A stretch of 64,000 bases of DNA from Caballeronia turbans (GTDB lineage Bacteria > Pseudomonadota > Gammaproteobacteria > Burkholderiales > Burkholderiaceae). Below the pieces are notes generated by a model, which had not been told where the DNA came from, did no database searches, and saw nothing but the letters and a program-made list of their open reading frames with translations. The translations under genes were made by a program, and so were the position numbers. The DNA lies in the NCBI GenBank assembly GCA_001544655.2, contig FCOD02000006.1, forward strand, positions 62,001 to 126,000, given 5' to 3'. This document shows, one piece after another, positions 1 through 64,000 of this stretch (position 1 is its first letter; every line of letters starts with the position of its first letter).

Positions 1-860
1 TGTCGCTCGTCGTGCTTTCGCTGATCCTGCTCATCAACAAGTTCGCGCGCGGTTTCATCGCGAATATTTCGGTGCTGCTCGGGATCGTTGCGGGCTTCGT
101 CATCGCCGCGATGCTCGGCCGCGTGAACATGGATGGCGTCGCGCACGCACCGTGGGTCGGCATCGTGCTGCCGTTCCACTTCGGCATGCCGCACTTCGAT
201 GCGCTCTCGGTCGCGACGATGGTCATCGTCATGTTCGTCACGTTCATCGAATCGACGGGCATGTTCCTCGCGGTCGGCGATCTCGTCGAGCGTCCGGTCG
301 ATCAGAAGGCGCTCGTGCGCGGCCTGCGTGTCGATGGGCTCGGCACGCTGATCGGCGGCATCTTCAATTCGTTTCCGCACACTTCGTTTTCGCAGAACGT
401 CGGGCTGATCGGCGTGACGGGCGTGAAGAGCCGCTTCGTCTGCGCGACGGGCGGCGTGATTCTCGTCGTGCTCGGTCTGTTCCCGAAGATGGCGCAGGTG
501 GTGGCGTCAGTGCCGCCGTTCGTGCTCGGCGGCGCGGGCATCGTCATGTTCGGCATGGTCGCGGCCAACGGCATCAAGACGCTCTCGCGCGTAGACTTCT
601 CGAAGAACCAGCACAATCTGTTCATCGTCGCGGTGAGCGTCGGGATGGGCATGGTGCCGGTCGTCGCGCCGAAGTTCTTCACGCAACTGCCGCACGCGCT
701 GGAGCCGATTCTCCACAGCGGCATCTTGCTGGCATCGGTGTCGGCGGTCGTGTTGAACATCGTGTTCAACGGCGTGCGCAAGGAACGCGATGCGCGGCGT
801 GATGCGCGTGAAGCCGCGCATGAGTTCGAAGGCGCGGTGCATGCGGGGGATGCGCGTTGA
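1..860 (+). CDS. NCS2-family purine (xanthine/uracil-type) permease, 3' part
   Basis: This is the C-terminal part (about 286 residues) of an inner-membrane nucleobase:cation symporter; the reading frame is open through base 1, so the start lies outside the window. NCS2 proteins are usually about 430-500 residues. The visible part has about seven hydrophobic segments. It carries the NCS2 signature QNVGLIGVTGVKSR (about residues 126-139 of the visible part) and the acidic motif FIESTGMFLAVGDL. The QN-G-T-SR pattern resembles the xanthine/urate branch more than the UraA branch, but the substrate cannot be fixed from this part alone. The tail is charged and Arg/Ala-rich. A strong terminator follows 45 bp after the stop codon. 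Confidence 0.85.
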   Translation, partial: SLVVLSLILLINKFARGFIANISVLLGIVAGFVIAAMLGRVNMDGVAHAPWVGIVLPFHFGMPHFDALSVATMVIVMFVTFIESTGMFLAVGDLVERPVDQKALVRGLRVDGLGTLIGGIFNSFPHTSFSQNVGLIGVTGVKSRFVCATGGVILVVLGLFPKMAQVVASVPPFVLGGAGIVMFGMVAANGIKTLSRVDFSKNQHNLFIVAVSVGMGMVPVVAPKFFTQLPHALEPILHSGILLASVSAVVLNIVFNGVRKERDARRDAREAAHEFEGAVHAGDAR

Positions 861-904
861 AGATGGCGTAACCCTGGAAGTGATTGCTGGATGTTTGCGT
901 TGGG

Positions 905-935
905 CGCCGCGGTGAGAGTCGCGGCGTTTTTTTTT
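905..935 (+). terminator. Rho-independent terminator after the NCS2 permease
   Basis: A perfect 7-bp stem, CGCCGCG / CGCGGCG (905-911 and 920-926), has an 8-base loop and is followed directly by nine T residues. It is on the plus strand, 45 bp after the permease stop codon. Confidence 0.85.
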
Positions 936-964
936 GTTTTTGTTGTTCGCCGGATCCCGTATTG

Positions 965-1563
965 GTGTTGGTTTATTAGCACTGCCCCTATGCGGGGCAG
1001 CAGTCACTTTCTTTGCTGCTGCAAAGAAAGTAACCAAAGAAAGCAGCTCCACACGCCCGCGGTCACACGCAGTTTGGCCATGCTTGCCAGCCCATCGTGG
1101 GCTGCCTAAGTGTCGCCCTCGTAGGTCCAACCGCGCTTGGATCGCGCACGGTCTGACAAGCTAGTTGTTCAAACGCGCTGGTTCAGCACGAAACAGCGCC
1201 GGCACAGCGCTACGCGCTGCCGCTGGGTTTGCAAAGGACAACATCGGTCTGCACTTGCAGTGAGATGGAGGCGTTAGTAAAGAAAGTTCGGGCAGACCCG
1301 ATTGACCGGTCGGCCGCGAAGCGGGCTGGAGCCGTTTGGTGCTGAACCGCTCCGCCATGCGACGCGAGGTGGCGGACCGTGCGCGATCCAAGCCCGGTTT
1401 AACCTTTGAGGGCGACACTTAGGCAGCCCACGATCACCTGGCAAGCGTGGCCAAACTGCGTGTGACCGCGGGCGTCTCGAGCTGCTTTCTTTGGTTACTT
1501 TCTTTGCAGCAGCAAAGAAAGTGACTGCCGCCCCGCACAGGGGCAGCGCTAATAAACCAACAC
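965..1563. repeat. 599-bp inverted-repeat element with 189-bp arms
   Basis: The left arm (965-1153) and the reverse complement of the right arm (1375-1563) align without gaps over 189 bp. I count about 14 mismatches by hand. The arms enclose a 221-bp centre (1154-1374). Each arm contains its own perfect hairpin, ACTTTCTTTGC-TGCT-GCAAAGAAAGT. I see no credible gene here; the short open frames are by-products of the repeat. The element lies between the permease terminator and the stop codon of the convergent efflux operon at 1601. Repeats with the AAAGAAAGTAACCAAAGAAA core are, from memory, common between genes in Burkholderia-type genomes. No transposase or flanking target duplication was seen. 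Confidence 0.85.
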
Positions 1564-1600
1564 GAACACAGGCCATTCATGAAAGCCCAAGGCGCAGCCT

Positions 1601-3057
1601 TCACCTTACGAGGCCCTGCCCCCCCGTCCGCTCGATCCACCCGCCTCCCAGCGCCTGATACAGCGCCACGAGATTCGCCAATCGCTGCGTTCTCGCCGCG
1701 ATCAACGTCTGCTGCGCCGCGTACAGGTCCTGCTGCGCGGTCAACACGCCGAGATAACTATCCACGCCCTGCCGGTACCGCAACGTCGACAGATCCAGCC
1801 GACGCTGCTGCGCGGCCGTATCGCGCTCGAGCGCCCCGATCTGCTGATCATAGGTGCCGCGCGCAGCGAGCCCATCCGCCACGTCGCGGAATGCCGACTG
1901 AATCGCCTTCTCGTATTGCGCGATCTCGATCTTCTTCCCGATGTTCGCGGCATCCAGATTCGCCAGATTCTGCCCGCCGTCGAAGATCGGCAACGTGATG
2001 GTCGGCGCAAAACTCCATGCCGCCGAGCCCGCCTTGAACAGGCCGCCGAGCGTCGGGCTCAACGTGCCGAAACTGCCGGTGAGCGAAATGCTCGGGAAGA
2101 ACGCCGCACGCGCCGCGCCGATATTCGCATTCGCCGCCAGCAGGTTCTGCTCGGCCTCCATGATGTCCGGCCGGCGCAGCAGCAGATCCGACGGCAAGCC
2201 CGCCGGAATATCCGTGAGCAGGTTCTGTCCGTCGAGCGGCATGCCGCCGGGCAGATCGTCCGGCATCGGCTCGCCGAGCAGCAGCACGAGCGCATTCACC
2301 GCCTGCGCTCGCGCGCGCTCCTGCGCCTGAAGATTCGCCGCCGCGCTTTCCATCACCGTGCGCGACTGGCTCAGATCGAGCTCGGATGTCACGCCGTTAT
2401 CGAACTGGAGCTTCACGATGCCGTAGGAATCGCTCGCGCTCTTGAGCGTCTGGCGTGTCACGGCGAGCAGGTCATCGGCTTGCAGCACTTGCAGATACTG
2501 TGTCGCCACCTGCGACACCAGCGATATTTCCGCGGCTTTGCGCGCATATGCCGTCGCGAAATACTTCGCGAGCGCCGTTCCTTCAGGCTCTGCACGCGGC
2601 CGAACAGGTCGATTTCCCACGACGCGTTCAAGCCCACGTCATACGTGTTCGAAATGGTCTGGTTGAAGAACGACAGATCCGCCGGCGTGCGCGACTTCGT
2701 CTGGGACGCCTGCGCGCCGAGCGTCGGGAACAGCCCGGCGCGCGTGATGCGGTATTGCGCCTGCGCAGCCTGCACGTTAAGCAGCGCAACGCGCAGATCG
2801 CGATTGTTCTTCAATGCGATATCGATGAGCCGTTGCAGCCTTGCATCGACGAAAAAGTCACGCCAGCCGATATCCGCCGCGGCCACCCCGTTCGCGCTGC
2901 GCGTACCGCCGCTCGCCGCGCGCGGCTGCGTCGCGTAGACGCCGTCCGCGGGAAAGCTCGCCGATGCGGGCATCGCGGGGCGCTCGTACGTCGGTGCCAG
3001 CGTGCAGCCTGTCGCCAGCGCGGCGACGGCCATTGCAATCAGGGAAAGTCTACGCAT
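1601..3057 (-). pseudogene. RND efflux outer-membrane lipoprotein (NodT/OprM type), frameshifted
   Basis: This would be the outer-membrane channel of the first efflux operon. The lipoprotein start MRRLSLIAMAVAALATGC ends in a lipobox, and TolC-type repeats follow. The frame breaks after SLKE at about 2576-2577: upstream sequence reads in one frame and the rest (ALAKYF onward to ERTGGQGLVR) in another. The intact neighbour at 7900-9429 reads SLKDQALAQY there, so this copy lacks one base of the codon between Glu and Ala. Restored, the protein would be about 485 residues, close to the paralogue's 509. The start is one base from the pump stop codon, as in the second operon. Either a true recent pseudogene or an assembly error. 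Confidence 0.85.
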
Positions 3058-3058
3058 G

Positions 3059-6000
3059 TCAGTGTCCTTCGTTGCCCGGTTGCGCGCGCCGCTGCGCTTC
3101 GTATCGCGCGAGCGCGGCATCCGTGTCTTCCTTGTCGCCGCCGAAACGCGAGCGCACGACGACGAAGAACATCGGCACCATGAAAATGGCGAGGAAAGTC
3201 GCGGTCACCATGCCGCCGATCACACCCGTGCCGATCGCGTGCTGGCTACCCGAACCGGCGCCGTTGCTGATCGCGAGCGGCATCGTGCCGAGAATGAACG
3301 CGAGCGAGGTCATCAGAATGGGGCGCAGGCGCAGGCGCGCGGCTTCGAGTGCCGCCTCGACCGGCCCCATCTTTTGCGAGAGCTGGAGATCGCGCGCGAA
3401 CTCGACGATCAGAATCGCGTTCTTCGCCGACAGACCCACCGTGGTGAGCAGGCCCACCTGGAAGAACACGTCGTTCTCCAGTCCGCGCAACGACACGGCG
3501 AGCAGCGCGCCGATCACGCCGAGCGGCACGACCATGATCACGGAGAACGGAATCGACCAGCTCTCGTACAGCGCCGCGAGACACAGGAACACGACGAGAA
3601 TCGAGATGCCGTAGAGCATCGGCGCCTGCGAACCCGACTGGATCTGCTGATACGACAGTCCCGTCCATTCGAAGCCGATGCCCGCGGGGAGCTTGGCGGC
3701 GAGCGCTTCCATCGCGGCCATCGCCTGTCCGGTGGATTTGCCCGGAGCCGCGACACCCTGTATTTCGATCGACGACTGGCCGTTGTAACGCTCGAGCTTG
3801 GGCGAGCCGTAGCTCCACTCGGTCGTCGCGAACGACGAGAACGGCACCATCGAGCCGGACGCATTGCGCACGTACCAGCTGTTGATGTTCTCCGGCGACA
3901 TGCGGAACGGGGCATCGCTCTGCATGTAGACCTTCTTGATGCGGCTGTCGGTATCGAGGAAGTTGTTCACGTACCGCGATGCCCACGCGATCGAGAACGT
4001 CTGGTCGATCATCGACGGGTCGACGCCCTGCGCGAGCGCCTTCTGCCGGTCGATGCTCACCTTGAACTGCGGCGCGTCGTCGAGGCCGTTCGGCCGCACC
4101 TGGGCGAGCGCCGGATCTTTCGCGGCCATGCCGAGCAACATGCCGCGCGCCTGCATGAGCTTTTCGTGCCCGAGACCGGCGCGGTCCTGAAGCTCGAAGT
4201 CGAAGCCCGACGCCGTGCCCAGTTCCGGAATGGATGGCGGGTTCACCGGAAAGACGAGCGCGTTCTTGTAACCGGCGAACGCGCCGAACGTGCGGCCCAC
4301 GAGCGCCTGAATTTTTTCGTTGGCGCCCGTGCGCTGATTGAAGTCCTTCAGCCGCACGAAGACGAGGCCGGAGTTCTGGCCGTGGCCCGCGAAGCTGAAG
4401 CCGTTCACTGTAAATACCGATTCGACGGTCGAGCTTTCCTTCTTCCGCAGATAACCGGCGACATCGTCGAGCGCGCGCTGTGTCATTTCCTGCGTGGCGC
4501 CGGCGGGCGTGGCCACCAGCACGAACATCGTGCCCTGGTCTTCATCCGGCAGGAACGCCTTCGGCAGGCGCGCGAACAGCATGCCGACCGCCACGACGAC
4601 CACGAGATATATGATGAGCCAGCGCCCCGAGCGCCTGATGACATGCGCCACGGCGCCGTGATACTTCGCCTGGCTCTTCGCGAACGTGCGGTTGAACCAG
4701 CCGAGAAAGCCCGTCTTTTTCTCCTCGTGTCCTTGCGGGTGCGGCTTCAGCATGGTCGCGCACAGCGCCGGGGTGAGCACCATCGCGGTGAGGACCGAGA
4801 GGCCCATCGCGGAGACGATCGTCAGCGAGAACTGGCGATAGATCGCGCCGACCGAGCCGCCCGAGAACGCGACCGGCACGAACACGGCCGCCAGCACGAG
4901 CGCCACGCCGACGAGCGCGCCGGTAATCTGGCTCATCGCCTTCTTCGTGGCTTCCTTCGGCGGCAAGCCCTCTTCCGTCATCACGCGCTCGACGTTCTCC
5001 ACGACCACGATCGCATCGTCGACGAGCAAGCCGATCGCGAGCACGAGGCCGAACATCGACAGCGTGTTGATCGAGAAGCCCGCGGCCGCCATGATCCCGA
5101 ACGTGCCGAGCAGCACCACCGGTACGGCGATAGTCGGAATCAGCGTTGCGCGCAGGTTCTGCAGGAACAGGTACATCACGAGGAACACCAGCACGATGGC
5201 CTCGATGAGTGTCTTCACGACGTCGGAGATGGACTGCTTCACGAACGGCGTGGTGTCGTACGGGTACTTCACGACGAGACCATGCGGGAAGAACTTCGAG
5301 AGCTGATCGATCTTCGCGCGCACGGCGTTGGCGGTGGCGAGCGCGTTCGCGCCGGTCGCGAGCTGAATGCCGAAGCCCGCCGCCGGACGGCCGTTGTACT
5401 GCGTCTCGAAGTTGTAGCTCTCGCCGCCCAGACCGACGCGCGCCACGTCGCGGATGCGCACCTGCGAGCCGTCCCGGTTCACTTTCAGGAGCACGTTGCC
5501 GAACTGCTCGGGCGTGCGCAGGAGTGTCGCTTCGGTGATGGTCGCCTGCATCGACTGGCCCGGCACGGCGGGCACGCCGCCCAGTTGCCCGCCCGCGACC
5601 TGCACGTTCTGCGACTGCAGCGCGTTCTGCACGTCCACCGGCATGAGGCCGTATTGCGCGAGCTTGTTCGGATCGAGCCAGATCCGCATGGCGTACTGCG
5701 AGCCGAACAGCGTCACGGTGCCGACGCCGTTCAGACGGCTGATCGGATCCTGCACGTGCGAGGCCACGTAGTTCGCGAGGTCGTCGCGGTTCATGCTTCC
5801 GTCTTCGGACACGAACGCCAGCACGAGCAGGAAGCTGCTGCTCGACTTGGTGACGCTGGTGCCCAGTTGCTGCACGATGGCCGGCAGATTGGGCGTGGCC
5901 AGTTGCAGCTTGTTCTGCACCTGCACCTGCGCGATGTCGGCGTTGGTGCCCGCCGCGAAGGTCAGCGTGACGGTGGCGGTGCCGCTGTCGTCCGAGGCGG

Positions 6001-6238
6001 AGGACAGATAGAGCAGGTGGTCAAGGCCGCTCATCTGCTGCTCGATCACCTGCGTGACCGTGTTTTCGACGGTCTGCGCCGACGCGCCCGGATACGTCGC
6101 TGCGATCTGAATGGACGGCGGCGCGATGGTCGGATACTGCGCGACCGGCAGCGTCGCCACCGACGCGATGCCCGCCAGCATCAGGATGATCGCGATCACC
6201 CACGCGAAAATGGGGCGGTCGATGAAGAACTTGGCCAT
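3059..6238 (-). CDS. RND (HAE1) efflux pump, inner-membrane subunit, operon 1
   Basis: Proton-driven multidrug exporter of the AcrB/MexB/BpeB family, 1059 residues, the normal family length. It begins [17 protein letters not shown], has the two large periplasmic loops and twelve membrane segments expected, and keeps the proton-relay residues: the Asp pair in [17 protein letters not shown] (TM4) and the Lys in [11 protein letters not shown] (TM10). A GGGAG Shine-Dalgarno precedes the ATG. It follows the adaptor gene by 18 bp and ends one base before the outer-membrane gene, so the three form an operon. It is visibly collinear with the pump at 9431-12616. Substrates cannot be read from sequence. 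Confidence 0.95.
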
Positions 6239-6256
6239 GAAGCGTGTCTCCCGTCC

Positions 6257-7450
6257 TCAACCGCCGGCGGCGCCGGACGCGGGCGCGGCGGCCGTCGCAT
6301 CGGCGGGCGCTTCGGGCAGGTGCGCGGGCACCGCCTTCACTTCCGTGCCCGGACGCGCCTTGTCGATGCCCTCGACGATCACGCGGTCGCCGGGATTCAA
6401 GCCGCTGTTTACCACCCAGTTCTGGCCGTGCGTGCCGGATGTCACGAGCGGACGCATCGCGACCTTGTTGTCCTTGTCGACGACCATCGCGAGCGCGGTG
6501 CCCTTCTGGTCATGCGTGACGCCCTGCACCGGCACGACGAGCGCGTTCGGATTCACGCCTTCCTCGACGCGCGCCCGCACGAACATGCCCGGCAGCAGCA
6601 CGCGGTCCTTGTTCGGGAATACCGCGCGCACGGTGACCGAGCCGGTCGTGGGGTCCACGGTCACATCGCTGAATTGCAGCCTGCCCTGCTCGGAGTAGAC
6701 GCGGCCGTCTTCCAGAATCAGCGTGACCTTCGCGGCGTTCGGGCCGTTCGTCGCAAGGCGACCTTCCTGGATCTGGCGGCGCAGCTTGAGGCCGTCGAGG
6801 CTCGATTGCGTGAGATCGACGTACATCGGATCGAGCTGCTGAACCGTCACCATCAGCGTCGCCTGCGCTGCCTGGACATAGGCGCCGGGCGTGACCTGAG
6901 AAATGCCTGTTTGTCCCGAGATCGGCGACGTGACCTCGGTATGGCCGAGGTTGATCTGCGCGGTGTCGATCGCGGCCTTCACGGCGGCGACATCGGCTTC
7001 GGCCTGCCCGAGCGCGGCCACGGCGTTGTCGTAGTCCTGCTTGCTGACCGCGTTCGACGCGACGAGCACCTTGTAGCGCTCGGCCTGCGCGGACGTCGAC
7101 ACGAGGTTCGCCTGGGCCTTCGCATACGACGCCTTCGCGTTGTTCAGTTGTGCGATGTACGGTGCCGGATCGATCTTGTAAAGCCGCTGCCCCGCCCTCA
7201 CGACGCTGCCTTCGGTGAATTCGCGGCGCAGCACGATGCCGTCGACGCGCGCGCGCACCTGGGCGTCGAGGAAAGCGCTCGTGCGGCCCGTCAGTTCCGC
7301 GACGACCGGCACCGCGGCCGGCGCGAGCGTGACGACGCCGACTTCCGGCGTGTGCGGCGCCATCGCGGGAGGCTTCTCCCCGCAACCGGCCGCAAGCAGG
7401 GCGGCCGTCGTGATACCGATGAGGCGGTATGGAATCCGTTTGAGACGCAT
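6257..7450 (-). CDS. RND efflux periplasmic adaptor (membrane-fusion lipoprotein), operon 1
   Basis: AcrA/MexA-type adaptor of 397 residues linking the pump to the outer-membrane channel. The chosen start, MRLKRIPYRLIG, gives a lipoprotein signal ending LLAAGC (Cys about residue 23); longer frames upstream are unlikely because they bury the signal. The barrel-sandwich/lipoyl half-motifs (VRARVDGIVLRREFTEGSVV and the later TEVTSPISGQTGISQVTPG), the alpha-helical hairpin and the beta-barrel domain are all present. It is the first gene of the operon. No regulator gene is adjacent; the upstream region is shared only with the end of the second operon. Confidence 0.93.
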   Translation of the reverse strand: MRLKRIPYRLIGITTAALLAAGCGEKPPAMAPHTPEVGVVTLAPAAVPVVAELTGRTSAFLDAQVRARVDGIVLRREFTEGSVVRAGQRLYKIDPAPYIAQLNNAKASYAKAQANLVSTSAQAERYKVLVASNAVSKQDYDNAVAALGQAEADVAAVKAAIDTAQINLGHTEVTSPISGQTGISQVTPGAYVQAAQATLMVTVQQLDPMYVDLTQSSLDGLKLRRQIQEGRLATNGPNAAKVTLILEDGRVYSEQGRLQFSDVTVDPTTGSVTVRAVFPNKDRVLLPGMFVRARVEEGVNPNALVVPVQGVTHDQKGTALAMVVDKDNKVAMRPLVTSGTHGQNWVVNSGLNPGDRVIVEGIDKARPGTEVKAVPAHLPEAPADATAAAPASGAAGG

Positions 7451-7728
7451 GGGACGCAGGCCTCTTTGTTGGCTGAAGATGAAAGGCGAGCGCGTCCTCG
7501 CGTTCATGGCGGGCCGCGCACGCGACGTGTTCTCGTGCGATGCGAAAGTCGCGGATCGCGGCGCCCGGTGTGCCCGGGCGCCGGAAAAGCCGATCGCTTC
7601 CCGAACAGACGATGTTTTCAGGATGACTAAATTGTCACGTCGCTCGTTTGCGCCCGATGGCAACCGATCTTGATGTATCTCAAACGGAAACGCGGCGTCG
7701 CGACTGTGACGAGCCGCCGATTATAGTT

Positions 7729-7744
7729 ATCGATCGCGATCGAT
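7729..7744. promoter_or_regulatory. 16-bp perfect palindrome upstream of efflux operon 1
   Basis: ATCGATCGCGATCGAT is a perfect palindrome about 280 bp upstream of the adaptor start codon. It lies in the 449-bp gap (7451-7899) between the two efflux operons, which otherwise holds only the terminator of operon 2. It could be an operator for operon 1. ATCG-type words are common in this GC-rich DNA, so chance is a real alternative. Confidence 0.3.
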
Positions 7745-7842
7745 CAGACTCAATCAAACCGCCGTTCTGTCACAAATTGATAACAGCCAGAACAAATCTG
7801 CGGAATACGCGGAGAAATTGAGACATCGCTGAAAGCGCAATG

Positions 7843-7868
7843 AAAAAGCCCGGCGCTTGGCCGGGCTT
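7843..7868 (-). terminator. Rho-independent terminator of efflux operon 2
   Basis: The 9-bp stem AAGCCCGGC / GCCGGGCTT (7846-7854 and 7860-7868) is followed on the minus strand by a run of five T. It sits 32 bp after the stop codon of the outer-membrane gene of the second operon. Confidence 0.8.
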
Positions 7869-7899
7869 CGCTTGCATCGCGTCGATCACGTCAGGCGGT

Positions 7900-9429
7900 T
7901 CAGCCCGCCGCGGGAGCCGAGGCCGGCTGCGGCGGCGTGCCCTGCGAGCCGTAATCGACAGGCGCGTCCGCCGGGCGCGGCGCTTCGCCGGAGCGCTCGA
8001 TCCATCCGCCGCCCATGAACTGATACAGATCGACGAGGTTGGTCAGGCGGTTCAGCCGCGCCGTGATCAGCAACTGCTGCGCCTCGTACAGCGCCGTCTG
8101 CGCGGTCAGCACCGCGAGATAGCTGTCCACACCGTTGCGATAACGCAGGTCCGACAACTCCAGACGCCGGCTCTGCGAAGTCACGAAGCGCTCGAGCGAC
8201 TTGATCTGCTCGTCGAAGGTGCCGCGCGCGGCGAGGCCGTCCGCGACTTCGCGAAACGCGGTCTGGATCGCCTTCTCGTAGTTGGCGATCTCGATGCGCT
8301 TCTGCACGTTCGCGAGATCGAGATTGGCCTTGTTCTGGCCGCCCTCGAAGATCGGCACCGTGATCTGCGGCGCGAACGACCACGCGGCCGAGCCCGGCTT
8401 GAAGAGTCCGCCGAGCGTCGGCGACAGCGTGCCGAAGCTGCCCGTCAGCGAAACGCGCGGGAAGAACGCCGCCCGCGCCGCGCCGATGTTCGCGTTGGCC
8501 GCGAGCAGCGACTGCTCCGCCGCCGCGATATCGGGACGGCGCGTCAGGAGATCCGACGGCAGGCCCGCCGGAATGTCGGACAGCAGGTTCTGCGTGTCGA
8601 GCGGCATGCCGGCCGGCAGATCCGCAGGCAGCGGTTCGCCCACGAGCAGCACCAGCGCGTTTTCCGCCTGCGCGCGCAAACGCGATTGGGTCTGCAGGTT
8701 CGCCTGCGCCTCTTCGACGACGCCTTCCGACTGACGCAAGTCCAGCTCGGTGCCGGTGCCGTTGTCGTACTGCAGCTTCGTGATGCGGAACGATTCCTGC
8801 GCCGTCTTCAGCGTGTTCTGCGTGACGGTGAGCTGATCGTCGTAGGCGAGCATCGTCAGATACTGGTCCGCCACCGACGACACGAGCGCGATTTCCGCCG
8901 CCTTGCGCGATTCGGCCGTCGACAGATATTGCGCGAGCGCCTGATCCTTCAGGCTGCGGATTCGCCCGAAGAAGTCGATTTCCCACGACGCGTTCAGGCC
9001 GACCGAATACGTGTTCGAGATCGTCTGGTTGAAGAACGACAGATTCTTCGGCGTGCGCTGCTTGCTCTGCGACGCGGCGCCTTCGAGCGCCGGGAAGAGC
9101 CCGGCGCGCGTGATCTGATACTGCGCGCGCGCCGCATCGACGTTGAGCACCGAGACGCGCAGGTCGCGATTGTTCTTTAGCGCGAGCTCGACGATTCTCT
9201 TCAGGCGTGGATCGGCGAAGAAATCGCGCCAGCCGATCTCGGGCGCGCTCTGCCCATTCGCGGTGCGGCCATTGCTCGCCGACGACGACGCGTCCGGCTG
9301 GTGCGCGTACACGCCGCCTTCCGGAAACGTCTGCGCGACGGGCGCCGCGGGCTGTTCGTATTTCGGCTGGAGCGTGCAGCCCGCGGCGAATACCGCCACG
9401 GCGGCCGCGATCAAGGAATGTTTAAGCAT
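7900..9429 (-). CDS. RND efflux outer-membrane lipoprotein (NodT/OprM family), operon 2
   Basis: Intact 509-residue outer-membrane channel subunit. The start MLKHSLIAAAVAVFAAGC gives a lipoprotein signal with Cys at residue 18. The body has the duplicated TolC-type helices and conserved patterns such as NASWEIDFFGRI, VSLTGSFGTLSPTLGGLF and the closing LGGGW-like FMGGGWIERSG. A Pro/Ala-rich tail of about 30 residues follows. It starts one base after the pump stop codon. Because the equivalent gene of operon 1 is frameshifted, this protein may serve both pumps (inference). Confidence 0.94.
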   Translation of the reverse strand: MLKHSLIAAAVAVFAAGCTLQPKYEQPAAPVAQTFPEGGVYAHQPDASSSASNGRTANGQSAPEIGWRDFFADPRLKRIVELALKNNRDLRVSVLNVDAARAQYQITRAGLFPALEGAASQSKQRTPKNLSFFNQTISNTYSVGLNASWEIDFFGRIRSLKDQALAQYLSTAESRKAAEIALVSSVADQYLTMLAYDDQLTVTQNTLKTAQESFRITKLQYDNGTGTELDLRQSEGVVEEAQANLQTQSRLRAQAENALVLLVGEPLPADLPAGMPLDTQNLLSDIPAGLPSDLLTRRPDIAAAEQSLLAANANIGAARAAFFPRVSLTGSFGTLSPTLGGLFKPGSAAWSFAPQITVPIFEGGQNKANLDLANVQKRIEIANYEKAIQTAFREVADGLAARGTFDEQIKSLERFVTSQSRRLELSDLRYRNGVDSYLAVLTAQTALYEAQQLLITARLNRLTNLVDLYQFMGGGWIERSGEAPRPADAPVDYGSQGTPPQPASAPAAG

Positions 9430-9430
9430 T

Positions 9431-12400
9431 TCAATGTCCTTCCTTATCGGAGCCGTTCTGCGAGCCGCCATGCGGACCTTCGACATCACCCGATGTACCC
9501 GGCGACGGCACGTCCTTGCTCTTGCTGAATTTCGAGATCACGACGAAGAACATCGGGATCATGAAAATGGCGAGGAAGGTCGCGGTCAACATGCCGCCGA
9601 TCACGCCGGTGCCGATTGCATGCTGGCTTGCCGAGCCCGCGCCGTTGCTGATCGCGAGCGGCATCACGCCGAGAATGAACGCGAGCGACGTCATCAGAAT
9701 CGGGCGCAACCGCAGGCGCGCCGCTTCCATCGCCGCTGCCACCGTCGACATGCCCTGCATGCGCAACTCACGCGCGAATTCCACGATCAGAATCGCGTTC
9801 TTCGCCGAAAGGCCCACCGTCGTCAAGAGGCCGACCTGGAAGAACACGTCGTTTTCCAGGCCGCGCAGCGTCGCTGCGAGCAGCGCCCCGAGCACGCCGA
9901 GCGGCACGACCATGATGACCGAGAACGGAATCGACCAGCTTTCGTACAGCGCCGCGAGACACAGGAACACGACGAGGATCGAGATGCCGTACAGGATCGG
10001 CGCCTGCGAGCCCGACTGACGCTCCTGATACGACAGACCCGTCCATTCGTAGCCGATGCCCGCCGGCAGCTTCGCCGCGATCGCTTCCATCGCCGTCATC
10101 GCCTGGCCGGTCGACTTGCCCGGCGCGGCCGCGCCCTGGATTTCCATCGCCGAAATACCGTTGTAACGCTCGAGCTTCGGCGAACCATAGGTCCAGTTGC
10201 CGGTCGCGAACGCCCCGAACGGCACCATCGTTCCGGCGCCATTGCGCACGTACCACTTGTTGATGTCGTCCGGATTCATGCGGAACGGTCCGTCGCCCTG
10301 CACGTACACCTTCTTGATCCGGTTATCGACGTCGAGGAAGTTGTTCACGTACTGCGACGCCCATGCGATCGAGAACGTCTGGTCGATGTCCGACACCGCG
10401 ACGCCGAGCGCATTGGCCTTCTCGCGGTCGATGTTCACCTTGAACTGCGGCGTGTCGTTCAGGCCGTTCGGGCGCACCTGCGCGAGCGTCGGGTCCTTCG
10501 CCGCCATGCCGAGCAGCATGTTGCGCGCTTCCATCAGTTTCGCGTGGCCGACGCCCGCGCGGTCCTGCAGCTCGAAGTCGAAGCCCGCCGCCGTGCCGAG
10601 TTCAGGAATCGATGGCGGATTGACCGGGAAGATCATCGCGTCCTTGTAGGGCGCGAAGTGCATGAACATCCGCCCGACGAGCGCCTGCACCTTCTGGTCG
10701 CTATGCTGGCGGTCCGCGTAGTCCTTCATCCGCACGAACACGAGACCGGAGTTCTGGCCGCGGCCCGCGAACGAGAAGCCGTTCACCGTGAACACCGATT
10801 CGACGATCGCCTTCTCGTCCTTCAGCAGATAGTCCTGCACGTCCTTCAGCACATGCGCCGTGTATTCCTGCGTGGAACCGGCCGGCGCCTGCACGAGCAC
10901 GAACATCGTGCCCTGGTCTTCATCGGGCAGGAACGACTTCGGCAGACGAAGGAACAGCATGCCCACCGCGACGATCACGACGATATAGATGATCAGCCAG
11001 CGTCCCGAGCGACGGATCACGTGCTGCACGCCGCTGTGATACTTCTCCTGGCTCTTGTTGAAGGTGCGGTTGAACCAGCCGAAAAAGCCCGTCTTCTCGG
11101 GCTGATGCCCTTCCGGATGCGGCTTCAGGATCGTCGCGCACAGCGCCGGCGTGAGAATCAGCGCGACCATCACGGACAGCACCATCGCCGCGACGATCGT
11201 CAGCGAGAACTGCCGGTAGATGGCGCCGACCGAGCCGCCCGAGAACGCCACCGGCACGAACACCGCCGACAGCACGAGCGCCACGCCGATCAGTGCGCCG
11301 GTGATCTGGCCCATCGCCTTGCGGGTCGCGTCGCGTGGGGACAAGTGCTCCTCGGACATCACCCGTTCGACGTTTTCCACGACCACGATCGCATCGTCCA
11401 CGAGCAGGCCGATCGCCAGCACGAGGCCGAACATCGACAGCACGTTGATCGAGAAGCCCACCGCCGACATGATCGCGAACGTACCGAGCAGAACGACCGG
11501 CACCGCGATCGTCGGGATGATCGTCGCCCGCAGGTTCTGCAGGAACAGATACATCACGAGGAACACGAGCACGATGCCTTCGATCAGCGTCTTGACCACT
11601 TCCTCGATCGACAGGCGCACGAACGGCGTCGTGTCGTACGGATACTTCACGACGAGGCCGTGCGGAAAGTACTTCGACAGGTCGTCGATCTTCTGCCGCA
11701 CGAGCTTCGCCGTCTGCAGCGCGTTCGCGCCCGTCGCGAGCTGGATACCGAAGCCGGCCGTCGGCTGTCCGTTGTACTTCGTATCGAAGTTGTAGTTTTC
11801 GCCGCCGAGGTCGATCTTCGCCACATCCTTCAGGCGCACTTGCGAGCCGTCCTGATTCACCTTCAGCAGGATGTTGCCGAACTGCTCCGGCGTGCGCAGC
11901 AGCGTCGCTTCCGTGATGGTCGCCTGGAGCATCTGCCCCGCGACCGCCGGCGTGCCGCCGAGACCGCCCGCCGCCACCTGCACGTTCTGGTTGTTGATGG
12001 CGTTCTTCACGTCCACCGGCGTGAGCGAGTAGTTCGTGAGCTTGGTCGCATCGAGCCAGACGCGCATCGCGTACTGCGAGCCGAACAGCGTCGTGGTGCC
12101 GACGCCGTTGATACGCGAGAGCGGGTCCGCCACGTTCGACGCCACGTAGTTCGCGAGGTCGTACTTGCTCATGCTGCCGTCTTCGGACACGAACGCAAGC
12201 ACGAGCAGGAAGCTCGAGCTCGACTTCGTGACCTTGGTGCCGAGCTGCTGCACGACCTGCGGCAGAAGCGGCGTGGCGAGCTGCAGCTTGTTCTGCACCT
12301 GCACCTGCGCGATGTCGGGGTTCGTGCCCGCCGCGAACGTCAGCGTGACCGTGGCCGTGCCGGAGTCATCGGATGTGGACGACAGGTACAGCAAGTGGTC

Positions 12401-12616
12401 GAGACCGGTCATCTGCTGCTCGATCACCTGCGTCACCGTGTTTTCGACGGTGCTCGCCGATGCGCCCGGATACGTCGCGCTGATCTGGATCGCAGGCGGC
12501 GCGATCGTCGGATACTGCGCGACCGGCAGCGTGAAGATCGACGCCATCCCCGCGAGCATCAGGATGATCGCGATCACCCACGCGAAGATCGGTCGATCGA
12601 TAAAAAACTTTGCCAT
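9431..12616 (-). CDS. RND (HAE1) efflux pump, inner-membrane subunit, operon 2
   Basis: AcrB/MexB/BpeB-family proton-driven drug exporter, 1061 residues. It has the expected N-terminus ([17 protein letters not shown]), the Asp pair in [17 protein letters not shown] and the TM10 Lys in [11 protein letters not shown]. It differs from the operon 1 pump mainly in the periplasmic loops and has a longer polar C-terminal tail. It lies 18 bp after the adaptor gene and one base before the channel gene, the same junction lengths as operon 1. Of known systems it most resembles Burkholderia BpeAB-OprB as I remember it; the name is not certain enough to assign. Confidence 0.95.
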
Positions 12617-12634
12617 GTAACAGGCTCCCTTTTA

Positions 12635-13897
12635 TTACGCGCCCGAAGCGGCCGATGCGGCCTGCGCACCACTGGCGCCGCTTCCGTTCGCCGGGGCGGC
12701 GGCGCCTTGCGCGCCGGATGCGCCCGGTGCCTGCGCTGCCTGCGCGTCGGATGCCGGATAGGGGAATTTCGCGTCGACCGGCTTCACCTGCATGCCGGGC
12801 TTCGCTTTCTCCACGCCGTTCACGATCACGCGATCGCCCGCGTTCAGGCCGCTGTCGACCACCCAGTTGTTGCCGAAAGTGGCGCTCGTGACGAGCTGAC
12901 GCAGCTCGACCTTGTCGTCCTTGTTGACGACGAGCGCGGTCGGCGTGCCCTTCTGGTCATGCGTGACGCCGATCTGCGGCACGACGAGTGCGTGGTCGTT
13001 CGTGCCTTCCTGGATGCGGGCACGCACGAACATGCCCGGCAGGAGCACGCGGTCCTTGTTCTGGAAGATCGCTCGCACGGTCACCGAACCGGTGCTCTGG
13101 TCGACGCTCACGTCGGAGAACTGCAGCTTGCCCTGTTCGGTGTAAGTGCGGCCGTCTTCGAGCACGAGTGTGACCTTCGCGGCGTGGATGCCTTCGGTCT
13201 GCAGGCGGCCTTCCTGAATCTGCCTGCGCAACTGGAGGCCCTCGACGCTCGATTGCGTCAGATCGACATAGATCGGATCGAGTTGCTGCACGGTCGTGAG
13301 CAGCGTCGCGGCGCTCGCCTGCACATACGCGCCCGGCGTGACCTGCGACAAGCCGGTGCGGCCGGTGATCGGCGAAACGACGTCGGTATAGCCGAGGTTG
13401 ATTTGCGCGGTATCGACCGATGCCTTGCCCGCGGCGACATCCGCCACGGCCTGGCCTTGCGCGGCGACGGCGTTGTCGTAGTCCTGCTTCGACACCGCGT
13501 TGGCCGCGACGAGAATCTTGTAGCGCGCCACGAGCGCGTTCTGCGACGCGACGTTCGCCTGCGCCTTCGCCAGCGTCGCCTTCGCGTTGTTCAGCGCGGC
13601 GATGTACGGCGCCGGATCGATCTTGTAGAGCCGCTGGCCGGCCTTGACCTCGGAGCCTTCCGTGAATTCACGGCGCAGCACGATGCCATCCACCCGGGCG
13701 CGCACTTGCGCGACGAGGTAGGCATTGGTGCGGCCCGGCAAATCGACGACGACCGGCACGCTCGTGGGCTGCACGGTGACGATGCCCACTTCGGGCGTTT
13801 GCGGCGGAGGCGCTGATTGTTTTTGCCCGCACGCTGCCAGAAACACGGCAGCCGTCGCGGCGGTGATTAAGCGGAGTGGAACCCGTTCGACGCGCAT
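12635..13897 (-). CDS. RND efflux periplasmic adaptor (membrane-fusion lipoprotein), operon 2
   Basis: AcrA-type adaptor of 420 residues. The start MRVERVPLRLITAATAA gives a lipobox (FLAAC, Cys about 22). Lipoyl half-motifs (VRARVDGIVLRREFTEGSEV and VVSPITGRTGLSQVTPG) flank the coiled-coil hairpin, followed by the barrel domain. An Ala/Gly/Ser-rich tail of about 40 residues is absent from the operon 1 paralogue. It is the first gene of operon 2 and is divergent from the TetR gene at 14348. The 450-bp gap between them holds a palindromic operator, so repression by that TetR protein is likely. Confidence 0.93.
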   Translation of the reverse strand: MRVERVPLRLITAATAAVFLAACGQKQSAPPPQTPEVGIVTVQPTSVPVVVDLPGRTNAYLVAQVRARVDGIVLRREFTEGSEVKAGQRLYKIDPAPYIAALNNAKATLAKAQANVASQNALVARYKILVAANAVSKQDYDNAVAAQGQAVADVAAGKASVDTAQINLGYTDVVSPITGRTGLSQVTPGAYVQASAATLLTTVQQLDPIYVDLTQSSVEGLQLRRQIQEGRLQTEGIHAAKVTLVLEDGRTYTEQGKLQFSDVSVDQSTGSVTVRAIFQNKDRVLLPGMFVRARIQEGTNDHALVVPQIGVTHDQKGTPTALVVNKDDKVELRQLVTSATFGNNWVVDSGLNAGDRVIVNGVEKAKPGMQVKPVDAKFPYPASDAQAAQAPGASGAQGAAAPANGSGASGAQAASAASGA

Positions 13898-14180
13898 GGA
13901 GCGACCTCTGTCTAAGACTGAGAGTGAAATAGGTGCGCGGCGGCCTTCCCCGGGCAATGCCGCGCACGAGCGTCCCTGAGGACGCTGCCAATAATCAAAA
14001 CCTGTCCGACGAATGAGCGGCGCCGTGGCCAGTGGCCGGCGTTTCATGCCCGTGCGCGACGCTGTGAAGCGCCGCCTGTGGCCCAAGGACGGCCGGAACG
14101 GGGCAATGGAAACGAAGCTTAATTCGAAATCTGATCGTCGGCTGAATTTGTGAATATTGGTAAACGGGTGGTATTGTATA

Positions 14181-14200
14181 TACATTCGTGGATGAATGTA
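14181..14200. promoter_or_regulatory. AcrR/TtgR-type operator between efflux operon 2 and tetR
   Basis: TACATTC-GTGGAT-GAATGTA is a perfect 7-bp inverted repeat with a 6-bp centre. It lies in an AT-rich patch of the divergent control region (13898-14347). It closely resembles the AcrR operator of E. coli as I remember it (TACAT...ATGTA around a GTGAATG core). Its place, 148 bp upstream of tetR and 284 bp upstream of the adaptor gene, suits a site controlling both transcripts. The rest of the gap shows nothing clear. Confidence 0.65.
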
Positions 14201-14347
14201 AAAAACTGTACGTGTTTATCCCCATTGGAGTTGAGAAAAAATCGCTCAGGGGAATCGATTACGGTCGACCAATCTTCGACAAGGGCGCGCGGGCGCGCCC
14301 CTTCAACGGCAGAAAGCAGGAGCAGACGGCCCGAAAGGCCGCACGAT

Positions 14348-14992
14348 ATGGTCAGACGAACCAAGGAAGAAGCGCAGGCAACGCGCAACCGGGTGCTCGA
14401 CGCGGCCGAGCGCGTCTTTTACGAAAAAGGCGTATCACGTACGACGCTGGCGGACATCGCGCAGGCGGCGGGCGTCACGCGCGGCGCGATCTACTGGCAT
14501 TTCGCCAACAAGGGCGATCTCTTCAACGCGATGTTCGACCGCAGCCTGCTGCCGCTCGACGAACTCGTGGAAACCACGCTCGACGGCAAGGAAGAGGATC
14601 CGCTCGAGCGCCTTCGGGAGCTTTTCGTCTGGTGCATGCGCAACATCACGACCGACGAGCAGCGCCGGCGCGTCTTCGACATCCTCTTCATGAAATGCGA
14701 GTTCGTCGAGGAAATGGGCCCGGTGCGCGAGCGGCATCAGAACAACATGCGCGACGGCATGGAGCGCATCGAGCGTGCGCTGCGCAACGCCGTCGAAAAG
14801 AAGCAGCTTCCCGCAACGCTCGATACGAACCGCGCAACTACGATGCTTCACTGCCTCTTCACCGGCATCCTGCACGATTCGCTGATGCTGCCGGATATCG
14901 TCCATCCGGAGCGCGACGCCGAAGCGCTCATCGACGCGTGCTTCGACGCCCTGCGCTGCAGCCCGGCCCTGCTCTTACCGGCCAGCGCCTGA
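14348..14992 (+). CDS. TetR-family repressor (AcrR/BpeR type) of efflux operon 2
   Basis: DNA-binding repressor of 214 residues. The start MVRRTKEEAQATRNRV matches the usual AcrR/TtgR N-terminus; the frame is open further upstream but would run through the operator. The helix-turn-helix is at about residues 26-60 (TLADIAQAAGVTRGAIYWHFANKGDLF). The C-terminal ligand domain is of AcrR type. The gene faces the efflux operon and has a palindromic operator upstream, so ligand-relieved repression of the operon and of itself is likely. Its last 18 bases overlap the end of the convergent hydrolase gene. Confidence 0.92.
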   Translation: MVRRTKEEAQATRNRVLDAAERVFYEKGVSRTTLADIAQAAGVTRGAIYWHFANKGDLFNAMFDRSLLPLDELVETTLDGKEEDPLERLRELFVWCMRNITTDEQRRRVFDILFMKCEFVEEMGPVRERHQNNMRDGMERIERALRNAVEKKQLPATLDTNRATTMLHCLFTGILHDSLMLPDIVHPERDAEALIDACFDALRCSPALLLPASA

Positions 14993-15607
14993 ATTCGCGG
15001 CGCGCGCCCGCTGGTTCGACGCGTAGATGTTGTCGCGCGCGGGCGCGTCGCCGCTCTCCAATGCCCTGATCCAGTCGTCCGTGCCGAGAACGGCGGCGAA
15101 ACGCGATTGCATCACCACCGTGAACACGCGGTGGATCTCCTCCGCAGTCGCACGGCCCGCGCTGTTTTCGTAGGGCACGGCGCCCGTTGCATCCGCGAGA
15201 AATTCCACGGCAAGGCCGGCATGCACCGCGTGCTTGACGGTCGAATCGTCACAGTTGTGCGTCATGTAGCCCGCGATCGCGATCGTGTCGATGTCGTGAG
15301 CCGTCAGCCAGTCGGCGAGACCGGTGCCGGCGAATGCGCTCGGCAGCGATTTCTCGATGTAATGCGCGCGCGGCCGCGACGCCACCGTTTCGTGCAGCTC
15401 GGCCATTGCTGAGCCGCGCGCGAAGATCGGCGCGCCCGGCGGCGCGAAATTCTGCACGACGACGACCGGCACGCCGTGCTTCCCGGCGGCGTCCATCGCG
15501 CGCGCGATATTCGCGAGCGACACGTTCACATCGGGATATTCGATCAACAGGTTGCCGTCGATGTACTCGTTCTGCACATCGATGACGATCAGGGCGCGGC
15601 GCGGCAT
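14975..15607 (-). CDS. Cysteine hydrolase, isochorismatase-like
   Basis: Soluble 210-residue hydrolase of the isochorismatase/nicotinamidase superfamily. The start MPRRALIVIDVQNEY places the catalytic Asp at residue 9. The catalytic Lys is in YIEKSLPSAFAGT and the nucleophilic Cys in GYMTHNCDDST (about residue 127), so the triad is complete. The substrate is unknown. It is divergent from a GlxA-type regulator (gap 15608-15736), a common arrangement in which the regulator controls the hydrolase. It converges on and overlaps the TetR gene by 18 bases. Confidence 0.9.
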   Translation of the reverse strand: MPRRALIVIDVQNEYIDGNLLIEYPDVNVSLANIARAMDAAGKHGVPVVVVQNFAPPGAPIFARGSAMAELHETVASRPRAHYIEKSLPSAFAGTGLADWLTAHDIDTIAIAGYMTHNCDDSTVKHAVHAGLAVEFLADATGAVPYENSAGRATAEEIHRVFTVVMQSRFAAVLGTDDWIRALESGDAPARDNIYASNQRARAANSGAGR

Positions 15608-15736
15608 GGTCAGCTCCTTCGTGGATGGTCGAAGCATTGTCGCCGCGCCCGCGCGGTATCCAGAAGTGGCCCGATCGCCAACTTTCATCGGAATCGGGCC
15701 AAAATGTCGAGATCGACGTTTCGCCGGAGCCGCGCC

Positions 15737-16693
15737 ATGACCCGCCATTCGATCGCCGTCGTCGCGTTCGACCGCATCAGCCCGTTTCATCTTGCGGTGC
15801 CTTGCATCGTGTTCGGCGAGGAGCGCAGCGGCATCGGCGTGCCGTCGTTCGACTTTCGTGTCTGCGCCGCCGAACCGGACGCGCTCGCAACCTCCGCCGG
15901 CTTTACGATCGCGGCCCGGCATTCGCTCGACGCCCTCGCCGGCGCCGATGTGATCATCGTGCCGTCGTGGCGCGATCCGGACGAGATGCCACCCGAAGCG
16001 CTCCTCGACGCGCTTCGCGCGGCGCATGCACGCGGCGCGCAAGTCGTCGGGCTGTGCCTCGGCTCGTATGTGCTCGCGGCGGCGGGCCTGCTCGACGGCC
16101 GCGCGGCCACGACGCACTGGGCGTGGGCCGACGATTTCGCGCGCCGCTATCCCAGGGTCCGGCTCGATCCGAATGTGCTCTATATCGACGACGAAAACAT
16201 CACGACTTCAGCCGGCACCGCGGCCGGACTCGATTGCTGCCTGCACGTGCTGCGCAAGCTGGCCGGCTCGCACGCGGCGAATCAGGTCGCGCGGCGGCTC
16301 GTCGTGCCGCCGCATCGGCAGGGATCGCAGGCGCAATTCATCGACGAGCCGGTTCCCGAGCGCCCGAACGGCGAAAAGCTCGCCGGTCTGCTCGACTGGC
16401 TGCGCGCCAATCTCCAAACCGAACATTCACTCGATGCGCTCGCCGCGCGCATGGCGATGAGCCGCCGCAACTTCACGCGGCGCTTTCGCGAAACGACGGG
16501 CGCGACGGTGAGCACGTGGCTCGTCGGGCAACGCGTCGCGCTCGCGCAGCGCTTGCTCGAAGGCACGGATCTTCCGATCGATCGCATCGCGGAACAGAGC
16601 GGCTTTCGCACCGGCGCGACGCTGCGCCAGCAATTCGCGCAGACGCTGAAGACGTCGCCGTCGGCTTATCGACGGGCGTTTCGCGGCGTGTAA
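15737..16693 (+). CDS. GlxA-family transcriptional regulator (DJ-1/PfpI plus AraC HTH)
   Basis: Regulator of 318 residues with two domains. Residues about 5-170 form a DJ-1/PfpI (type 1 glutamine amidotransferase-like) sensor with Cys in VVGLCLGSYVLAAAG. Residues about 220-315 form an AraC-type double helix-turn-helix (LAARMAMSRRNFTRRFRETT and the closing SPSAYRRAF). The start MTRHSIAVVAFDRI was chosen because the sensor domain begins there; longer upstream frames add no recognisable sequence. It probably controls the divergent cysteine hydrolase gene (inference from position). Confidence 0.92.
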   Translation: MTRHSIAVVAFDRISPFHLAVPCIVFGEERSGIGVPSFDFRVCAAEPDALATSAGFTIAARHSLDALAGADVIIVPSWRDPDEMPPEALLDALRAAHARGAQVVGLCLGSYVLAAAGLLDGRAATTHWAWADDFARRYPRVRLDPNVLYIDDENITTSAGTAAGLDCCLHVLRKLAGSHAANQVARRLVVPPHRQGSQAQFIDEPVPERPNGEKLAGLLDWLRANLQTEHSLDALAARMAMSRRNFTRRFRETTGATVSTWLVGQRVALAQRLLEGTDLPIDRIAEQSGFRTGATLRQQFAQTLKTSPSAYRRAFRGV

Positions 16694-16696
16694 CCG

Positions 16697-17497
16697 TCAT
16701 TTGAGCGCGATATGCTGTGCGAGGTAGGCAAACAGCGCGACGCACACGAGCATCGCCGCCCACGCCCAGACGGGCAAGCCGAGCGGATGCGGATCGTGGG
16801 AGTGATCGCGCTCGTGATGCACGAAACCATGCCCGTTCAGCCGATGCCGCAGCACGCCGCTCGCGTGGGCATCGGCGGACGGCCCGCGCATCGCGCCCGA
16901 GCGACGCGAAAACGCCGCCGACATCGCGCTCGGCCGCAAGAAGACGTGCCGGCGCTCGGTGCGCTCGCCCGCGGCGCGCATCGACGGCAACGCGTGCTTC
17001 GCGCGCACCACTTCGCAGAACTCGGCGAAGAAATCATCGGCGCCTTCGCGCAGCGCGTTTTCGATCTGGCGGGCAGGCAAGCCGGCGAGCGGGCCCGATA
17101 CCGTCGCCCAGACGGTGTATTCGATCCAGGTAGCGGCGCCGTCGTCGTCCGGGTTCAACGCGACCGCGATCTGCCCGCGCAAGGAGCCGACGCCTTCGCC
17201 GCGCGCCTTGAAGCTCAGCGTGCGGGCGTACACGGCATCGTCGGATTCGGTGGTTTCGGTGGTATCGCCTGGCGCGCGCGCCGCCTGACGCGTGCGCCCG
17301 GCGGCATGAGCGCGGATCTGGTAGCGCGCCCGCAGCGCGCCGAGCGGCACGATCAGCGTGAGGACATACTCGCCGCCGGGCGTGCGTGTGAACGATTCGC
17401 AATTGTCGAGGCTCGCGCGCAGCAGCGCGAGATCGCCCAAGGCTTCCCGGACATGCGCCGGGTCGAGCGGAACGCACAGGGCATCGGTGACTTCCAT
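16697..17497 (-). CDS. CoxG-like SRPBCC-domain protein with C-terminal membrane anchor
   Basis: Protein of 266 residues. The first roughly 150 residues resemble the CoxG family (SRPBCC fold; the CO-dehydrogenase subunit G group), for example DALCVPLDPAHVREALGD near the start and IEYTVWATVSGPLAGLPARQIENAL later. An Arg/His-rich linker leads to a single predicted membrane helix at about residues 243-263, so the domain is probably membrane-anchored on the cytoplasmic side. No CO-dehydrogenase structural genes are nearby, so a CO role is unsupported. It ends three bases from the GlxA-type gene, convergently. Confidence 0.75.
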   Translation of the reverse strand: MEVTDALCVPLDPAHVREALGDLALLRASLDNCESFTRTPGGEYVLTLIVPLGALRARYQIRAHAAGRTRQAARAPGDTTETTESDDAVYARTLSFKARGEGVGSLRGQIAVALNPDDDGAATWIEYTVWATVSGPLAGLPARQIENALREGADDFFAEFCEVVRAKHALPSMRAAGERTERRHVFLRPSAMSAAFSRRSGAMRGPSADAHASGVLRHRLNGHGFVHHERDHSHDPHPLGLPVWAWAAMLVCVALFAYLAQHIALK

Positions 17498-17571
17498 TCG
17501 AGCCTCCGCGAAAAGGATCGCATGCGTTCGTTATGGCCGAGCCGGCCTCGGCTGTCTGTTCGGATGCGCGC

Positions 17572-17949
17572 CTATGACGTTTCGTCGATACGATCGACGC
17601 GCGAACCGTAAAACGCGAGATAGCCCTTGATCTTTACGGCGGCGTCGAGCGGCGCTTCGTAGCTCCACGCGGCGTTCTCGACCGGGCCGTCCTCGGTCAG
17701 CAGGTGATAGTGCGTGGCCTCGCCCTTGCTCGGGCAATGCGTGGTGTGGATGGAGCGTTCCAGGCGCGCCATGTTTACGTCGGCGCGCGGGAAGTAGTGA
17801 ACTTTCTCCACACCCGGCTCGATGAGCGTGAGGGACGCGTGCGTATCGGCGTAGGTCACGCCCTGATGGATCACGCGGCAGCGCCGTCCATTCAGCGTGA
17901 TCTCGATGTGATGCGCCGTCTGGTGTCCGTCGTTCAGTTCCGTGCCCAT
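17572..17949 (-). CDS. DUF427-domain protein
   Basis: Small soluble protein of 125 residues matching the DUF427 family: the VHYFPRADVNMARLERS segment, the THCPSKGEATHYHL motif and the closing AFYGSRVDRI are typical. The start MGTELNDGHQ is preceded by GGGAGGGGCAG and is preferred over an upstream in-frame ATG. The biochemical function of the family is not established. It lies 74 bp upstream of the CoxG-like gene on the same strand and may be co-transcribed with it. Confidence 0.88.
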   Translation of the reverse strand: MGTELNDGHQTAHHIEITLNGRRCRVIHQGVTYADTHASLTLIEPGVEKVHYFPRADVNMARLERSIHTTHCPSKGEATHYHLLTEDGPVENAAWSYEAPLDAAVKIKGYLAFYGSRVDRIDETS

Positions 17950-17986
17950 CGTGCTGCCCCTCCCGCGTGAGAACCGACATCCCAAG

Positions 17987-18021
17987 AAAAAAGCCACGAG
18001 TCATCGAGACACCCGTGGCTT
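17987..18021 (-). terminator. Rho-independent terminator of the small secreted-protein gene
   Basis: The stem AAGCCACG / CGTGGCTT (17991-17998 and 18014-18021) is followed on the minus strand by a T-run (17987-17992 read as six T, partly within the stem). It sits about 75 bp after the stop codon of the gene at 18095-18589. Confidence 0.75.
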
Positions 18022-18094
18022 AATTATGAGACAAACTTCCGATACTGCGTGAGCGCTTTCGATGCCCGGGCGTATCCCCTTTCGACGCTCGCGC

Positions 18095-18589
18095 TTACTG
18101 AATGTTCCAGTGGAACGCCGCCTTGGCCTTGCCCGGTCCGGCAACGGTCACCGCCTGCTTTTTCTCCTGGTCCTTGTACTTCGCGTAGACCGTATAGCTG
18201 CCCGGCGGAAGTTTGACGAGCATGTACGGCCCCATCGACTCGGTGGAAAGCGTCTCGCCGCCCTTGCCGTCGACGATGCGAACCTGCACGCCCGAGAGAT
18301 AGTCGGCGGTCGGGCCCGTGAAGCGCAGCGACAACGGCCAGTGCGCCTGTTCGCGCAACAATGCCCGCGATTCGTCGAGTCCCACGCCGCCCGATGTGTA
18401 GGAGACGTCGCCTTGCTGCTGGATCTGCGGCAGACCGCCGCCGTTGGTATTGCCGGCGCTCGACGTGTCGCTCGTCGTGCCACCCGCCGCTCCGCCCGCT
18501 TGCTGCGCCCAGGCGCCGCCCGTCATGCCGGCGCTCATCGCCGCAACGAGAACTGCGGCCGCCAGCTTGCCCGTGGTCTTGCTCGTCAT
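18095..18589 (-). CDS. Secreted protein with carboxypeptidase-regulatory-like fold
   Basis: Protein of 164 residues with a signal peptide (MTSKTTGKLAAAVLVAAMSA, cleavage after AWA at about 30). A Gly/Ser/Thr-rich linker follows. The C-terminal half, LPPGSYTVYAKYKDQEKKQAVTV, is typical of beta-sandwich carboxypeptidase-regulatory-like domains. A GGAGCAGAAAC ribosome site supports the start. It is probably periplasmic. It lies 138 bp downstream of the DegP-type gene on the same strand and ahead of a terminator. The specific role is unknown. Confidence 0.75.
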   Translation of the reverse strand: MTSKTTGKLAAAVLVAAMSAGMTGGAWAQQAGGAAGGTTSDTSSAGNTNGGGLPQIQQQGDVSYTSGGVGLDESRALLREQAHWPLSLRFTGPTADYLSGVQVRIVDGKGGETLSTESMGPYMLVKLPPGSYTVYAKYKDQEKKQAVTVAGPGKAKAAFHWNIQ

Positions 18590-18727
18590 GTTTCTGCTCC
18601 TTTGTCCGGTGCCGCCGCGCCCGGGAGCCGGCGGCGTCACGCCCGATGCGTCGATGTCACGCGATGGGGCACCAGGCAACCGCAGAGCATGGTTCGTGCC
18701 CGCATCGCGCAAGCCGACGGCCGCGCG

Positions 18728-20230
18728 TCAGCCGAGATCGACCGGCACGAAGATCTGGGCATCGTCACGCTGGATCAGAAGCGCGATGCTGTCGCCCGCG
18801 TGCTGGACCATCGACTTCAATTGCTGCACCGACGTGACCGGCTGGCCGTTCACGGCGAGAATCACATCGCCCGGCTGAATGCCCGCGTTCGCCGCCGCGC
18901 CGTTCGACTGCTGCACGAGCAGGCCGCGCGAAAGCGAATCGTTCTGCCGCTCTTCCGGCGTGAGCGGGCGCACCGCGACGCCGAGGCGCGCGTCCTGCGC
19001 CGACGCGCTGTCGGCGCCGCCGGTGTTCGCGCTCGCGGTCTTCGCATCCTTCAGCGCGCCGATTGTCACGGAAAGATCCTTCGCGCTCTTGTCGCGCCAC
19101 ACCGTCACTTTCGCGGACGTACCCGGCGAGAGGCCCGCGACCTGCGACGGCAGCGAAGTGGAATCCGTCACCGGCACGCCGTTGAGCGCGGTGATCACGT
19201 CGCCCGGCTGCAGCCCTCCCTTCGCGGCCGGTCCTCCCGGCTCGACCGAACTCACGAGCGCGCCTTGCGGCGACTTCATGCCGAACGAATTCGCGAGCGT
19301 CTGGTTCATGCCCTGCACCGTCACGCCGAGACGGCCGCGATCCACGTGTCCCGTCTTGATGAGCGCGTCCTTGACCTTGATTGCCTCATTGATCGGGATA
19401 GCGAACGAAAGCCCCTGGAAGCCGCCCGTTTGCGAATAGATCATCGAGTTGATGCCGATCACCTCGCCTTGCAGGTTGAAAAGCGGGCCGCCCGAATTGC
19501 CCGGATTCACCGGCACGTCGGTCTGGATGAACGGTGTGTAGTTTTCGTTGGGCAACGCGCGCGACTTCGCGCTGATGATGCCCGAGGTCACGGTGTTGTC
19601 GAATCCGTATGGCGAGCCGATCGCGACGACCCACTGGCCGACCTTGCTGCCGTTAGGATCGCCGATTTTCACCACCGGCAGGTCCTTCGCGTCGATCTTC
19701 AGCACGGCGACATCCGACTGCTTGTCCGCGCCGATGACCTTCGCGCGATATTCGCGCTTGTCCGTGAGCTTCACGGTGACGACATTCGCGTTGTCGACCA
19801 CGTGTGCGTTCGTCAGGATGTAACCGTCGCTGCTCACGATGAAGCCCGAACCAAGACCTTCGCTCGGACGATCCGCACCGGGACCGCCGTCGCCGCCGCC
19901 GAAGCCGGGCATGCCGCCGAAGCGCTTGAAGAACTGATAGAAGGGATCGTCGGGGTCCATCGGCAGTTGACTCTGGCCGCGGCGATTCGACGTCTGCTTG
20001 ACGACGTGCTTCGCGCTGATATTCACCACGGCCGGACCGTATGTCTCGACGAGGCCGGAGAAATCGGGAATGCCTGTTTTTGCCGCGGCTTCGGCGGGCA
20101 TCAGCGCGGCTGCGGCGGGCGAGATGACCTGCGGCGCCGGGACGTTGTTGTGCCCAGCCACGTAGCCCGCCGACAAGGCAACGGCAACGGCCGCTGCGAC
20201 GGCGCTGCGGGTGAGGATCTTCGCTTTCAT
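18728..20230 (-). CDS. DegP/DegQ (Do-type) periplasmic serine endoprotease
   Basis: Envelope quality-control protease of 500 residues. The start MKAKILTRSAVAAAVAVAL gives a signal/anchor segment and is preceded by AGGAGCACACG. The trypsin-like domain has the complete triad: His143 (TNAHVVDNA), Asp173 (SDVAVLKID) and Ser246 (PGNSGGPLF). Two PDZ domains follow (about residues 290-370 and 400-495), as in the Do family. It lies downstream of a two-component pair on the same strand, separated from it by a terminator-like hairpin, so it probably has its own promoter. Confidence 0.95.
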   Translation of the reverse strand: MKAKILTRSAVAAAVAVALSAGYVAGHNNVPAPQVISPAAAALMPAEAAAKTGIPDFSGLVETYGPAVVNISAKHVVKQTSNRRGQSQLPMDPDDPFYQFFKRFGGMPGFGGGDGGPGADRPSEGLGSGFIVSSDGYILTNAHVVDNANVVTVKLTDKREYRAKVIGADKQSDVAVLKIDAKDLPVVKIGDPNGSKVGQWVVAIGSPYGFDNTVTSGIISAKSRALPNENYTPFIQTDVPVNPGNSGGPLFNLQGEVIGINSMIYSQTGGFQGLSFAIPINEAIKVKDALIKTGHVDRGRLGVTVQGMNQTLANSFGMKSPQGALVSSVEPGGPAAKGGLQPGDVITALNGVPVTDSTSLPSQVAGLSPGTSAKVTVWRDKSAKDLSVTIGALKDAKTASANTGGADSASAQDARLGVAVRPLTPEERQNDSLSRGLLVQQSNGAAANAGIQPGDVILAVNGQPVTSVQQLKSMVQHAGDSIALLIQRDDAQIFVPVDLG

Positions 20231-20326
20231 CGTGTGCTCCTGACGAGGGGATGTGCGCTTGAGAAGCGCGCTATGTCGATGGAGCAAGATTACGGGGTGT
20301 CGCTTAAACCTTTCTTAAAAACGTAA

Positions 20327-20358
20327 AGGGGCGTCTGTTTCCGCGAACAGACGCCCCT
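20327..20358 (-). terminator. Strong hairpin after the histidine-kinase gene
   Basis: A perfect 13-bp stem (AGGGGCGTCTGTT / AACAGACGCCCCT) with a 6-base loop is followed on the minus strand by TTACGTTTTTAAG. The T-run is interrupted, but the stem is very stable. It lies 118 bp downstream of the histidine-kinase stop codon and upstream of the DegP-type gene. Confidence 0.65.
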
Positions 20359-20475
20359 GGTAGTGCGGCTTGCTTATACTGCACTGGGTCGAACTCATTG
20401 CATTACTTTCTGACACATTCAACTTAGTCGACTGCTGCTCGTTGTTTCAAGAACGGTCAACCAACGACCGCGGCA

Positions 20476-21777
20476 TCAGAACGTCACAGTGACCTTGAGC
20501 CCGCCCGCTTCCGACTCCCCGAGCGACACCGCCGCGCCATGCTGAACCGCGATGCGGCGCACGATCGCGAGCCCGAGACCGCTGCCCGCGACATCCGTGC
20601 GTGCGCGATTCGCGCCCTCGCCGACGCGATAGAACCGGTCGAACACTCTTTCGCGTTCTTCTTGCGGAATGCCCGGCCCGGTGTCGGAGATTTCGACGAC
20701 CGGACGTCCGTCGCGCACCTTCAGGCAGACATCCACGCGACCGCCTTTGGGCGTGTACTTCGTCGCGTTGTCGATGAGATTGTTGAACATCACGCGCAGC
20801 GAATCGGCATCGCCCTTCACGATCGCCGGCTCGCTCACTTCGATGCCGAGATCGACGCCGCGCTCCTGCGCGACCAGCACATAACCGCGCACGCAGCCTT
20901 CCAGCAGTTCGCGCAGATCGACTTGCGTCTCGACACCCTTGCCGTCCGGCTCCGATCGCGCGAGAGCCAGCAATTGTTCCGCAAGCCGCGTGGCGCGCGC
21001 GATGCCTTCATGCAGATCCCCGAGCGCCTCGCGGCGCGTTTCGTCGTCCTGCGCACGCGCGACGAGCTGCGCCTGGATCTGCACCGCCGCGAGCGGCGTG
21101 CGCAGTTCGTGCGCGGCGTCGGCGACGAAGGCCTTTTGCGTATCGAGCGCAGCCGACAGCCGCGAAAGCAGCGCATTCAGCGCGCGCACGACCGGCCGCA
21201 CTTCCTGCGGCAGACGTTGATCGGAGAGCGGATCGAGCGCTTCGGGATGACGTGTGTCGAGCGCGCGCGTCACGCGCTGCAAGGGCGCGAGGCCGAGTCC
21301 CACGATCACCCAGATCGCAAGCCCGAGCAGCGGCAGCAGCAGCACGAGCGGCCACAGCGTGCGCCACGCGACGCCCGCCGCGACACGATTGCGGATCGAC
21401 AGCGGCTGGGCGAGCTGCACGACGTTGTCGCCGACGATCGCGCTATACACGCGCCATTCGCCGCGCGGCGTCATTTCGGTGGAAAAGCCGAGCTCCGCGT
21501 GGGGCGCGAGCGGCACGCGCGGATGCGAGTAGTACATCAGCACGCCGTTGCGATTCCAGATCTGGATGACGACGCCCTCGTCGCTCTCGCTGCGCGAACT
21601 CAGCACCGACGAAAACGGCTCCGAAGGCAGCGCGGCCGCGATCTGCTGCAACTGGTAGTCGAAGAGTTCGTTGGCTTCCGCGAGCGCCTGCCGATAGATG
21701 AGCCATCCTGCAAACCCCACGCCGACGATGACGAGCGCGAGCAGCCAGATCAGCAATTGCCGGCGGATCGACCGCAT
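20476..21777 (-). CDS. Two-component sensor histidine kinase (QseC/PmrB type)
   Basis: Inner-membrane sensor kinase of 433 residues. Membrane helices at about 7-29 and 141-163 flank a periplasmic domain of about 110 residues. A HAMP-like linker follows, then the H-box AAHELRTPL (His223), the N-box NNLIDNATKYTP, and ATP-lid motifs DTGPGIP and GSGLGLAI. The ATG overlaps the response-regulator stop codon by one base (TGATG), so the two are translationally coupled. The signal is unknown. Confidence 0.93.
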   Translation of the reverse strand: MRSIRRQLLIWLLALVIVGVGFAGWLIYRQALAEANELFDYQLQQIAAALPSEPFSSVLSSRSESDEGVVIQIWNRNGVLMYYSHPRVPLAPHAELGFSTEMTPRGEWRVYSAIVGDNVVQLAQPLSIRNRVAAGVAWRTLWPLVLLLPLLGLAIWVIVGLGLAPLQRVTRALDTRHPEALDPLSDQRLPQEVRPVVRALNALLSRLSAALDTQKAFVADAAHELRTPLAAVQIQAQLVARAQDDETRREALGDLHEGIARATRLAEQLLALARSEPDGKGVETQVDLRELLEGCVRGYVLVAQERGVDLGIEVSEPAIVKGDADSLRVMFNNLIDNATKYTPKGGRVDVCLKVRDGRPVVEISDTGPGIPQEERERVFDRFYRVGEGANRARTDVAGSGLGLAIVRRIAVQHGAAVSLGESEAGGLKVTVTF

Positions 21778-22439
21778 CAGGCGTCCTTCGCGACCATGTA
21801 ACCGAGGCCACGCACGTTGCGGATGAGATCGGCGCCGAGCTTCTTTCTCAGCGAATGGATATACACCTCGACGGTATTGCTGCCGATCTCCTCGCCCCAG
21901 CCATAGATCTTTTCCTCGAGCTGGCTTTTCGACAGCACCGCGCCGGGCCGCGCCATCAGCGCTTCGAGGAGCGCGAACTCGCGCGCCGACAGCGACACGG
22001 GCGCGCCCGCGAGCGTCACCTGATGACCGACCGGATCGAGCGTCAAATCACCGTGGCGCACGAGCGATTCGCCCCGCCCCGCGTGCCGGCGGATGAGCGC
22101 ACGCATGCGCGCGCCGAGCTCGTCGAGATCGAAGGGCTTGACGAGGTAATCGTCCGCGCCGGCATCGAGTCCCTTCACGCGATCCGCAATCGCGTCGCGC
22201 GCCGTGACGATCAGCACCGGCAGGGCGTTGGCCCGCGCGCGCAAAGTTTTCAGCACATCGAGGCCGTCCCGTTTGGGTAGACCGAGGTCGAGCAGCATGA
22301 GGTCATAGGACTCGCCCGCGACGGCGGTGAGCGCAGCCTCGCCGTCCTGTACCCAGTCGACTGCGAAGCCGTCCGCGCGCAGCGCCTTGCGTACGCCTTC
22401 GGCAATCATCCGGTCATCTTCGACAAGCAGGATTCGCAT
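21777..22439 (-). CDS. OmpR-family response regulator
   Basis: Regulator of 220 residues: receiver domain (phospho-acceptor Asp51 in LLDLGLP, conserved Lys in VKPFD) and a C-terminal winged helix ending SNTVEVYIHSLRKKL...RNVRGLGYMV. The start MRILLVEDDRM is the family start; upstream in-frame sequence adds nothing recognisable. Its stop codon overlaps the sensor start. It belongs to the QseB/PmrA-type branch by overall look; regulated genes are not identifiable here, though the nearby DegP-type gene is a candidate. Confidence 0.93.
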   Translation of the reverse strand: MRILLVEDDRMIAEGVRKALRADGFAVDWVQDGEAALTAVAGESYDLMLLDLGLPKRDGLDVLKTLRARANALPVLIVTARDAIADRVKGLDAGADDYLVKPFDLDELGARMRALIRRHAGRGESLVRHGDLTLDPVGHQVTLAGAPVSLSAREFALLEALMARPGAVLSKSQLEEKIYGWGEEIGSNTVEVYIHSLRKKLGADLIRNVRGLGYMVAKDA

Positions 22440-22716
22440 GGCACATGTCTGTTCGTGGTTACATGGGCAGCCTCGTAGCCGCGACCCATTGTAGCCGCGC
22501 GGGCTTGCCACAGGCTTAAACGGGACTTAACCGCGCCGATCGTCCACGTTCGGAAGACAACGGCGTGCCGCGCCCGACGCCCATCGCCCGACGAAGATTT
22601 TCAGCCCGTACGATTTCCGCAAGCCAGCTTGTCTACAATAGCCGCTTCCCGCGCGGCGCACCCCTGCCCGGCCACGCGCCGCCGCCTGCCATCCAGTCCA
22701 AGAACAACGCTCGTCC

Positions 22717-24342
22717 ATGCCGTCTGCATTTCGCTTCCTGCCCAGCCGTCTCTCTTCGTTCGCGCTCGCCGCAACCTTCGCCTGCGCAGCGCTCGGCCAT
22801 ATGCCCTACGCCGAGGCGCGCGGCGGCTCGAAGTCCGAATCGCAGGCGCAATCGCCGGAGCGCGCGGCGATCGGTGGAACCCGGTCGAAGCACGCGGCGA
22901 AAAACGAAGCGAAGCGCGCGAAGGCCGAGCGCGAGCGTGCCGAGAAGGCGAGCGTGCCCGCCGGACCGCTGCCCGCATCGGTGATGACGGCGCTCGCGCA
23001 CGCGCACGTACCGCTTTCGTCGATGAGCGTCGTCGTGCAGCGCGTCGGCGCGCCGTTGCCTCTCGTCTCGGTCAACGCGAGCCAGCCGATGCTGCCCGCC
23101 TCGACGATGAAGCTCGTCACCACATACGCCGGCCTCTCGATGCTCGGCCCGGACTATCGCTGGAAGACGACCGCGTATGCCGACGGCGACGTCGATGCTC
23201 AGGGCGTCCTGCACGGCAATCTGTACATCCAGGGTACTGGCGATCCAAAGCTCGTGCCGGAGGAGCTGATCGATCTCGTCGAGCAGGTGCGCAAGAACGG
23301 CATCACGGGCATCGATGGCGCGCTCGTGCTCGACAAGCGCTACTTCGACGCTTCCACGCGCGATCTGCCCGCCTTCGACAACGATGACACCGCGCCCTAC
23401 AACGTCGGCCCGGACCCGCTGCTGTACGCATTCAAGTCGCTGTCCTTCACGCTGACGCCGAGCCCCGACGGACAAGTCTCCATCGACGTGCTGCCGCAAC
23501 TCGCGCAATTGCAGATCGACAACGAACTGCGCGTCACGCGCGGCGCCTGCACCGGCTCGCTCCAGGCGGCGTCGCCGAGCGTCGCGCAGACACAGGGCGG
23601 CTTCGTGCAGGCATCGTTCATCGGCGACTATCCGTTGCGTTGCGGCTCGCGCACGATCAACGTCGCGGCGCTCGATCACTCGACGTTCTTCGCGGGCGGC
23701 TTTCTCGCACTGTGGAAGCAGGCGGGCGGCACGTTCCAGGGCACGACGCGCGAAGGCCCGACGCCGTCGAACGCGCGGCTCGTCGGCACGCATCGCAGTC
23801 CGGTGCTGTCGGACGTCGTGCGCGACATCAACAAGTTCAGCAACAACGTGATGGCGCGCAACCTGTTCCTCACGATCGGCGCGGCGCAATCGAAGCCGCC
23901 GGCGACGACCGCGAAATCCTCCGCGGCGATCCAGGCGTTCCTGAAGCGCAGCGCCCTGCCGATGAGCGGCCTCACGCTCGACAACGGCTCGGGCCTTTCG
24001 CGCGACGAGCACATCTCGGCGAGCTCGCTCGCCGACCTGCTGATGGCGGCCAACGCGAGTCCGGTCGCGCAGGTGTTCGTCGAATCGCTGCCCGTCGCGG
24101 GCGTCGACGGCACGATGCGCAACCGCCTCACCAACGCGGGCGCGCTCGGCAACGCGCACATCAAGACCGGCACGCTGCGCGACGTACGGGCGATCGCGGG
24201 CTATGTCGGCGCGGCGAACGGCGAGAGCTATGTCGTCGTGAGCTTCATCAATGATCCGCGCGCCGAAGCCGCGCGCGCCGCGCACGATGCGCTGCTCGAA
24301 TGGGTCTACGAAGGCGTGCGCAGGCCGGGCGCGGCGGATTGA
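22717..24342 (+). CDS. dacB: D-alanyl-D-alanine carboxypeptidase/endopeptidase (PBP4)
   Basis: Periplasmic peptidoglycan hydrolase of 541 residues that trims or cleaves cross-links. It has an N-terminal signal peptide and a Lys/Arg/Ala-rich stretch (about 37-78) that is unusual before the catalytic domain. The active-site motifs are all present: Ser129-x-x-Lys132 (STMK), Ser375-Asn-Asn377 (SNN) and Lys483-Thr-Gly (KTG). The large insertion between STMK and SNN is typical of class C PBP4. The plus-strand gene is divergent from the response regulator; the 277-bp gap shows no clear site. Confidence 0.93.
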   Translation: MPSAFRFLPSRLSSFALAATFACAALGHMPYAEARGGSKSESQAQSPERAAIGGTRSKHAAKNEAKRAKAERERAEKASVPAGPLPASVMTALAHAHVPLSSMSVVVQRVGAPLPLVSVNASQPMLPASTMKLVTTYAGLSMLGPDYRWKTTAYADGDVDAQGVLHGNLYIQGTGDPKLVPEELIDLVEQVRKNGITGIDGALVLDKRYFDASTRDLPAFDNDDTAPYNVGPDPLLYAFKSLSFTLTPSPDGQVSIDVLPQLAQLQIDNELRVTRGACTGSLQAASPSVAQTQGGFVQASFIGDYPLRCGSRTINVAALDHSTFFAGGFLALWKQAGGTFQGTTREGPTPSNARLVGTHRSPVLSDVVRDINKFSNNVMARNLFLTIGAAQSKPPATTAKSSAAIQAFLKRSALPMSGLTLDNGSGLSRDEHISASSLADLLMAANASPVAQVFVESLPVAGVDGTMRNRLTNAGALGNAHIKTGTLRDVRAIAGYVGAANGESYVVVSFINDPRAEAARAAHDALLEWVYEGVRRPGAAD

Positions 24343-24597
24343 ACGGCTCGGCCATCGGCTGAATACGGCGCTCGCGGGCACGGAAAGCCGGCGGGACCGA
24401 AGATTTCTTCTACGAAGTGACGTCCGGTAACGTGCGCGCGGCGTGTACGCTGTCGGGCACGCCGCTGGCCCGGTGCAGGTGTGCACCGGAGCGGGCGGGC
24501 GGCATCGCTTAAACTCGCAGGTACGCGGCAGGCGGACCGCAACAAGGTCAGGCGCCGCAATCGAACTAGAAAACACCGAAGAAGGGAGACGAGGTCC

Positions 24598-25704
24598 ATG
24601 AACAAGCAACGCTCGACGCGCGCCGCACTGGTGCGCTTTGCCCAAGTCGCGACGGCCAGCGCGGCCTTCGCTCTGCTCGCCGCGTGCGGTGGCGGCGGCG
24701 ATGACAACAATTCCACGCCGGCGGGCGGCGTGAAACTGCAGGTGGTGTCGTTCGGCGACAGTCTTTCCGACGTCGGCACCTATTCGCCGGTCGCGGCGGC
24801 GAACTTCGGCGGCGGCCGGTTCACGACGAATCCGGGTCAGGTCTGGGTGCAGAATGTCGCGCAGTATTACGGCGATACGCTCACGCCGGCGATGACGGGC
24901 GGCTTCGGCACGCCGCCTGCCACGCAAGCGGGTCTCGGCTACGCGCAAGGTGGCGCGCTCGTGACGAATCCGATCGGGATCAATCACGTGTCGACCGATC
25001 CCGCGAATTACACGGGCGCGCTCACGGTGCCGATCGTTCAGCAGGTGCAGAACTATCTCAGCGCACACGGCAGCTTCAATTCGAACCAGCTCGTGATTGT
25101 GAACGGCGGCGGCAACGACATCCTCTATAACTTCCAGCGGGCCGTGGCCGGCGCGATCACGCCGGCACAGGCGAGCGCAGCGATCGGCAAGGCGGCGATC
25201 GACCTCGCCGGTCTGATCGGCAAGGTCGTGCAGAGCGGCGCGACGCACGTACTGGTGTCGAACGTGCCGGACATCGGCGCCACGCCGCAGGGCATGATGA
25301 GCTCGGCGGCCAATCGCGCGTTGCTCACACAGGCATCGCTCGGCTTCAATCAGGCGCTTGCGGCAGCGCTTACGCAGTCGGGACTGATGCCGAAGGTGAT
25401 TTATCTGGACATCGTGCCGGTGCTCGCCAATGTCACGGCGAATTATCAGCAGCTTGGATTCGCGGTTTCGAACACCGGGACGGCCTGTAACCTGCAGGCG
25501 ATGGCGGCGGCGGCGCAGAAGTTCGGCGAGCCCAATCCGCAAGCGTTCGCCACCTCGCTGTTCTGCTCGCCGGAGACGCTGACCGTCGCGGGCGCGGACC
25601 AGACGTACATGTACGCAGACACCGTGCATCCGACGACGCATCTGGGCGCGCTCTATGCGCAGGCGGCGGAGCAGGCGATTGCGAAGTCGGGGTTGGGGAA
25701 GTAA
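24598..25704 (+). CDS. GDSL-family (SGNH) esterase/lipase, lipoprotein
   Basis: Secreted ester hydrolase of 368 residues. A GGGAGACGAGG ribosome site precedes MNKQRSTRAAL. The signal ends LLAAC (Cys30) followed by GGGG, so it is a predicted outer-membrane lipoprotein. The catalytic Ser55 is in SFGDSLSDVG (block I), block III Asn in VNGGGNDIL, and the Asp341-x-x-His344 pair in YADTVHPT (block V). It has no autotransporter barrel. A strong terminator follows, and then the CRISPR array begins within about 130 bp. Confidence 0.92.
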   Translation: MNKQRSTRAALVRFAQVATASAAFALLAACGGGGDDNNSTPAGGVKLQVVSFGDSLSDVGTYSPVAAANFGGGRFTTNPGQVWVQNVAQYYGDTLTPAMTGGFGTPPATQAGLGYAQGGALVTNPIGINHVSTDPANYTGALTVPIVQQVQNYLSAHGSFNSNQLVIVNGGGNDILYNFQRAVAGAITPAQASAAIGKAAIDLAGLIGKVVQSGATHVLVSNVPDIGATPQGMMSSAANRALLTQASLGFNQALAAALTQSGLMPKVIYLDIVPVLANVTANYQQLGFAVSNTGTACNLQAMAAAAQKFGEPNPQAFATSLFCSPETLTVAGADQTYMYADTVHPTTHLGALYAQAAEQAIAKSGLGK

Positions 25705-25730
25705 GCGGGTTCTTTCGGTTGCGAATGGAA

Positions 25731-25767
25731 AACCGCCCGGCGAGAGATCGCCGGGCGGTTTTGTTTT
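25731..25767. terminator. Bidirectional terminator between the esterase gene and the CRISPR array
   Basis: A perfect 12-bp stem AACCGCCCGGCG / CGCCGGGCGGTT (25731-25742 and 25749-25760) with a 6-base loop is followed on the plus strand by TTGTTTT. On the minus strand the stem runs into four T before CC. It ends the esterase transcript and would also stop a minus-strand CRISPR transcript just beyond the last repeat. Confidence 0.85.
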
Positions 25768-25776
25768 GAGGCTTGG

Positions 25777-25804
25777 AAGAGGTGTGCGCGGGCGCGGAGG
25801 AAAC
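25777..25804 (-). repeat. Degenerate CRISPR repeat at the distal (left) end
   Basis: The right half, CGCGGAGGAAAC, is identical to the array repeat but the left half has diverged. It ends 59 bp before the end of the first intact repeat, against 61 bp within the array, leaving a candidate 31-bp spacer at 25805-25835. Decay at one end usually marks the trailer (oldest) end. Confidence 0.6.
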
Positions 25805-25835
25805 ATCACGCCACCGCCGAGGCGATCTTCTGAAA

Positions 25836-26778
25836 GGTGTATCTCCGCACACGCGGAGGAAACTGGCAGAACTCGGGTATGGGTTCGCCTATCGGGGGTC
25901 TATCTCCGCACACGCGGAGGAAACGCGCCCATCGCCATCATCGATCCGGCATATGGGGGTCTATCTCCGCACACGCGGAGGAAACTACAAAGCTCAGACC
26001 CAGTACCTCGATCCTCAGGGTCTATCTCCGCACACGCGGAGGAAACCCTGTCCGCTCGTCGATACAGTCGTCTGTGAAGGGTCTATCTCCGCACACGCGG
26101 AGGAAACGGCCAATCCTATCTTGATCCCGTCTACGACCAGGGTCTATCTCCGCACACGCGGAGGAAACTTTTTTGGAGGTCCATTGCAGTTGACTGACCA
26201 CGGTCTATCTCCGCACACGCGGAGGAAACAAAGTCGTCGCGGTCATGGCTCAGGCCATCCACGGTCTATCTCCGCACACGCGGAGGAAACGGGCCGAACA
26301 GATCGTGCGGCGGCGGATGCAGGTGTCTATCTCCGCACACGCGGAGGAAACGCGAGGATTGCGCACAGCTCTTCCTGGATCATGGGTCTATCTCCGCACA
26401 CGCGGAGGAAACTTGTGCTCTACGCTTGCGACTCGCCGCGCAATGGGTCTATCTCCGCACACGCGGAGGAAACGACGGCTTGCCGCTCACGCTGTCATGG
26501 TCGGACGGTCTATCTCCGCACACGCGGAGGAAACTAGATCCATCGCCGAGCCATCGCTCATCGCGAGGGTCTATCTCCGCACACGCGGAGGAAACTTTGT
26601 TTCCATCACGCGATGGTAGTACCCGAACGGTCTATCTCCGCACACGCGGAGGAAACCTCAGACTCGCGCATAGCGCCTACGGCGGCCCGGGTCTATCTCC
26701 GCACACGCGGAGGAAACCGCGGGTCCGAATCGATGACGAGGATGGGATCGGGTCTATCTCCGCACACGCGGAGGAAAC
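25836..26778 (-). CRISPR. CRISPR array, 16 repeats and 15 spacers, type I-E-like, no cas genes nearby
   Basis: There are sixteen 28-bp repeats; their right ends fall every 61 bp from 25863 to 26778, so all 15 spacers are exactly 33 bp. The repeat contains the perfect hairpin CTCCGC-ACAC-GCGGAG. Read on the minus strand it begins GTTTCCTCCGCGTG and ends GCGGAGATAGACC. That lines up with classical type I-E repeats (6-bp stem, 4-base loop, ATgAACC-like 3' handle). The base after the handle is C in 11 repeats, G in four and T in one, like the protospacer-motif-derived base of type I-E, so 29+32 bp is an equally good description. Only repeat 1 (C to G at position 4) and repeat 9 (position 1) deviate. 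Transcription on the minus strand is inferred. No cas gene occurs in the 64 kb. Confidence 0.97.
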
Positions 26779-26852
26779 CCTAGATGATAACCGCTTGATC
26801 CAAAACCGAAATCCCCGCAACCCATCTTCACAAATGAGGCCCCCGCGCGCCC
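26779..26852 (-). promoter_or_regulatory. CRISPR leader with IHF-like site
   Basis: These 74 bp between the last repeat and the sua5 stop codon are more AT-rich than their surroundings and are the only candidate leader. On the minus strand they contain ATCAAGCGGTTA (26787-26798 on the plus strand), 12 of 13 matches to the IHF consensus WATCAANNNNTTR, starting about 9 bp from the first repeat. In E. coli type I-E arrays, IHF binding in the leader guides spacer integration at a similar distance. I see no convincing promoter, so the array may be read from the upstream sua5 transcript. Confidence 0.55.
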
Positions 26853-27884
26853 TCACTCCTCCCGCTCGAACGCCGCCGCCGCCCTCCCAAGCCGATCATT
26901 CACCGCGATCCACTCGACCGTATCCGGCAGTTTCTCGATGAGAATCCGCTCGACATCCGCCCGATCCAGCGCACGCAACAAACCATACAAATCGCGCGCG
27001 TAACTCTGCGGATTTTCCGGCGCGGCCGCGAAATGCACATGCGCCGCATGCGCCCATTCCCCCGCGCTTGACGCCCTCGCGACCAGCGCGATCTTCCTTC
27101 CGCTCACCCGATCGTGAGCCGCGAGCAACGGCTCGATCGACGCGAACGGCAACAACGCAAGCGGCGTGCGCGGCGCGTAATGCGCCTTCAACGTCCCGGA
27201 AGCGCGCGGCGCCGTGGCATCCGCCCCATCCGGCAACCTCGGCGCAGTACCGATCACATCCGCGATCTGCTGCGGACTCACATGTCCCGGCCGCAGCAGC
27301 GCCGGAAACCCGCGCGACAAATCCAGAATCGTCGATTCGATGCCGACGTCCGCCGCGCCGCCATCGAGCACGTGCACCGCGCTGCCGAACTCGTCGCGCA
27401 CGTGCTGCGCGGTCGTCGGACTGACATGACCAAACCGGTTGGCCGATGGCCCCGCGACGCCGCCCTGCTTCCCCGTGCCGATCCGCCGCGCGTGGAACGC
27501 CGACAACAGTTGCTGCGCCACCGGATGCGACGGACATCGCACGCCCACCGAATCCTGGCCGCCGCTGACCGCCGCCGGAATATGGGCCGCGCGCTTGAGG
27601 ATCAACGTCAAAGGCCCCGGCCAGAACGCATCGATGAGCTTCTGCGCATCTGCGGGCAACTCCCGCACCCAGTAGCCCGGATCGGCTTCGGGCGCGAGAT
27701 GCACGATCACCGGATGATTCGCCGGACGGCCCTTCGCCGCATAAATACGCGCGATGGCGTCCGGATTCTCGGCGTCGCCGCCGAGCCCGTAGACCGTCTC
27801 GGTCGGAAACGCGACGAGTTCGCCCGCATCGAGCAAAGCCGCGGCTTCAGCGATCTGCGCGGCGCTCGGAAAGTGAATGGTCAT
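26853..27884 (-). CDS. sua5: L-threonylcarbamoyladenylate synthase (Sua5 type)
   Basis: Makes threonylcarbamoyl-AMP from threonine, bicarbonate and ATP for the t6A37 tRNA modification. It has 343 residues, so it is the two-domain Sua5 form: YrdC domain at about 1-205 (PTETVYGLGGDA, KGRPANHPVIVH, GPSANRFGHVSPT) and the C-terminal Sua5 domain at about 235-340 linked by SGTLKAHYAPRTPL. It follows purK by 21 bp and appears to be the last gene of the pur string before the CRISPR leader. Confidence 0.94.
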   Translation of the reverse strand: MTIHFPSAAQIAEAAALLDAGELVAFPTETVYGLGGDAENPDAIARIYAAKGRPANHPVIVHLAPEADPGYWVRELPADAQKLIDAFWPGPLTLILKRAAHIPAAVSGGQDSVGVRCPSHPVAQQLLSAFHARRIGTGKQGGVAGPSANRFGHVSPTTAQHVRDEFGSAVHVLDGGAADVGIESTILDLSRGFPALLRPGHVSPQQIADVIGTAPRLPDGADATAPRASGTLKAHYAPRTPLALLPFASIEPLLAAHDRVSGRKIALVARASSAGEWAHAAHVHFAAAPENPQSYARDLYGLLRALDRADVERILIEKLPDTVEWIAVNDRLGRAAAAFEREE

Positions 27885-27905
27885 TGCCTGCTGCTTCGGT
27901 AAGTC

Positions 27906-29093
27906 TCAATCGAGCGGGATATGCAGCATCCGCGCGCAGTCACGCGCCGCCGTGCGCGCTTCCTCGAGCGTCGCCGCCGTGAAATTGATGTGGCCCATCT
28001 TGCGGCCCCGGCGCGCCTCTTCCTTGCCGTAGAGATGCAGCCGCGCGGCCGGCATCGCCGCAACCTCCGTCCATGCGGGCGCTCGCGCCTTGTCGCCATC
28101 GAACCAGATATCGCCGAGCAGGTTCAGCATCGCGGCGGGCGAATGCTGGCGCGTATCGCCGAGCGGCATGCCGGTCATCGCGCGGACCTGTTGCTCGAAC
28201 TGGCTCGTCGCGCAGGCATCGACCGTGTAGTGGCCGGAATTGTGCGGACGCGGCGCCATTTCGTTGGCGATCAGCGTGCCATCTTCCAGCACGAAGAATT
28301 CGACGCACAGCACGCCGACATAACCGAGCTTCGCGGCAATGGTCAGCGCGGCGTCCTGCGCCTGCGCGACAAGCGATGCCGAAGCATCGGGCGCAGGCAC
28401 GACCGTCTTCGCGAGAATGCCGTTCACATGCACGTTCTGCGCGAGCGGAAACACGGCCGACTTGCCGTCGCCGCCGCGCGCGATCAGCACGGACACTTCG
28501 TACTTGAGCGGCATGCGCTTCTCGAGCACGCACGGCACGCCCGACAGCGACGCATACGCGTTGCGCACGTCCGCGACATTGCGCACGCTGACCTGCCCCT
28601 TGCCGTCGTAGCCGAGACGCGCGGTCTTGAGAATGCCCGGCAGCACCGCCGCGATCTTCTCGTCGGGCAACGCGGCGAGCGCCTGCGGCGATTCGATCAC
28701 GACATGCGGCGCGACCGGCACGCCCGATGCCGCAATGAAGCGCTTCTCCGCGACGCGGTCCTGCGCGATCGCCACGCAGCTCGCAGCCGGGCTGACGAAC
28801 GTGCACGACGCGAGAAATTCGAGGCTCGCGGAAGGCACGTTCTCGAATTCCGTCGATACCGCCGCGCACAGGCGGCCGAGTTCGGTGAGCGCCGCGCGGT
28901 CGTCATAGGCGGCGCGGATGTGGCGATCCGCGACAGCGCCCGCGGGGCTCGTCTCGTCCGGATCGAGGACGGCGACGCGATAGCCCATCGATTGCGCGGC
29001 GAAGCAGAACATGCGGCCGAGCTGGCCACCGCCGACCATGCCGAGCCATGCGCCCGGCAGGATGGGGGAGATCGGAGAATTGTGTGGGTTCAT
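27906..29093 (-). CDS. purK: N5-carboxyaminoimidazole ribonucleotide synthase
   Basis: ATP-grasp enzyme of purine synthesis that carboxylates AIR to N5-CAIR. It has 395 residues from [14 protein letters not shown]; a second in-frame ATG ten codons upstream is possible, and neither has a strong ribosome site. It has the N-terminal [12 protein letters not shown] nucleotide-binding loop, the central ATP-grasp region ([12 protein letters not shown]) and [13 protein letters not shown], the PurK signature. It follows purE by 67 bp; the two proteins act in consecutive steps. Confidence 0.95.
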
Positions 29094-29160
29094 CGTGGGG
29101 CTTGGGTGGCTGGCTGTGGGCATCAGCGATTGCGCGACGCGCGGTCCGCGCGCGGGGTCA

Positions 29161-29694
29161 TCAAAGCGGCGGCAGCGCCATGTCCCGCGCCGCCTGATTC
29201 TGCTTCACACGGAAAGCGGCGAGCGCGTCGGCGTATGCGGCATCGGTGACGCTCAGCATCGATACGGCGAACAGCGCCGCGTTCGCCGCGCCCGCCTCGC
29301 CGATGGCGAAGGTCGCGACCGGCACGCCCTTGGGCATCTGCACGATCGAATGCAGCGAATCGACGCCCTTCAGATATTTGCTCGCCACCGGCACGCCGAG
29401 CACCGGCACGGTGGTCTTCGCGGCCAGCATGCCCGGCAGATGCGCCGCGCCGCCCGCGCCCGCGATGATCGCACGCACGCCGCGCTCACGCGCGCTTTCC
29501 GCGTAGGCGAACATCTCGTCCGGCATGCGATGCGCCGAGACCACTTTCGCCTCGTACGGCACGCCGAATTCCTGAAGCATCGCGACGGCGTGCTTCATCA
29601 CGTCCCAGTCGGAGCTGGAACCCATCAACACGCCGACGAGCGGCGCTTCGTGTGTGTGCCCTTTTGCCAGATCCGGGGCCTTCACTTCGCTCAT
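29161..29694 (-). CDS. purE: N5-carboxyaminoimidazole ribonucleotide mutase
   Basis: Purine-synthesis enzyme converting N5-CAIR to CAIR, 177 residues, class I PurE. Conserved motifs are [40 protein letters not shown] and [17 protein letters not shown] polar extension of about 17 residues precedes the core. It lies 60 bp downstream of purC, with a hairpin in the gap, and upstream of purK. Confidence 0.96.
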
Positions 29695-29717
29695 TCCAAT
29701 TTCCCAGAGATATGCCC

Positions 29718-29742
29718 GCGCCGCTCTTTTCGTGAGCGGCGC
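29718..29742 (-). other. Intercistronic hairpin between purC and purE
   Basis: A perfect 9-bp stem (GCGCCGCTC / GAGCGGCGC) has a 7-base loop within the 60-bp gap. There is no T-run after it on the minus strand, so it is more likely a processing or stability element than a terminator. Confidence 0.45.
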
Positions 29743-29754
29743 GCGTGCCGAACC

Positions 29755-30645
29755 TTAAGACAGCGTCTTGCCAGTGAGACGCTGCAACGCTTCCTGATAC
29801 TTTTCCGACGTCTTGGCGATCACCTCGTCCGGCAGCGCCGGCGCGGGCGGCTCTTTTTTCCACGGCTGCGTTTCGAGCCAGTCGCGCACGAACTGCTTGT
29901 CGAAGGACGGCGGATTCGTGCCGACCTGATAGCCATCGGCGGGCCAGAAGCGCGACGAATCGGCCGTCAGGACTTCGTCCATCAGATACAGCTCACCCTT
30001 GTTGTCGAGGCCGAACTCGAACTTCGTATCCGCGATGATGATGCCGCGCGTGGCCGCGTATTCGGCCGCTTCCTTGTACAACTGGATGGAGATGCGCTTG
30101 ATCGTCGCCGACAGTTCGGTGCCGATGCGGCGCTCCATCTCATCGTAGGTGATGTTTTCGTCGTGATGACCCATTTCGGCTTTCGCCGCCGGCGTGAAAA
30201 TCGGCTCGGGCAGCTTCTGCGCATTCTGCAGCCCCGGCGGCAACTCGACGCCGCACACCGCGCCCGTCGCCTGATAGTCCTTCCAGCCGCTGCCCGCGAG
30301 ATAGCCGCGCACGACCGCTTCGACGAGGATCGGCTCGAGGCGCTTCACGACGACCGCGCGGCCCTTCACCTGCTCGACCTCGTCGGGCGCGACGACAGTC
30401 GAAGGATCGATGCCCGTGTTGTGATTCGGCACGATATGACCGAGCTTCTCGAACCAGAAATCGGCCATCGTGTTCAGCACGCGGCCCTTGTTCGGAATCG
30501 GCTCGCCCATGACGACATCGAATGCGGAAAGGCGGTCGGTCGTTACGATCAGGAGCTTGTCCTGACCGACTGCGTAGTTGTCGCGGACCTTGCCGCGGCC
30601 GAGCAGCGGCAGCGATCTGATCGTGGATTCGTATAGCGTGGACAT
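29755..30645 (-). CDS. purC: Phosphoribosylaminoimidazole-succinocarboxamide synthase
   Basis: SAICAR synthase of purine synthesis, joining aspartate to CAIR with ATP. It has 296 residues from [13 protein letters not shown]; an ATG two codons further upstream is the alternative. Conserved elements include [43 protein letters not shown] and DTKFEFG. It is the first of the purC-purE-purK-sua5 string on the minus strand and is preceded by the terminator of the aldolase gene. Confidence 0.96.
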
Positions 30646-30710
30646 CGTCATGTACCGGAAAGGGTGCTGAAATGGTTAACGCCGCGCTTCGGCATCCAGC
30701 GCGGCGAGAG

Positions 30711-30746
30711 AAAAAAAGCGAACGGGCTCCGAACCCGGAACCCGTT
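30711..30746 (-). terminator. Rho-independent terminator after fbaA
   Basis: The stem AACGGG / CCCGTT is extended past one mismatch by TCCG / CGGA (30721-30746). On the minus strand it is followed by CGC and then seven T (30711-30717). It lies 50 bp after the aldolase stop codon and separates it from purC. Confidence 0.75.
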
Positions 30747-30795
30747 GATTTTACTTTACAAATAACGCCTGGCTCAGATCAGGCTTATTTCGCGC

Positions 30796-31860
30796 TCACT
30801 TGACGATCTGCGCGAGGGCGCCCGACTTGTACTTCTCGGCGATCTTGTCGAGCGAAACCGGCTTGATCTTGCCCGCCATGCCTTCGCAGCCGAACTGCAT
30901 GTAGCGCTGGCGGCAGATTTCCTTCGCCGCTTCGCGCGCGGGCTTCAAATAGTCGCGCGGATCGAACTTCGACGGATTTTCGAACAGATAGCGGCGAATC
31001 GCGCCGGTGATCGCGAGGCGCAAATCGGTATCGATGTTCACCTTGCGCACGCCGTGCTTGATGCCTTCCTGAATCTCTTCGACCGGCACGCCGTAGGTTT
31101 CCTTCATGTCGCCGCCGAATTCGCGGATCTCGGCCAGCAATTCCTGCGGCACGGACGACGAACCGTGCATCACCAGGTGCGTGTTCGGAATGCGCTGGTG
31201 GATTTCCCGGATGCGGTCGATGGCGAGAATGTCGCCCGTCGGCTTCTTCGAAAACTTGTACGCGCCGTGCGACGTGCCGATCGCAATCGCCAGGGCATCG
31301 CACTGCGTCTGCTTCACGAAGTCGGCGGCCTGCTCGACGTCGGTCAGAAGCTGCTCGCGCGTCATCGTGCCTTCGGCGCCGTGGCCGTCTTCCTTGTCGC
31401 CCTTCATGGTTTCGAGCGAACCGAGCACGCCCAGCTCGGCTTCGACGGTGACGCCGATCGAATGCGAAAACTCCACGACCTGCTTCGACACCGCGACGTT
31501 GTATTCGTACGAAGCGACCGTCTTGCCGTCGGCTTCGAGCGAACCGTCCATCATCACGCTCGTGAAGCCGGAGCGGATTGCGGCCATGCACACGGCCGGC
31601 GACTGGCCGTGATCCTGATGCATCACGACCGGAATATGCGGATACGACTCGACGGCCGCTTCGATCAGATGGCGCAGGAACGCTTCGCCCGCGTACTTAC
31701 GCGCGCCGGCGGACGCCTGCATGATGACGGGCGCGTTCACTTCGTTCGCGGCCGACATGATCGCCTGCACTTGTTCCAGATTGTTGACGTTGAATGCCGG
31801 GAGGCCGTAACCGTGTTCGGCTGCGTGATCCAGCAGTTGACGCATTGATACGAGAGGCAT
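30796..31860 (-). CDS. fbaA: Fructose-bisphosphate aldolase, class II
   Basis: Zinc-dependent glycolytic/Calvin-type aldolase, 354 residues from [23 protein letters not shown] lies 12 bases upstream. The catalytic Asp83 and zinc-ligand His84 are in MHQDHGQS, and further zinc/substrate residues lie in GTSHGAYK and MHGSSSVP. The length and the GxPAFNVNN start place it in the class IIB group seen in beta-proteobacteria. It follows pyk and pgk on the same strand, a glycolytic cluster typical of Burkholderia. Confidence 0.96.
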
Positions 31861-31985
31861 TGTGGTGAGACTCCATGATGTGAAACGAATTCTGCAGCGC
31901 GCTCGATTCCGCTCTCGGGCGGTTTTCGGCTTGATCGTCGCCTCGACTGACGCATTGCTCCGCGTCGTCTTGCGCGCTTGATTGG

Positions 31986-32013
31986 GCGCCCGCCGCTGCT
32001 GGACGGCGGGCGC
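31986..32013 (-). other. Hairpin between pyk and fbaA
   Basis: A perfect 10-bp stem (GCGCCCGCCG / CGGCGGGCGC) with an 8-base loop lies in the 207-bp gap between pyk and fbaA. There is no T-run on either side. It may act in mRNA processing or attenuation; the rest of the gap shows nothing clear. Confidence 0.45.
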
Positions 32014-32067
32014 TCCGGACCTGCGGCAATCGCGCGGCGTTTGACCGCGCAGATTTCTCAAAAATGC

Positions 32068-33504
32068 TTAGAAGTGGTCGCCCACACGCACGATCTTGAG
32101 CGTGTTGGTGCCGCCCGCCTGACCCATCGGCTCGCCGACGGTCAGCACGACCATGTCGCCGCGCGCCGCATAGCCCTTCGACACGACCACTTCGAGCGCC
32201 TGATTCAGCGCGGTGTCGCGATCCATGTTGGTGTCGACGTGCAGGGGCGTCACGTTGCGGTACAGCGACATCGTGCGCTCGCTCGACACGCGCGGCGTCA
32301 GCGCGAAGATCGGCACGTGCGTCCAGTGACGCGACATCCACAGCGCCGTCGAGCCGGATTCGGTCAACGCGACCACGGCCTTCGCGCCGAGATGAAAGGC
32401 GGTGAAGAGCGCGCCCATCGCGATCGACTGGTCGATGCGCGTGAACGTGCGGTCGAGGAAATCGCGGTCGAGCTGCGACTCTTCCGACTTCTCCGCCTCG
32501 ACACACACGGCCGCCATCGTCTCGATGGTCGTCACCGGATACTTGCCGGCTGCCGTTTCGGCGGAGAGCATCACGGCGTCGGTGCCGTCGAGCACGGCGT
32601 TCGCGACGTCCGACACTTCCGCGCGCGTCGGCACGGGCGCGTGGATCATCGATTCCATCATTTGCGTGGCGGTGATCACGAGCTTGTTCGACTCGCGCGC
32701 CATGCGGATCATGCGCTTTTGCAGCGCCGGCACCGCCGCGTTGCCCACTTCCACAGCGAGATCGCCGCGCGCGACCATGATGCCGTCCGATGCGTCGAGA
32801 ATGCCCTGCAATGCCGGAATCGCTTCGGCGCGCTCGATCTTCGCGATCATCTTCGGCTTGATGCCATACGGCGCGCCCGCGATGTTCGCGAGTTGACGCG
32901 CCATTTCCATGTCCGTCGCATTTTTCGGGAACGACACCGCGACGAAGTCCGCGCCGAGCGACATCGCCGTCTTGATGTCCTCCATGTCCTTCTCGGTCAG
33001 CGCGGGCGCGGTGAGACCGCCGCCCTGGCGGTTGATGCCCTTGTTGTTCGAGAGCTCGCCGCCGACTTTGACCGTCGTGTGAATTTCCTCGCCGATCACG
33101 CGCGTCACGTCGAGCACGATGAGGCCGTCGTTGAGCAGCAGCACGTCGCCTGCGCGCAGGTCGCGCGGCAGATCCTTGTAGTCGAGGCCGACGCGCTCGT
33201 TATTGCCGAGCGTGCAGTTGGCGTCGAGGATGAACGGGTTGCCCGCGACGAGCATCGTCTTGTTGTTCTCGAACTTGCCGACGCGGATCTTCGGGCCTTG
33301 CAGGTCCGCCATGATCGCGACTTCGCGGCCCACCTGACGCGCCGCCTCGCGGACGATTTCAGCGCGCTGGCGATGGTCGTCGGCGGTGCCGTGCGAAAAA
33401 TTGAAACGTACGACGTCGAGACCCGCCTGCAGCATTTGCAGCAGGATGTCCGGGCTAGTGGAAGCCGGGCCGATGGTGGCAACAATCTTTGTAGCGCGAT
33501 GCAT
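32068..33504 (-). CDS. pyk: Pyruvate kinase
   Basis: Last step of glycolysis, 478 residues from MHRATKIVATIGPAS, preceded by GAGGAATTCC. The family motifs RFNFSHG, ADLQGPKIRVG, the catalytic Lys in MIAKIERAEAI, the metal-binding MVARGDLAVE and the allosteric C-domain are present. The frame stays open for 122 more codons up to an ATG four bases beyond the pgk stop codon. That extension is described separately; the internal start is preferred because of its ribosome site and fit to the family. Confidence 0.95.
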   Translation of the reverse strand: MHRATKIVATIGPASTSPDILLQMLQAGLDVVRFNFSHGTADDHRQRAEIVREAARQVGREVAIMADLQGPKIRVGKFENNKTMLVAGNPFILDANCTLGNNERVGLDYKDLPRDLRAGDVLLLNDGLIVLDVTRVIGEEIHTTVKVGGELSNNKGINRQGGGLTAPALTEKDMEDIKTAMSLGADFVAVSFPKNATDMEMARQLANIAGAPYGIKPKMIAKIERAEAIPALQGILDASDGIMVARGDLAVEVGNAAVPALQKRMIRMARESNKLVITATQMMESMIHAPVPTRAEVSDVANAVLDGTDAVMLSAETAAGKYPVTTIETMAAVCVEAEKSEESQLDRDFLDRTFTRIDQSIAMGALFTAFHLGAKAVVALTESGSTALWMSRHWTHVPIFALTPRVSSERTMSLYRNVTPLHVDTNMDRDTALNQALEVVVSKGYAARGDMVVLTVGEPMGQAGGTNTLKIVRVGDHF

Positions 33505-33870
33505 GGAATTCCTCGTCTCAGTAGGATCGCCCGTAACTACGCTGCGAGCACGTTGCGCTTGCAGTGAGGTGTTGCTCACCGGTTGCGCGCGCGCGCCGGT
33601 TCGTGCCGGCGTCGCTTTGTCGATTTCCTTCAGGGCATGGGCGGGCATGCCGCCAATGATGACCGGAGGCGGGGGCGGCACTGCGGCCGCGGCTTCGCCT
33701 TCGGATGCTGCCTGATCTGTTTGCGCCGCTTGCGCGATCGCCAGCGCTGCTTCAGGGGCGGCATCGGGCGCGCCGCTGTCGATCACGTCCTGCGTCACAT
33801 CGTCTTGCGCGCCGCCGGCTGCTTGCGCGCCCTTCTTACCTGCTTTCGCCGGATTGCCTCGGGCCGCCAA
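33505..33870 (-). other. In-frame open extension upstream of pyk (possible N-terminal extension or small gene)
   Basis: This is 122 codons in frame with pyk, beginning with an ATG four bases after the pgk stop codon. The predicted peptide starts MAARGNPAKAGKKGAQAAGG and is rich in Ala, Pro, Gln and Glu, with a PPPPP run and no recognisable domain. Without a stop codon between it and pyk, it would make a 600-residue pyruvate kinase with a disordered N-terminal tail. The alternative is non-coding GC-rich DNA, since open frames are common in this composition. Confidence 0.35.
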
Positions 33871-33874
33871 CGCC

Positions 33875-35065
33875 TCAGGCCCGCGACTCGAGCACTTCCA
33901 CCGCGGGCAGCTTCTTGCCTTCCAGGAACTCCAGGAACGCGCCGCCGCCGGTCGAGATGTAGCTCACTTTGTCGTGGATGTTGTACTTCGCGATGGCCGC
34001 GAGCGTGTCGCCGCCGCCCGCGATCGAGAACGCCGACGAATTGGCGATCGCCTGCGCGAGCGTCTTCGTGCCGTTGCCGAACTGGTCGAACTCGAACACG
34101 CCGACCGGGCCGTTCCAGACGATCGTGCCGGCGGTTTCGAGCTGCGCCGCGAGCGCCTTCGCCGTATCCGGGCCGATGTCGAGGATCAGGTCGTCGTCGG
34201 CGACATCCGCGACGGGCTTGATCTGCGCCTTCGCGGTCGGGGCGAATTCCTTGGCCGTCACGACGTCGCTCGGAATCGGCACCGATGCGCCGCGCGTGCG
34301 CGCCTGCTCGATGATTTCCTTCGCTTCGTCGACGAGATCGGCCTCCGCGAGCGACTTGCCGATCTTGAGGCCCGACGCCAGCATGAACGTGTTCGCGATG
34401 CCGCCACCGACGATCAGTTGATCGACCTTCTCGGCGAGCGACTTCAGAATGGTGAGCTTGGTCGACACCTTCGAGCCCGCGACGATCGCGACGAGCGGTC
34501 GCTTCGGGTTGCCGAGCGCCTTGCCGAGCGCGTCGAGCTCGGCGGCGAGCAGCGGGCCCGCGCATGCCACCGGCGCGTACTTCGCGATGCCGTGCGTCGT
34601 GGCTTCGGCGCGGTGCGCGGTGCCGAACGCGTCATTCACGTAGACGTCGCAGAGCTTCGCCATTTTCTGCGCGAGGCCGTCGTCGTTCTTCTTCTCGCCC
34701 TTGTTGCAGCGGCAGTTTTCGAGCAGCACGACGTTGCCCGGCTGCACCTGGACGCCGTCGACCCAATCGGCGACGAGCGGCACGTCGCGGCCGAGCAGCT
34801 CCGACAGACGCTTCGCGACCGGGGCCAGCGAGTCTTCCGGCTTGAACTGGCCTTCGGTCGGGCGGCCCAGATGGGACGTGACCATCACGGCCGCGCCCGC
34901 GTCGAGGGCGGCCTTGATTGCCGGGACAGAGGCGCGCACGCGCGTGTCTTCGGTGATGTTGCCGTCATCGTCTTGCGGCACGTTGAGATCCGCGCGGATG
35001 AACACACGCTTGCCGGAGACTTTGCCTTCGGCGATCAGATCGGTGAAACGCAGTACTTTCGTCAT
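33875..35065 (-). CDS. pgk: Phosphoglycerate kinase
   Basis: Glycolytic enzyme converting 1,3-bisphosphoglycerate and ADP to 3-phosphoglycerate and ATP, 396 residues from [16 protein letters not shown]. Signatures are [12 protein letters not shown] near the start, SHLGRPT, the GSKVSTKL hinge region and GGGDTLAA near the C-terminus. A TTG three codons upstream is a less likely start. It is first in the pgk-pyk-fbaA order. The 408 bp upstream (35066-35473) contain a possible minus-strand -10 (TTAAAAT at 35385-35391) and no gene I can support. Confidence 0.96.
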
Positions 35066-35473
35066 GGGAGTCAACGTAGGTAAAGAAGCGGTTCGGGCGG
35101 GGACGGCCGTCGGGGCGGCCGGTTCGTGGAGTCGCCGCGCGCGGGCCGCCGGGCAGGACGGCTCGCGCGCGGATCAGGCTGGAGGCGAAGGGCGCGCGGT
35201 GAAGCCGAACGCGCGTGCAAGAAGCGGGAGAAAGGGATCGGACAGATGAATCCGGAGAGGCGCGCGAGCGGCGCTCGGGCGCGTGCACGCAGCCGGGAGC
35301 GGCGGGTTGGACAGCGGGTTGGACCATCCTGGCGCGGTGACTGCCGGAGACACTTTCGACCTCGCTCACTCGGGAAAGACCATCATTTTAACCGATCGCC
35401 CTGTCCGCTTTTAGCGGGCAATCGTTGATGACGCGTATTTGGCGCCGACGCATGCGACCCGGGCGTGGCGCGT
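35066..35473. other. Intergenic region upstream of pgk
   Basis: No credible coding sequence was found in these 408 bp. A minus-strand TTAAAAT at 35385-35391 could be the pgk -10 element, but no good -35 is seen at the right distance. The GC-rich part nearer pgk would form a long leader RNA. Confidence 0.3.
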
Positions 35474-35797
35474 TCACGCCGCGAGCCGCAGCAGCGTGAA
35501 CACGAGCATGCCGACGGCGATCGTGCCCATCATGCCGCGCCGCCACAGGTAGTACGCGAGTCCGGCCGCCGACGCCCATAGCGCATGATTCGACAGCGCG
35601 AGCGAAATGCCCGCCGACGTCTCCAGCAGGTCGGGCACGACGACGCCCGCCAGCGCCGCGGCCGGCGCGTAGCGCAGCACGCGCTGCACGCGCGGCGGCA
35701 GCACCATGCGTTCGCCGCCGGCCAGAAACAGTGCCCGCGTCACCGCGGTGACGAGGCCCATGCCGACAATCGCGAGCCAGACATGCAGGGCGCTCAT
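35474..35797 (-). CDS. azlD: AzlD-family branched-chain amino-acid exporter subunit
   Basis: Small membrane protein of 107 residues with about four hydrophobic helices (LHVWLAIVGMGLVTAVTRAL, YAPAAALAGVVVPDLL and two more). It matches the AzlD/BrnE family, the small partner of AzlC. Its ATG overlaps the AzlC stop codon (ATGA), showing translational coupling. Together the two export branched-chain amino acids such as leucine or isoleucine, or related compounds. Confidence 0.88.
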   Translation of the reverse strand: MSALHVWLAIVGMGLVTAVTRALFLAGGERMVLPPRVQRVLRYAPAAALAGVVVPDLLETSAGISLALSNHALWASAAGLAYYLWRRGMMGTIAVGMLVFTLLRLAA

Positions 35798-36603
35798 CGG
35801 AGTGGCCTCGTGGCGGCGGGTTTGTCGGCTTTCTTTTCGTCGGTGGCCTGCTTAGGGCCGGTGCGCTCCGCTATCACGTCCGCGAGCGTGCCCGCGAACA
35901 GCGCCGCGAATACCGCGAGCGGCAAGCCGAAGCGATACGGCAGATCGAACGCCAGCAGCGCGACCACGCTGGCGACGGCGACGGCCGCGAGCGTCGAGCG
36001 CGTGGCGATCGCAGAAACGATGAGCGGAATCAGCGCGAGCGTGCCCGCGAGCTCGAGGCCCCAGTTATCCGGAATCAGGCTCGCGAGCAGAATGCCGATC
36101 ACCGACGAACTCTGCCAGGACAGCCAGCTCGACACCGCCAGTCCCCAGAAGAACGCCTCCTTGCCGGGCTGCCAGCCGACCGGAAAATTTCGCTTCGAGA
36201 ACATCAGATAGATGATGTCGCCGTTGAAATAGCCGAGCAGCAAACGCCGCTTGAGCGGCAAGTAGGAGAAATGCGGCGCGAGGCCCGCGCTGAAGATGAC
36301 GAAGCGCAGGTTGACCATCGCGGCGGTCAGGAGAATCGTCCAGAGCGGCAGCTTGGCGGCGAAGAGCGGCAGCACCGCGAGCTGCGACGAGCCCGCGTAC
36401 ACCGCGAACGACATGCCGAGCGCCTGCGGCACGGTGAGTACGGACTTCGTCATCGCGACGCCGGTCACGAGGCCCCAGGAGAACGTCGCCAGGACGGCGG
36501 GAGAGAAGGTGCGCACGCCCTCGAAAAACGCGCGGCGATTCGTGTCGGACAGCCGGTCGAGCATGAGCAAATGCGAGGCGAACAAGACAACCCGTGATGC
36601 CAT
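35794..36603 (-). CDS. azlC: AzlC-family branched-chain amino-acid exporter subunit
   Basis: Inner-membrane permease of 269 residues, AzlC/BrnF family. The family region FFEGVRTFSPAVLATFSWGLVTG, YAGSSQLAVLPL and NLRFVIFSAGLAPHF are present, with about seven or eight helices and a charged tail. The chosen ATG has GAGG 8 bases upstream; an in-frame ATG at 36564 (MLDRLSDTNRR) is a good alternative. It is divergent from ilvE across a 310-bp gap, so exporter and branched-chain aminotransferase may share control. Confidence 0.9.
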   Translation of the reverse strand: MASRVVLFASHLLMLDRLSDTNRRAFFEGVRTFSPAVLATFSWGLVTGVAMTKSVLTVPQALGMSFAVYAGSSQLAVLPLFAAKLPLWTILLTAAMVNLRFVIFSAGLAPHFSYLPLKRRLLLGYFNGDIIYLMFSKRNFPVGWQPGKEAFFWGLAVSSWLSWQSSSVIGILLASLIPDNWGLELAGTLALIPLIVSAIATRSTLAAVAVASVVALLAFDLPYRFGLPLAVFAALFAGTLADVIAERTGPKQATDEKKADKPAATRPLR

Positions 36604-36913
36604 TGCGCGGCCTCGATCGAATGCGCGATGGATCGGGAAAAACCGGGAAAATCGGGAATGGTGAGCTTCGCCGTTTCAGCCCGCGGTTTTTCAGCGGACG
36701 GCGAAAGGCAAATTATAGCGGCGTGAAAGGCGTGCCAAGGTCGGTTTCGTCGTGAAAAGACGCTAAAATGACGGTCTTTCGCCGCCTTTGCGCCCTCGAC
36801 ACGCGACTTCCCCTACGGAATCCGAGCAAGAAAGCGCGCCGGGCGCCGCCGCCCCTTCAGAACGCGGGCGGCCTGCCGAAACCCACTTGAACCGAGACAG
36901 CTAGGAGAACCGT
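36604..36913. other. Divergent control region between azlC and ilvE
   Basis: No gene is seen. A plus-strand TAAAAT at 36764-36769 may be the ilvE -10 element, giving a leader of about 140 bases. No attenuator with a leucine/isoleucine-rich leader peptide was recognised. Confidence 0.3.
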
Positions 36914-37834
36914 ATGTCAATGGCCGACCGCGACGGCAAGATCTGGATGGATGGCAAGCTGATCGACTGGCGTGATGCCAAGATCCACGTTCTGACCCAC
37001 ACGTTGCACTACGGCATGGGCGTTTTCGAAGGCGTGCGCGCGTACAAGACCGCGCAGGGCACGGCGATCTTCCGCCTGAAGGAACACACGAAGCGCCTGC
37101 TGAACTCCGCGAAGATTTTCCAGATGGAGGTCCCGTTCGACGCTGCCACGCTCGAAGCCGCGCAACTGGAAGTCGTCAAGGCGAACAATCTGGAAAGCTG
37201 CTACATCCGCCCGATCATCTGGGTCGGCTCGGAAAAGCTCGGCGTGTCGGCCAAGGGCAACACGATTCACGTGGCCATCGCCGCCTGGCCGTGGGGCGCG
37301 TATCTCGGTGAAGACGGACTCGCGAAGGGTATTCGCGTGAAGACGTCGTCGTTCACGCGCCATCACGTGAACGTGTCGATGGTCCGCGCGAAGGCATCCG
37401 GCTGGTACGTGAACTCGATTCTCGCGAATCAGGAAGCCGTCGCCGACGGCTACGACGAAGCCCTGCTGCTCGACGTGGACGGGTACGTGTCCGAGGGCTC
37501 CGGCGAGAACTTCTTCCTCGTGAACAACGGCAAGATCTACACGCCCGATCTCGCCTCGTGCCTCGACGGCATCACGCGCGATACCGTCATCACGCTCGCG
37601 CGCGATTTCGGCATCCCGGTGATCGAAAAGCGCATCACCCGCGACGAGGTGTACACCTGCGACGAAGCGTTCTTCACCGGCACCGCCGCCGAAGTCACGC
37701 CGATCCGCGAGCTCGACAACCGCACGATCGGCTCCGGCAAGCGCGGTCCGATCACGGAGAAGCTGCAAAGCGCGTTCTTCGACGTCGTCGGCGGCAAGAA
37801 CGAGAAATACGCGAGCTGGCTCGCGAAGGTTTAA
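36914..37834 (+). CDS. ilvE: Branched-chain amino-acid aminotransferase
   Basis: PLP enzyme for the last step of valine, leucine and isoleucine synthesis and the first of their breakdown, 306 residues. TAGGAG lies 9 bases before the ATG. Fold type IV features are seen: HTLHYGMGVFEGVRAY, the PLP Lys160 in VRAKASGWYVNSIL, YVSEGSGENFFLV and the phosphate-binding FFTGTAAEVTPI. It is followed by a small zinc-finger gene 65 bp downstream and faces the azlCD exporter genes. Confidence 0.96.
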   Translation: MSMADRDGKIWMDGKLIDWRDAKIHVLTHTLHYGMGVFEGVRAYKTAQGTAIFRLKEHTKRLLNSAKIFQMEVPFDAATLEAAQLEVVKANNLESCYIRPIIWVGSEKLGVSAKGNTIHVAIAAWPWGAYLGEDGLAKGIRVKTSSFTRHHVNVSMVRAKASGWYVNSILANQEAVADGYDEALLLDVDGYVSEGSGENFFLVNNGKIYTPDLASCLDGITRDTVITLARDFGIPVIEKRITRDEVYTCDEAFFTGTAAEVTPIRELDNRTIGSGKRGPITEKLQSAFFDVVGGKNEKYASWLAKV

Positions 37835-37899
37835 CCGACCTCATGCGACGCGGCGAGCCTGACACTCGCCGCTAGCAGGACATCTGACAAGAGATAGCA

Positions 37900-38097
37900 A
37901 TGAGCGACCTGAAGGAAATGCCGCTGGTGGAATTGTCGGCGAAAGATCTGCCCGCCTTCTGCCCGAACCCGAAGATGCAGCGCTGGAGCACGCATCCGCG
38001 CGTGTTCATCGACGTGACGCACGGCGAAGCGCGCTGCCCGTACTGCGGCACGCGCTACAAGCTGAAAGACGGCGAAGTGCTCAAGGGCGGTCACTGA
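37900..38097 (+). CDS. Zinc-finger CHCC-type protein (NDUFS6-like)
   Basis: Protein of 65 residues. A Cys (FCPNP, residue 21), His and the pair CPYCGTRYKL (46-49) form the CHCC zinc site also found in the mitochondrial complex I subunit NDUFS6. In beta-proteobacteria similar proteins are encoded next to ilvE and waaF, as here. The role is not known. AAGAG precedes the ATG. Confidence 0.9.
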   Translation: MSDLKEMPLVELSAKDLPAFCPNPKMQRWSTHPRVFIDVTHGEARCPYCGTRYKLKDGEVLKGGH

Positions 38098-38221
38098 AAA
38101 CGCGCCGGGCGCCGCCGCCCTGTTTCCGCGCCGTAGCAAAAGGCGCACATCAGACCCACGACAATCGACGGCTCGCCCCAAGGCGGCGGGCCGCGTTCAT
38201 TTTGAGATCGGATAACGACAG

Positions 38222-39295
38222 ATGCGCCGTGCGCTGGTTATAGCACCGAACTGGATCGGTGACGCATTGATGGCGCAGCCGCTCTTTACGCTCTTGCGCA
38301 AACTGCATCCGCGCATCGCGATCGATGCCGTCGCGCCGGGCTGGGTCGCGCCCGTGCTCGAGCGCATGCCCGAGATCCGCGACGTCTACGCGACGGATCT
38401 CGCCCACGGCAAGCTGCAACTGCTGCGCCGCTGGCAGCTCGCGAGCGATTTGCGCGATGTCGGCTACGACGCCGCCTACGTGCTGCCCAACTCCGTCAAA
38501 TCCGCGCTGATTCCGTGGATGGCTGGCATCAATTTGCGTATCGGCTACACGGGCGAGAGCCGCTACGGGCTCTTGAACGTGCGTCACGCGAATCCGCCGA
38601 AGACCGAGCGTCCGCCGATGACCGCGCATTACGCCGCGCTCGCCTACGCGCCGGGCGCGAAGCTGCCGTTCGTCGACAAATTCGCCCAGCCCGATGCCGC
38701 CGGAGAGCCCGAGGCGCAGACGCTTCCCGTGCCGCGTCTCGAATTCGATCCGAACGAAGCCGCGCGCGTCTCGACGCGCTTCAATCTCGACACGCGGGCG
38801 CCGCTCGTCGTGTTCTGCCCGGGCGCGGAGTACGGGCCCGCCAAGCGCTGGCCGCCGGAGCATTTCGCGTCGCTCGCGCAATTCATCGCGCAGTCGTTCC
38901 CGTATGCGCGCATCATCGCGCTCGGCTCGAAGAAGGATGCGCCGATCGCGCAGGCCATCGCGGAGCGTGCGCCGATGGTGCGCAACCTGTGCGGCCAGAC
39001 GTCGCTCGGCGAAGCGTGCGCGCTCATTTCACGGGCGAGCGCGGTCGTCACCAACGATTCCGGCCTCATGCACGTCGCGGCCGCGTCGCGCCGGCCGCTC
39101 GTCGCGGTCTACGGCTCGACCGATCCGCGCCACACGCCGCCCTTGTCCGATCTCGCAAAGGTACAATGGCTGCATCTTGAATGCAGTCCGTGCTTTGCCC
39201 GCGAGTGTCCGCTCGGCCATCTGAACTGCTTGCGCGAACTCTCGGCCGAACAGGTCTTCGGCGATTTGCGCGGGATGCTGCTCGCGCATCGTTGA
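38222..39295 (+). CDS. waaF: Lipopolysaccharide heptosyltransferase II
   Basis: Cytoplasmic-face glycosyltransferase adding the second heptose to the LPS inner core, 357 residues, GT-B fold, GT9 family. The N-terminal APNWIGDALMAQPLF and C-terminal donor-site motifs FCPGAEYGPAKRWP and TNDSGLMHVAAA are characteristic of WaaF. The C-terminal Cys-rich stretch (ECSPCFARECPLGHLNCL) is normal for this enzyme. It follows the zinc-finger gene by 124 bp. Confidence 0.95.
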   Translation: MRRALVIAPNWIGDALMAQPLFTLLRKLHPRIAIDAVAPGWVAPVLERMPEIRDVYATDLAHGKLQLLRRWQLASDLRDVGYDAAYVLPNSVKSALIPWMAGINLRIGYTGESRYGLLNVRHANPPKTERPPMTAHYAALAYAPGAKLPFVDKFAQPDAAGEPEAQTLPVPRLEFDPNEAARVSTRFNLDTRAPLVVFCPGAEYGPAKRWPPEHFASLAQFIAQSFPYARIIALGSKKDAPIAQAIAERAPMVRNLCGQTSLGEACALISRASAVVTNDSGLMHVAAASRRPLVAVYGSTDPRHTPPLSDLAKVQWLHLECSPCFARECPLGHLNCLRELSAEQVFGDLRGMLLAHR

Positions 39296-39487
39296 TGTTG
39301 CGCTCACGCGTCGAAAACGCGTGTCCAACTCGACGGTTTCCAGCCGTGTGTGCGGGTGCGGACACGCGAATGTCTCCGAACGGGGGCATGCTTTGACCAA
39401 TGACCGATGCAGCGCGCCGTTCCGTCGCCTGCCGCCATCAGCGGCTTCGCGCGGCGCCGAGCACCGAATGCCAGAGACCCACGAGCC

Positions 39488-39934
39488 ATGCCACGTTTCG
39501 CCCGCCTCTTCGAAGCCGCAGCCGATACTCTCAACGCTTACTATCAGGCGGTCGCGGACAACAGCATCGACAGTGTCATGTCGTTGTGGATCGACGAGGA
39601 GTTCGCCACCTGCGTCTGCGCGGACGGCACGCATCTGCACGGGCTGGAAAGCATCCGCGCCGGTCTCGGCAAGCAATTCGAAACGCAGGCGGTGACCATC
39701 GAGCCGCTCGATATCCGCGTGTACGACAGCTTAGGCACGGTGGTCTATGCGATCGCCGAGGCGCACCAGCAGGCCGCGCCCGCGAGCGTACCGCGCATGA
39801 TCTACACGACCTACGTGATGGTTCACGAGCGCGGCGAGTGGCGCATCGCGCACATTCACGCGAGCGAGATGCCGCCGGATACGGCGGGCCAGTTCGCGGC
39901 CAGGCTGCGTCACGGCCAGGGGCCGCTGCACTGA
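39488..39934 (+). CDS. SnoaL/DUF4440-like nuclear-transport-factor-2 fold protein
   Basis: Protein of 148 residues with the NTF2-like arrangement: N-terminal helices (FEAAADTLNAYYQAVADNSID), then MSLWIDEEFATCV, GLESIRAGL and a C-terminal sheet VMVHERGEWRIAHIHASEMP. Related proteins are found in this position in Burkholderia as I recall. No catalytic role can be claimed. It lies between waaF and the YheT-type hydrolase on the same strand. Confidence 0.8.
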   Translation: MPRFARLFEAAADTLNAYYQAVADNSIDSVMSLWIDEEFATCVCADGTHLHGLESIRAGLGKQFETQAVTIEPLDIRVYDSLGTVVYAIAEAHQQAAPASVPRMIYTTYVMVHERGEWRIAHIHASEMPPDTAGQFAARLRHGQGPLH

Positions 39935-39979
39935 AGGTAGATTTGAAGCGCTGAAGAAGACGTCTGTCGGGGAGGGGCC

Positions 39980-41053
39980 ATGAAGCGCGATCCGTTGATG
40001 AAACACGATTCGTCATTCGTGGACAAAGCGCCTGCCGTCGCGCTGAAGGCAACCGCGCGCGTTCCGGGGCTGCCGGGCTCGGAATGGCTGTACAACGCGC
40101 CGCGCTGGCTGCCGACGAGCCACGCACAGACCATCGTCCCTGCCCTGTTCGGTCGAAAACCCGATGTGGGCTATCGGCGCGAGCGCTGGAACACGCCCGA
40201 TGGCGATTTCATCGATCTCGACTTCCTCGCGCACGAAACCGGCGACGAACCCGCCGCGAATGCCCCGCTCTTCGTGCTCTTTCACGGCCTCGAAGGCAAT
40301 TCAGATTCGCACTACGCGCGCACGATGATGGCCGCCGCCCGCGCGCGCGGCTGGCGTGGTGTCGTGCCGCATTTTCGCAGTTGCAGCGGCCCGCTCAACC
40401 TGCTGCCGCGCTTCTACCATCTCGCGGATAGCGCAGAAGTCGACTGGATCCTGCGTCGGCTCGCGCAGACGCATCCCGGGCCGGTCGTCGCGGCGGGCGT
40501 CTCGCTCGGCGGCAATGTGCTTTTGCACTGGCTATGCCAAAGCGGCAAGGATGCGTCGATCGTCAGCGCGGCCGCGGCCATCTCCGCGCCGCTCGACGTC
40601 CACGCCGGCGGCCTCGCGATCTCGCAGGGCTTCGGCATGGTCTATACGCGCAGCTTCCTGAAATCGCTCAAGAAGAAGGCGCTCGCGAAGCTCGGCCAGT
40701 ATCCTGGTCTTTACGATCGCAACGCCGTGCTCGCGGCGCGCACGCTGTACGAGTTCGACAACGTCGTCACGGCGCCGCTGCACGGCTTTCGCGACACCGA
40801 TCACTATTGGTCGACGGCGACCACCCGCGCGCATCTGAAGCACATCGAAGTGCCCGCGCTGCTGCTGAACGCGCGCAACGATCCGTTCCTGCCCGAGTTC
40901 GCGCTGCCCTCGCTTGCTGAAGTGTCCGAGCGAGTCACGCTCGACCAGCCGAACCACGGCGGGCACGTCGGCTTCATGACGGGGCCGTTTCCCGGCCGGA
41001 TCGACTGGCTGTCGCTGCGTGTGTTCGGCTATCTGGAGAACTTCGTTTCGTGA
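39980..41053 (+). CDS. YheT-family alpha/beta hydrolase
   Basis: Hydrolase of 357 residues of the YheT/UPF0017 (ABHD1/3-like) family. Family features are LPTSHAQTIVPALF near the N-terminus and VLFHGLEGNSDSHYAR, with the nucleophile Ser in AAGVSLGGN, the Asp in LNARNDPFLP and the His in NHGGHVGFM. GGGGAGGGG precedes the ATG. The substrate is unknown; family members act on esters or acylated lipids. It is followed six bases later by a conserved hypothetical gene. Confidence 0.9.
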   Translation: MKRDPLMKHDSSFVDKAPAVALKATARVPGLPGSEWLYNAPRWLPTSHAQTIVPALFGRKPDVGYRRERWNTPDGDFIDLDFLAHETGDEPAANAPLFVLFHGLEGNSDSHYARTMMAAARARGWRGVVPHFRSCSGPLNLLPRFYHLADSAEVDWILRRLAQTHPGPVVAAGVSLGGNVLLHWLCQSGKDASIVSAAAAISAPLDVHAGGLAISQGFGMVYTRSFLKSLKKKALAKLGQYPGLYDRNAVLAARTLYEFDNVVTAPLHGFRDTDHYWSTATTRAHLKHIEVPALLLNARNDPFLPEFALPSLAEVSERVTLDQPNHGGHVGFMTGPFPGRIDWLSLRVFGYLENFVS

Positions 41054-41059
41054 ACGATC

Positions 41060-41644
41060 ATGGATGAAATCGTCAAACAGGCGCTCGCCAAATGGCCCAA
41101 CGTTCCGCACTGCACGGGCTGGCTGCTGCTCGACCGACGCGGCCAGTGGCGCATGCGCGACGACGCCGCCCAGGCTGCCGGCGAACTCGGGACGCCGATC
41201 CGGCATGAAGCGCTGCTGGGCTTCATCAACCGCAACTACGAAAGCGATGCAGACGGCCAGTGGTTCTTCCAGAACGGTCCGCAGCGCGTCTATGTGGAAC
41301 TGGCCTACACGCCGTGGATCGTGCGCCTGCACGCGGCGGACGGCGTATTACGCCTGACGGATCAGGCCGGCGCGGCATTCGAGCCGGCGCAGGCGTACAT
41401 CGACGACGAAGGCGGCATCCTCTTTTCCGACGACGCATCGCCGGCGCGCGTGGCCGCCATGCACGACCACGATCTCGAACTGTTCGCGAATCACGCGTCG
41501 CTCGACGATGCGGGCAAGGGCGGCATTTTCCATTGGCGCGATGGCGTCGATCTGCCCGTGCAGCCGATCGCACGCGCCGACGTCGCGACGCGTTTCGGCT
41601 TCGTCGCGAGTCCGGCAAACCGCGCCGCCGCGAAGAAAGACTGA
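41060..41644 (+). CDS. Conserved hypothetical protein
   Basis: Soluble protein of 194 residues, rich in Asp and Ala, with no signal peptide or membrane segment. It starts MDEIVKQALAKWPNVPHCTGW. I recall similar beta-proteobacterial proteins carrying a DUF2946 label, but this is unverified. It begins six bases after the YheT-type gene and is probably co-transcribed with it. It ends one base from the convergent metalloprotease gene. Confidence 0.75.
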   Translation: MDEIVKQALAKWPNVPHCTGWLLLDRRGQWRMRDDAAQAAGELGTPIRHEALLGFINRNYESDADGQWFFQNGPQRVYVELAYTPWIVRLHAADGVLRLTDQAGAAFEPAQAYIDDEGGILFSDDASPARVAAMHDHDLELFANHASLDDAGKGGIFHWRDGVDLPVQPIARADVATRFGFVASPANRAAAKKD

Positions 41645-41645
41645 C

Positions 41646-43649
41646 CTAGCCGTTCTTCTCCAGCTCGCGCTCTTCCCTGTAGCGCATTTCAAAATCGCGC
41701 AGGCGCGCGGAAATCGTTGAAAGATCGTAGAAGCTCGCGGTCTTCACATCGCGCGCTTCCTTCAGTTGCCGGATCGCGGATAGCCACGCGCCGTCCAGCG
41801 CGAACTTCTCCGCCATCGCCTGATGTTGTTGCAGCGGATCGTTCAGACCCGCGCTCGCCTGCGCGAGATAGAACCACCAGTCGGGCCGCGTCGGCTCGGC
41901 GCGCGTTTCGCGGCGTGCGAGCGTCTGCGCTTCGGCGAAGCGGCGTGCGGAAAGCAGCGTCTGCAGATGCACGTCGATGGCCGCGTGGGACGCCGGCCAG
42001 CGTTTCTGCGCGATGTCCGCGAGGCGGATCGCGTCGTCGTTGCGGCCCGCGCGGCGGGCGATGTCAGCGGCGAGCACGTCGAGGCTCGGCGTGCTGCGTA
42101 ATGCTTGCGGCGCGGGCTGCGGTTTTGGCGCCGGTGCCGTTCGGCCTTCGACGTGAACCGGCGCCAGCGCAATGTCGCTGCTCGCGCGAGGCGCCGTCGC
42201 CGGCGTCGAATCGGGCTGCGGTGCGTGGCCGAGATTCAGCGCCGCGCGTGCGTGATCGAGCGGCGTTGCGGTCATCGAAGGATCGGCGTTGCGCAGCGAC
42301 TGCGCGCCGCCCTTTCGCGAAGGCACGGGCGGCGCGGTCGCGGCCACGTCCTGCGGCGCATGCGCGCGATCCTCCTGCTGAACCTGCGCCGATGCCGCCG
42401 CCGCGCTCGCCTCCTCGCCCTCGAACAGCTGGCGTGCTTTGGCGAGTGCGTCGTTGGCCGCATCGAAATTGCCCATCAACGATTGCGCGAGTGCAATTCC
42501 ATACCAGTTCGATGCCGGATTGAGCGCCGTCTGATCCTCGATTTCCGATTTGAGCCGGCTCGCGACCTCGCGATAATCGCTCGCGTAATTCACCTGCAGC
42601 GCGCGCGCGCGGGCACGCACGAACGCATATTCCGCCGATTGGCGTGGCTGCCGGTACGGCACGCGCCGCGCGCGGCCTTCCATGTCGGCGATGCGATCGG
42701 TCGTGAGCGGATGCGTGCGCACGTAGGGCGGCACGCCGTTATCGGCCATCGACGCGCGGTCGAGGCGCTCGAAGAACGCCACCATCGCGTATGGATCGTA
42801 TCCGGCGGCGGCGAGCATCTGGAACCCGACGCGATCGGCCTCGTGCTCGGCCGCGCGCGAGAAGCGCAGTTGATTGTCGACGGCGAACGCCTGTCCGCCC
42901 ATCGCGATGCCCATGCCCAGATCTCCGCTGTGCGCGAGCAGCCCCGCGAGCATGCCGGCGACCATCGCCGCGAGCGCCGCGTAGGTGCTCTTTTCCTGCG
43001 TGCCGAGCATGCGCGCGATGTGGCGCTGAAGCACATGCCCCATTTCGTGGCCGATCACCGACGCCAGTTCCGACTCGGTCTGCGTCGCGGCGACCAAGCC
43101 CGTATTCACGCCGATGAAGCCGCCCGGCATCGAGAATGCGTTGATCTGCGGATCGCGCACGGCAAAAAGATCGAAATCCGGCCGATAGCCGCCGAGATAC
43201 TGTGTCGCTGCGGCCGCGGAGAGCTTCGAGGAGATCGAATCGAGGTAATCCCGCAGCAGCCAGTCGTCGAGATAGTCGGGATCGGCGCGCACTTCACGCA
43301 TCATCCGCTCGCCGACCTTGCGCTCGGCCTGTGGGGTGAGCGAGCCGCCAGAGCCATCGCCGAGATCCGGAAGCTGCACCGACGAGAGCGGTGCGCGCAG
43401 GCCCGACATCGTGCCCGGACGATTCGCGAAACGGCTTTCCGCGCCGCCGTATACGCCGAACACGCCATCCGCGACATTGGCTGGCACGTCGCTGACAGTG
43501 CTTTCCTGCGATGAACGCAGTTGCGAGGCCGCGAGCGTGCCGGTCGAACTCGCGGAAGGCGCACTCGATTGCGCCAGCGCCGCGGGCGGCATGGCGAGGG
43601 CAACACACAGCAGGGAGATGAGCACGCGGCTCGGACGTGTCGGATGCAT
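41646..43649 (-). CDS. M48-family periplasmic metalloprotease with TPR-like C-terminus (BepA type)
   Basis: Secreted zinc protease of 667 residues. The start [20 protein letters not shown] gives a signal peptide cleaved near ALAQS. The HExxH site is His201-Glu202-His205 ([12 protein letters not shown]) and the third ligand Glu lies in [12 protein letters not shown] Pro/Ala-rich linker separates this from C-terminal tetratricopeptide-like helices ([20 protein letters not shown] onward). BepA homologues degrade or help assemble outer-membrane proteins. This protein is longer than E. coli BepA (about 490), mainly in the linker. Confidence 0.92.
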
Positions 43650-43825
43650 GGCGCGAAACGGTCGAAGCGCCGATGGTCGGCTCGAAAACTGAAACGAGCT
43701 TATCGTATCAAGTGTTGCGCGGGGGGCGTCCCGCGTCGGCCCTGCGTCGCGCCGGAGCGCGACCTTTCGCGAAAAACCGCGCGAAATCACGCTGGTATGA
43801 TAGGCGCCCATTCGAAGGAGACGCT

Positions 43826-44323
43826 ATGTCCGGACTCACCCATTTCGATGCCGCCGGCGAGGCGCACATGGTCGATGTCGGCGCAAAGAACGAAACGCGG
43901 CGGGTCGCCGTGGCGCGCGGCTCGATCGCGATGCTCGACGGCACGCTCGCGCTGATCCGCGAAGGCCGCGCGAAAAAAGGCGACGTGCTCGGCGTCGCGC
44001 GCATCGCCGCGATTCAGGGGGCGAAGCGCACGGCCGATCTGATCCCGCTGTGTCATCCGTTGGCGCTGACGCGCGTCGCGGTGGATTTCACGATCGACGA
44101 GGCGCTGCCCGGCGTGCATTGCGAAGTGCGTGTGGAGACGGTCGGACGCACGGGTGTGGAGATGGAAGCGCTGACCGCCGTGCAGGTCGGGCTCCTGACC
44201 ATTTACGACATGTGCAAGGCGGTGGATCGGGGGATGACCATCACGAACGTGCGCGTGATGGAGAAGCACGGAGGAAAATCCGGCGATTGGGTGGCGGACG
44301 ATCACACATCGCCGACACCCTGA
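43826..44323 (+). CDS. moaC: Cyclic pyranopterin monophosphate synthase
   Basis: Second enzyme of molybdenum-cofactor synthesis (with MoaA, makes cPMP), 165 residues. GAAGGAG lies 6 bases before the ATG. Family motifs are [18 protein letters not shown] and the active-site [14 protein letters not shown], in which Asp and Lys are catalytic. It is divergent from the metalloprotease and ends six bases from the convergent PglL-type gene. No other moa genes are nearby. Confidence 0.95.
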
Positions 44324-44329
44324 TCCGCC

Positions 44330-46135
44330 TCACTCCTCGTCGTCGTCCGCCGAAGACTCCTGACTCTGCGCCGGCACCCCATACAGCTTCACCAGATCCG
44401 CCCTGAAGGAAGCGAGCGGCTTGCCCGCCTCGTCGACCAGATCGTAGACGGCGGCAAGTTGCTTCGGCCAGTCGTGTAACTGAGTGGCGAAGATCTTCAG
44501 GCGCGCCATCGTGTCGAGCGCTTCGGCGCGCTGTCCGGCAAGCGCCTGCAGCACCGCGTATCGGCGCAACACCGTCTCGCCCGGCAGCAGCGCGATTGCC
44601 TTCCGATGCGCGGCGAGCTTCTCCTCGACGTTCTGCGCGTTGATCGGCAACAGCGTCGCCGCACCGTATTCGCCCCACGCCGTGAACAGGAACGACGGAT
44701 TGTCCCGATATTGCTCCGCCGGCCGCGATCCGTAATAGAGCACTTCGGCGCGGTTGTAGTCACGCATCGTCGGATAGAGCGCTGCGAGCCCGCCGAGCAC
44801 GAGCACGACGTACACGCCATACGACAGCGGACGCGCGACGAGGCGCAGCGGCCGCGTCTCCAGCAGCCCGATGACGAGCATCGCCGGCATGAGAAAGAAC
44901 ATGTACTGCTGCGGATACTCGACGAGCGCGTGCATCATCAGCACGCCGAGCAGCGACAGGGCGAAAATGCGCGCCGGCGTCTGCGGCGCGCGCAGCACGC
45001 GAATCAGCCAGAACACGATGCCCGCGACGAGAATCGCCATCCCGAGCGCGCCCGTTTTTGCGAGCAGGTCGATGAAGATGTCGTGCGCATTATTCGCAAC
45101 CTCGACACCGCCGAGATCGCGGACGAGATCGAACTGATAGCGCGGAAACTCGCCCCAGCCGACGCCCAGCAACGGATGCGTCTTGAACATCGTCCAGCCG
45201 TATTTCCAGAGCGCGAGGCGCGGCGCGATCTGACTGGCTTCCTGCATGCGCTCCGCCGCCGATTGCGCAAGACCGAAGTCGTAGCGCACGTTCGCCCAGC
45301 GCACCGCCGCGTTCACGGCGAAGAAGACGATTGCAAGCAGAATCGGGACGATCCACGCACGCACATCACGCCGGCCCGGGCCGTCGAAACCCTCCGACGC
45401 AACCGGACGCCCGATAACGAACGCCATCCAGAATCCGGCGACGACGATCACCGCCGTTTGCAGCCACGGACCGCGCGACACCGTGAGCGCGAGCCCGAGT
45501 GAGTAAGCCGCCGACAGAATCAGCCACAACACGATCGGCAGCCGCCGCGCCTGCACGAAATACAACGCCGCCGCCAGCGCGAACGCGATCACGGTCGCGA
45601 GGTGATTCGCCTGCGCCATATTGCCGAAGGGGCGCCTTTCGACCATCACGTTGTACGCGACCACGAATGGCGTGAACTTCACTTCGAGATGCAGCAACTG
45701 CACGATCTGGCAGAAGACTGCGAACAGTCCGCCGACCATCAGCGCCGCCGCGCCGATTCTCAGCGTCTTCTCGGCAAGCCCTGCCCGCACGAGTCCGAAG
45801 CCCGTATGCACCGCGACGAACGATGCAAGCAGATACGCGCCGCCGAGCCAGTTCATCGATGGCTGAGCGACCGGCAACAACAGCGTCTGCGCGACGAGCA
45901 GCACGCCGAACGCGAGCGGCATCAGCGCGACGACCGGCGACGCGAACGGCACCTTTGGCTCCGATACGCGCACGAGCAGCGCAACCGTCGCGCCGAGCGC
46001 CAGATAGAGCGCGAGCGCGCTGTATTCAGCGTAGAAAGTCGGAATCGGATACGTATGGTTGACGACCGCGAAAGGAATCGTCAACGCAAGACACAGGACA
46101 GCAAAACAAAGAAAGCGTGCGTAGTGGGAAGGCAT
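44330..46135 (-). CDS. pglL: PglL-type O-oligosaccharyltransferase / O-antigen ligase-like protein
   Basis: Inner-membrane glycan transferase of 601 residues with about twelve helices (first at MPSHYARFLCFAVLCLALTI). It has a Wzy_C-type periplasmic segment (VSRGPWLQTA and KYGWTMFKTHPLLGVGWGEF) with the conserved His in NNAHDIFIDLL. A soluble C-terminal region of about 170 residues ends in an acidic DDDEE tail. The length and this C-domain fit PglL/TfpO protein glycosylation ligases better than WaaL. The neighbouring type IV pilin, 177 bp upstream, is a likely substrate. A WaaL-like role cannot be excluded. Confidence 0.8.
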   Translation of the reverse strand: MPSHYARFLCFAVLCLALTIPFAVVNHTYPIPTFYAEYSALALYLALGATVALLVRVSEPKVPFASPVVALMPLAFGVLLVAQTLLLPVAQPSMNWLGGAYLLASFVAVHTGFGLVRAGLAEKTLRIGAAALMVGGLFAVFCQIVQLLHLEVKFTPFVVAYNVMVERRPFGNMAQANHLATVIAFALAAALYFVQARRLPIVLWLILSAAYSLGLALTVSRGPWLQTAVIVVAGFWMAFVIGRPVASEGFDGPGRRDVRAWIVPILLAIVFFAVNAAVRWANVRYDFGLAQSAAERMQEASQIAPRLALWKYGWTMFKTHPLLGVGWGEFPRYQFDLVRDLGGVEVANNAHDIFIDLLAKTGALGMAILVAGIVFWLIRVLRAPQTPARIFALSLLGVLMMHALVEYPQQYMFFLMPAMLVIGLLETRPLRLVARPLSYGVYVVLVLGGLAALYPTMRDYNRAEVLYYGSRPAEQYRDNPSFLFTAWGEYGAATLLPINAQNVEEKLAAHRKAIALLPGETVLRRYAVLQALAGQRAEALDTMARLKIFATQLHDWPKQLAAVYDLVDEAGKPLASFRADLVKLYGVPAQSQESSADDDEE

Positions 46136-46253
46136 GAGGGCAAGGAACGTCGGCAACCGGCGCACTATACAAAACTTTGCCCCCGCTGTCCGTCGAACGG
46201 CCGGAATTGCAACGAAATCGCTGCTTATCGTGCAAAAACGACGTCGCAAAGAC

Positions 46254-46281
46254 GCGGCGGCGCCGTAAATCCTGCCGCCGC
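46254..46281 (-). other. GC-rich hairpin between the pilin and pglL genes
   Basis: The perfect 8-bp stem GCGGCGGC / GCCGCCGC has a 12-base loop and no T-run. It lies between the pilin stop codon and the pglL start. It may attenuate read-through from the abundant pilin message into pglL. Confidence 0.35.
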
Positions 46282-46312
46282 GCTTACCTCTCGTGCCGAA
46301 CTTTCGCACCGC

Positions 46313-46906
46313 TTACGCGCGGCACTCCGGCGGTGCGAGGTTCGCCCGGAGCGTCGGCGCCTGCGCCGGCAACGGACCGGCGCCCGGCGCGGGCAGCGAC
46401 GAGTCCGTCTTTGCGGCCGCGAAGCATTCCCATGTCACCGAGCCTGCCTGCACGACGCCGCGGCTCAACGCGACGCGCGCGGTCGGGGTATCGGCGTTAT
46501 CGGGCGTCGAGGGTACGAGCACGAGCGTGTTCGAACCCGCGGGCGCGACGCGCGTCGTGTAGGCGATCGTAATCTGCCCGGTGTCGCTGTCGACGTGAAT
46601 GGACTCGACGTTGCGCGTGCCCGGCGGCGACGAAAACCCGCCCGCGAGATCCGCGCCGCTCGCCGCGTTCTCAGCGACCGCGAGCCGCGCGGCCGCCGCG
46701 AGCGTGATGCCCTCGCCCACGCGGCTTCGCGCCAGATAATCCTGGTAAGCGGGTATCGCATACGCCGCGACCACGCCGACGATCGCGAGCACGATCATCA
46801 GTTCGATCAACGTGAAGCCGCGCGTCAGCACTTCTTGCGCGCGCCTCCCGAAACACCCTGCGCGCCGTTCGCACGGCGCGCCCAAACTACAAGCCATCGT
46901 CGTCAT
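46313..46906 (-). CDS. Type IV pilin (PilA-like)
   Basis: Pilin subunit of 197 residues. The prepilin peptidase site is ...[13 protein letters not shown] with Glu at +5 and the long hydrophobic helix to [16 protein letters not shown] Cys pair near the C-terminus (TWECFAA and PPECRA) would close the D-region loop. The chosen ATG has GGAG 6 bases upstream but implies a leader of about 30 residues, long for a type IVa pilin. A GTG five codons before the processed Phe would give a normal leader but has a poor ribosome site. Its neighbour is a PglL-type ligase. Confidence 0.9.
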
Positions 46907-47030
46907 TGCTGCTCCAAGAAAACAAGAAAGCGCCCTGCCGCGCGATGCGGTCAGGACGCTTCGATCGTATTGAGGGAGCGCAACGGGCGACAGTCGGCCG
47001 AACGGCCTAGGCAATTTCGCGGACGTGTGC

Positions 47031-47741
47031 TCAGCCAGCCGCGCGATTGCCCTCGGCGAGCGCGCGGCGCTTGAGCAGCCAGCCCAGCGCAAGGACGAAC
47101 AACGCGCCGGCGGCGCGTGCCGTATAGCCGGCGAGTTCGGTGTTGAGCGCGGGCCATCGGTCGATGAACGGATCGTCGATGATGAGCCCGCCCGCGATCC
47201 ATCCGAGCAGGCCCGCTCCGAGCAGCACGACGACCGGGAAGCGGTCGAGCAGCTTCAACACCAGCGTGCTGCCCCACACGATGAGCGGAATGCTCACGAT
47301 CAGCCCGAAGATCACCAATGCGAGCCGATGACGCGGATCGGCGGCTTCGGCCGCGCCGGCGATCGCGATCACGTTGTCGAGGCTCATCACGGCATCCGCG
47401 ATGATGATCGTCTTCACCGCCGCCCACAGACGGTCCGATGCGGTGATCTGATGCTCGTCGTGATCCGGCTGCATCAACTTCACGCCGATCCACAAAAGCA
47501 GCATGCCGCCCACGAACTTGAGGAACGGAACGTCGAGCAACATCACGGCGAACGCAATCAGCACGACGCGCAGGATGATCGCGCCGAGCGTACCGAGCAC
47601 GATGCCGCGCGTGCGCTGCTGATCGGGGAGGTTGCGGCAAGCGAGCGCGATCACGACGGCGTTATCGCCGCCGAGCAGAATGTCGATCACGATGATCTGA
47701 ACGACCGCGCCCCAATGAAGCGTTGAGAAGAATTCGAGCAT
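47031..47741 (-). CDS. TerC-family membrane protein
   Basis: Inner-membrane protein of 236 residues with about seven helices, YjbE/TerC family. The conserved acidic membrane motifs are [13 protein letters not shown] and [13 protein letters not shown]. Some relatives export manganese or other metals or help load metal onto exported enzymes; the substrate here is unknown. It lies downstream of sucCD but is separated from them by a terminator. Confidence 0.88.
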
Positions 47742-47770
47742 GTAGCAAAGAGAAAGCAGGCGCCGAAATG

Positions 47771-47802
47771 AAAAAGCGAGGAAGCAACGCTCCCTCGCTT
47801 TT
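47771..47802 (-). terminator. Rho-independent terminator of the sucCD operon
   Basis: The stem AAAAGCGAGG / CCTCGCTTTT (47772-47781 and 47793-47802) is followed on the minus strand by a T-run. It is located 66 bp after the sucD stop codon. Confidence 0.8.
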
Positions 47803-47867
47803 GATCGGCTTTATACGAAAGGAATCAGTAAGAGTACCAAACCCTCGCGTAATTTGCCCGCTCGATG

Positions 47868-48749
47868 TCAGAGAACCGACTTCAGCAGACGCGCCATCTC
47901 CGACGGATTCTTCGTGACCTTGATGCCGCACGCGTCCATGATTTCCAGCTTGGCGTCCGCCGTGTCCGCCCCGCCCGAGATCAGCGCGCCAGCGTGGCCC
48001 ATGCGCTTGCCCGGGGGCGCCGTCACGCCCGCGATGAAGCCGACGACCGGCTTCTTCATGTTGTCTTTGATCCAGTAAGCGGCATTCGCTTCGTCCGGAC
48101 CGCCGATCTCGCCGATCATGATGACGGCGTCCGTCTCCGGATCGTCGTTGAACATCTTCATCACGTCGATGTGCTTGAGACCGTTGATCGGATCGCCGCC
48201 GATACCGACCGCCGACGACTGGCCGAGGCCGAGCGCCGTCAACTGACCGACCGCTTCATACGTCAGCGTGCCCGAACGCGACACCACGCCGATGCGGCCC
48301 TTCTTGTGGATGTGACCCGGCATGATGCCGATCTTCAGCTCGTCCGGCGTGATCGTGCCGGGGCAGTTCGGTCCGAGCAGCAGCGTCTTGCGGTTTTCGC
48401 GGCGCATGCGGTCCTTGATTTCGAGCATGTCGCGAACCGGAATGCCTTCCGTGATGCAGATCGCGAGATCGAGATCGGCCTCGACGGCTTCCCAGATCGC
48501 AGCGGCTGCGCCTGCGGGCGGCACGTAGATCACCGAAACGGTGGCGCCCGTTTCAGCCTTCGCTTCCTTGACGGACGCATAGATAGGAATGCCTTCGAAG
48601 TCCTCTCCGGCCTTCTTCGGGTTCACGCCCGCGACGTACGCTTCGCGGCCGTTCGCGTATTCGCGGCACGCCCGCGTGTGGAACTGGCCGGTCTTGCCGG
48701 TGATGCCCTGCGTGATGACCTTCGTGTCTTTGTTGATCAGAATCGACAT
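47868..48749 (-). CDS. sucD: Succinyl-CoA ligase (ADP-forming), alpha subunit
   Basis: TCA-cycle enzyme subunit of 293 residues carrying the CoA-binding domain (TQGITGKTGQFHT at about 13-25) and the phosphorylated His252 in RMGHAGALISGG. GIMPGHIHKKGRIGVVSRSG is typical. It follows sucC by 100 bp on the same strand and pairs with it to convert succinyl-CoA to succinate with ATP formation. Confidence 0.97.
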   Translation of the reverse strand: MSILINKDTKVITQGITGKTGQFHTRACREYANGREAYVAGVNPKKAGEDFEGIPIYASVKEAKAETGATVSVIYVPPAGAAAAIWEAVEADLDLAICITEGIPVRDMLEIKDRMRRENRKTLLLGPNCPGTITPDELKIGIMPGHIHKKGRIGVVSRSGTLTYEAVGQLTALGLGQSSAVGIGGDPINGLKHIDVMKMFNDDPETDAVIMIGEIGGPDEANAAYWIKDNMKKPVVGFIAGVTAPPGKRMGHAGALISGGADTADAKLEIMDACGIKVTKNPSEMARLLKSVL

Positions 48750-48849
48750 GTAGTGACCTCTGTTCGTTTGGCGTCGCTCAGGCTCGCGCCCGGCGCCGCC
48801 ATTCGTATCTGGTGGAACGCTCTCTTAGGCTCGGTAAGCGAAAACGCGC

Positions 48850-50016
48850 TTACTTGCCTTCGGCTGCCGCGACGACCTTCTGCGCGGCTTCTTCCATGCT
48901 GTCCGCCGAGATGATCGGCAAGCCCGAATCAGCCAGCATCTTCTTGCCGAGGTCTTCGTTCGTGCCCTTCATGCGCACGACGAGCGGCACTTGCAGATGC
49001 ACTGCCTTCGACGCCGCGATCACGCCTTCCGCGATCACGTCGCAGCGCATGATGCCGCCGAAGATGTTCACGAGAATCGCCTTCAGGTTCGGATTCTTCA
49101 GCATCAGCTTGAACGCTTCGGTCACCTTCTCCGTCGTCGCGCCGCCGCCGACGTCGAGGAAGTTGGCCGGCTCGCCGCCGAACAGCTTGATGGTGTCCAT
49201 CGTCGCCATCGCCAGACCCGCGCCGTTCACGAGGCAGCCGATGTTGCCGTCGAGCGAGATGTACGCAAGGTCGAACTTCGACGCTTCGACTTCAGCCGGA
49301 TCTTCTTCGTCCAGATCGCGGTACGCGACGATTTCCGGGTGACGGAAGAGCGCATTCGAATCGAAGTTGAACTTGGCGTCGAGCGCGATGACCTTGCCTT
49401 CGCCGGTCACGATCAGCGGGTTGATTTCCGCGAGCGATGCATCGGTTTCGTAGAACGCCTTGTACAGGCCTTGCAGGATCGCGCGCGCTTGCGGGATCGA
49501 TGCGTCGGGGATGCCGATCTTGCGTGCGAGGTCATCCGCGTCTGCGTCCTGCAGACCCGTCGACGGCTCGACGGCGAACTTGTGCAGCAGCTCGGGCGTC
49601 TTTTCCGCGACTTCTTCGATGTCCATGCCGCCTTCGCTCGACGCCATCACGACGACCTTCTGCGAAACGCGGTCGAGCACGAGGCCGACGTACAGTTCCT
49701 TCTTGATGTCCGCGCCTTCTTCGATCAGGAGGCGATTCACCTTCTGGCCTTCGGGGCCGGTCTGGTGGGTGACGAGCTGCATGCCGAGGATCTGGTTCGC
49801 GTACTCGCGGACCTGCTCGATCGACTTCGCGACCTTCACGCCGCCGCCCTTACCGCGGCCGCCGGCGTGAATCTGCGCCTTGACGACCCAAACCGGGCCG
49901 CCCAGCTCTTCCGCGGCCTTGACCGCATCATCCACCGAGAACACGGGTTTGCCGCGCGGGACCGCGACGCCGAATTTCCGCAGGATTTCCTTACCCTGGT
50001 ACTCGTGAATCTTCAT
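48850..50016 (-). CDS. sucC: Succinyl-CoA ligase (ADP-forming), beta subunit
   Basis: TCA-cycle ATP-grasp subunit of 388 residues, the normal length. It begins [20 protein letters not shown] and has the ATP-grasp loop [38 protein letters not shown] and the C-terminal [18 protein letters not shown] and [19 protein letters not shown]-type ribosome site precedes the ATG. Confidence 0.97.
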
Positions 50017-50126
50017 GCGTGATTCCTTCAGTCTGAGAGTTGGAGTGAACTTCTATGTGTTTGAACCGCTGATCTTCTTCGATTCTTGTTTGAATTCCGT
50101 GCGTACGCGCAAGCGCAGCCTGCGCG

Positions 50127-50780
50127 CTACGAGGCGGACTTTGTCTCCGGCCTGTCCTGTACCGTTGTGCCGGTATCCGTTTGCCCGGCGGGTGCGTGAC
50201 CGAACCAGCGCGGGTAATACTCCTTGACTGCGGGACCGTCGAAGCGCAATGCGTGGCATCGGCCGAGCTGAAACGGCGGCTCGTCCCGCGCTGCGGTCGT
50301 GGAGGAATGAACTGCGTCGGATTGATTGAACGGATTGCCGTTCTCGATCTTCCAGACGTCGCCGGCGAATGCCTGAATGGCTGCGGTCGGCAAAACGCCG
50401 CACAATTCGGTGAGATGCGTGCAGCCGGCCGCGCCGCGCAGCAGCTTGTTGGCTTCGCGGCGAAAACTTTGGAGGAGATTGAGCCCGATGAGCTTGCGAT
50501 AAACCGGATTGGACTCGGCGCACAGACCGCCATAGGGCGACCAGTCCGACGATGCTTCGACGTCGACGATGGTGAGCTTGCGGTCGATGGTGATGCGCAG
50601 CCAGAGTTCATGGATCGGCAGGCCGTGTGGCCGGACGCCCGTCGCGAGGCGAAAGTCGCGCGGCTTCTCATCGGTTAGACAGGCTTCGATATCCCACAGG
50701 CCATCGTCACGCTCGAACGCTTCCAGCCGAATCGCGCGACGATGGCGCAATTGTCGGGGAGCGGGAGGCGAGAGAGGCAT
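50127..50780 (-). CDS. DUF2889-domain protein
   Basis: Soluble protein of 217 residues from MPLSPPAPRQLRHRRAIRLE, the expected DUF2889 start. RDDGLWDIEACLTDEKP, GVRPHGLPIHELWLRITID and GCTHLTELCGVLPTAAIQAF are characteristic of the family. Conserved His and Cys suggest metal binding, but the function is unknown. It lies between recX and sucC on the same strand, a position I recall as conserved in Burkholderia. Confidence 0.85.
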   Translation of the reverse strand: MPLSPPAPRQLRHRRAIRLEAFERDDGLWDIEACLTDEKPRDFRLATGVRPHGLPIHELWLRITIDRKLTIVDVEASSDWSPYGGLCAESNPVYRKLIGLNLLQSFRREANKLLRGAAGCTHLTELCGVLPTAAIQAFAGDVWKIENGNPFNQSDAVHSSTTAARDEPPFQLGRCHALRFDGPAVKEYYPRWFGHAPAGQTDTGTTVQDRPETKSAS

Positions 50781-50896
50781 GCTGAAAGTGAGCCGGTACG
50801 GGGAAAACCGTGGAATTTTAGCATATTGGGTATTTGGAGCCGGGCATACGCGTGACGAATGAAACGCGCGTGCGGTTCGCAGGAGATGGACGGCGC

Positions 50897-51880
50897 TCAG
50901 TCGTCGACGATCTCTTCGCTCCAGTCTTCCTCGCCGCCTTTCAGGATCTTGCCGATCGTGCCGCTCGAAAAACCCCGCGCGGCCAGGAAACGGGCCTGCT
51001 TGGCGCGCTCGGCAGGCGTCTCGGGCGGCATGCCGTATTTCTTCTCCCAAACGGCCCGGGCGCGCGCGGTCTCGGATTGCGCGAGCTTGTCGGCGGTTTC
51101 GCTGATGAGCGCATCGCCGACGGCGTGACGCTTCAACTCGTCGATGATCCTGCTGCCGCCCATGCGCGACGCCCGCCGATGCACGACGCTTTCGACAAAG
51201 CGCTCATTCGACAGCCAGCCGTCGCGCTCGAGGCCGTCGAGAAGGGATTCGAGCGAATCGGCCTCGTCGACGTACGGGCGCAGTTTGCGCGACAACTCCG
51301 CGCGGCTGTATTCGCGCCGCGAGAGAAACGCGAGCGCGCGCCCCTTCAGGGAGCGTTGCGGGCGTTTGGAATTGCCGACTTCGGTAGCCGAAGTCTTTCG
51401 AGTGCGCTGACTGGAGCGGCTGTAGACCGGCTCGGCCGATTCGGCGTGCGGTCCTTCGCAAGGCACGCACTGTTCGAAGGGCTCGAAAGGATCGGCGTCT
51501 TCGAACGGATCCGTGAAGGGAATGGGCTCGGGTTCGGACGGTTTGCTTGCAGGCTCGGCGGGCTGCGGCGCGCGATCAGTGGGACGCGCCTTCGGCTGCT
51601 CGGTTGCCTGTTTCAGCAGAGCGCGCGCTTGCGCCAGACGCGCCGCGCGATCACTCTGGTCCGCGCCACTTTCACCGTCTTTAGCGCGGTCAAAAACGCG
51701 ACGCGCCGACGCGAATGACTTCGCGTCGGCGCGCTGCTTGTTACTGCGTTTGAAGCCGCTGGACTTCGACGATGCACCCCGTCGCTCGCTGCTTCGTTCG
51801 TAGCGATCGGCGGATTCGGAACCGTTATCGGTTCCGTCATCCGCCGTGTCAGCCTTCGCTCCGAACCGACGCTTCTGCAT
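50897..51880 (-). CDS. recX: RecX, RecA regulator, with long N-terminal extension
   Basis: Protein of 327 residues. The RecX domain fills about residues 175-325 (LKGRALAFLSRREYSRAELSRKL, DGLERDGWLSNERFVES and the closing FLAARGFSSGTIGKIL). The first roughly 170 residues are low-complexity, Ser/Arg/Lys-rich then Pro/Glu-rich, unlike the usual RecX of about 150 residues. The ATG has a good GAAGGG site. RecX inhibits RecA filament growth. It starts 19 bp after the recA stop codon, so it is probably co-transcribed and SOS-induced. Confidence 0.9.
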   Translation of the reverse strand: MQKRRFGAKADTADDGTDNGSESADRYERSSERRGASSKSSGFKRSNKQRADAKSFASARRVFDRAKDGESGADQSDRAARLAQARALLKQATEQPKARPTDRAPQPAEPASKPSEPEPIPFTDPFEDADPFEPFEQCVPCEGPHAESAEPVYSRSSQRTRKTSATEVGNSKRPQRSLKGRALAFLSRREYSRAELSRKLRPYVDEADSLESLLDGLERDGWLSNERFVESVVHRRASRMGGSRIIDELKRHAVGDALISETADKLAQSETARARAVWEKKYGMPPETPAERAKQARFLAARGFSSGTIGKILKGGEEDWSEEIVDD

Positions 51881-51899
51881 CGCCCTTCAGGCCCGATGC

Positions 51900-52970
51900 T
51901 TACTCGTCGTCGGCCGTTGCGGCGCCTGCGACAACAGCCTCGCCCAACGCGGCCACACCCAGCGATTCGCGGATCTTGTTCTCGATCTCGCGTGCGATGT
52001 CCGGATTCTCGCGCAGGAATTCACGCGCGTTGTCCTTGCCCTGACCGATGCGATCGCCGTTGTAGCTGTACCAGGCGCCAGCCTTGTCGACCAGCTTCGC
52101 CTGCACGCCGAGATCGATGATTTCGCCCTGACGCGAAATGCCTTCGCCGTACAGGATGTCGAAAATGGCTTCGCGGAACGGCGGCGACACCTTGTTCTTC
52201 ACGACCTTCACGCGCGTCTCGTTACCGATGACTTCGTCGTTCTTTTTGATCGAGCCGATACGGCGGATATCCAGACGCACCGACGAATAGAACTTGAGCG
52301 CGTTACCGCCCGTAGTGGTTTCCGGGTTGCCGAACATCACGCCGATCTTCATGCGAATCTGGTTGATGAAGATCACGAGGCAGTTCGTGCGCTTGATCGT
52401 ACCGGTGAGTTTGCGCAGCGCCTGCGACATCAGACGCGCTTGCAGACCCGGAAGCGAATCGCCCATTTCGCCTTCGATTTCCGCCTTCGGCACGAGTGCC
52501 GCGACCGAGTCGATGACGATCATGTCGATGGAGCCGGAGCGCACCAGCGCATCCGCGATTTCCAGCGCCTGCTCGCCCGTGTCCGGCTGCGAGATCAGCA
52601 GATCCTGCGCGTTCACGCCGAGCTTTTGCGCGTATTGCACGTCCAGCGCGTGTTCCGCGTCGATGAACGCCGCCGTGCCGCCGAGCTTCTGCATCTCCGC
52701 GATCACCTGCAGCGTGAGCGTCGTTTTACCCGAGGACTCCGGGCCGTAGATTTCCACGACACGGCCGCGCGGCAGACCGCCGACGCCGAGCGCGATGTCC
52801 AGTCCGAGCGAACCGGTGGAGACCACCTGAATGTCTTCGACCGCCTCACCTGCGCCGAGCCGCATGATCGACCCTTTGCCGAATTGCTTTTCGATCTGCG
52901 AGAGCGCGGCGGCCAGGGCTTTGCTCTTTTCCGCAGTCATTCCAGCCGGGCCTTTCTTGCTTTCTTCCAT
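51900..52970 (-). CDS. recA: Recombinase RecA
   Basis: DNA strand-exchange protein and SOS co-protease, 356 residues from [15 protein letters not shown], preceded by AGGACGATTC. The Walker A loop is GPESSGKT (76-83). [23 protein letters not shown], the DNA-binding loop [15 protein letters not shown] and an acidic C-terminus (ATADDE) are present. A LexA box overlaps its promoter about 100 bp upstream. recX follows. Confidence 0.98.
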
Positions 52971-53070
52971 GAATCGTCCTTTGCTATGATGAACGGCGTC
53001 TGAGGCAGTGTTCACGGGCTTTTCCGCTGCTCGATCGAGCATACGAAACCGCGCTTCCACTCACGCAGAC

Positions 53071-53099
53071 ACTGTATAAAAAAACAGTAGTTTTTGCAA
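53071..53099 (-). promoter_or_regulatory. recA promoter with LexA (SOS) box
   Basis: CTGTATAAAAAAACAG (53072-53087) fits the LexA consensus CTG-N10-CAG and is nearly palindromic at its ends. On the minus strand it lies between TTGCAA (-35, 53094-53099) and TACAGT (-10, 53071-53076) with a 17-base spacer, the same overlap as the E. coli recA promoter. The remaining part of the 283-bp gap (52971-53253) shows nothing else. Confidence 0.85.
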
Positions 53100-53253
53100 G
53101 CACAGATCGGCGTGACGCAACTTTTTTCCACGCCGCGCGAGACGCGCAAAGACTATGAAACACCTGGAGACCGCCGCGCCGGGCGACACACGGTGCCGGC
53201 AATGCCGATGCGCTTCATCGCGCATGCACGGCGTAAAAAAGGCGCACACGACG

Positions 53254-54045
53254 ATGCGAATCCTCATTGCCGAAGACGACAGCATACTCGCGGACGGCCT
53301 CGTCCGATCACTCCGCCAATCGGGATACGCCGTCGACCATGTGAAGCATGGCGTCGAGGCGGACACCGCTCTTTCCTTGCAGACGTTCGACCTGCTGATA
53401 CTCGATCTGGGCCTGCCGCTCATGCCCGGTCTCGAAGTCCTGCGCCGCCTGCGCGCGCGCAACTCGCAGATGCCCGTGCTGATTCTGACCGCCGCCGACA
53501 GCGTCGATGAACGCGTCAAGGGCCTCGATCTCGGCGCGGACGACTATATGGCCAAGCCTTTCGCGCTGAACGAGCTCGAAGCGCGCGTGCGCGCGCTCAC
53601 ACGGCGCGGCGCGGGCGGCGGCCCGACGGTCGTGAAGCACGGCTCGCTTTCTTTCGATCAGGTCGGACGAATTGCGACGATCGGCGATCAGGTCATCGAT
53701 CTGTCCGCGCGCGAGCTCGGTGTGCTCGAAGTGTTATTGCAAAGAACCGGCCGGCTCGTGTCGAAGGAACAGCTCGTCAATCATCTGTGCGAGTGGGGCG
53801 AGGAAGTCAGCAATAACGCGATCGAGGTCTATGTGCATCGGCTTAGAAAAAAGATCGAGCCGAGCGGCGCGAAGATCATTACGGTACGCGGCCTGGGTTA
53901 CACGCTCGAGAAAGCGGGCGCGGCGACACCTGGCGCAAGCGGCACGAGCGGCACAAGCGGTACGAGCGGTACCAGCGGCACACACGGCGCGAACGGCGCG
54001 GGCCCGCAACCGTCGGGCGTCGCCACCGGCCATCACTATAAGTAG
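53254..54045 (+). CDS. OmpR-family response regulator (TctD-like) with Gly-Thr-Ser tail
   Basis: Regulator of 263 residues. The receiver has Asp51 (LILDLGLP) and the conserved Lys in MAKPFALNELEAR; the winged helix ends NNAIEVYVHRLRKKI...VRGLGYTLEKA. The start MRILIAEDDS is the family start. After the normal end at about residue 222 there is an unusual tail of about 40 residues with GAS-GTS-GTS-GTS-GTS-GTH repeats. The sensor gene begins five bases after the stop codon. The pair resembles TctD/TctE, and an MHS transporter gene lies downstream. Confidence 0.92.
   Translation: MRILIAEDDSILADGLVRSLRQSGYAVDHVKHGVEADTALSLQTFDLLILDLGLPLMPGLEVLRRLRARNSQMPVLILTAADSVDERVKGLDLGADDYMAKPFALNELEARVRALTRRGAGGGPTVVKHGSLSFDQVGRIATIGDQVIDLSARELGVLEVLLQRTGRLVSKEQLVNHLCEWGEEVSNNAIEVYVHRLRKKIEPSGAKIITVRGLGYTLEKAGAATPGASGTSGTSGTSGTSGTHGANGAGPQPSGVATGHHYK
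53932..53985 (+). repeat. 9-bp tandem repeat coding Gly-Thr-Ser
   Basis: Six 9-bp units in frame encode GAS, four GTS and GTH, with synonymous drift between units (GGC ACG AGC, GGT ACC AGC and so on). It lies inside the C-terminal tail of the response regulator. Copy number could vary by slippage. Confidence 0.8.
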
Positions 54046-54050
54046 AGTGC

Positions 54051-55634
54051 ATGGCGTCGCCCGTTTCCACCGAACCGCCCGAGTCGAAAAGCCAGGCACA
54101 GGCGAACGCCGACGATTCCGACGCCCTGCGCGACGCGCGCTACGCCAATCCCTTCGCGCCGCCCGACGAACTCGAGCCCGACAACGAGACGCATCCGCGC
54201 TCGCTCTTCGGTGAAATTCTCGACTGGATGCTCGCGCCGCTTCTGCTGCTCTGGCCGATGAGCATCGCGGTGACGTATCTCGTCGCAAAATCGATCGCGA
54301 ACGGGCCGTTCGACCGCGCGCTCGAAGCCGACGCCTACGTGCTCGCGCGCCAGATTCAGCCGGTCAATGGCGTCGCCGAATTGCGCCTGCCCGATGCGAC
54401 GCGCGATTTCCTGCGCGCCGATAACGTCGACAGCGTGTTTTTCCAGGTGCTCGGCACGCGCGGCGAGCTGGTCGGCGGCGACCGCGACATGCCCTTGCCG
54501 CATGACGACGATCGTCCGCAGCCGGGCATCGTCGAGTTTCGCGACGACGTGCTGCGCGGCAACGACATTCGCGTCGCCTATACGACCGTCTATCTGCCCG
54601 GACTCGCGCCCGGACGCGATCCTGACAGCGCGCAGCCGGTGCTCGTGCAGGTGGCCGAAACGCTCGACAAGCGCAGCCAGCTCGCCAACGACATCATCAA
54701 GGGCGTGATCCTGCCGCAGTTCGTGATCCTGCCGCTCGCCATCATCCTCGTATGGTTCGGACTGTCGCGCGGGCTCGCGCCGCTGCATGCGTTGCAGTCG
54801 AACATCCGCGCACGCCGCCCCGACGATCTCTCGCCGCTTCAGGCGGGCAGCGCGCCGCCGGAGATCGCGCCGCTCGTCGCGTCGTTCAACGATCTGCTCA
54901 CGCGCCTCGAGCAGAACATGGAGTTCCAGAAGCGCTTCATCGCCGATGCCGCGCACCAGATGAAGACGCCGCTCGCGGGCCTGCGCATGCAGGCGGAACT
55001 GGCGATGCGCCAGGACGTGTCGACGGAAGTGCAGCGCTCGCTCGAACAGATTGCCATGAGCTCCGAGCACGCGGCGCGCCTCGTGACGCAACTGCTCGCG
55101 CTCGCACGCGCCGAGAATCGCGCGACGGGGCAGATATTCACCCCCGTCGTGCTGACGGACCTCGCGCGGCTCGCCGTGCGCGACTGGGTGCAAGCCGCGC
55201 TCGCCAAGCGCATGGACCTCGGTTATGAGGAGCCGCCGTTTCCGGTCGAAGTGGAAGGCAACGTCGTGATGTTGCGGGAGATGCTGTCGAACCTGATCGA
55301 CAACGCGATCCGCTACACACCGGCGGACGGGCGCATCACCGTGCGCGTGCGGATCGACGACCACGATCTCGATCTCGTTCATCTCGAAGTGGAAGACACG
55401 GGCCTCGGCATTCCGGTAGCGGAGCGCGAGCGCGTGGTCGAGCGCTTCTATCGGATACTCGGGCGCGAGGGCGACGGCAGCGGACTCGGCCTTGCGATCG
55501 TCAAGGAGATCGCGACGATGCATGGCGGCACGCTCGCCATCGAGGATCACGTCTATCAGGAAAGCCCGAGGCTCGCCGGAACGCTTGTAAGGGTCACTCT
55601 TCCGCGGGTTTTTCCTGCCCGGGACAAACCCTGA
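54051..55634 (+). CDS. Sensor histidine kinase (TctE-like)
   Basis: Inner-membrane kinase of 527 residues. A cytoplasmic, acidic N-terminus of about 55 residues precedes helix 1 (about 58-80). A periplasmic 2CSK_N/TctE-type domain follows, then helix 2 (about 218-238). The H-box is AAHQMKTPL (His302), with N-box SNLIDNAIRYTP and G-boxes DTGLGIP and GSGLGLAI. It is coupled to the upstream regulator gene. TctE-type sensors commonly respond to carboxylates, and the next gene encodes an MHS transporter, so control of that uptake system is likely but not proven. Confidence 0.92.
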   Translation: MASPVSTEPPESKSQAQANADDSDALRDARYANPFAPPDELEPDNETHPRSLFGEILDWMLAPLLLLWPMSIAVTYLVAKSIANGPFDRALEADAYVLARQIQPVNGVAELRLPDATRDFLRADNVDSVFFQVLGTRGELVGGDRDMPLPHDDDRPQPGIVEFRDDVLRGNDIRVAYTTVYLPGLAPGRDPDSAQPVLVQVAETLDKRSQLANDIIKGVILPQFVILPLAIILVWFGLSRGLAPLHALQSNIRARRPDDLSPLQAGSAPPEIAPLVASFNDLLTRLEQNMEFQKRFIADAAHQMKTPLAGLRMQAELAMRQDVSTEVQRSLEQIAMSSEHAARLVTQLLALARAENRATGQIFTPVVLTDLARLAVRDWVQAALAKRMDLGYEEPPFPVEVEGNVVMLREMLSNLIDNAIRYTPADGRITVRVRIDDHDLDLVHLEVEDTGLGIPVAERERVVERFYRILGREGDGSGLGLAIVKEIATMHGGTLAIEDHVYQESPRLAGTLVRVTLPRVFPARDKP

Positions 55635-55864
55635 GCGCAAGCGTCGCATAGCCGTTCTGCGCACGTGAGAAGAACGAAGTTAGAAGAAATTAAACGACCG
55701 TTCGAATAACATGCCCGACAATGGCGTACAGATACTCGTTCAGTCTTTGTGTGGCGCGTCATCCACCGCGTCAGAACGCCGTAAGTTTTCGTTCCAATAA
55801 TCGTTGCACCGGAGCCGCCTAATCGCGGACCGATGTATTCGAAAATCAAATCAGGAGACGATAC

Positions 55865-57523
55865 ATGGCTACGGTTGAGGGGCGCGTGTCACACGCACCG
55901 ATGACGGCGGAGGAGAAGAAAGTCATCTTCGCCTCATCGCTCGGCACGGTGTTCGAATGGTATGACTTCTATCTGGCGGGCTCGCTCGCCGTCTATATCA
56001 GCAAGACTTTCTTCTCTGGCGTCAATCCGACGGCCGGCTTCATCTTTACTTTGCTGGGCTTCGCCGCGGGCTTCGCGGTGCGTCCCTTCGGCGCGATCGT
56101 GTTCGGCCGTCTCGGCGACATGGTCGGGCGCAAGTACACGTTCCTCGTGACCATTGTGATCATGGGTCTGTCGACGTTTCTGATCGGCTTCCTGCCGGGA
56201 TACGCGACGATCGGCATCGCGGCGCCGGTCATCTTCATCGCGATGCGGCTGTTGCAAGGTCTCGCGCTCGGCGGCGAGTACGGCGGCGCGGCGACGTATG
56301 TTGCGGAGCACGCGCCATCGAACAAGCGCGGCGCGTGGACGGCGTGGATCCAGACGACGGCGACGCTCGGCCTCTTCATCTCGCTGATCGTGATTCTCGC
56401 GGTGCGCACGATCATGGGCGAAGAGCAGTTCGGCGCGTGGGGCTGGCGCATTCCGTTCCTCGTGTCGATCCTGCTGCTCGCCGTGTCCGTGTGGATTCGG
56501 ATGAAGCTGCACGAGTCGCCCGTGTTCGAGCGCATCAAGGCGGAAGGCAAGACCTCGAAGGCGCCGCTCACGGAAGCGTTCGGCGAGTGGAAAAACCTGA
56601 AGATCGTGTTGCTCGCGCTCTTCGGTCTGACGGCGGGCCAGGCGGTCGTGTGGTACACGGGCCAGTTCTATTCGCTCTTCTTCCTTACGCAGACGCTCAA
56701 GGTCGATGGCACCAGCGCGAACATCATGGTCGCGATTGCGCTCCTGATCGGCACGCCGTTCTTCGTGTTCTTCGGTTCGCTCTCGGACCGCATCGGGCGC
56801 AAGCCGATCATCATGGCCGGCTGTCTGATCGCCGCATTGAGCTTCTTCCCGCTCTTCAAGGCGCTCGCGCACTATACGAACCCGACGCTCGAAGCCGCGA
56901 CGCAGAAATCGCCGATCGTCGTCATCGCCAATCCGGACGAGTGCTCGTTCCAGTTCAACCCGGTCGGCACGTCGAAGTTCACGACGTCGTGCGACATTGC
57001 GAAGAGCGCGCTGTCCAAGGCGGGCTTGAACTATGAGAACGTGGCGGCGCCCGCGGGCACGCTCGCGCAGATCAAGGTCGGCGAGACGGTGGTGAACACG
57101 TACGACGGCAAAGCCGCCGATGCCAAGGCGCAAGGCGCGGCCTTCGACAAGACGCTGGCGGGCACGCTGAAGAGCGCGGGCTATCCGGCGAAGGCCGATC
57201 CGGCGCTGATCAACTGGCCGATGGCGATCGTGGTTCTGACGATCCTCGTGATCTTCGTGACGATGGTGTATGGACCGATCGCGGCGATGCTGGTCGAGAT
57301 GTTCCCGGCGCGGATCCGCTATACGTCGATGTCGCTGCCGTATCACATCGGCAATGGCTGGTTCGGCGGCTTCCTGCCGGCGACGGCCTTCGCGATCGTC
57401 GCGGCCCGTGGCGACATCTACTCGGGCCTGTGGTATCCGATCGTGATCGCGCTTGCGACCTTCGTGATCGGCATGCTGTTCGTGAAGGACACGCGCAAGT
57501 CGAATGTCTATCACGAGGATTGA
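55865..57523 (+). CDS. MHS-family (MFS) metabolite:proton symporter with large loop
   Basis: Inner-membrane transporter of 552 residues, longer than the usual 430-450. The family motifs SSLGTVFEWYDFYLAGSLA, RLGDMVGRKYTFL and QGLALGGEYGGAATYVAEHA identify the metabolite:H+ symporter branch (KgtP, ShiA and ProP relatives). An insertion of about 100 hydrophilic residues at about 335-445 contains two Cys (DECSFQF, TTSCDIA) and probably forms an external loop. CAGGAGACG precedes the ATG. The substrate is unknown. Confidence 0.9.
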   Translation: MATVEGRVSHAPMTAEEKKVIFASSLGTVFEWYDFYLAGSLAVYISKTFFSGVNPTAGFIFTLLGFAAGFAVRPFGAIVFGRLGDMVGRKYTFLVTIVIMGLSTFLIGFLPGYATIGIAAPVIFIAMRLLQGLALGGEYGGAATYVAEHAPSNKRGAWTAWIQTTATLGLFISLIVILAVRTIMGEEQFGAWGWRIPFLVSILLLAVSVWIRMKLHESPVFERIKAEGKTSKAPLTEAFGEWKNLKIVLLALFGLTAGQAVVWYTGQFYSLFFLTQTLKVDGTSANIMVAIALLIGTPFFVFFGSLSDRIGRKPIIMAGCLIAALSFFPLFKALAHYTNPTLEAATQKSPIVVIANPDECSFQFNPVGTSKFTTSCDIAKSALSKAGLNYENVAAPAGTLAQIKVGETVVNTYDGKAADAKAQGAAFDKTLAGTLKSAGYPAKADPALINWPMAIVVLTILVIFVTMVYGPIAAMLVEMFPARIRYTSMSLPYHIGNGWFGGFLPATAFAIVAARGDIYSGLWYPIVIALATFVIGMLFVKDTRKSNVYHED

Positions 57524-57537
57524 TTGTGGCTTCACCT

Positions 57538-57576
57538 GCCCTTCCATACGGTTCTTAAGAATTTGCGTGGAAGGGC
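57538..57576 (+). terminator. Possible terminator of the MHS transporter gene
   Basis: The 9-bp stem GCCCTTCCA / TGGAAGGGC encloses a 21-base loop with an inner TTCTTAAGAA palindrome. It lacks a real T-run and is followed at once by the tRNA promoter, so its strength is uncertain. Confidence 0.4.
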
Positions 57577-57605
57577 TTGACAGTCTGTACGACGCTCGCC
57601 ATAAT
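57577..57605 (+). promoter_or_regulatory. Sigma-70 promoter of the tRNA gene
   Basis: TTGACA (57577-57582), a 17-base spacer and CATAAT (57600-57605) are a near-consensus promoter placed 13 bp before the mature tRNA 5' end. Confidence 0.85.
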
Positions 57606-57618
57606 CTCGTCTTCTTTC

Positions 57619-57695
<77 letters not shown>

Positions 57696-57703
57696 GCTTC
57701 AAG

Positions 57704-57738
57704 AAAAAGCCGCTGTCTCAAAAGGACAGCGGCTTTTT
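57704..57738 (+). terminator. Rho-independent terminator of the tRNA gene
   Basis: A perfect 14-bp stem AAAAAGCCGCTGTC / GACAGCGGCTTTTT with a 7-base loop ends in five T followed by GCTTTTC. It begins 8 bp after the CCA end. Confidence 0.9.
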
Positions 57739-57814
57739 GCTTTTCTCCTCACGCGCCCGTTCCGCAACGCGCTCATGCTTAAATAGCGCATCCGCTTCCT
57801 CAAGCATTCAGAAC

Positions 57815-58675
57815 GTGCCCACCTTCGACCAACTCGCCGCGACCATCCGCGACCGTTTCCCCGATCTGAGCCCGCAATTCCAGGCCGGCGCCGCATTCCT
57901 TCTCGACTATCCCGATGAGGTCGCCGTCCTCTCGATGCGCAAGGTCGCCGAACGCGCGAAGGTGCAGCCCGCCGCGATGGTCCGTCTTTCGCAACAACTC
58001 GGCTTTCCCGGCTGGAACGAGCTGCGCGAAATCTTCGTGAGCCGCGTACGTACGCGTCCCGAACCGCTGACGACGCGCGCCCGCTCGCTGGTCAAAAGCG
58101 GCGCCGACAATCACCTGAGCCGCGATCTCGCAGAAGCGCAATCGCACAACCTCGATCTCACGCTCGCGCAAAACGCCGAGCGCGTCGTCGATGCAGCGAA
58201 GACTTTGAAGAAAGCGCCGCATGTCCACGTCGCGGGCTTTCGGTCGTGCTATCCCGTCGCGTTCAGCCTGCTCTATGGATATCGCCTGTTCCGCCCGTCC
58301 GTGAGCCTCGTCAGCGGCGAAGCCGGCACGCTCGAAATGCAGTTGCGCGGCATCGAGAAACGGCATGCGGTGGTCGTCGTCAGCTTCGCGCCGTATTCCG
58401 TCGAAGCGGTGCGCGTCGCGCAAGCGGCAATCGAGCGCGGCGCGAAACTCATTGCGCTCACGGACAGTGCCGTATCGCCCATCGCGTTGAATGCGGATCA
58501 CACGCTGATCTTCTCGCACGAATCGCCATCATTTTTTCCGTCGCTCGTCGCGGCATCGGCGCTGGCGGAAATGCTCGTCGCGCAACTGCTCGCCCTCGAA
58601 GGCAAGGACGCCGTCGCGAATCTGGAGCAGGCCGAAGCCGCGCTGCACTCGCAAGGCGCCTACGCGGCGAGCTAG
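57815..58675 (+). CDS. MurR/RpiR-family transcriptional regulator
   Basis: Regulator of 286 residues with an N-terminal RpiR-type helix-turn-helix (about 1-77: VAERAKVQPAAMVRLSQQLGFPGWNEL) and a SIS sugar/ligand domain (about 120-255). The GTG start MPTFDQLAATIRDRFP was chosen because the family begins there; upstream sequence overlaps the tRNA terminator. It precedes a class III aminotransferase gene. A palindrome found in front of that gene and again at 61629-61670 is the likely binding site. Confidence 0.9.
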   Translation: MPTFDQLAATIRDRFPDLSPQFQAGAAFLLDYPDEVAVLSMRKVAERAKVQPAAMVRLSQQLGFPGWNELREIFVSRVRTRPEPLTTRARSLVKSGADNHLSRDLAEAQSHNLDLTLAQNAERVVDAAKTLKKAPHVHVAGFRSCYPVAFSLLYGYRLFRPSVSLVSGEAGTLEMQLRGIEKRHAVVVVSFAPYSVEAVRVAQAAIERGAKLIALTDSAVSPIALNADHTLIFSHESPSFFPSLVAASALAEMLVAQLLALEGKDAVANLEQAEAALHSQGAYAAS

Positions 58676-58710
58676 CCGAACGACGGCATCATCGTGGGCT
58701 GAGTGCGTCA

Positions 58711-58741
58711 TTGACAACATATGTTGTTATTTGGTTAGAAT
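58711..58741 (+). promoter_or_regulatory. Promoter and palindromic operator of the aminotransferase gene
   Basis: TTGACA (58711-58716) and TAGAAT (58736-58741) are separated by 19 bases. The perfect 14-bp palindrome ACAACAT-ATGTTGT (58714-58727) overlaps the -35 element. Its core CAACATATGT recurs in the binding-protein control region at 61629-61670, pointing to common control, most simply by the RpiR-type regulator. Confidence 0.7.
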
Positions 58742-58782
58742 GACACATCGCGTGTTGTGAACGCACTCAACAGGCAGAAACC

Positions 58783-60114
58783 ATGACCACGGTATTTCAT
58801 CGCGCGCCGCGCGCCAAACTTCCCGTCGCCGTGCGCGGCGACGGCATCGAGATCGTCGATTCGACCGGCAAGCGCTATATCGACGCATGCGGCGGCGCGG
58901 CCGTCTCGTGTCTCGGTCACAGCCATCCGCGCGTGATCGACGCCATCCAGCGCCAGGTGCAGCAATTGCCCTACGCGCACACGTCGTTCTTCACGACGGA
59001 GCCGGCCGAAGCGCTCGCGGACCGGCTCGTCGAAGCCGCGCCAAAGCATCTCGGTCACGTCTATTTCGTCTCCGGCGGTTCGGAAGCGATGGAAGCCGCG
59101 CTCAAACTCGCGCGCCAGTATTTCGTCGAGAAACGGCAGCCGCAACGGCGGCATTTCATCGCGCGCCGGCAGAGCTATCACGGCAACACGCTCGGCGCGC
59201 TGGCCATCGGCGGCAACGCGTGGCGGCGCGAGCCGTTCCTGCCGATCCTGATCGAGGCGCATCACGTCACACCCTGCTTCGCGTATCGCGAGCAGCAGGC
59301 GGGCGAAAGCGATGAAGCCTTTGCGCAACGCCTGGCCGACGAGCTCGAAGCGAAGATCCTCGAACTCGGCGCGGAATCGGTGGCGGCGTTCGTCGCGGAA
59401 ACGGTCGTCGGTGCGACGGCGGGCGCGGTGCCGCCGGTGCGTGAGTACTTCCGCAAGATCCGCGCGGTCTGTGACAAATACGGTGTGCTGCTGATCCTGG
59501 ACGAAGTGATGTCCGGCATGGGCCGCACCGGCTATCTGTTCGCGTGCGAGGAAGACGGCGTGTCGCCCGATATTCTCGCGATCGCGAAGGGTCTCGGCGC
59601 GGGTTATCAGCCGATCGGCGCGACACTCGTCAGCAACGAGATCTTTGACACGATCGTCGGCGGCTCGGGCTTCTTCCAGCACGGGCATACGTATATCGGT
59701 CACGCGACGGCGTGCGCGGCGGCGCTCGAGGTGCAGAAGGTCATCGCCGAAGACAAGCTGCTCGACAACGTGATGGCGCGCGGCGAACAACTGCGCGCAC
59801 TGCTGCGCGAACGGCAGGCGAATCACCCGTTCATCGGCGATGTGCGCGGGCGCGGTCTCTTTACCGGCGTGGAACTGGTGCAGGATCGCGCAAGCAAGAC
59901 GCCGTTCGACCCGAAACACAAACTGCACGCCGTCATCAAGAGCGAGGCGATGAAGCGCGGCCTCATGGTCTATCCGATGGGCGGTACCGTCGATGGCCGG
60001 ATCGGCGATCACGTGCTTATCGCGCCGCCGTTCATCACGACGAGCGAACAGATCGAGACGATTGTCGAGCGTCTTTCCGACGCCATCGACGGTGCGCTTT
60101 GCGCTATCGCATGA
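58783..60114 (+). CDS. Class III PLP-dependent aminotransferase
   Basis: Aminotransferase of 443 residues in the omega-amino-acid/aspartate-aminotransferase-family group (fold type I). Motifs are DACGGAAVSCLGHSHP, VSGGSEAMEAALKLAR, LILDEVMSGMGRTGY and the PLP Lys269 in AIAKGLGAGYQPIGA. The amino donor and acceptor cannot be told from sequence. The next gene starts 8 bases after its stop codon (or at an overlapping ATGA), so the two are coupled. Confidence 0.92.
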   Translation: MTTVFHRAPRAKLPVAVRGDGIEIVDSTGKRYIDACGGAAVSCLGHSHPRVIDAIQRQVQQLPYAHTSFFTTEPAEALADRLVEAAPKHLGHVYFVSGGSEAMEAALKLARQYFVEKRQPQRRHFIARRQSYHGNTLGALAIGGNAWRREPFLPILIEAHHVTPCFAYREQQAGESDEAFAQRLADELEAKILELGAESVAAFVAETVVGATAGAVPPVREYFRKIRAVCDKYGVLLILDEVMSGMGRTGYLFACEEDGVSPDILAIAKGLGAGYQPIGATLVSNEIFDTIVGGSGFFQHGHTYIGHATACAAALEVQKVIAEDKLLDNVMARGEQLRALLRERQANHPFIGDVRGRGLFTGVELVQDRASKTPFDPKHKLHAVIKSEAMKRGLMVYPMGGTVDGRIGDHVLIAPPFITTSEQIETIVERLSDAIDGALCAIA

Positions 60115-60122
60115 GAACAAAC

Positions 60123-60677
60123 ATGAGCAAACGACTTCCCGACTTCCAGCCCGCGACCGCATCCGACGAGCAGAAAGCCGTCTTGCACGACATCCTGAGC
60201 GGCCCGCGCGGCAATCTCAACGGCCCGTTTCTCGGCTGGATCTTCAGTCCCGAACTCGCGCAGAACGCGCAGAAACTCGGCGCGTTCTGCCGCTACAAGA
60301 CGGGCCTGCCGCTGCGTCTTTCGGAACTCGCGATTCTGGTGACCGCGGCGCGCTGGCGCTCGCAGGCGGAATGGCACATTCATCATCCAATCGCGCTCGA
60401 TGCCGGCCTGCCCGCCGATATCGCCGAAGCCCTGCGCACCGGTGAGACACCAACTTTCGCCGACGCCGACGACGAACTCATCTTCGATTTCGCCACCGAA
60501 CTTTACGAAACGAAGCGCGTGAGCGATGCGACGTACGAGGCCGCCGTCGCGCGCTTCGGTCATACGGTCGTGGTGAATCTCGTCGGCTTGCTGGGCTATT
60601 ACGCGCTCGTCGCGATGACGCTCAACGCCTTCGGCATGCGCGCCGAAGGGCAGACCGACCTGCCCTTCGCCGAGTAA
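60123..60677 (+). CDS. Carboxymuconolactone-decarboxylase-family protein
   Basis: Protein of 184 residues with the CMD/AhpD-like helical fold: LPLRLSELAILVTAARWRSQAEWHIHHPIALDAGL is the family core. It lacks the CxxC pair of AhpD peroxidases, having EWHIHHP instead, so it belongs to the decarboxylase-like branch. An ATG four codons upstream overlaps the aminotransferase stop codon (ATGA) and is an equally possible start. It is probably in one operon with the aminotransferase and converges on the binding-protein gene. Confidence 0.87.
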   Translation: MSKRLPDFQPATASDEQKAVLHDILSGPRGNLNGPFLGWIFSPELAQNAQKLGAFCRYKTGLPLRLSELAILVTAARWRSQAEWHIHHPIALDAGLPADIAEALRTGETPTFADADDELIFDFATELYETKRVSDATYEAAVARFGHTVVVNLVGLLGYYALVAMTLNAFGMRAEGQTDLPFAE

Positions 60678-60695
60678 GCCGCGCCGGTCACATCG

Positions 60696-61601
60696 TCATT
60701 CGAACGCCTTGTCGTTCGGCTGCGCGTAGAGCTTCTGCATCGTCTCGCTCATCGGAAAATCGAAGTTGATGTTCTTCGGCGGGACGGGCTTCATGAACCA
60801 CTTGTCGTACATCGTCCTGATCTCGGGGCCCTTCATCACCTGGCTCATTGCGTCATCGACGAGCTTTTTGAATTCGGGATCGTCCTTGCGCATCATGAAG
60901 CCGTACGCCTCCGACGACTGCGGCGTGCCGACGAGCACCCAGTCCGAAGGCTTCGAGGTCAGCGAGCGCGTGCCCGCGAGCAGCACGTCGTCCATCATGT
61001 AGGCGACCGCGCGGCCCGTTTCGAGCGTCGCGCGCCCTTCGCCGTAATCCTTCGCGCTGATGATGCTCATGTTCATCTTCTTCTCTTCGTTCATCTTGCG
61101 AAGAATGCGCTCGGACGTCGTGCCCTGATTCGTCACGACGGTCTTGCCCGCGAGATCGGGAAAATCCTTGATGCCCGAATCCTTCTTCGTGAGCAGGCGC
61201 GTCGTCGCGATGAAGAAGGTGTCGGAAAACGCGACCTGATTCTGCCGCGACGTGAGATTGGTCGTCACGCCGCATTCGAGATCGACCGTGCCGTTCTGCA
61301 CGAGCGAGATACGGTTCTGCGACGTCACCGGAATGAAGCGCACGCGCAAATCCGGATGCTTCGTCTTCGCCTTCACCGCGTCGATCACCTTGTTGCACAA
61401 GTCCTGCGAAAACCCGACGACATCGTTGTTCGCATCGACATACGAGAACGGCACCGACGTTTCACGATGGCCGATCGCGATCAGGTTGACGCTCTGGATC
61501 TTGGCGAGCGTCGGCTGTCCGTTCTGGCCGTAGCTCGGCCCCGTAAAGAGCGATAGCGCGGAGAGCACGACAGACGATGCAAGCAGCGACGTGGATTTCA
61601 T
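60696..61601 (-). CDS. Amino-acid ABC transporter periplasmic binding protein
   Basis: Secreted type II solute-binding protein of 301 residues, similar to the glutamate/aspartate (GltI) group. The signal peptide is MKSTSLLASSVVLSALSL with cleavage near SYGQ. Typical features are IGHRETSVPFSYVDANNDVVGFSQDL, DLECGVTTNLTSRQ and GKTVVTNQGTTSERIL. GAGGTCGTC precedes the ATG. No permease or ATPase gene is adjacent, so it must work with components encoded elsewhere. Its control region carries the same palindrome as the aminotransferase promoter. Confidence 0.92.
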   Translation of the reverse strand: MKSTSLLASSVVLSALSLFTGPSYGQNGQPTLAKIQSVNLIAIGHRETSVPFSYVDANNDVVGFSQDLCNKVIDAVKAKTKHPDLRVRFIPVTSQNRISLVQNGTVDLECGVTTNLTSRQNQVAFSDTFFIATTRLLTKKDSGIKDFPDLAGKTVVTNQGTTSERILRKMNEEKKMNMSIISAKDYGEGRATLETGRAVAYMMDDVLLAGTRSLTSKPSDWVLVGTPQSSEAYGFMMRKDDPEFKKLVDDAMSQVMKGPEIRTMYDKWFMKPVPPKNINFDFPMSETMQKLYAQPNDKAFE

Positions 61602-61628
61602 GACGACCTCGTTTTCTCGTGTGGAATG

Positions 61629-61670
61629 ATACATATGTTGCCATTAACAATATTTATGCAACATATGTAT
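61629..61670. promoter_or_regulatory. Paired operator upstream of the binding-protein gene
   Basis: ATACATATGTTG (61629-61640) and CAACATATGTAT (61659-61670) are a perfect 12-bp inverted repeat separated by 18 AT-rich bases. Each half contains the palindrome ACATATGT. It ends 27 bp before the binding-protein start codon and shares CAACATATGT with the site at 58714-58727. Confidence 0.7.
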
Positions 61671-61793
61671 TCGCCCTAGGCCGACGTAAAACCGTCCGCG
61701 ATGCGACGTTTGCTTACAAATGTCACAGCAATCGCGTGCACCGTCTGCGTCGCACGGCGTTATAGCTGGCAGGCATCTACAGGAGTCGCTGCC

Positions 61794-62462
61794 ATGAACG
61801 CCGTTCCCGAGATTCAAACGAAGCCGTCCCGCATTCATCCGCTCGTCGCGGCAGCCGCCGTGTCGATCATCCTCGCGTGCGGCACCGGCGTCGCCGCGAT
61901 GACGGGCCTTCTGCCGTCGTCCAAAGCGACTGCCACGACGGTCACGGCTTCGCCGCTCGTCGATGCCCAGACCGCCCGGCCCGCAGCCGCCGAGCAGGCG
62001 TCGCCGGCGGCGGCTCGGCAACCCGCATCGCTGCCGCGCGCGGTGCGCGGACATCATCCGACGCCTGTGCGCAAGCCCGCGCCGGCTCAGGAAAGCGCGG
62101 CTTACGCGCCGAACCCCGCGCCCGCCTACGATCCCTATGCCGGCGAAGTGACCGCCGTCAGCGCCGTCCAGACCGCGCAGCCGACGACCGGCATCGGCGC
62201 GATTGGCGGCGCTGTGGTCGGCGGGCTCGCGGGCACGCAGATCGGCAACGGCCGGGGACGCACGGCGGCGACGATCATCGGCGCGATCGGCGGCGGGCTC
62301 GCGGGCAACCAGATCGAACACGTGGTTCACAAGGCGACGACTTATCAGGTGCAGGTCCGCATGAACGACGGCAGCGTGCGCAGCTTCACCTACGAAGCGG
62401 CGCCGGGCGTGGCGGTCGGCCAGAAAGTGCACGTGTCCGGCGAAACGCTGACGCCCGCCTGA
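61794..62462 (+). CDS. Glycine-zipper (2TM) envelope protein
   Basis: Protein of 222 residues. An N-terminal membrane segment (about 16-40) is followed by a Pro/Ala-rich linker. The glycine-zipper pair is GAIGGAVVGGLAGTQIGNGRG and GAIGGGLAGNQIE, with a C-terminal YQVQVRMNDGSVRSF beta segment, as in SlyB/Rick_17kDa-type proteins. AGGAG lies 8 bases before the ATG. It is probably anchored in the inner membrane by the N-terminal helix, there being no lipobox. Confidence 0.87.
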   Translation: MNAVPEIQTKPSRIHPLVAAAAVSIILACGTGVAAMTGLLPSSKATATTVTASPLVDAQTARPAAAEQASPAAARQPASLPRAVRGHHPTPVRKPAPAQESAAYAPNPAPAYDPYAGEVTAVSAVQTAQPTTGIGAIGGAVVGGLAGTQIGNGRGRTAATIIGAIGGGLAGNQIEHVVHKATTYQVQVRMNDGSVRSFTYEAAPGVAVGQKVHVSGETLTPA

Positions 62463-62598
62463 GCAAGCGGCGCGCGCCTTAAGAAACAGCTAATTTTCCG
62501 GTGCGATGATGCTTCCCACGTCCAGCGCATCCAGCGATACAGCGTCCCGGCGCGACAGACCGCCCCGGCCCGCGAACACCTCTTTCGGGAGTACTGCC

Positions 62599-63090
62599 GT
62601 GAAGAAGAAATCGACGAACATGAAATCCGCCCGTCCCGCGATGTCGCCGCTGCTGCGCGCGTTGACATACAGCCGCGCGGCGCGCGAACCGATGATCGAC
62701 GCGATGCTGCTGCATTGCTATGCGGCGCTCGACGCGTTTCATCGGGGGCACGGCTCGCAGCCGCTTTTCATGACGCTGTGCCGTCACATGCTGGTTGCCG
62801 AGGAGTTGTGTCAGCTCGGCCACGCGCCGGAATTCGAAGACGACATCACGCTCGCGCACGAGGCGCTGGTCGAACTGGATGCGCGTCATTCGGCCAACGC
62901 CGTCTGGACGCTCGACGCCGGCGAACACGCGCGTCTGTGCACGGCGCTCGCCGTGTTCTCGGCGCAACTGGAGGACGCGACGCTCGAGCACATTGCGCAA
63001 GCCGAAGCGCGCATGGTCACGCAATCGCTCGTCGCGGCGAACATGCGCTCGGGCATCGGGCGCGCACACGCGGTCTCGTCAGCCGGCTGA
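62599..63090 (+). CDS. Hypothetical helical protein
   Basis: Protein of 163 residues from a GTG start with GGGAG 8 bases upstream (MKKKSTNMKSARPAMSPLLR). It is mostly alpha-helical, with a basic N-terminus and no signal peptide or membrane segment: MIDAMLLHCYAALDAFHRG, FMTLCRHMLVAEELCQLGH and LEHIAQAEARMVTQSLV. I do not recognise a family with confidence. It is 136 bp downstream of the glycine-zipper gene on the same strand. Confidence 0.65.
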   Translation: MKKKSTNMKSARPAMSPLLRALTYSRAAREPMIDAMLLHCYAALDAFHRGHGSQPLFMTLCRHMLVAEELCQLGHAPEFEDDITLAHEALVELDARHSANAVWTLDAGEHARLCTALAVFSAQLEDATLEHIAQAEARMVTQSLVAANMRSGIGRAHAVSSAG

Positions 63091-63498
63091 ACATCGAGCC
63101 GGGCTCAGTGCTTTCCCTCAATGGGCTTATCAATTGCGGATGTGTTTGCGAGCGTACATTCTTAGGAATGGCCTTTCGCAATACTTATTCCAGCGCACGG
63201 GGGGAAGTAGTAAAACGCGCCGAGAGACCGACGAACAGGATGGGCGGCACTCAACCGGGTGGCGGGTGAAAGCAAAGCGCGACAAAAAAACCAAAGCGCG
63301 AGTTTTTGCCAACGACGCGGCGAGTCGCAGGCGAAGAAGGCCAGCGCCCCGACAAAGAAGCTCAAAAGCCGGCAGCCGCCGGCTTTTCTTTTGCTGTGGC
63401 CGGGGCGTCGCACGATTTCGGATGCCTGCCACGACCCGCGCGTAACATGAGACGGCGCGCGTTCACGCGCTTTTCATTGTTGCGAGCGGAGACAGACG
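63091..63498 (+). other. Intergenic region with terminator
   Basis: These 408 bp hold no gene I can support; short Arg/Lys-rich frames lack ribosome sites and recognisable domains. The only clear element is the terminator at 63364-63387. Confidence 0.5.
63364..63387 (+). terminator. Rho-independent terminator
   Basis: A perfect 10-bp stem AAAAGCCGGC / GCCGGCTTTT with a 4-base loop is followed by CTTTTG. It is 273 bp after the hypothetical gene; an unrecognised transcript may end here. Confidence 0.75.
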
Positions 63499-64000
63499 AT
63501 GAGCGCCTATCCGAAGGACCGCACGGCTCTGCTGTTCGTGGACCCCTACAACGACTTTCTCGCCGAAGGTGGCAAGCTCTGGCCGCGCGTCGCGCAGACG
63601 CGCAATGCGGCGCATCTGCATGAAAACCTGAAGCGCGTGACCTCGGCCGTGCGCGCGCTCGGGCTACCGGTGTTCATCGTGCCGCATCGCCGCTTCGAGC
63701 CGGGCGACGTCGATAGGTGGGCGCATCCGTCGCCGTATCTGCAGACGGCGGCGAAATCGCTCGTGTTCGGCAAAGGGACGTGGGGTGGCGAGTGGTTTCC
63801 CGACTTCGCGCCGCATCCTGGCGACACGATCGTCAAGGAGCACTGGATGAGCAGCGGCTTCGCCAACACCGACCTCGATTTCCTGCTGAAACAGCGCGGC
63901 GTATCGCACGTAATTCTGATCGGGCTCGTCGCGAACACATGCATCGAGGCGACGGGACGCTTCGCCGCCGAACTCGGCTATCACGTAACGCTCGTGCGCG
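63499..64000 (+). CDS. Cysteine hydrolase, isochorismatase-like, 5' part
   Basis: The first 167 residues of a second isochorismatase-superfamily hydrolase; the frame runs off the window. GGAG lies 10 bases before the ATG (MSAYPKDRTALLFVDPYNDF). The catalytic residues are seen: Asp in FVDPYNDF (residue 15), Lys in TIVKEHWMSSGF and Cys in LVANTCIEATGRFA. It is not closely similar to the hydrolase at 14975-15607. The substrate is unknown. Confidence 0.9.
   Translation, partial: MSAYPKDRTALLFVDPYNDFLAEGGKLWPRVAQTRNAAHLHENLKRVTSAVRALGLPVFIVPHRRFEPGDVDRWAHPSPYLQTAAKSLVFGKGTWGGEWFPDFAPHPGDTIVKEHWMSSGFANTDLDFLLKQRGVSHVILIGLVANTCIEATGRFAAELGYHVTLVR

Follow-up and report, generated by a model that had tools for sequence, protein, structure and literature searches.

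The array of Caballeronia turbans described here shows the repeats of a CRISPR locus and was first described as having no cas genes near it on the 64,000-nucleotide stretch of DNA that was analysed (the window). This raises the question of whether it belongs to a CRISPR-Cas system encoded elsewhere in the genome or represents a remnant, perhaps put to another use. The initial annotation, which assigned the array to type I-E, had put forward both possibilities.

Structure and orientation of the array

The features of the array and its surroundings are collected in Table 1. Both the repeat count and uniform spacer length given earlier and the placement between an esterase gene and sua5 were borne out, the flanking genes lying on opposite strands. 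The window contains 14 exact copies of the 28-bp repeat and two with one mismatch, compared to none in 100 shuffles, and all 15 spacers are of the same length. On the minus strand, the repeat reads 5'-GTTTCCTCCGCGTGTGCGGAGATAGACC-3', which is similar to the type I-E repeat of E. coli. Its computed hairpin has a folding energy of -11.4 kcal/mol (z -3.94), and the dimensions of the array lie within those of type I-E (hairpin repeats of 28-29 nt and spacers of 32-33 nt). With the minus strand as the crRNA strand, the leader falls on the right side of the array; it was assigned to the interval next to sua5 because the repeat on that side is perfect, whereas at the left the last repeat is changed and is followed by a truncated one. 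Fourteen of the 16 repeats are identical to the leader-proximal repeat, which supports recent maintenance of the array, as had been suggested.

Just past the distal end, a weak terminator-like hairpin of five pairs is evident on the minus strand (window positions 25811-25825). The terminator scan of the region returned three sites, where 0.9 were expected, and two of the three are repeat hairpins.

Table 1. Coordinates of the array, its parts and neighbours in the window, and further arrays of the same genome
Feature	Position	Strand	Description
purK	27906..29123	minus	Upstream of sua5, on the strand of sua5
sua5 (threonylcarbamoyl-AMP synthase)	26853..27884	minus	Directly upstream of the array, on its strand
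Leader	26779..26852	minus	74 nt, from the sua5 stop codon to the first repeat
Candidate IHF-like site GATCAAGCGGTTA	26788..26800	minus	From -22 to -10 relative to the first repeat; agrees at 8 of 9 informative positions
CRISPR array	25836..26778	minus (crRNA strand)	16 repeats (28 bp) separated by 15 spacers (33 bp)
Spacer 8	26291..26323	minus	29/33 within a phage-type integrase gene of Caballeronia genome G010
Spacer 15	25864..25896	minus	Oldest (leader-distal); phage/prophage-like cytosine-5 DNA methyltransferase genes
Truncated, decayed 17th repeat	about 25781-25804	minus	Recognized by eye; 31 nt past the last full repeat, distal end
GDSL esterase gene	24481..25704	plus	Other neighbour of the array
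C46A array	contig C46		41 repeats (decayed included); one side of the type I-E cas operon
C46B array	contig C46		10 repeats (decayed included); other side of the type I-E cas operon
C48 array	third contig		14 repeats (decayed included)

A complete type I-E system and three further arrays in the same genome

The genome assembly comprises 7,352,555 bases on 120 contigs, and the window lies on contig C61. The repeat core recurs in three more arrays of this genome, termed C46A, C46B and C48. The first two enclose a complete type I-E operon, which codes for the signature protein of the type, Cas8e/Cse1, together with Cas3, Cse2, Cas7e, Cas5e, Cas6e, Cas1e and Cas2e. Seven of these proteins score above the NCBIfam cut-offs of type I-E models or, for Cas3, of core models, and Cas2e was identified by its open reading frame and Pfam PF09707. 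Cas3 exceeds the cut-offs of two core models and falls short of the one set for the whole-protein model NF007248.

The genome-wide checks proposed in the initial annotation thus gave positive results on both counts: the type I-E cas3, cse1 and cas1-cas2 genes occur on contig C46, and three further arrays carry the same repeat save for base 2. Compared with the most frequent repeat in C46A, C46B and C48, the window repeat is identical in 27 of 28 bases; base 2 is T in all 16 window repeats, whereas the other three arrays have G there in nearly every copy. From the sequences, this difference would fit the self-copying of each array's first repeat and not exchange between arrays.

Whole-genome searches for Cas1 and Cse1 gave no match on contig C61, such that the described lack of cas genes in the window holds for these two proteins; the term "solitary" is apt within the window and inappropriate for the genome. 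The array had seemed to lack cas genes because of the 64-kb horizon, and it is not an orphan in the sense of lacking cognate cas genes genome-wide. The type I-E assignment is supported by the repeat, common to the arrays that flank the I-E operon, and the complete operon on contig C46 supports the suggested dependence on cas genes elsewhere. The location of the array and the operon on different contigs counts against a working array.

The genome also contains the remains of a second CRISPR type, to which the window array might conceivably belong: a broken type I-F locus on contig C29 (locus L268, 4083-8075), with a C-terminal piece of Cas1f, the N-terminal third of Cas3f and a Csy1 above cut-off. 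The 10 kb around this remnant harbor only scattered two- and three-copy matches and no CRISPR-like array, and the window repeat is the one shared with the arrays beside the I-E operon; we therefore give virtually no credence to an affiliation with another type. A VgrG-like gene (recognized by eye) is situated near the remnant, and other Caballeronia genomes yield weak Cas1 matches that score similarly.

Spacers, their targets and the putative PAM

The four arrays of the genome and the sua5-site arrays of seven relatives together provide 140 spacers, all of them distinct. C is the first base of 11 of the 15 spacers in the window array, of 54 of the 75 counted over the four arrays of the genome (p = 5.6e-13; 11 of the 13 C48 spacers were counted, the two adjoining a decayed repeat having been dropped), and of 41 of 65 in the sua5-site arrays of the seven relatives. 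In E. coli, according to the accessible part of PMC10011333, the last base of the PAM enters the array. The C bias would fit such a PAM-derived base at the repeat-spacer junction, which is indicated here by base bias only.

The window array was compared with phages and plasmids, and its 15 spacers were also compared with 398 genomes of the family, as were 31 of 62 spacers from the other arrays (17 of 40 from C46A, eight of nine from C46B and six of 13 from C48). The matches in these genomes are lower bounds, because two candidate places were scored per genome and the genome's own C48 array was missed in the run with the spacers of the other arrays. Spacer 15 is identical in 33 of 33 positions to part of a cytosine methyltransferase gene in the Manatee Spring phage record MW202796. 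Twelve IMG/VR contigs contain the final 31 bases of this spacer without a mismatch, and two of them match in all 33 positions (these two, L258 and L266, bear similar record numbers); 13 of the 398 family genomes match in 30-32 of the 33, the methyltransferase having been checked with Pfam at one locus. The target flank is AA/C at 12 of the 13 genome loci and AA/T at the other, CA/C in MW202796, and CA/C in eight, AA/C in three and CG/T in one of the IMG/VR contigs; both contigs with the exact 33/33 match have AA/C.

The diverged target of spacer 8 in G010 (L160) is flanked by AG/C, and that of C46B spacer 6 by CC/G. The spacers of the other arrays yielded one match outside the genome, in G048 (L254), where 30 of 33 positions agree with a phage baseplate-like gene (named by eye). 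The flanks of the integrase protospacer in G010 and the baseplate-like protospacer in G048 are unlike AA/C. The flanks thus differ between spacers and between the loci of spacer 15, which counts against a settled PAM, and only two of the 15 window spacers have a convincing match to a mobile element, which counts against a working array. Partial patterns of spacers 1, 3 and 8 were found in no viral contig, and comparison of the C46A and C48 arrays with phages gave no match. A match of spacer 5 in G270 (26/33) and matches of spacers 1 and 14 in four aligned loci (24/33), together with additional weak places, were taken as chance or coding similarity.

The spacers also bear on the possibility that the array has been retained for a different task, e.g., the regulation of host genes or the blocking of incoming cas genes. 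Orphan I-F arrays of E. coli with anti-cas spacers provide a precedent (Almendros 2016, as described in the accessible part of PMC8616872). When the genome itself was searched with the window spacers, the array was the sole report (two candidate places were scored, which is not exhaustive). Anti-cas function was assessed with the 140 spacers, derived from 11 arrays: none of the 131 spacers outside C46B matched any of 24 cas loci at 22 or more identical bases, and the nine C46B spacers had no match but their own array, which is inside one of these loci. The earlier proposal of a remnant put to other use therefore gains no support from these searches, the cas operon being complete as well, and we consider retention for another task to be highly improbable.

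The sua5 site across Caballeronia

The stretch following sua5 was taken from all 57 relatives, a few of these stretches being shortened by contig ends. Including the genome under study (G000), eight of the 58 genomes contain an array of 2-16 repeats at this site (G000, G006, G008, G010, G012, G017, G053 and G057). A trace is present in six more, consisting of one or two decayed repeats in G002, G015, G025, G044 and G046 and of the leader only in G022. A search of the 398 family genomes for the leader-repeat junction produced matches in 11, all of them Caballeronia. A tree built from the sua5 region (55 of the 58 genomes, three short stretches being omitted; midpoint root, shown without support values) has the arrays scattered inside one part of the genus. 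We read this distribution as a probable single ancestral array at the sua5 site, followed by repeated loss, with transfer as the alternative.

Matches to Cse1 (E 0.001 or better) were found in 15 of the 58 genomes, nine of them above cut-off, and Cas1e scored above cut-off in 13. Seven of the eight genomes with a sua5-site array have matches to both proteins (the Cse1 of G057 being below cut-off). The eighth, G017, has neither, despite an assembly of five contigs; its 15 sua5-site repeats (L087) are of mixed variants and, judging by the searches for Cse1 and Cas1e, apparently form a true orphan array. In the six trace genomes we detected no Cse1 and no Cas1e above cut-off; a weak match of G044 in the Cas1e search is perhaps another kind of Cas1. 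Six further genomes possess Cas1e above cut-off and have no array at the sua5 site, so that cas genes do not imply an array there. Partial or weak I-E matches were seen in G056 (Cse1 without Cas1e), G013 (Cas1e in two pieces) and G050 (Cas1e with an internal stop), and may reflect ongoing cas decay or assembly gaps. On the 1.3-Mb replicon NZ_CP071130.1 of Caballeronia sp. M1242, seven stretches are similar to the window array (about 68% identity) and are probably arrays of a related repeat.

Decay at this site is pertinent to the possibility of a frozen relic, i.e., an array that was once functional, has ceased either to acquire spacers or to be expressed, and persists as a neutral remnant. 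Such relics are known here from the six Cse1-less traces and from the more diverged repeats of G017, and the distal end of the window array is likewise marked by a decayed repeat. The fraction of repeats equal to the first is 14/16 in the window array versus 4/15 in G017, and 10/11 in G012, 13/16 in G010, 5/6 in G057, 6/10 in G008 and 1/2 in G053; yet it is only 2/12 in G006, which has cas genes. Repeat uniformity thus does not cleanly track the presence of cas genes, the value of G017 being low as expected and that of G006 low too. The conserved leader (see below) and the complete cas operon, with its open reading frames, argue against a relic, and we regard this explanation as improbable.

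Leader, predicted expression and other satellite sites

The repeat-proximal part of the leader, about 50 nt, is similar to the leaders of the sua5-site arrays in seven other Caballeronia genomes; over its last 40 nt, the leader agrees with those of C48 and C46B in 28 and 26 positions, respectively. A 51-position leader consensus, built from the same sequences that were scored on it, is matched in 36-49 positions by the eight genomes with a sua5-site array and in 33-47 by five of the trace genomes, with G044 at chance level (21); the shuffled sequences (1,160) and the 44 genomes that have neither an array nor a trace reached no more than 28 and 25 positions, respectively. Compared with the four-fold sites of sua5, the leader is more alike in 21 of 28 pairs (means of 0.81 versus 0.75, fixed start). 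As the pairs are not independent, this comparison lends mild support to the suggestion that the leader is under constraint.

The leader was scored against an IHF consensus, and contains the candidate site given in Table 1. The best IHF-like match falls at the same distance from the repeat in all 14 related leader ends (-21 to -9 in G006). The score was reached by 0.7% of shuffles for the window leader, versus 7-45% for the other 13 leader ends. In E. coli, the IHF region is located at -9 to -35 (accessible part of PMC10011333).

A simple consensus scan of positions 25650-26900 revealed no sigma-70-like promoter, which says little given that 0.4 would be expected by chance, and no terminator-like site was found on the minus strand in the interval from sua5 to the array. 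Transcription of the array by read-through from sua5 may therefore be possible.

Similar arrangements are evident at other sites. The distance from a Na/Ca exchanger gene to the start of the C48 array behind it is 79 nt, and a trace in G046 occupies this same site, 109-114 nt behind the exchanger gene. In G006, G008 and G015 an array or trace occurs 62-86 nt behind a small lipoprotein-like ORF, a call which is uncertain in view of a second open frame there in G006 and G008. C46B begins 88 nt behind cas2e, and C46A is divergent from cas3, with no same-strand gene ahead of it. In G024, G048 and G049, repeats were listed only next to their own cas loci. One may tentatively propose that the satellite I-E arrays of Caballeronia occupy fixed sites just past the stop codon of a same-strand gene (sua5, the Na/Ca exchanger gene, the small lipoprotein-like ORF or cas2e) and are transcribed by read-through from it, such that housekeeping operons (purE-purK-sua5) would provide crRNA expression and the compact leader would serve mainly in integration; we consider this generalization rather doubtful.

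A distant system that probably serves the array

The window array is very probably a functional satellite, for which the distant, complete type I-E system provides the proteins in trans. The repeat, the complete cas operon, the conservation of both leader and site, the PAM-type base bias and the exact phage target all support this reading. Cas1e-Cas2e from the operon on contig C46 would add new spacers to the leader-side end of the array, next to sua5, under the guidance of the leader and probably of IHF, and the array's own first repeat would be copied in the process; adaptation of the window array would presumably be current. The minus-strand transcript, if produced as predicted, would be cut by Cas6e into crRNAs of about 61 nt, which would be loaded onto the Cascade complex common to all arrays and guide Cas3 to phages and further mobile DNA.

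Comparison with known systems

The CRISPR-2 array of E. coli is located away from the cas operon, and its chromosomal neighbours differ from those of the Caballeronia array. As described in the accessible part of PMC10011333, CRISPR-2 of E. coli K-12 is likewise a second I-E array, with the repeat of CRISPR-1 and one shared cas operon. The first spacer base is mostly C in Caballeronia, as opposed to the PAM-derived G of E. coli K-12. Unlike E. coli CRISPR-2, Caballeronia has three satellite sites, and arrays flank the cas operon of the present genome on both sides. The accessible part of a 2026 survey states that, among arrays whose repeats are identical, distance from the cas locus makes no difference to how often they are updated (PMC12814883). 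In view of the E. coli precedent and such distance-independent updating, the window array is of an already known kind. Orphan arrays without adjacent cas genes have also been described in endophytes of the related genus Burkholderia; there, according to the accessible part of PMC10821513, cas genes were present in one strain only, in contrast to the complete I-E operon in the C. turbans genome.

The question raised by the locus is thus answered in that the array does not lack cas genes, and the new point is a modest one, i.e., fixed satellite sites with a decay series. Among the matches listed in a search of open-licence PMC text, we found no paper on the sua5-site array of Caballeronia, and the survey cited above compares across genomes, its accessible part containing neither the Caballeronia site nor the decay series. 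At this one site in a single genus, the series extends from intact arrays accompanied by cas genes, through G017 with no match to Cse1 or Cas1e, to traces of one or two decayed repeats. Such a series would allow the study of how rapidly an array decays after the loss of its cas genes, and of adaptation in distant versus near arrays.
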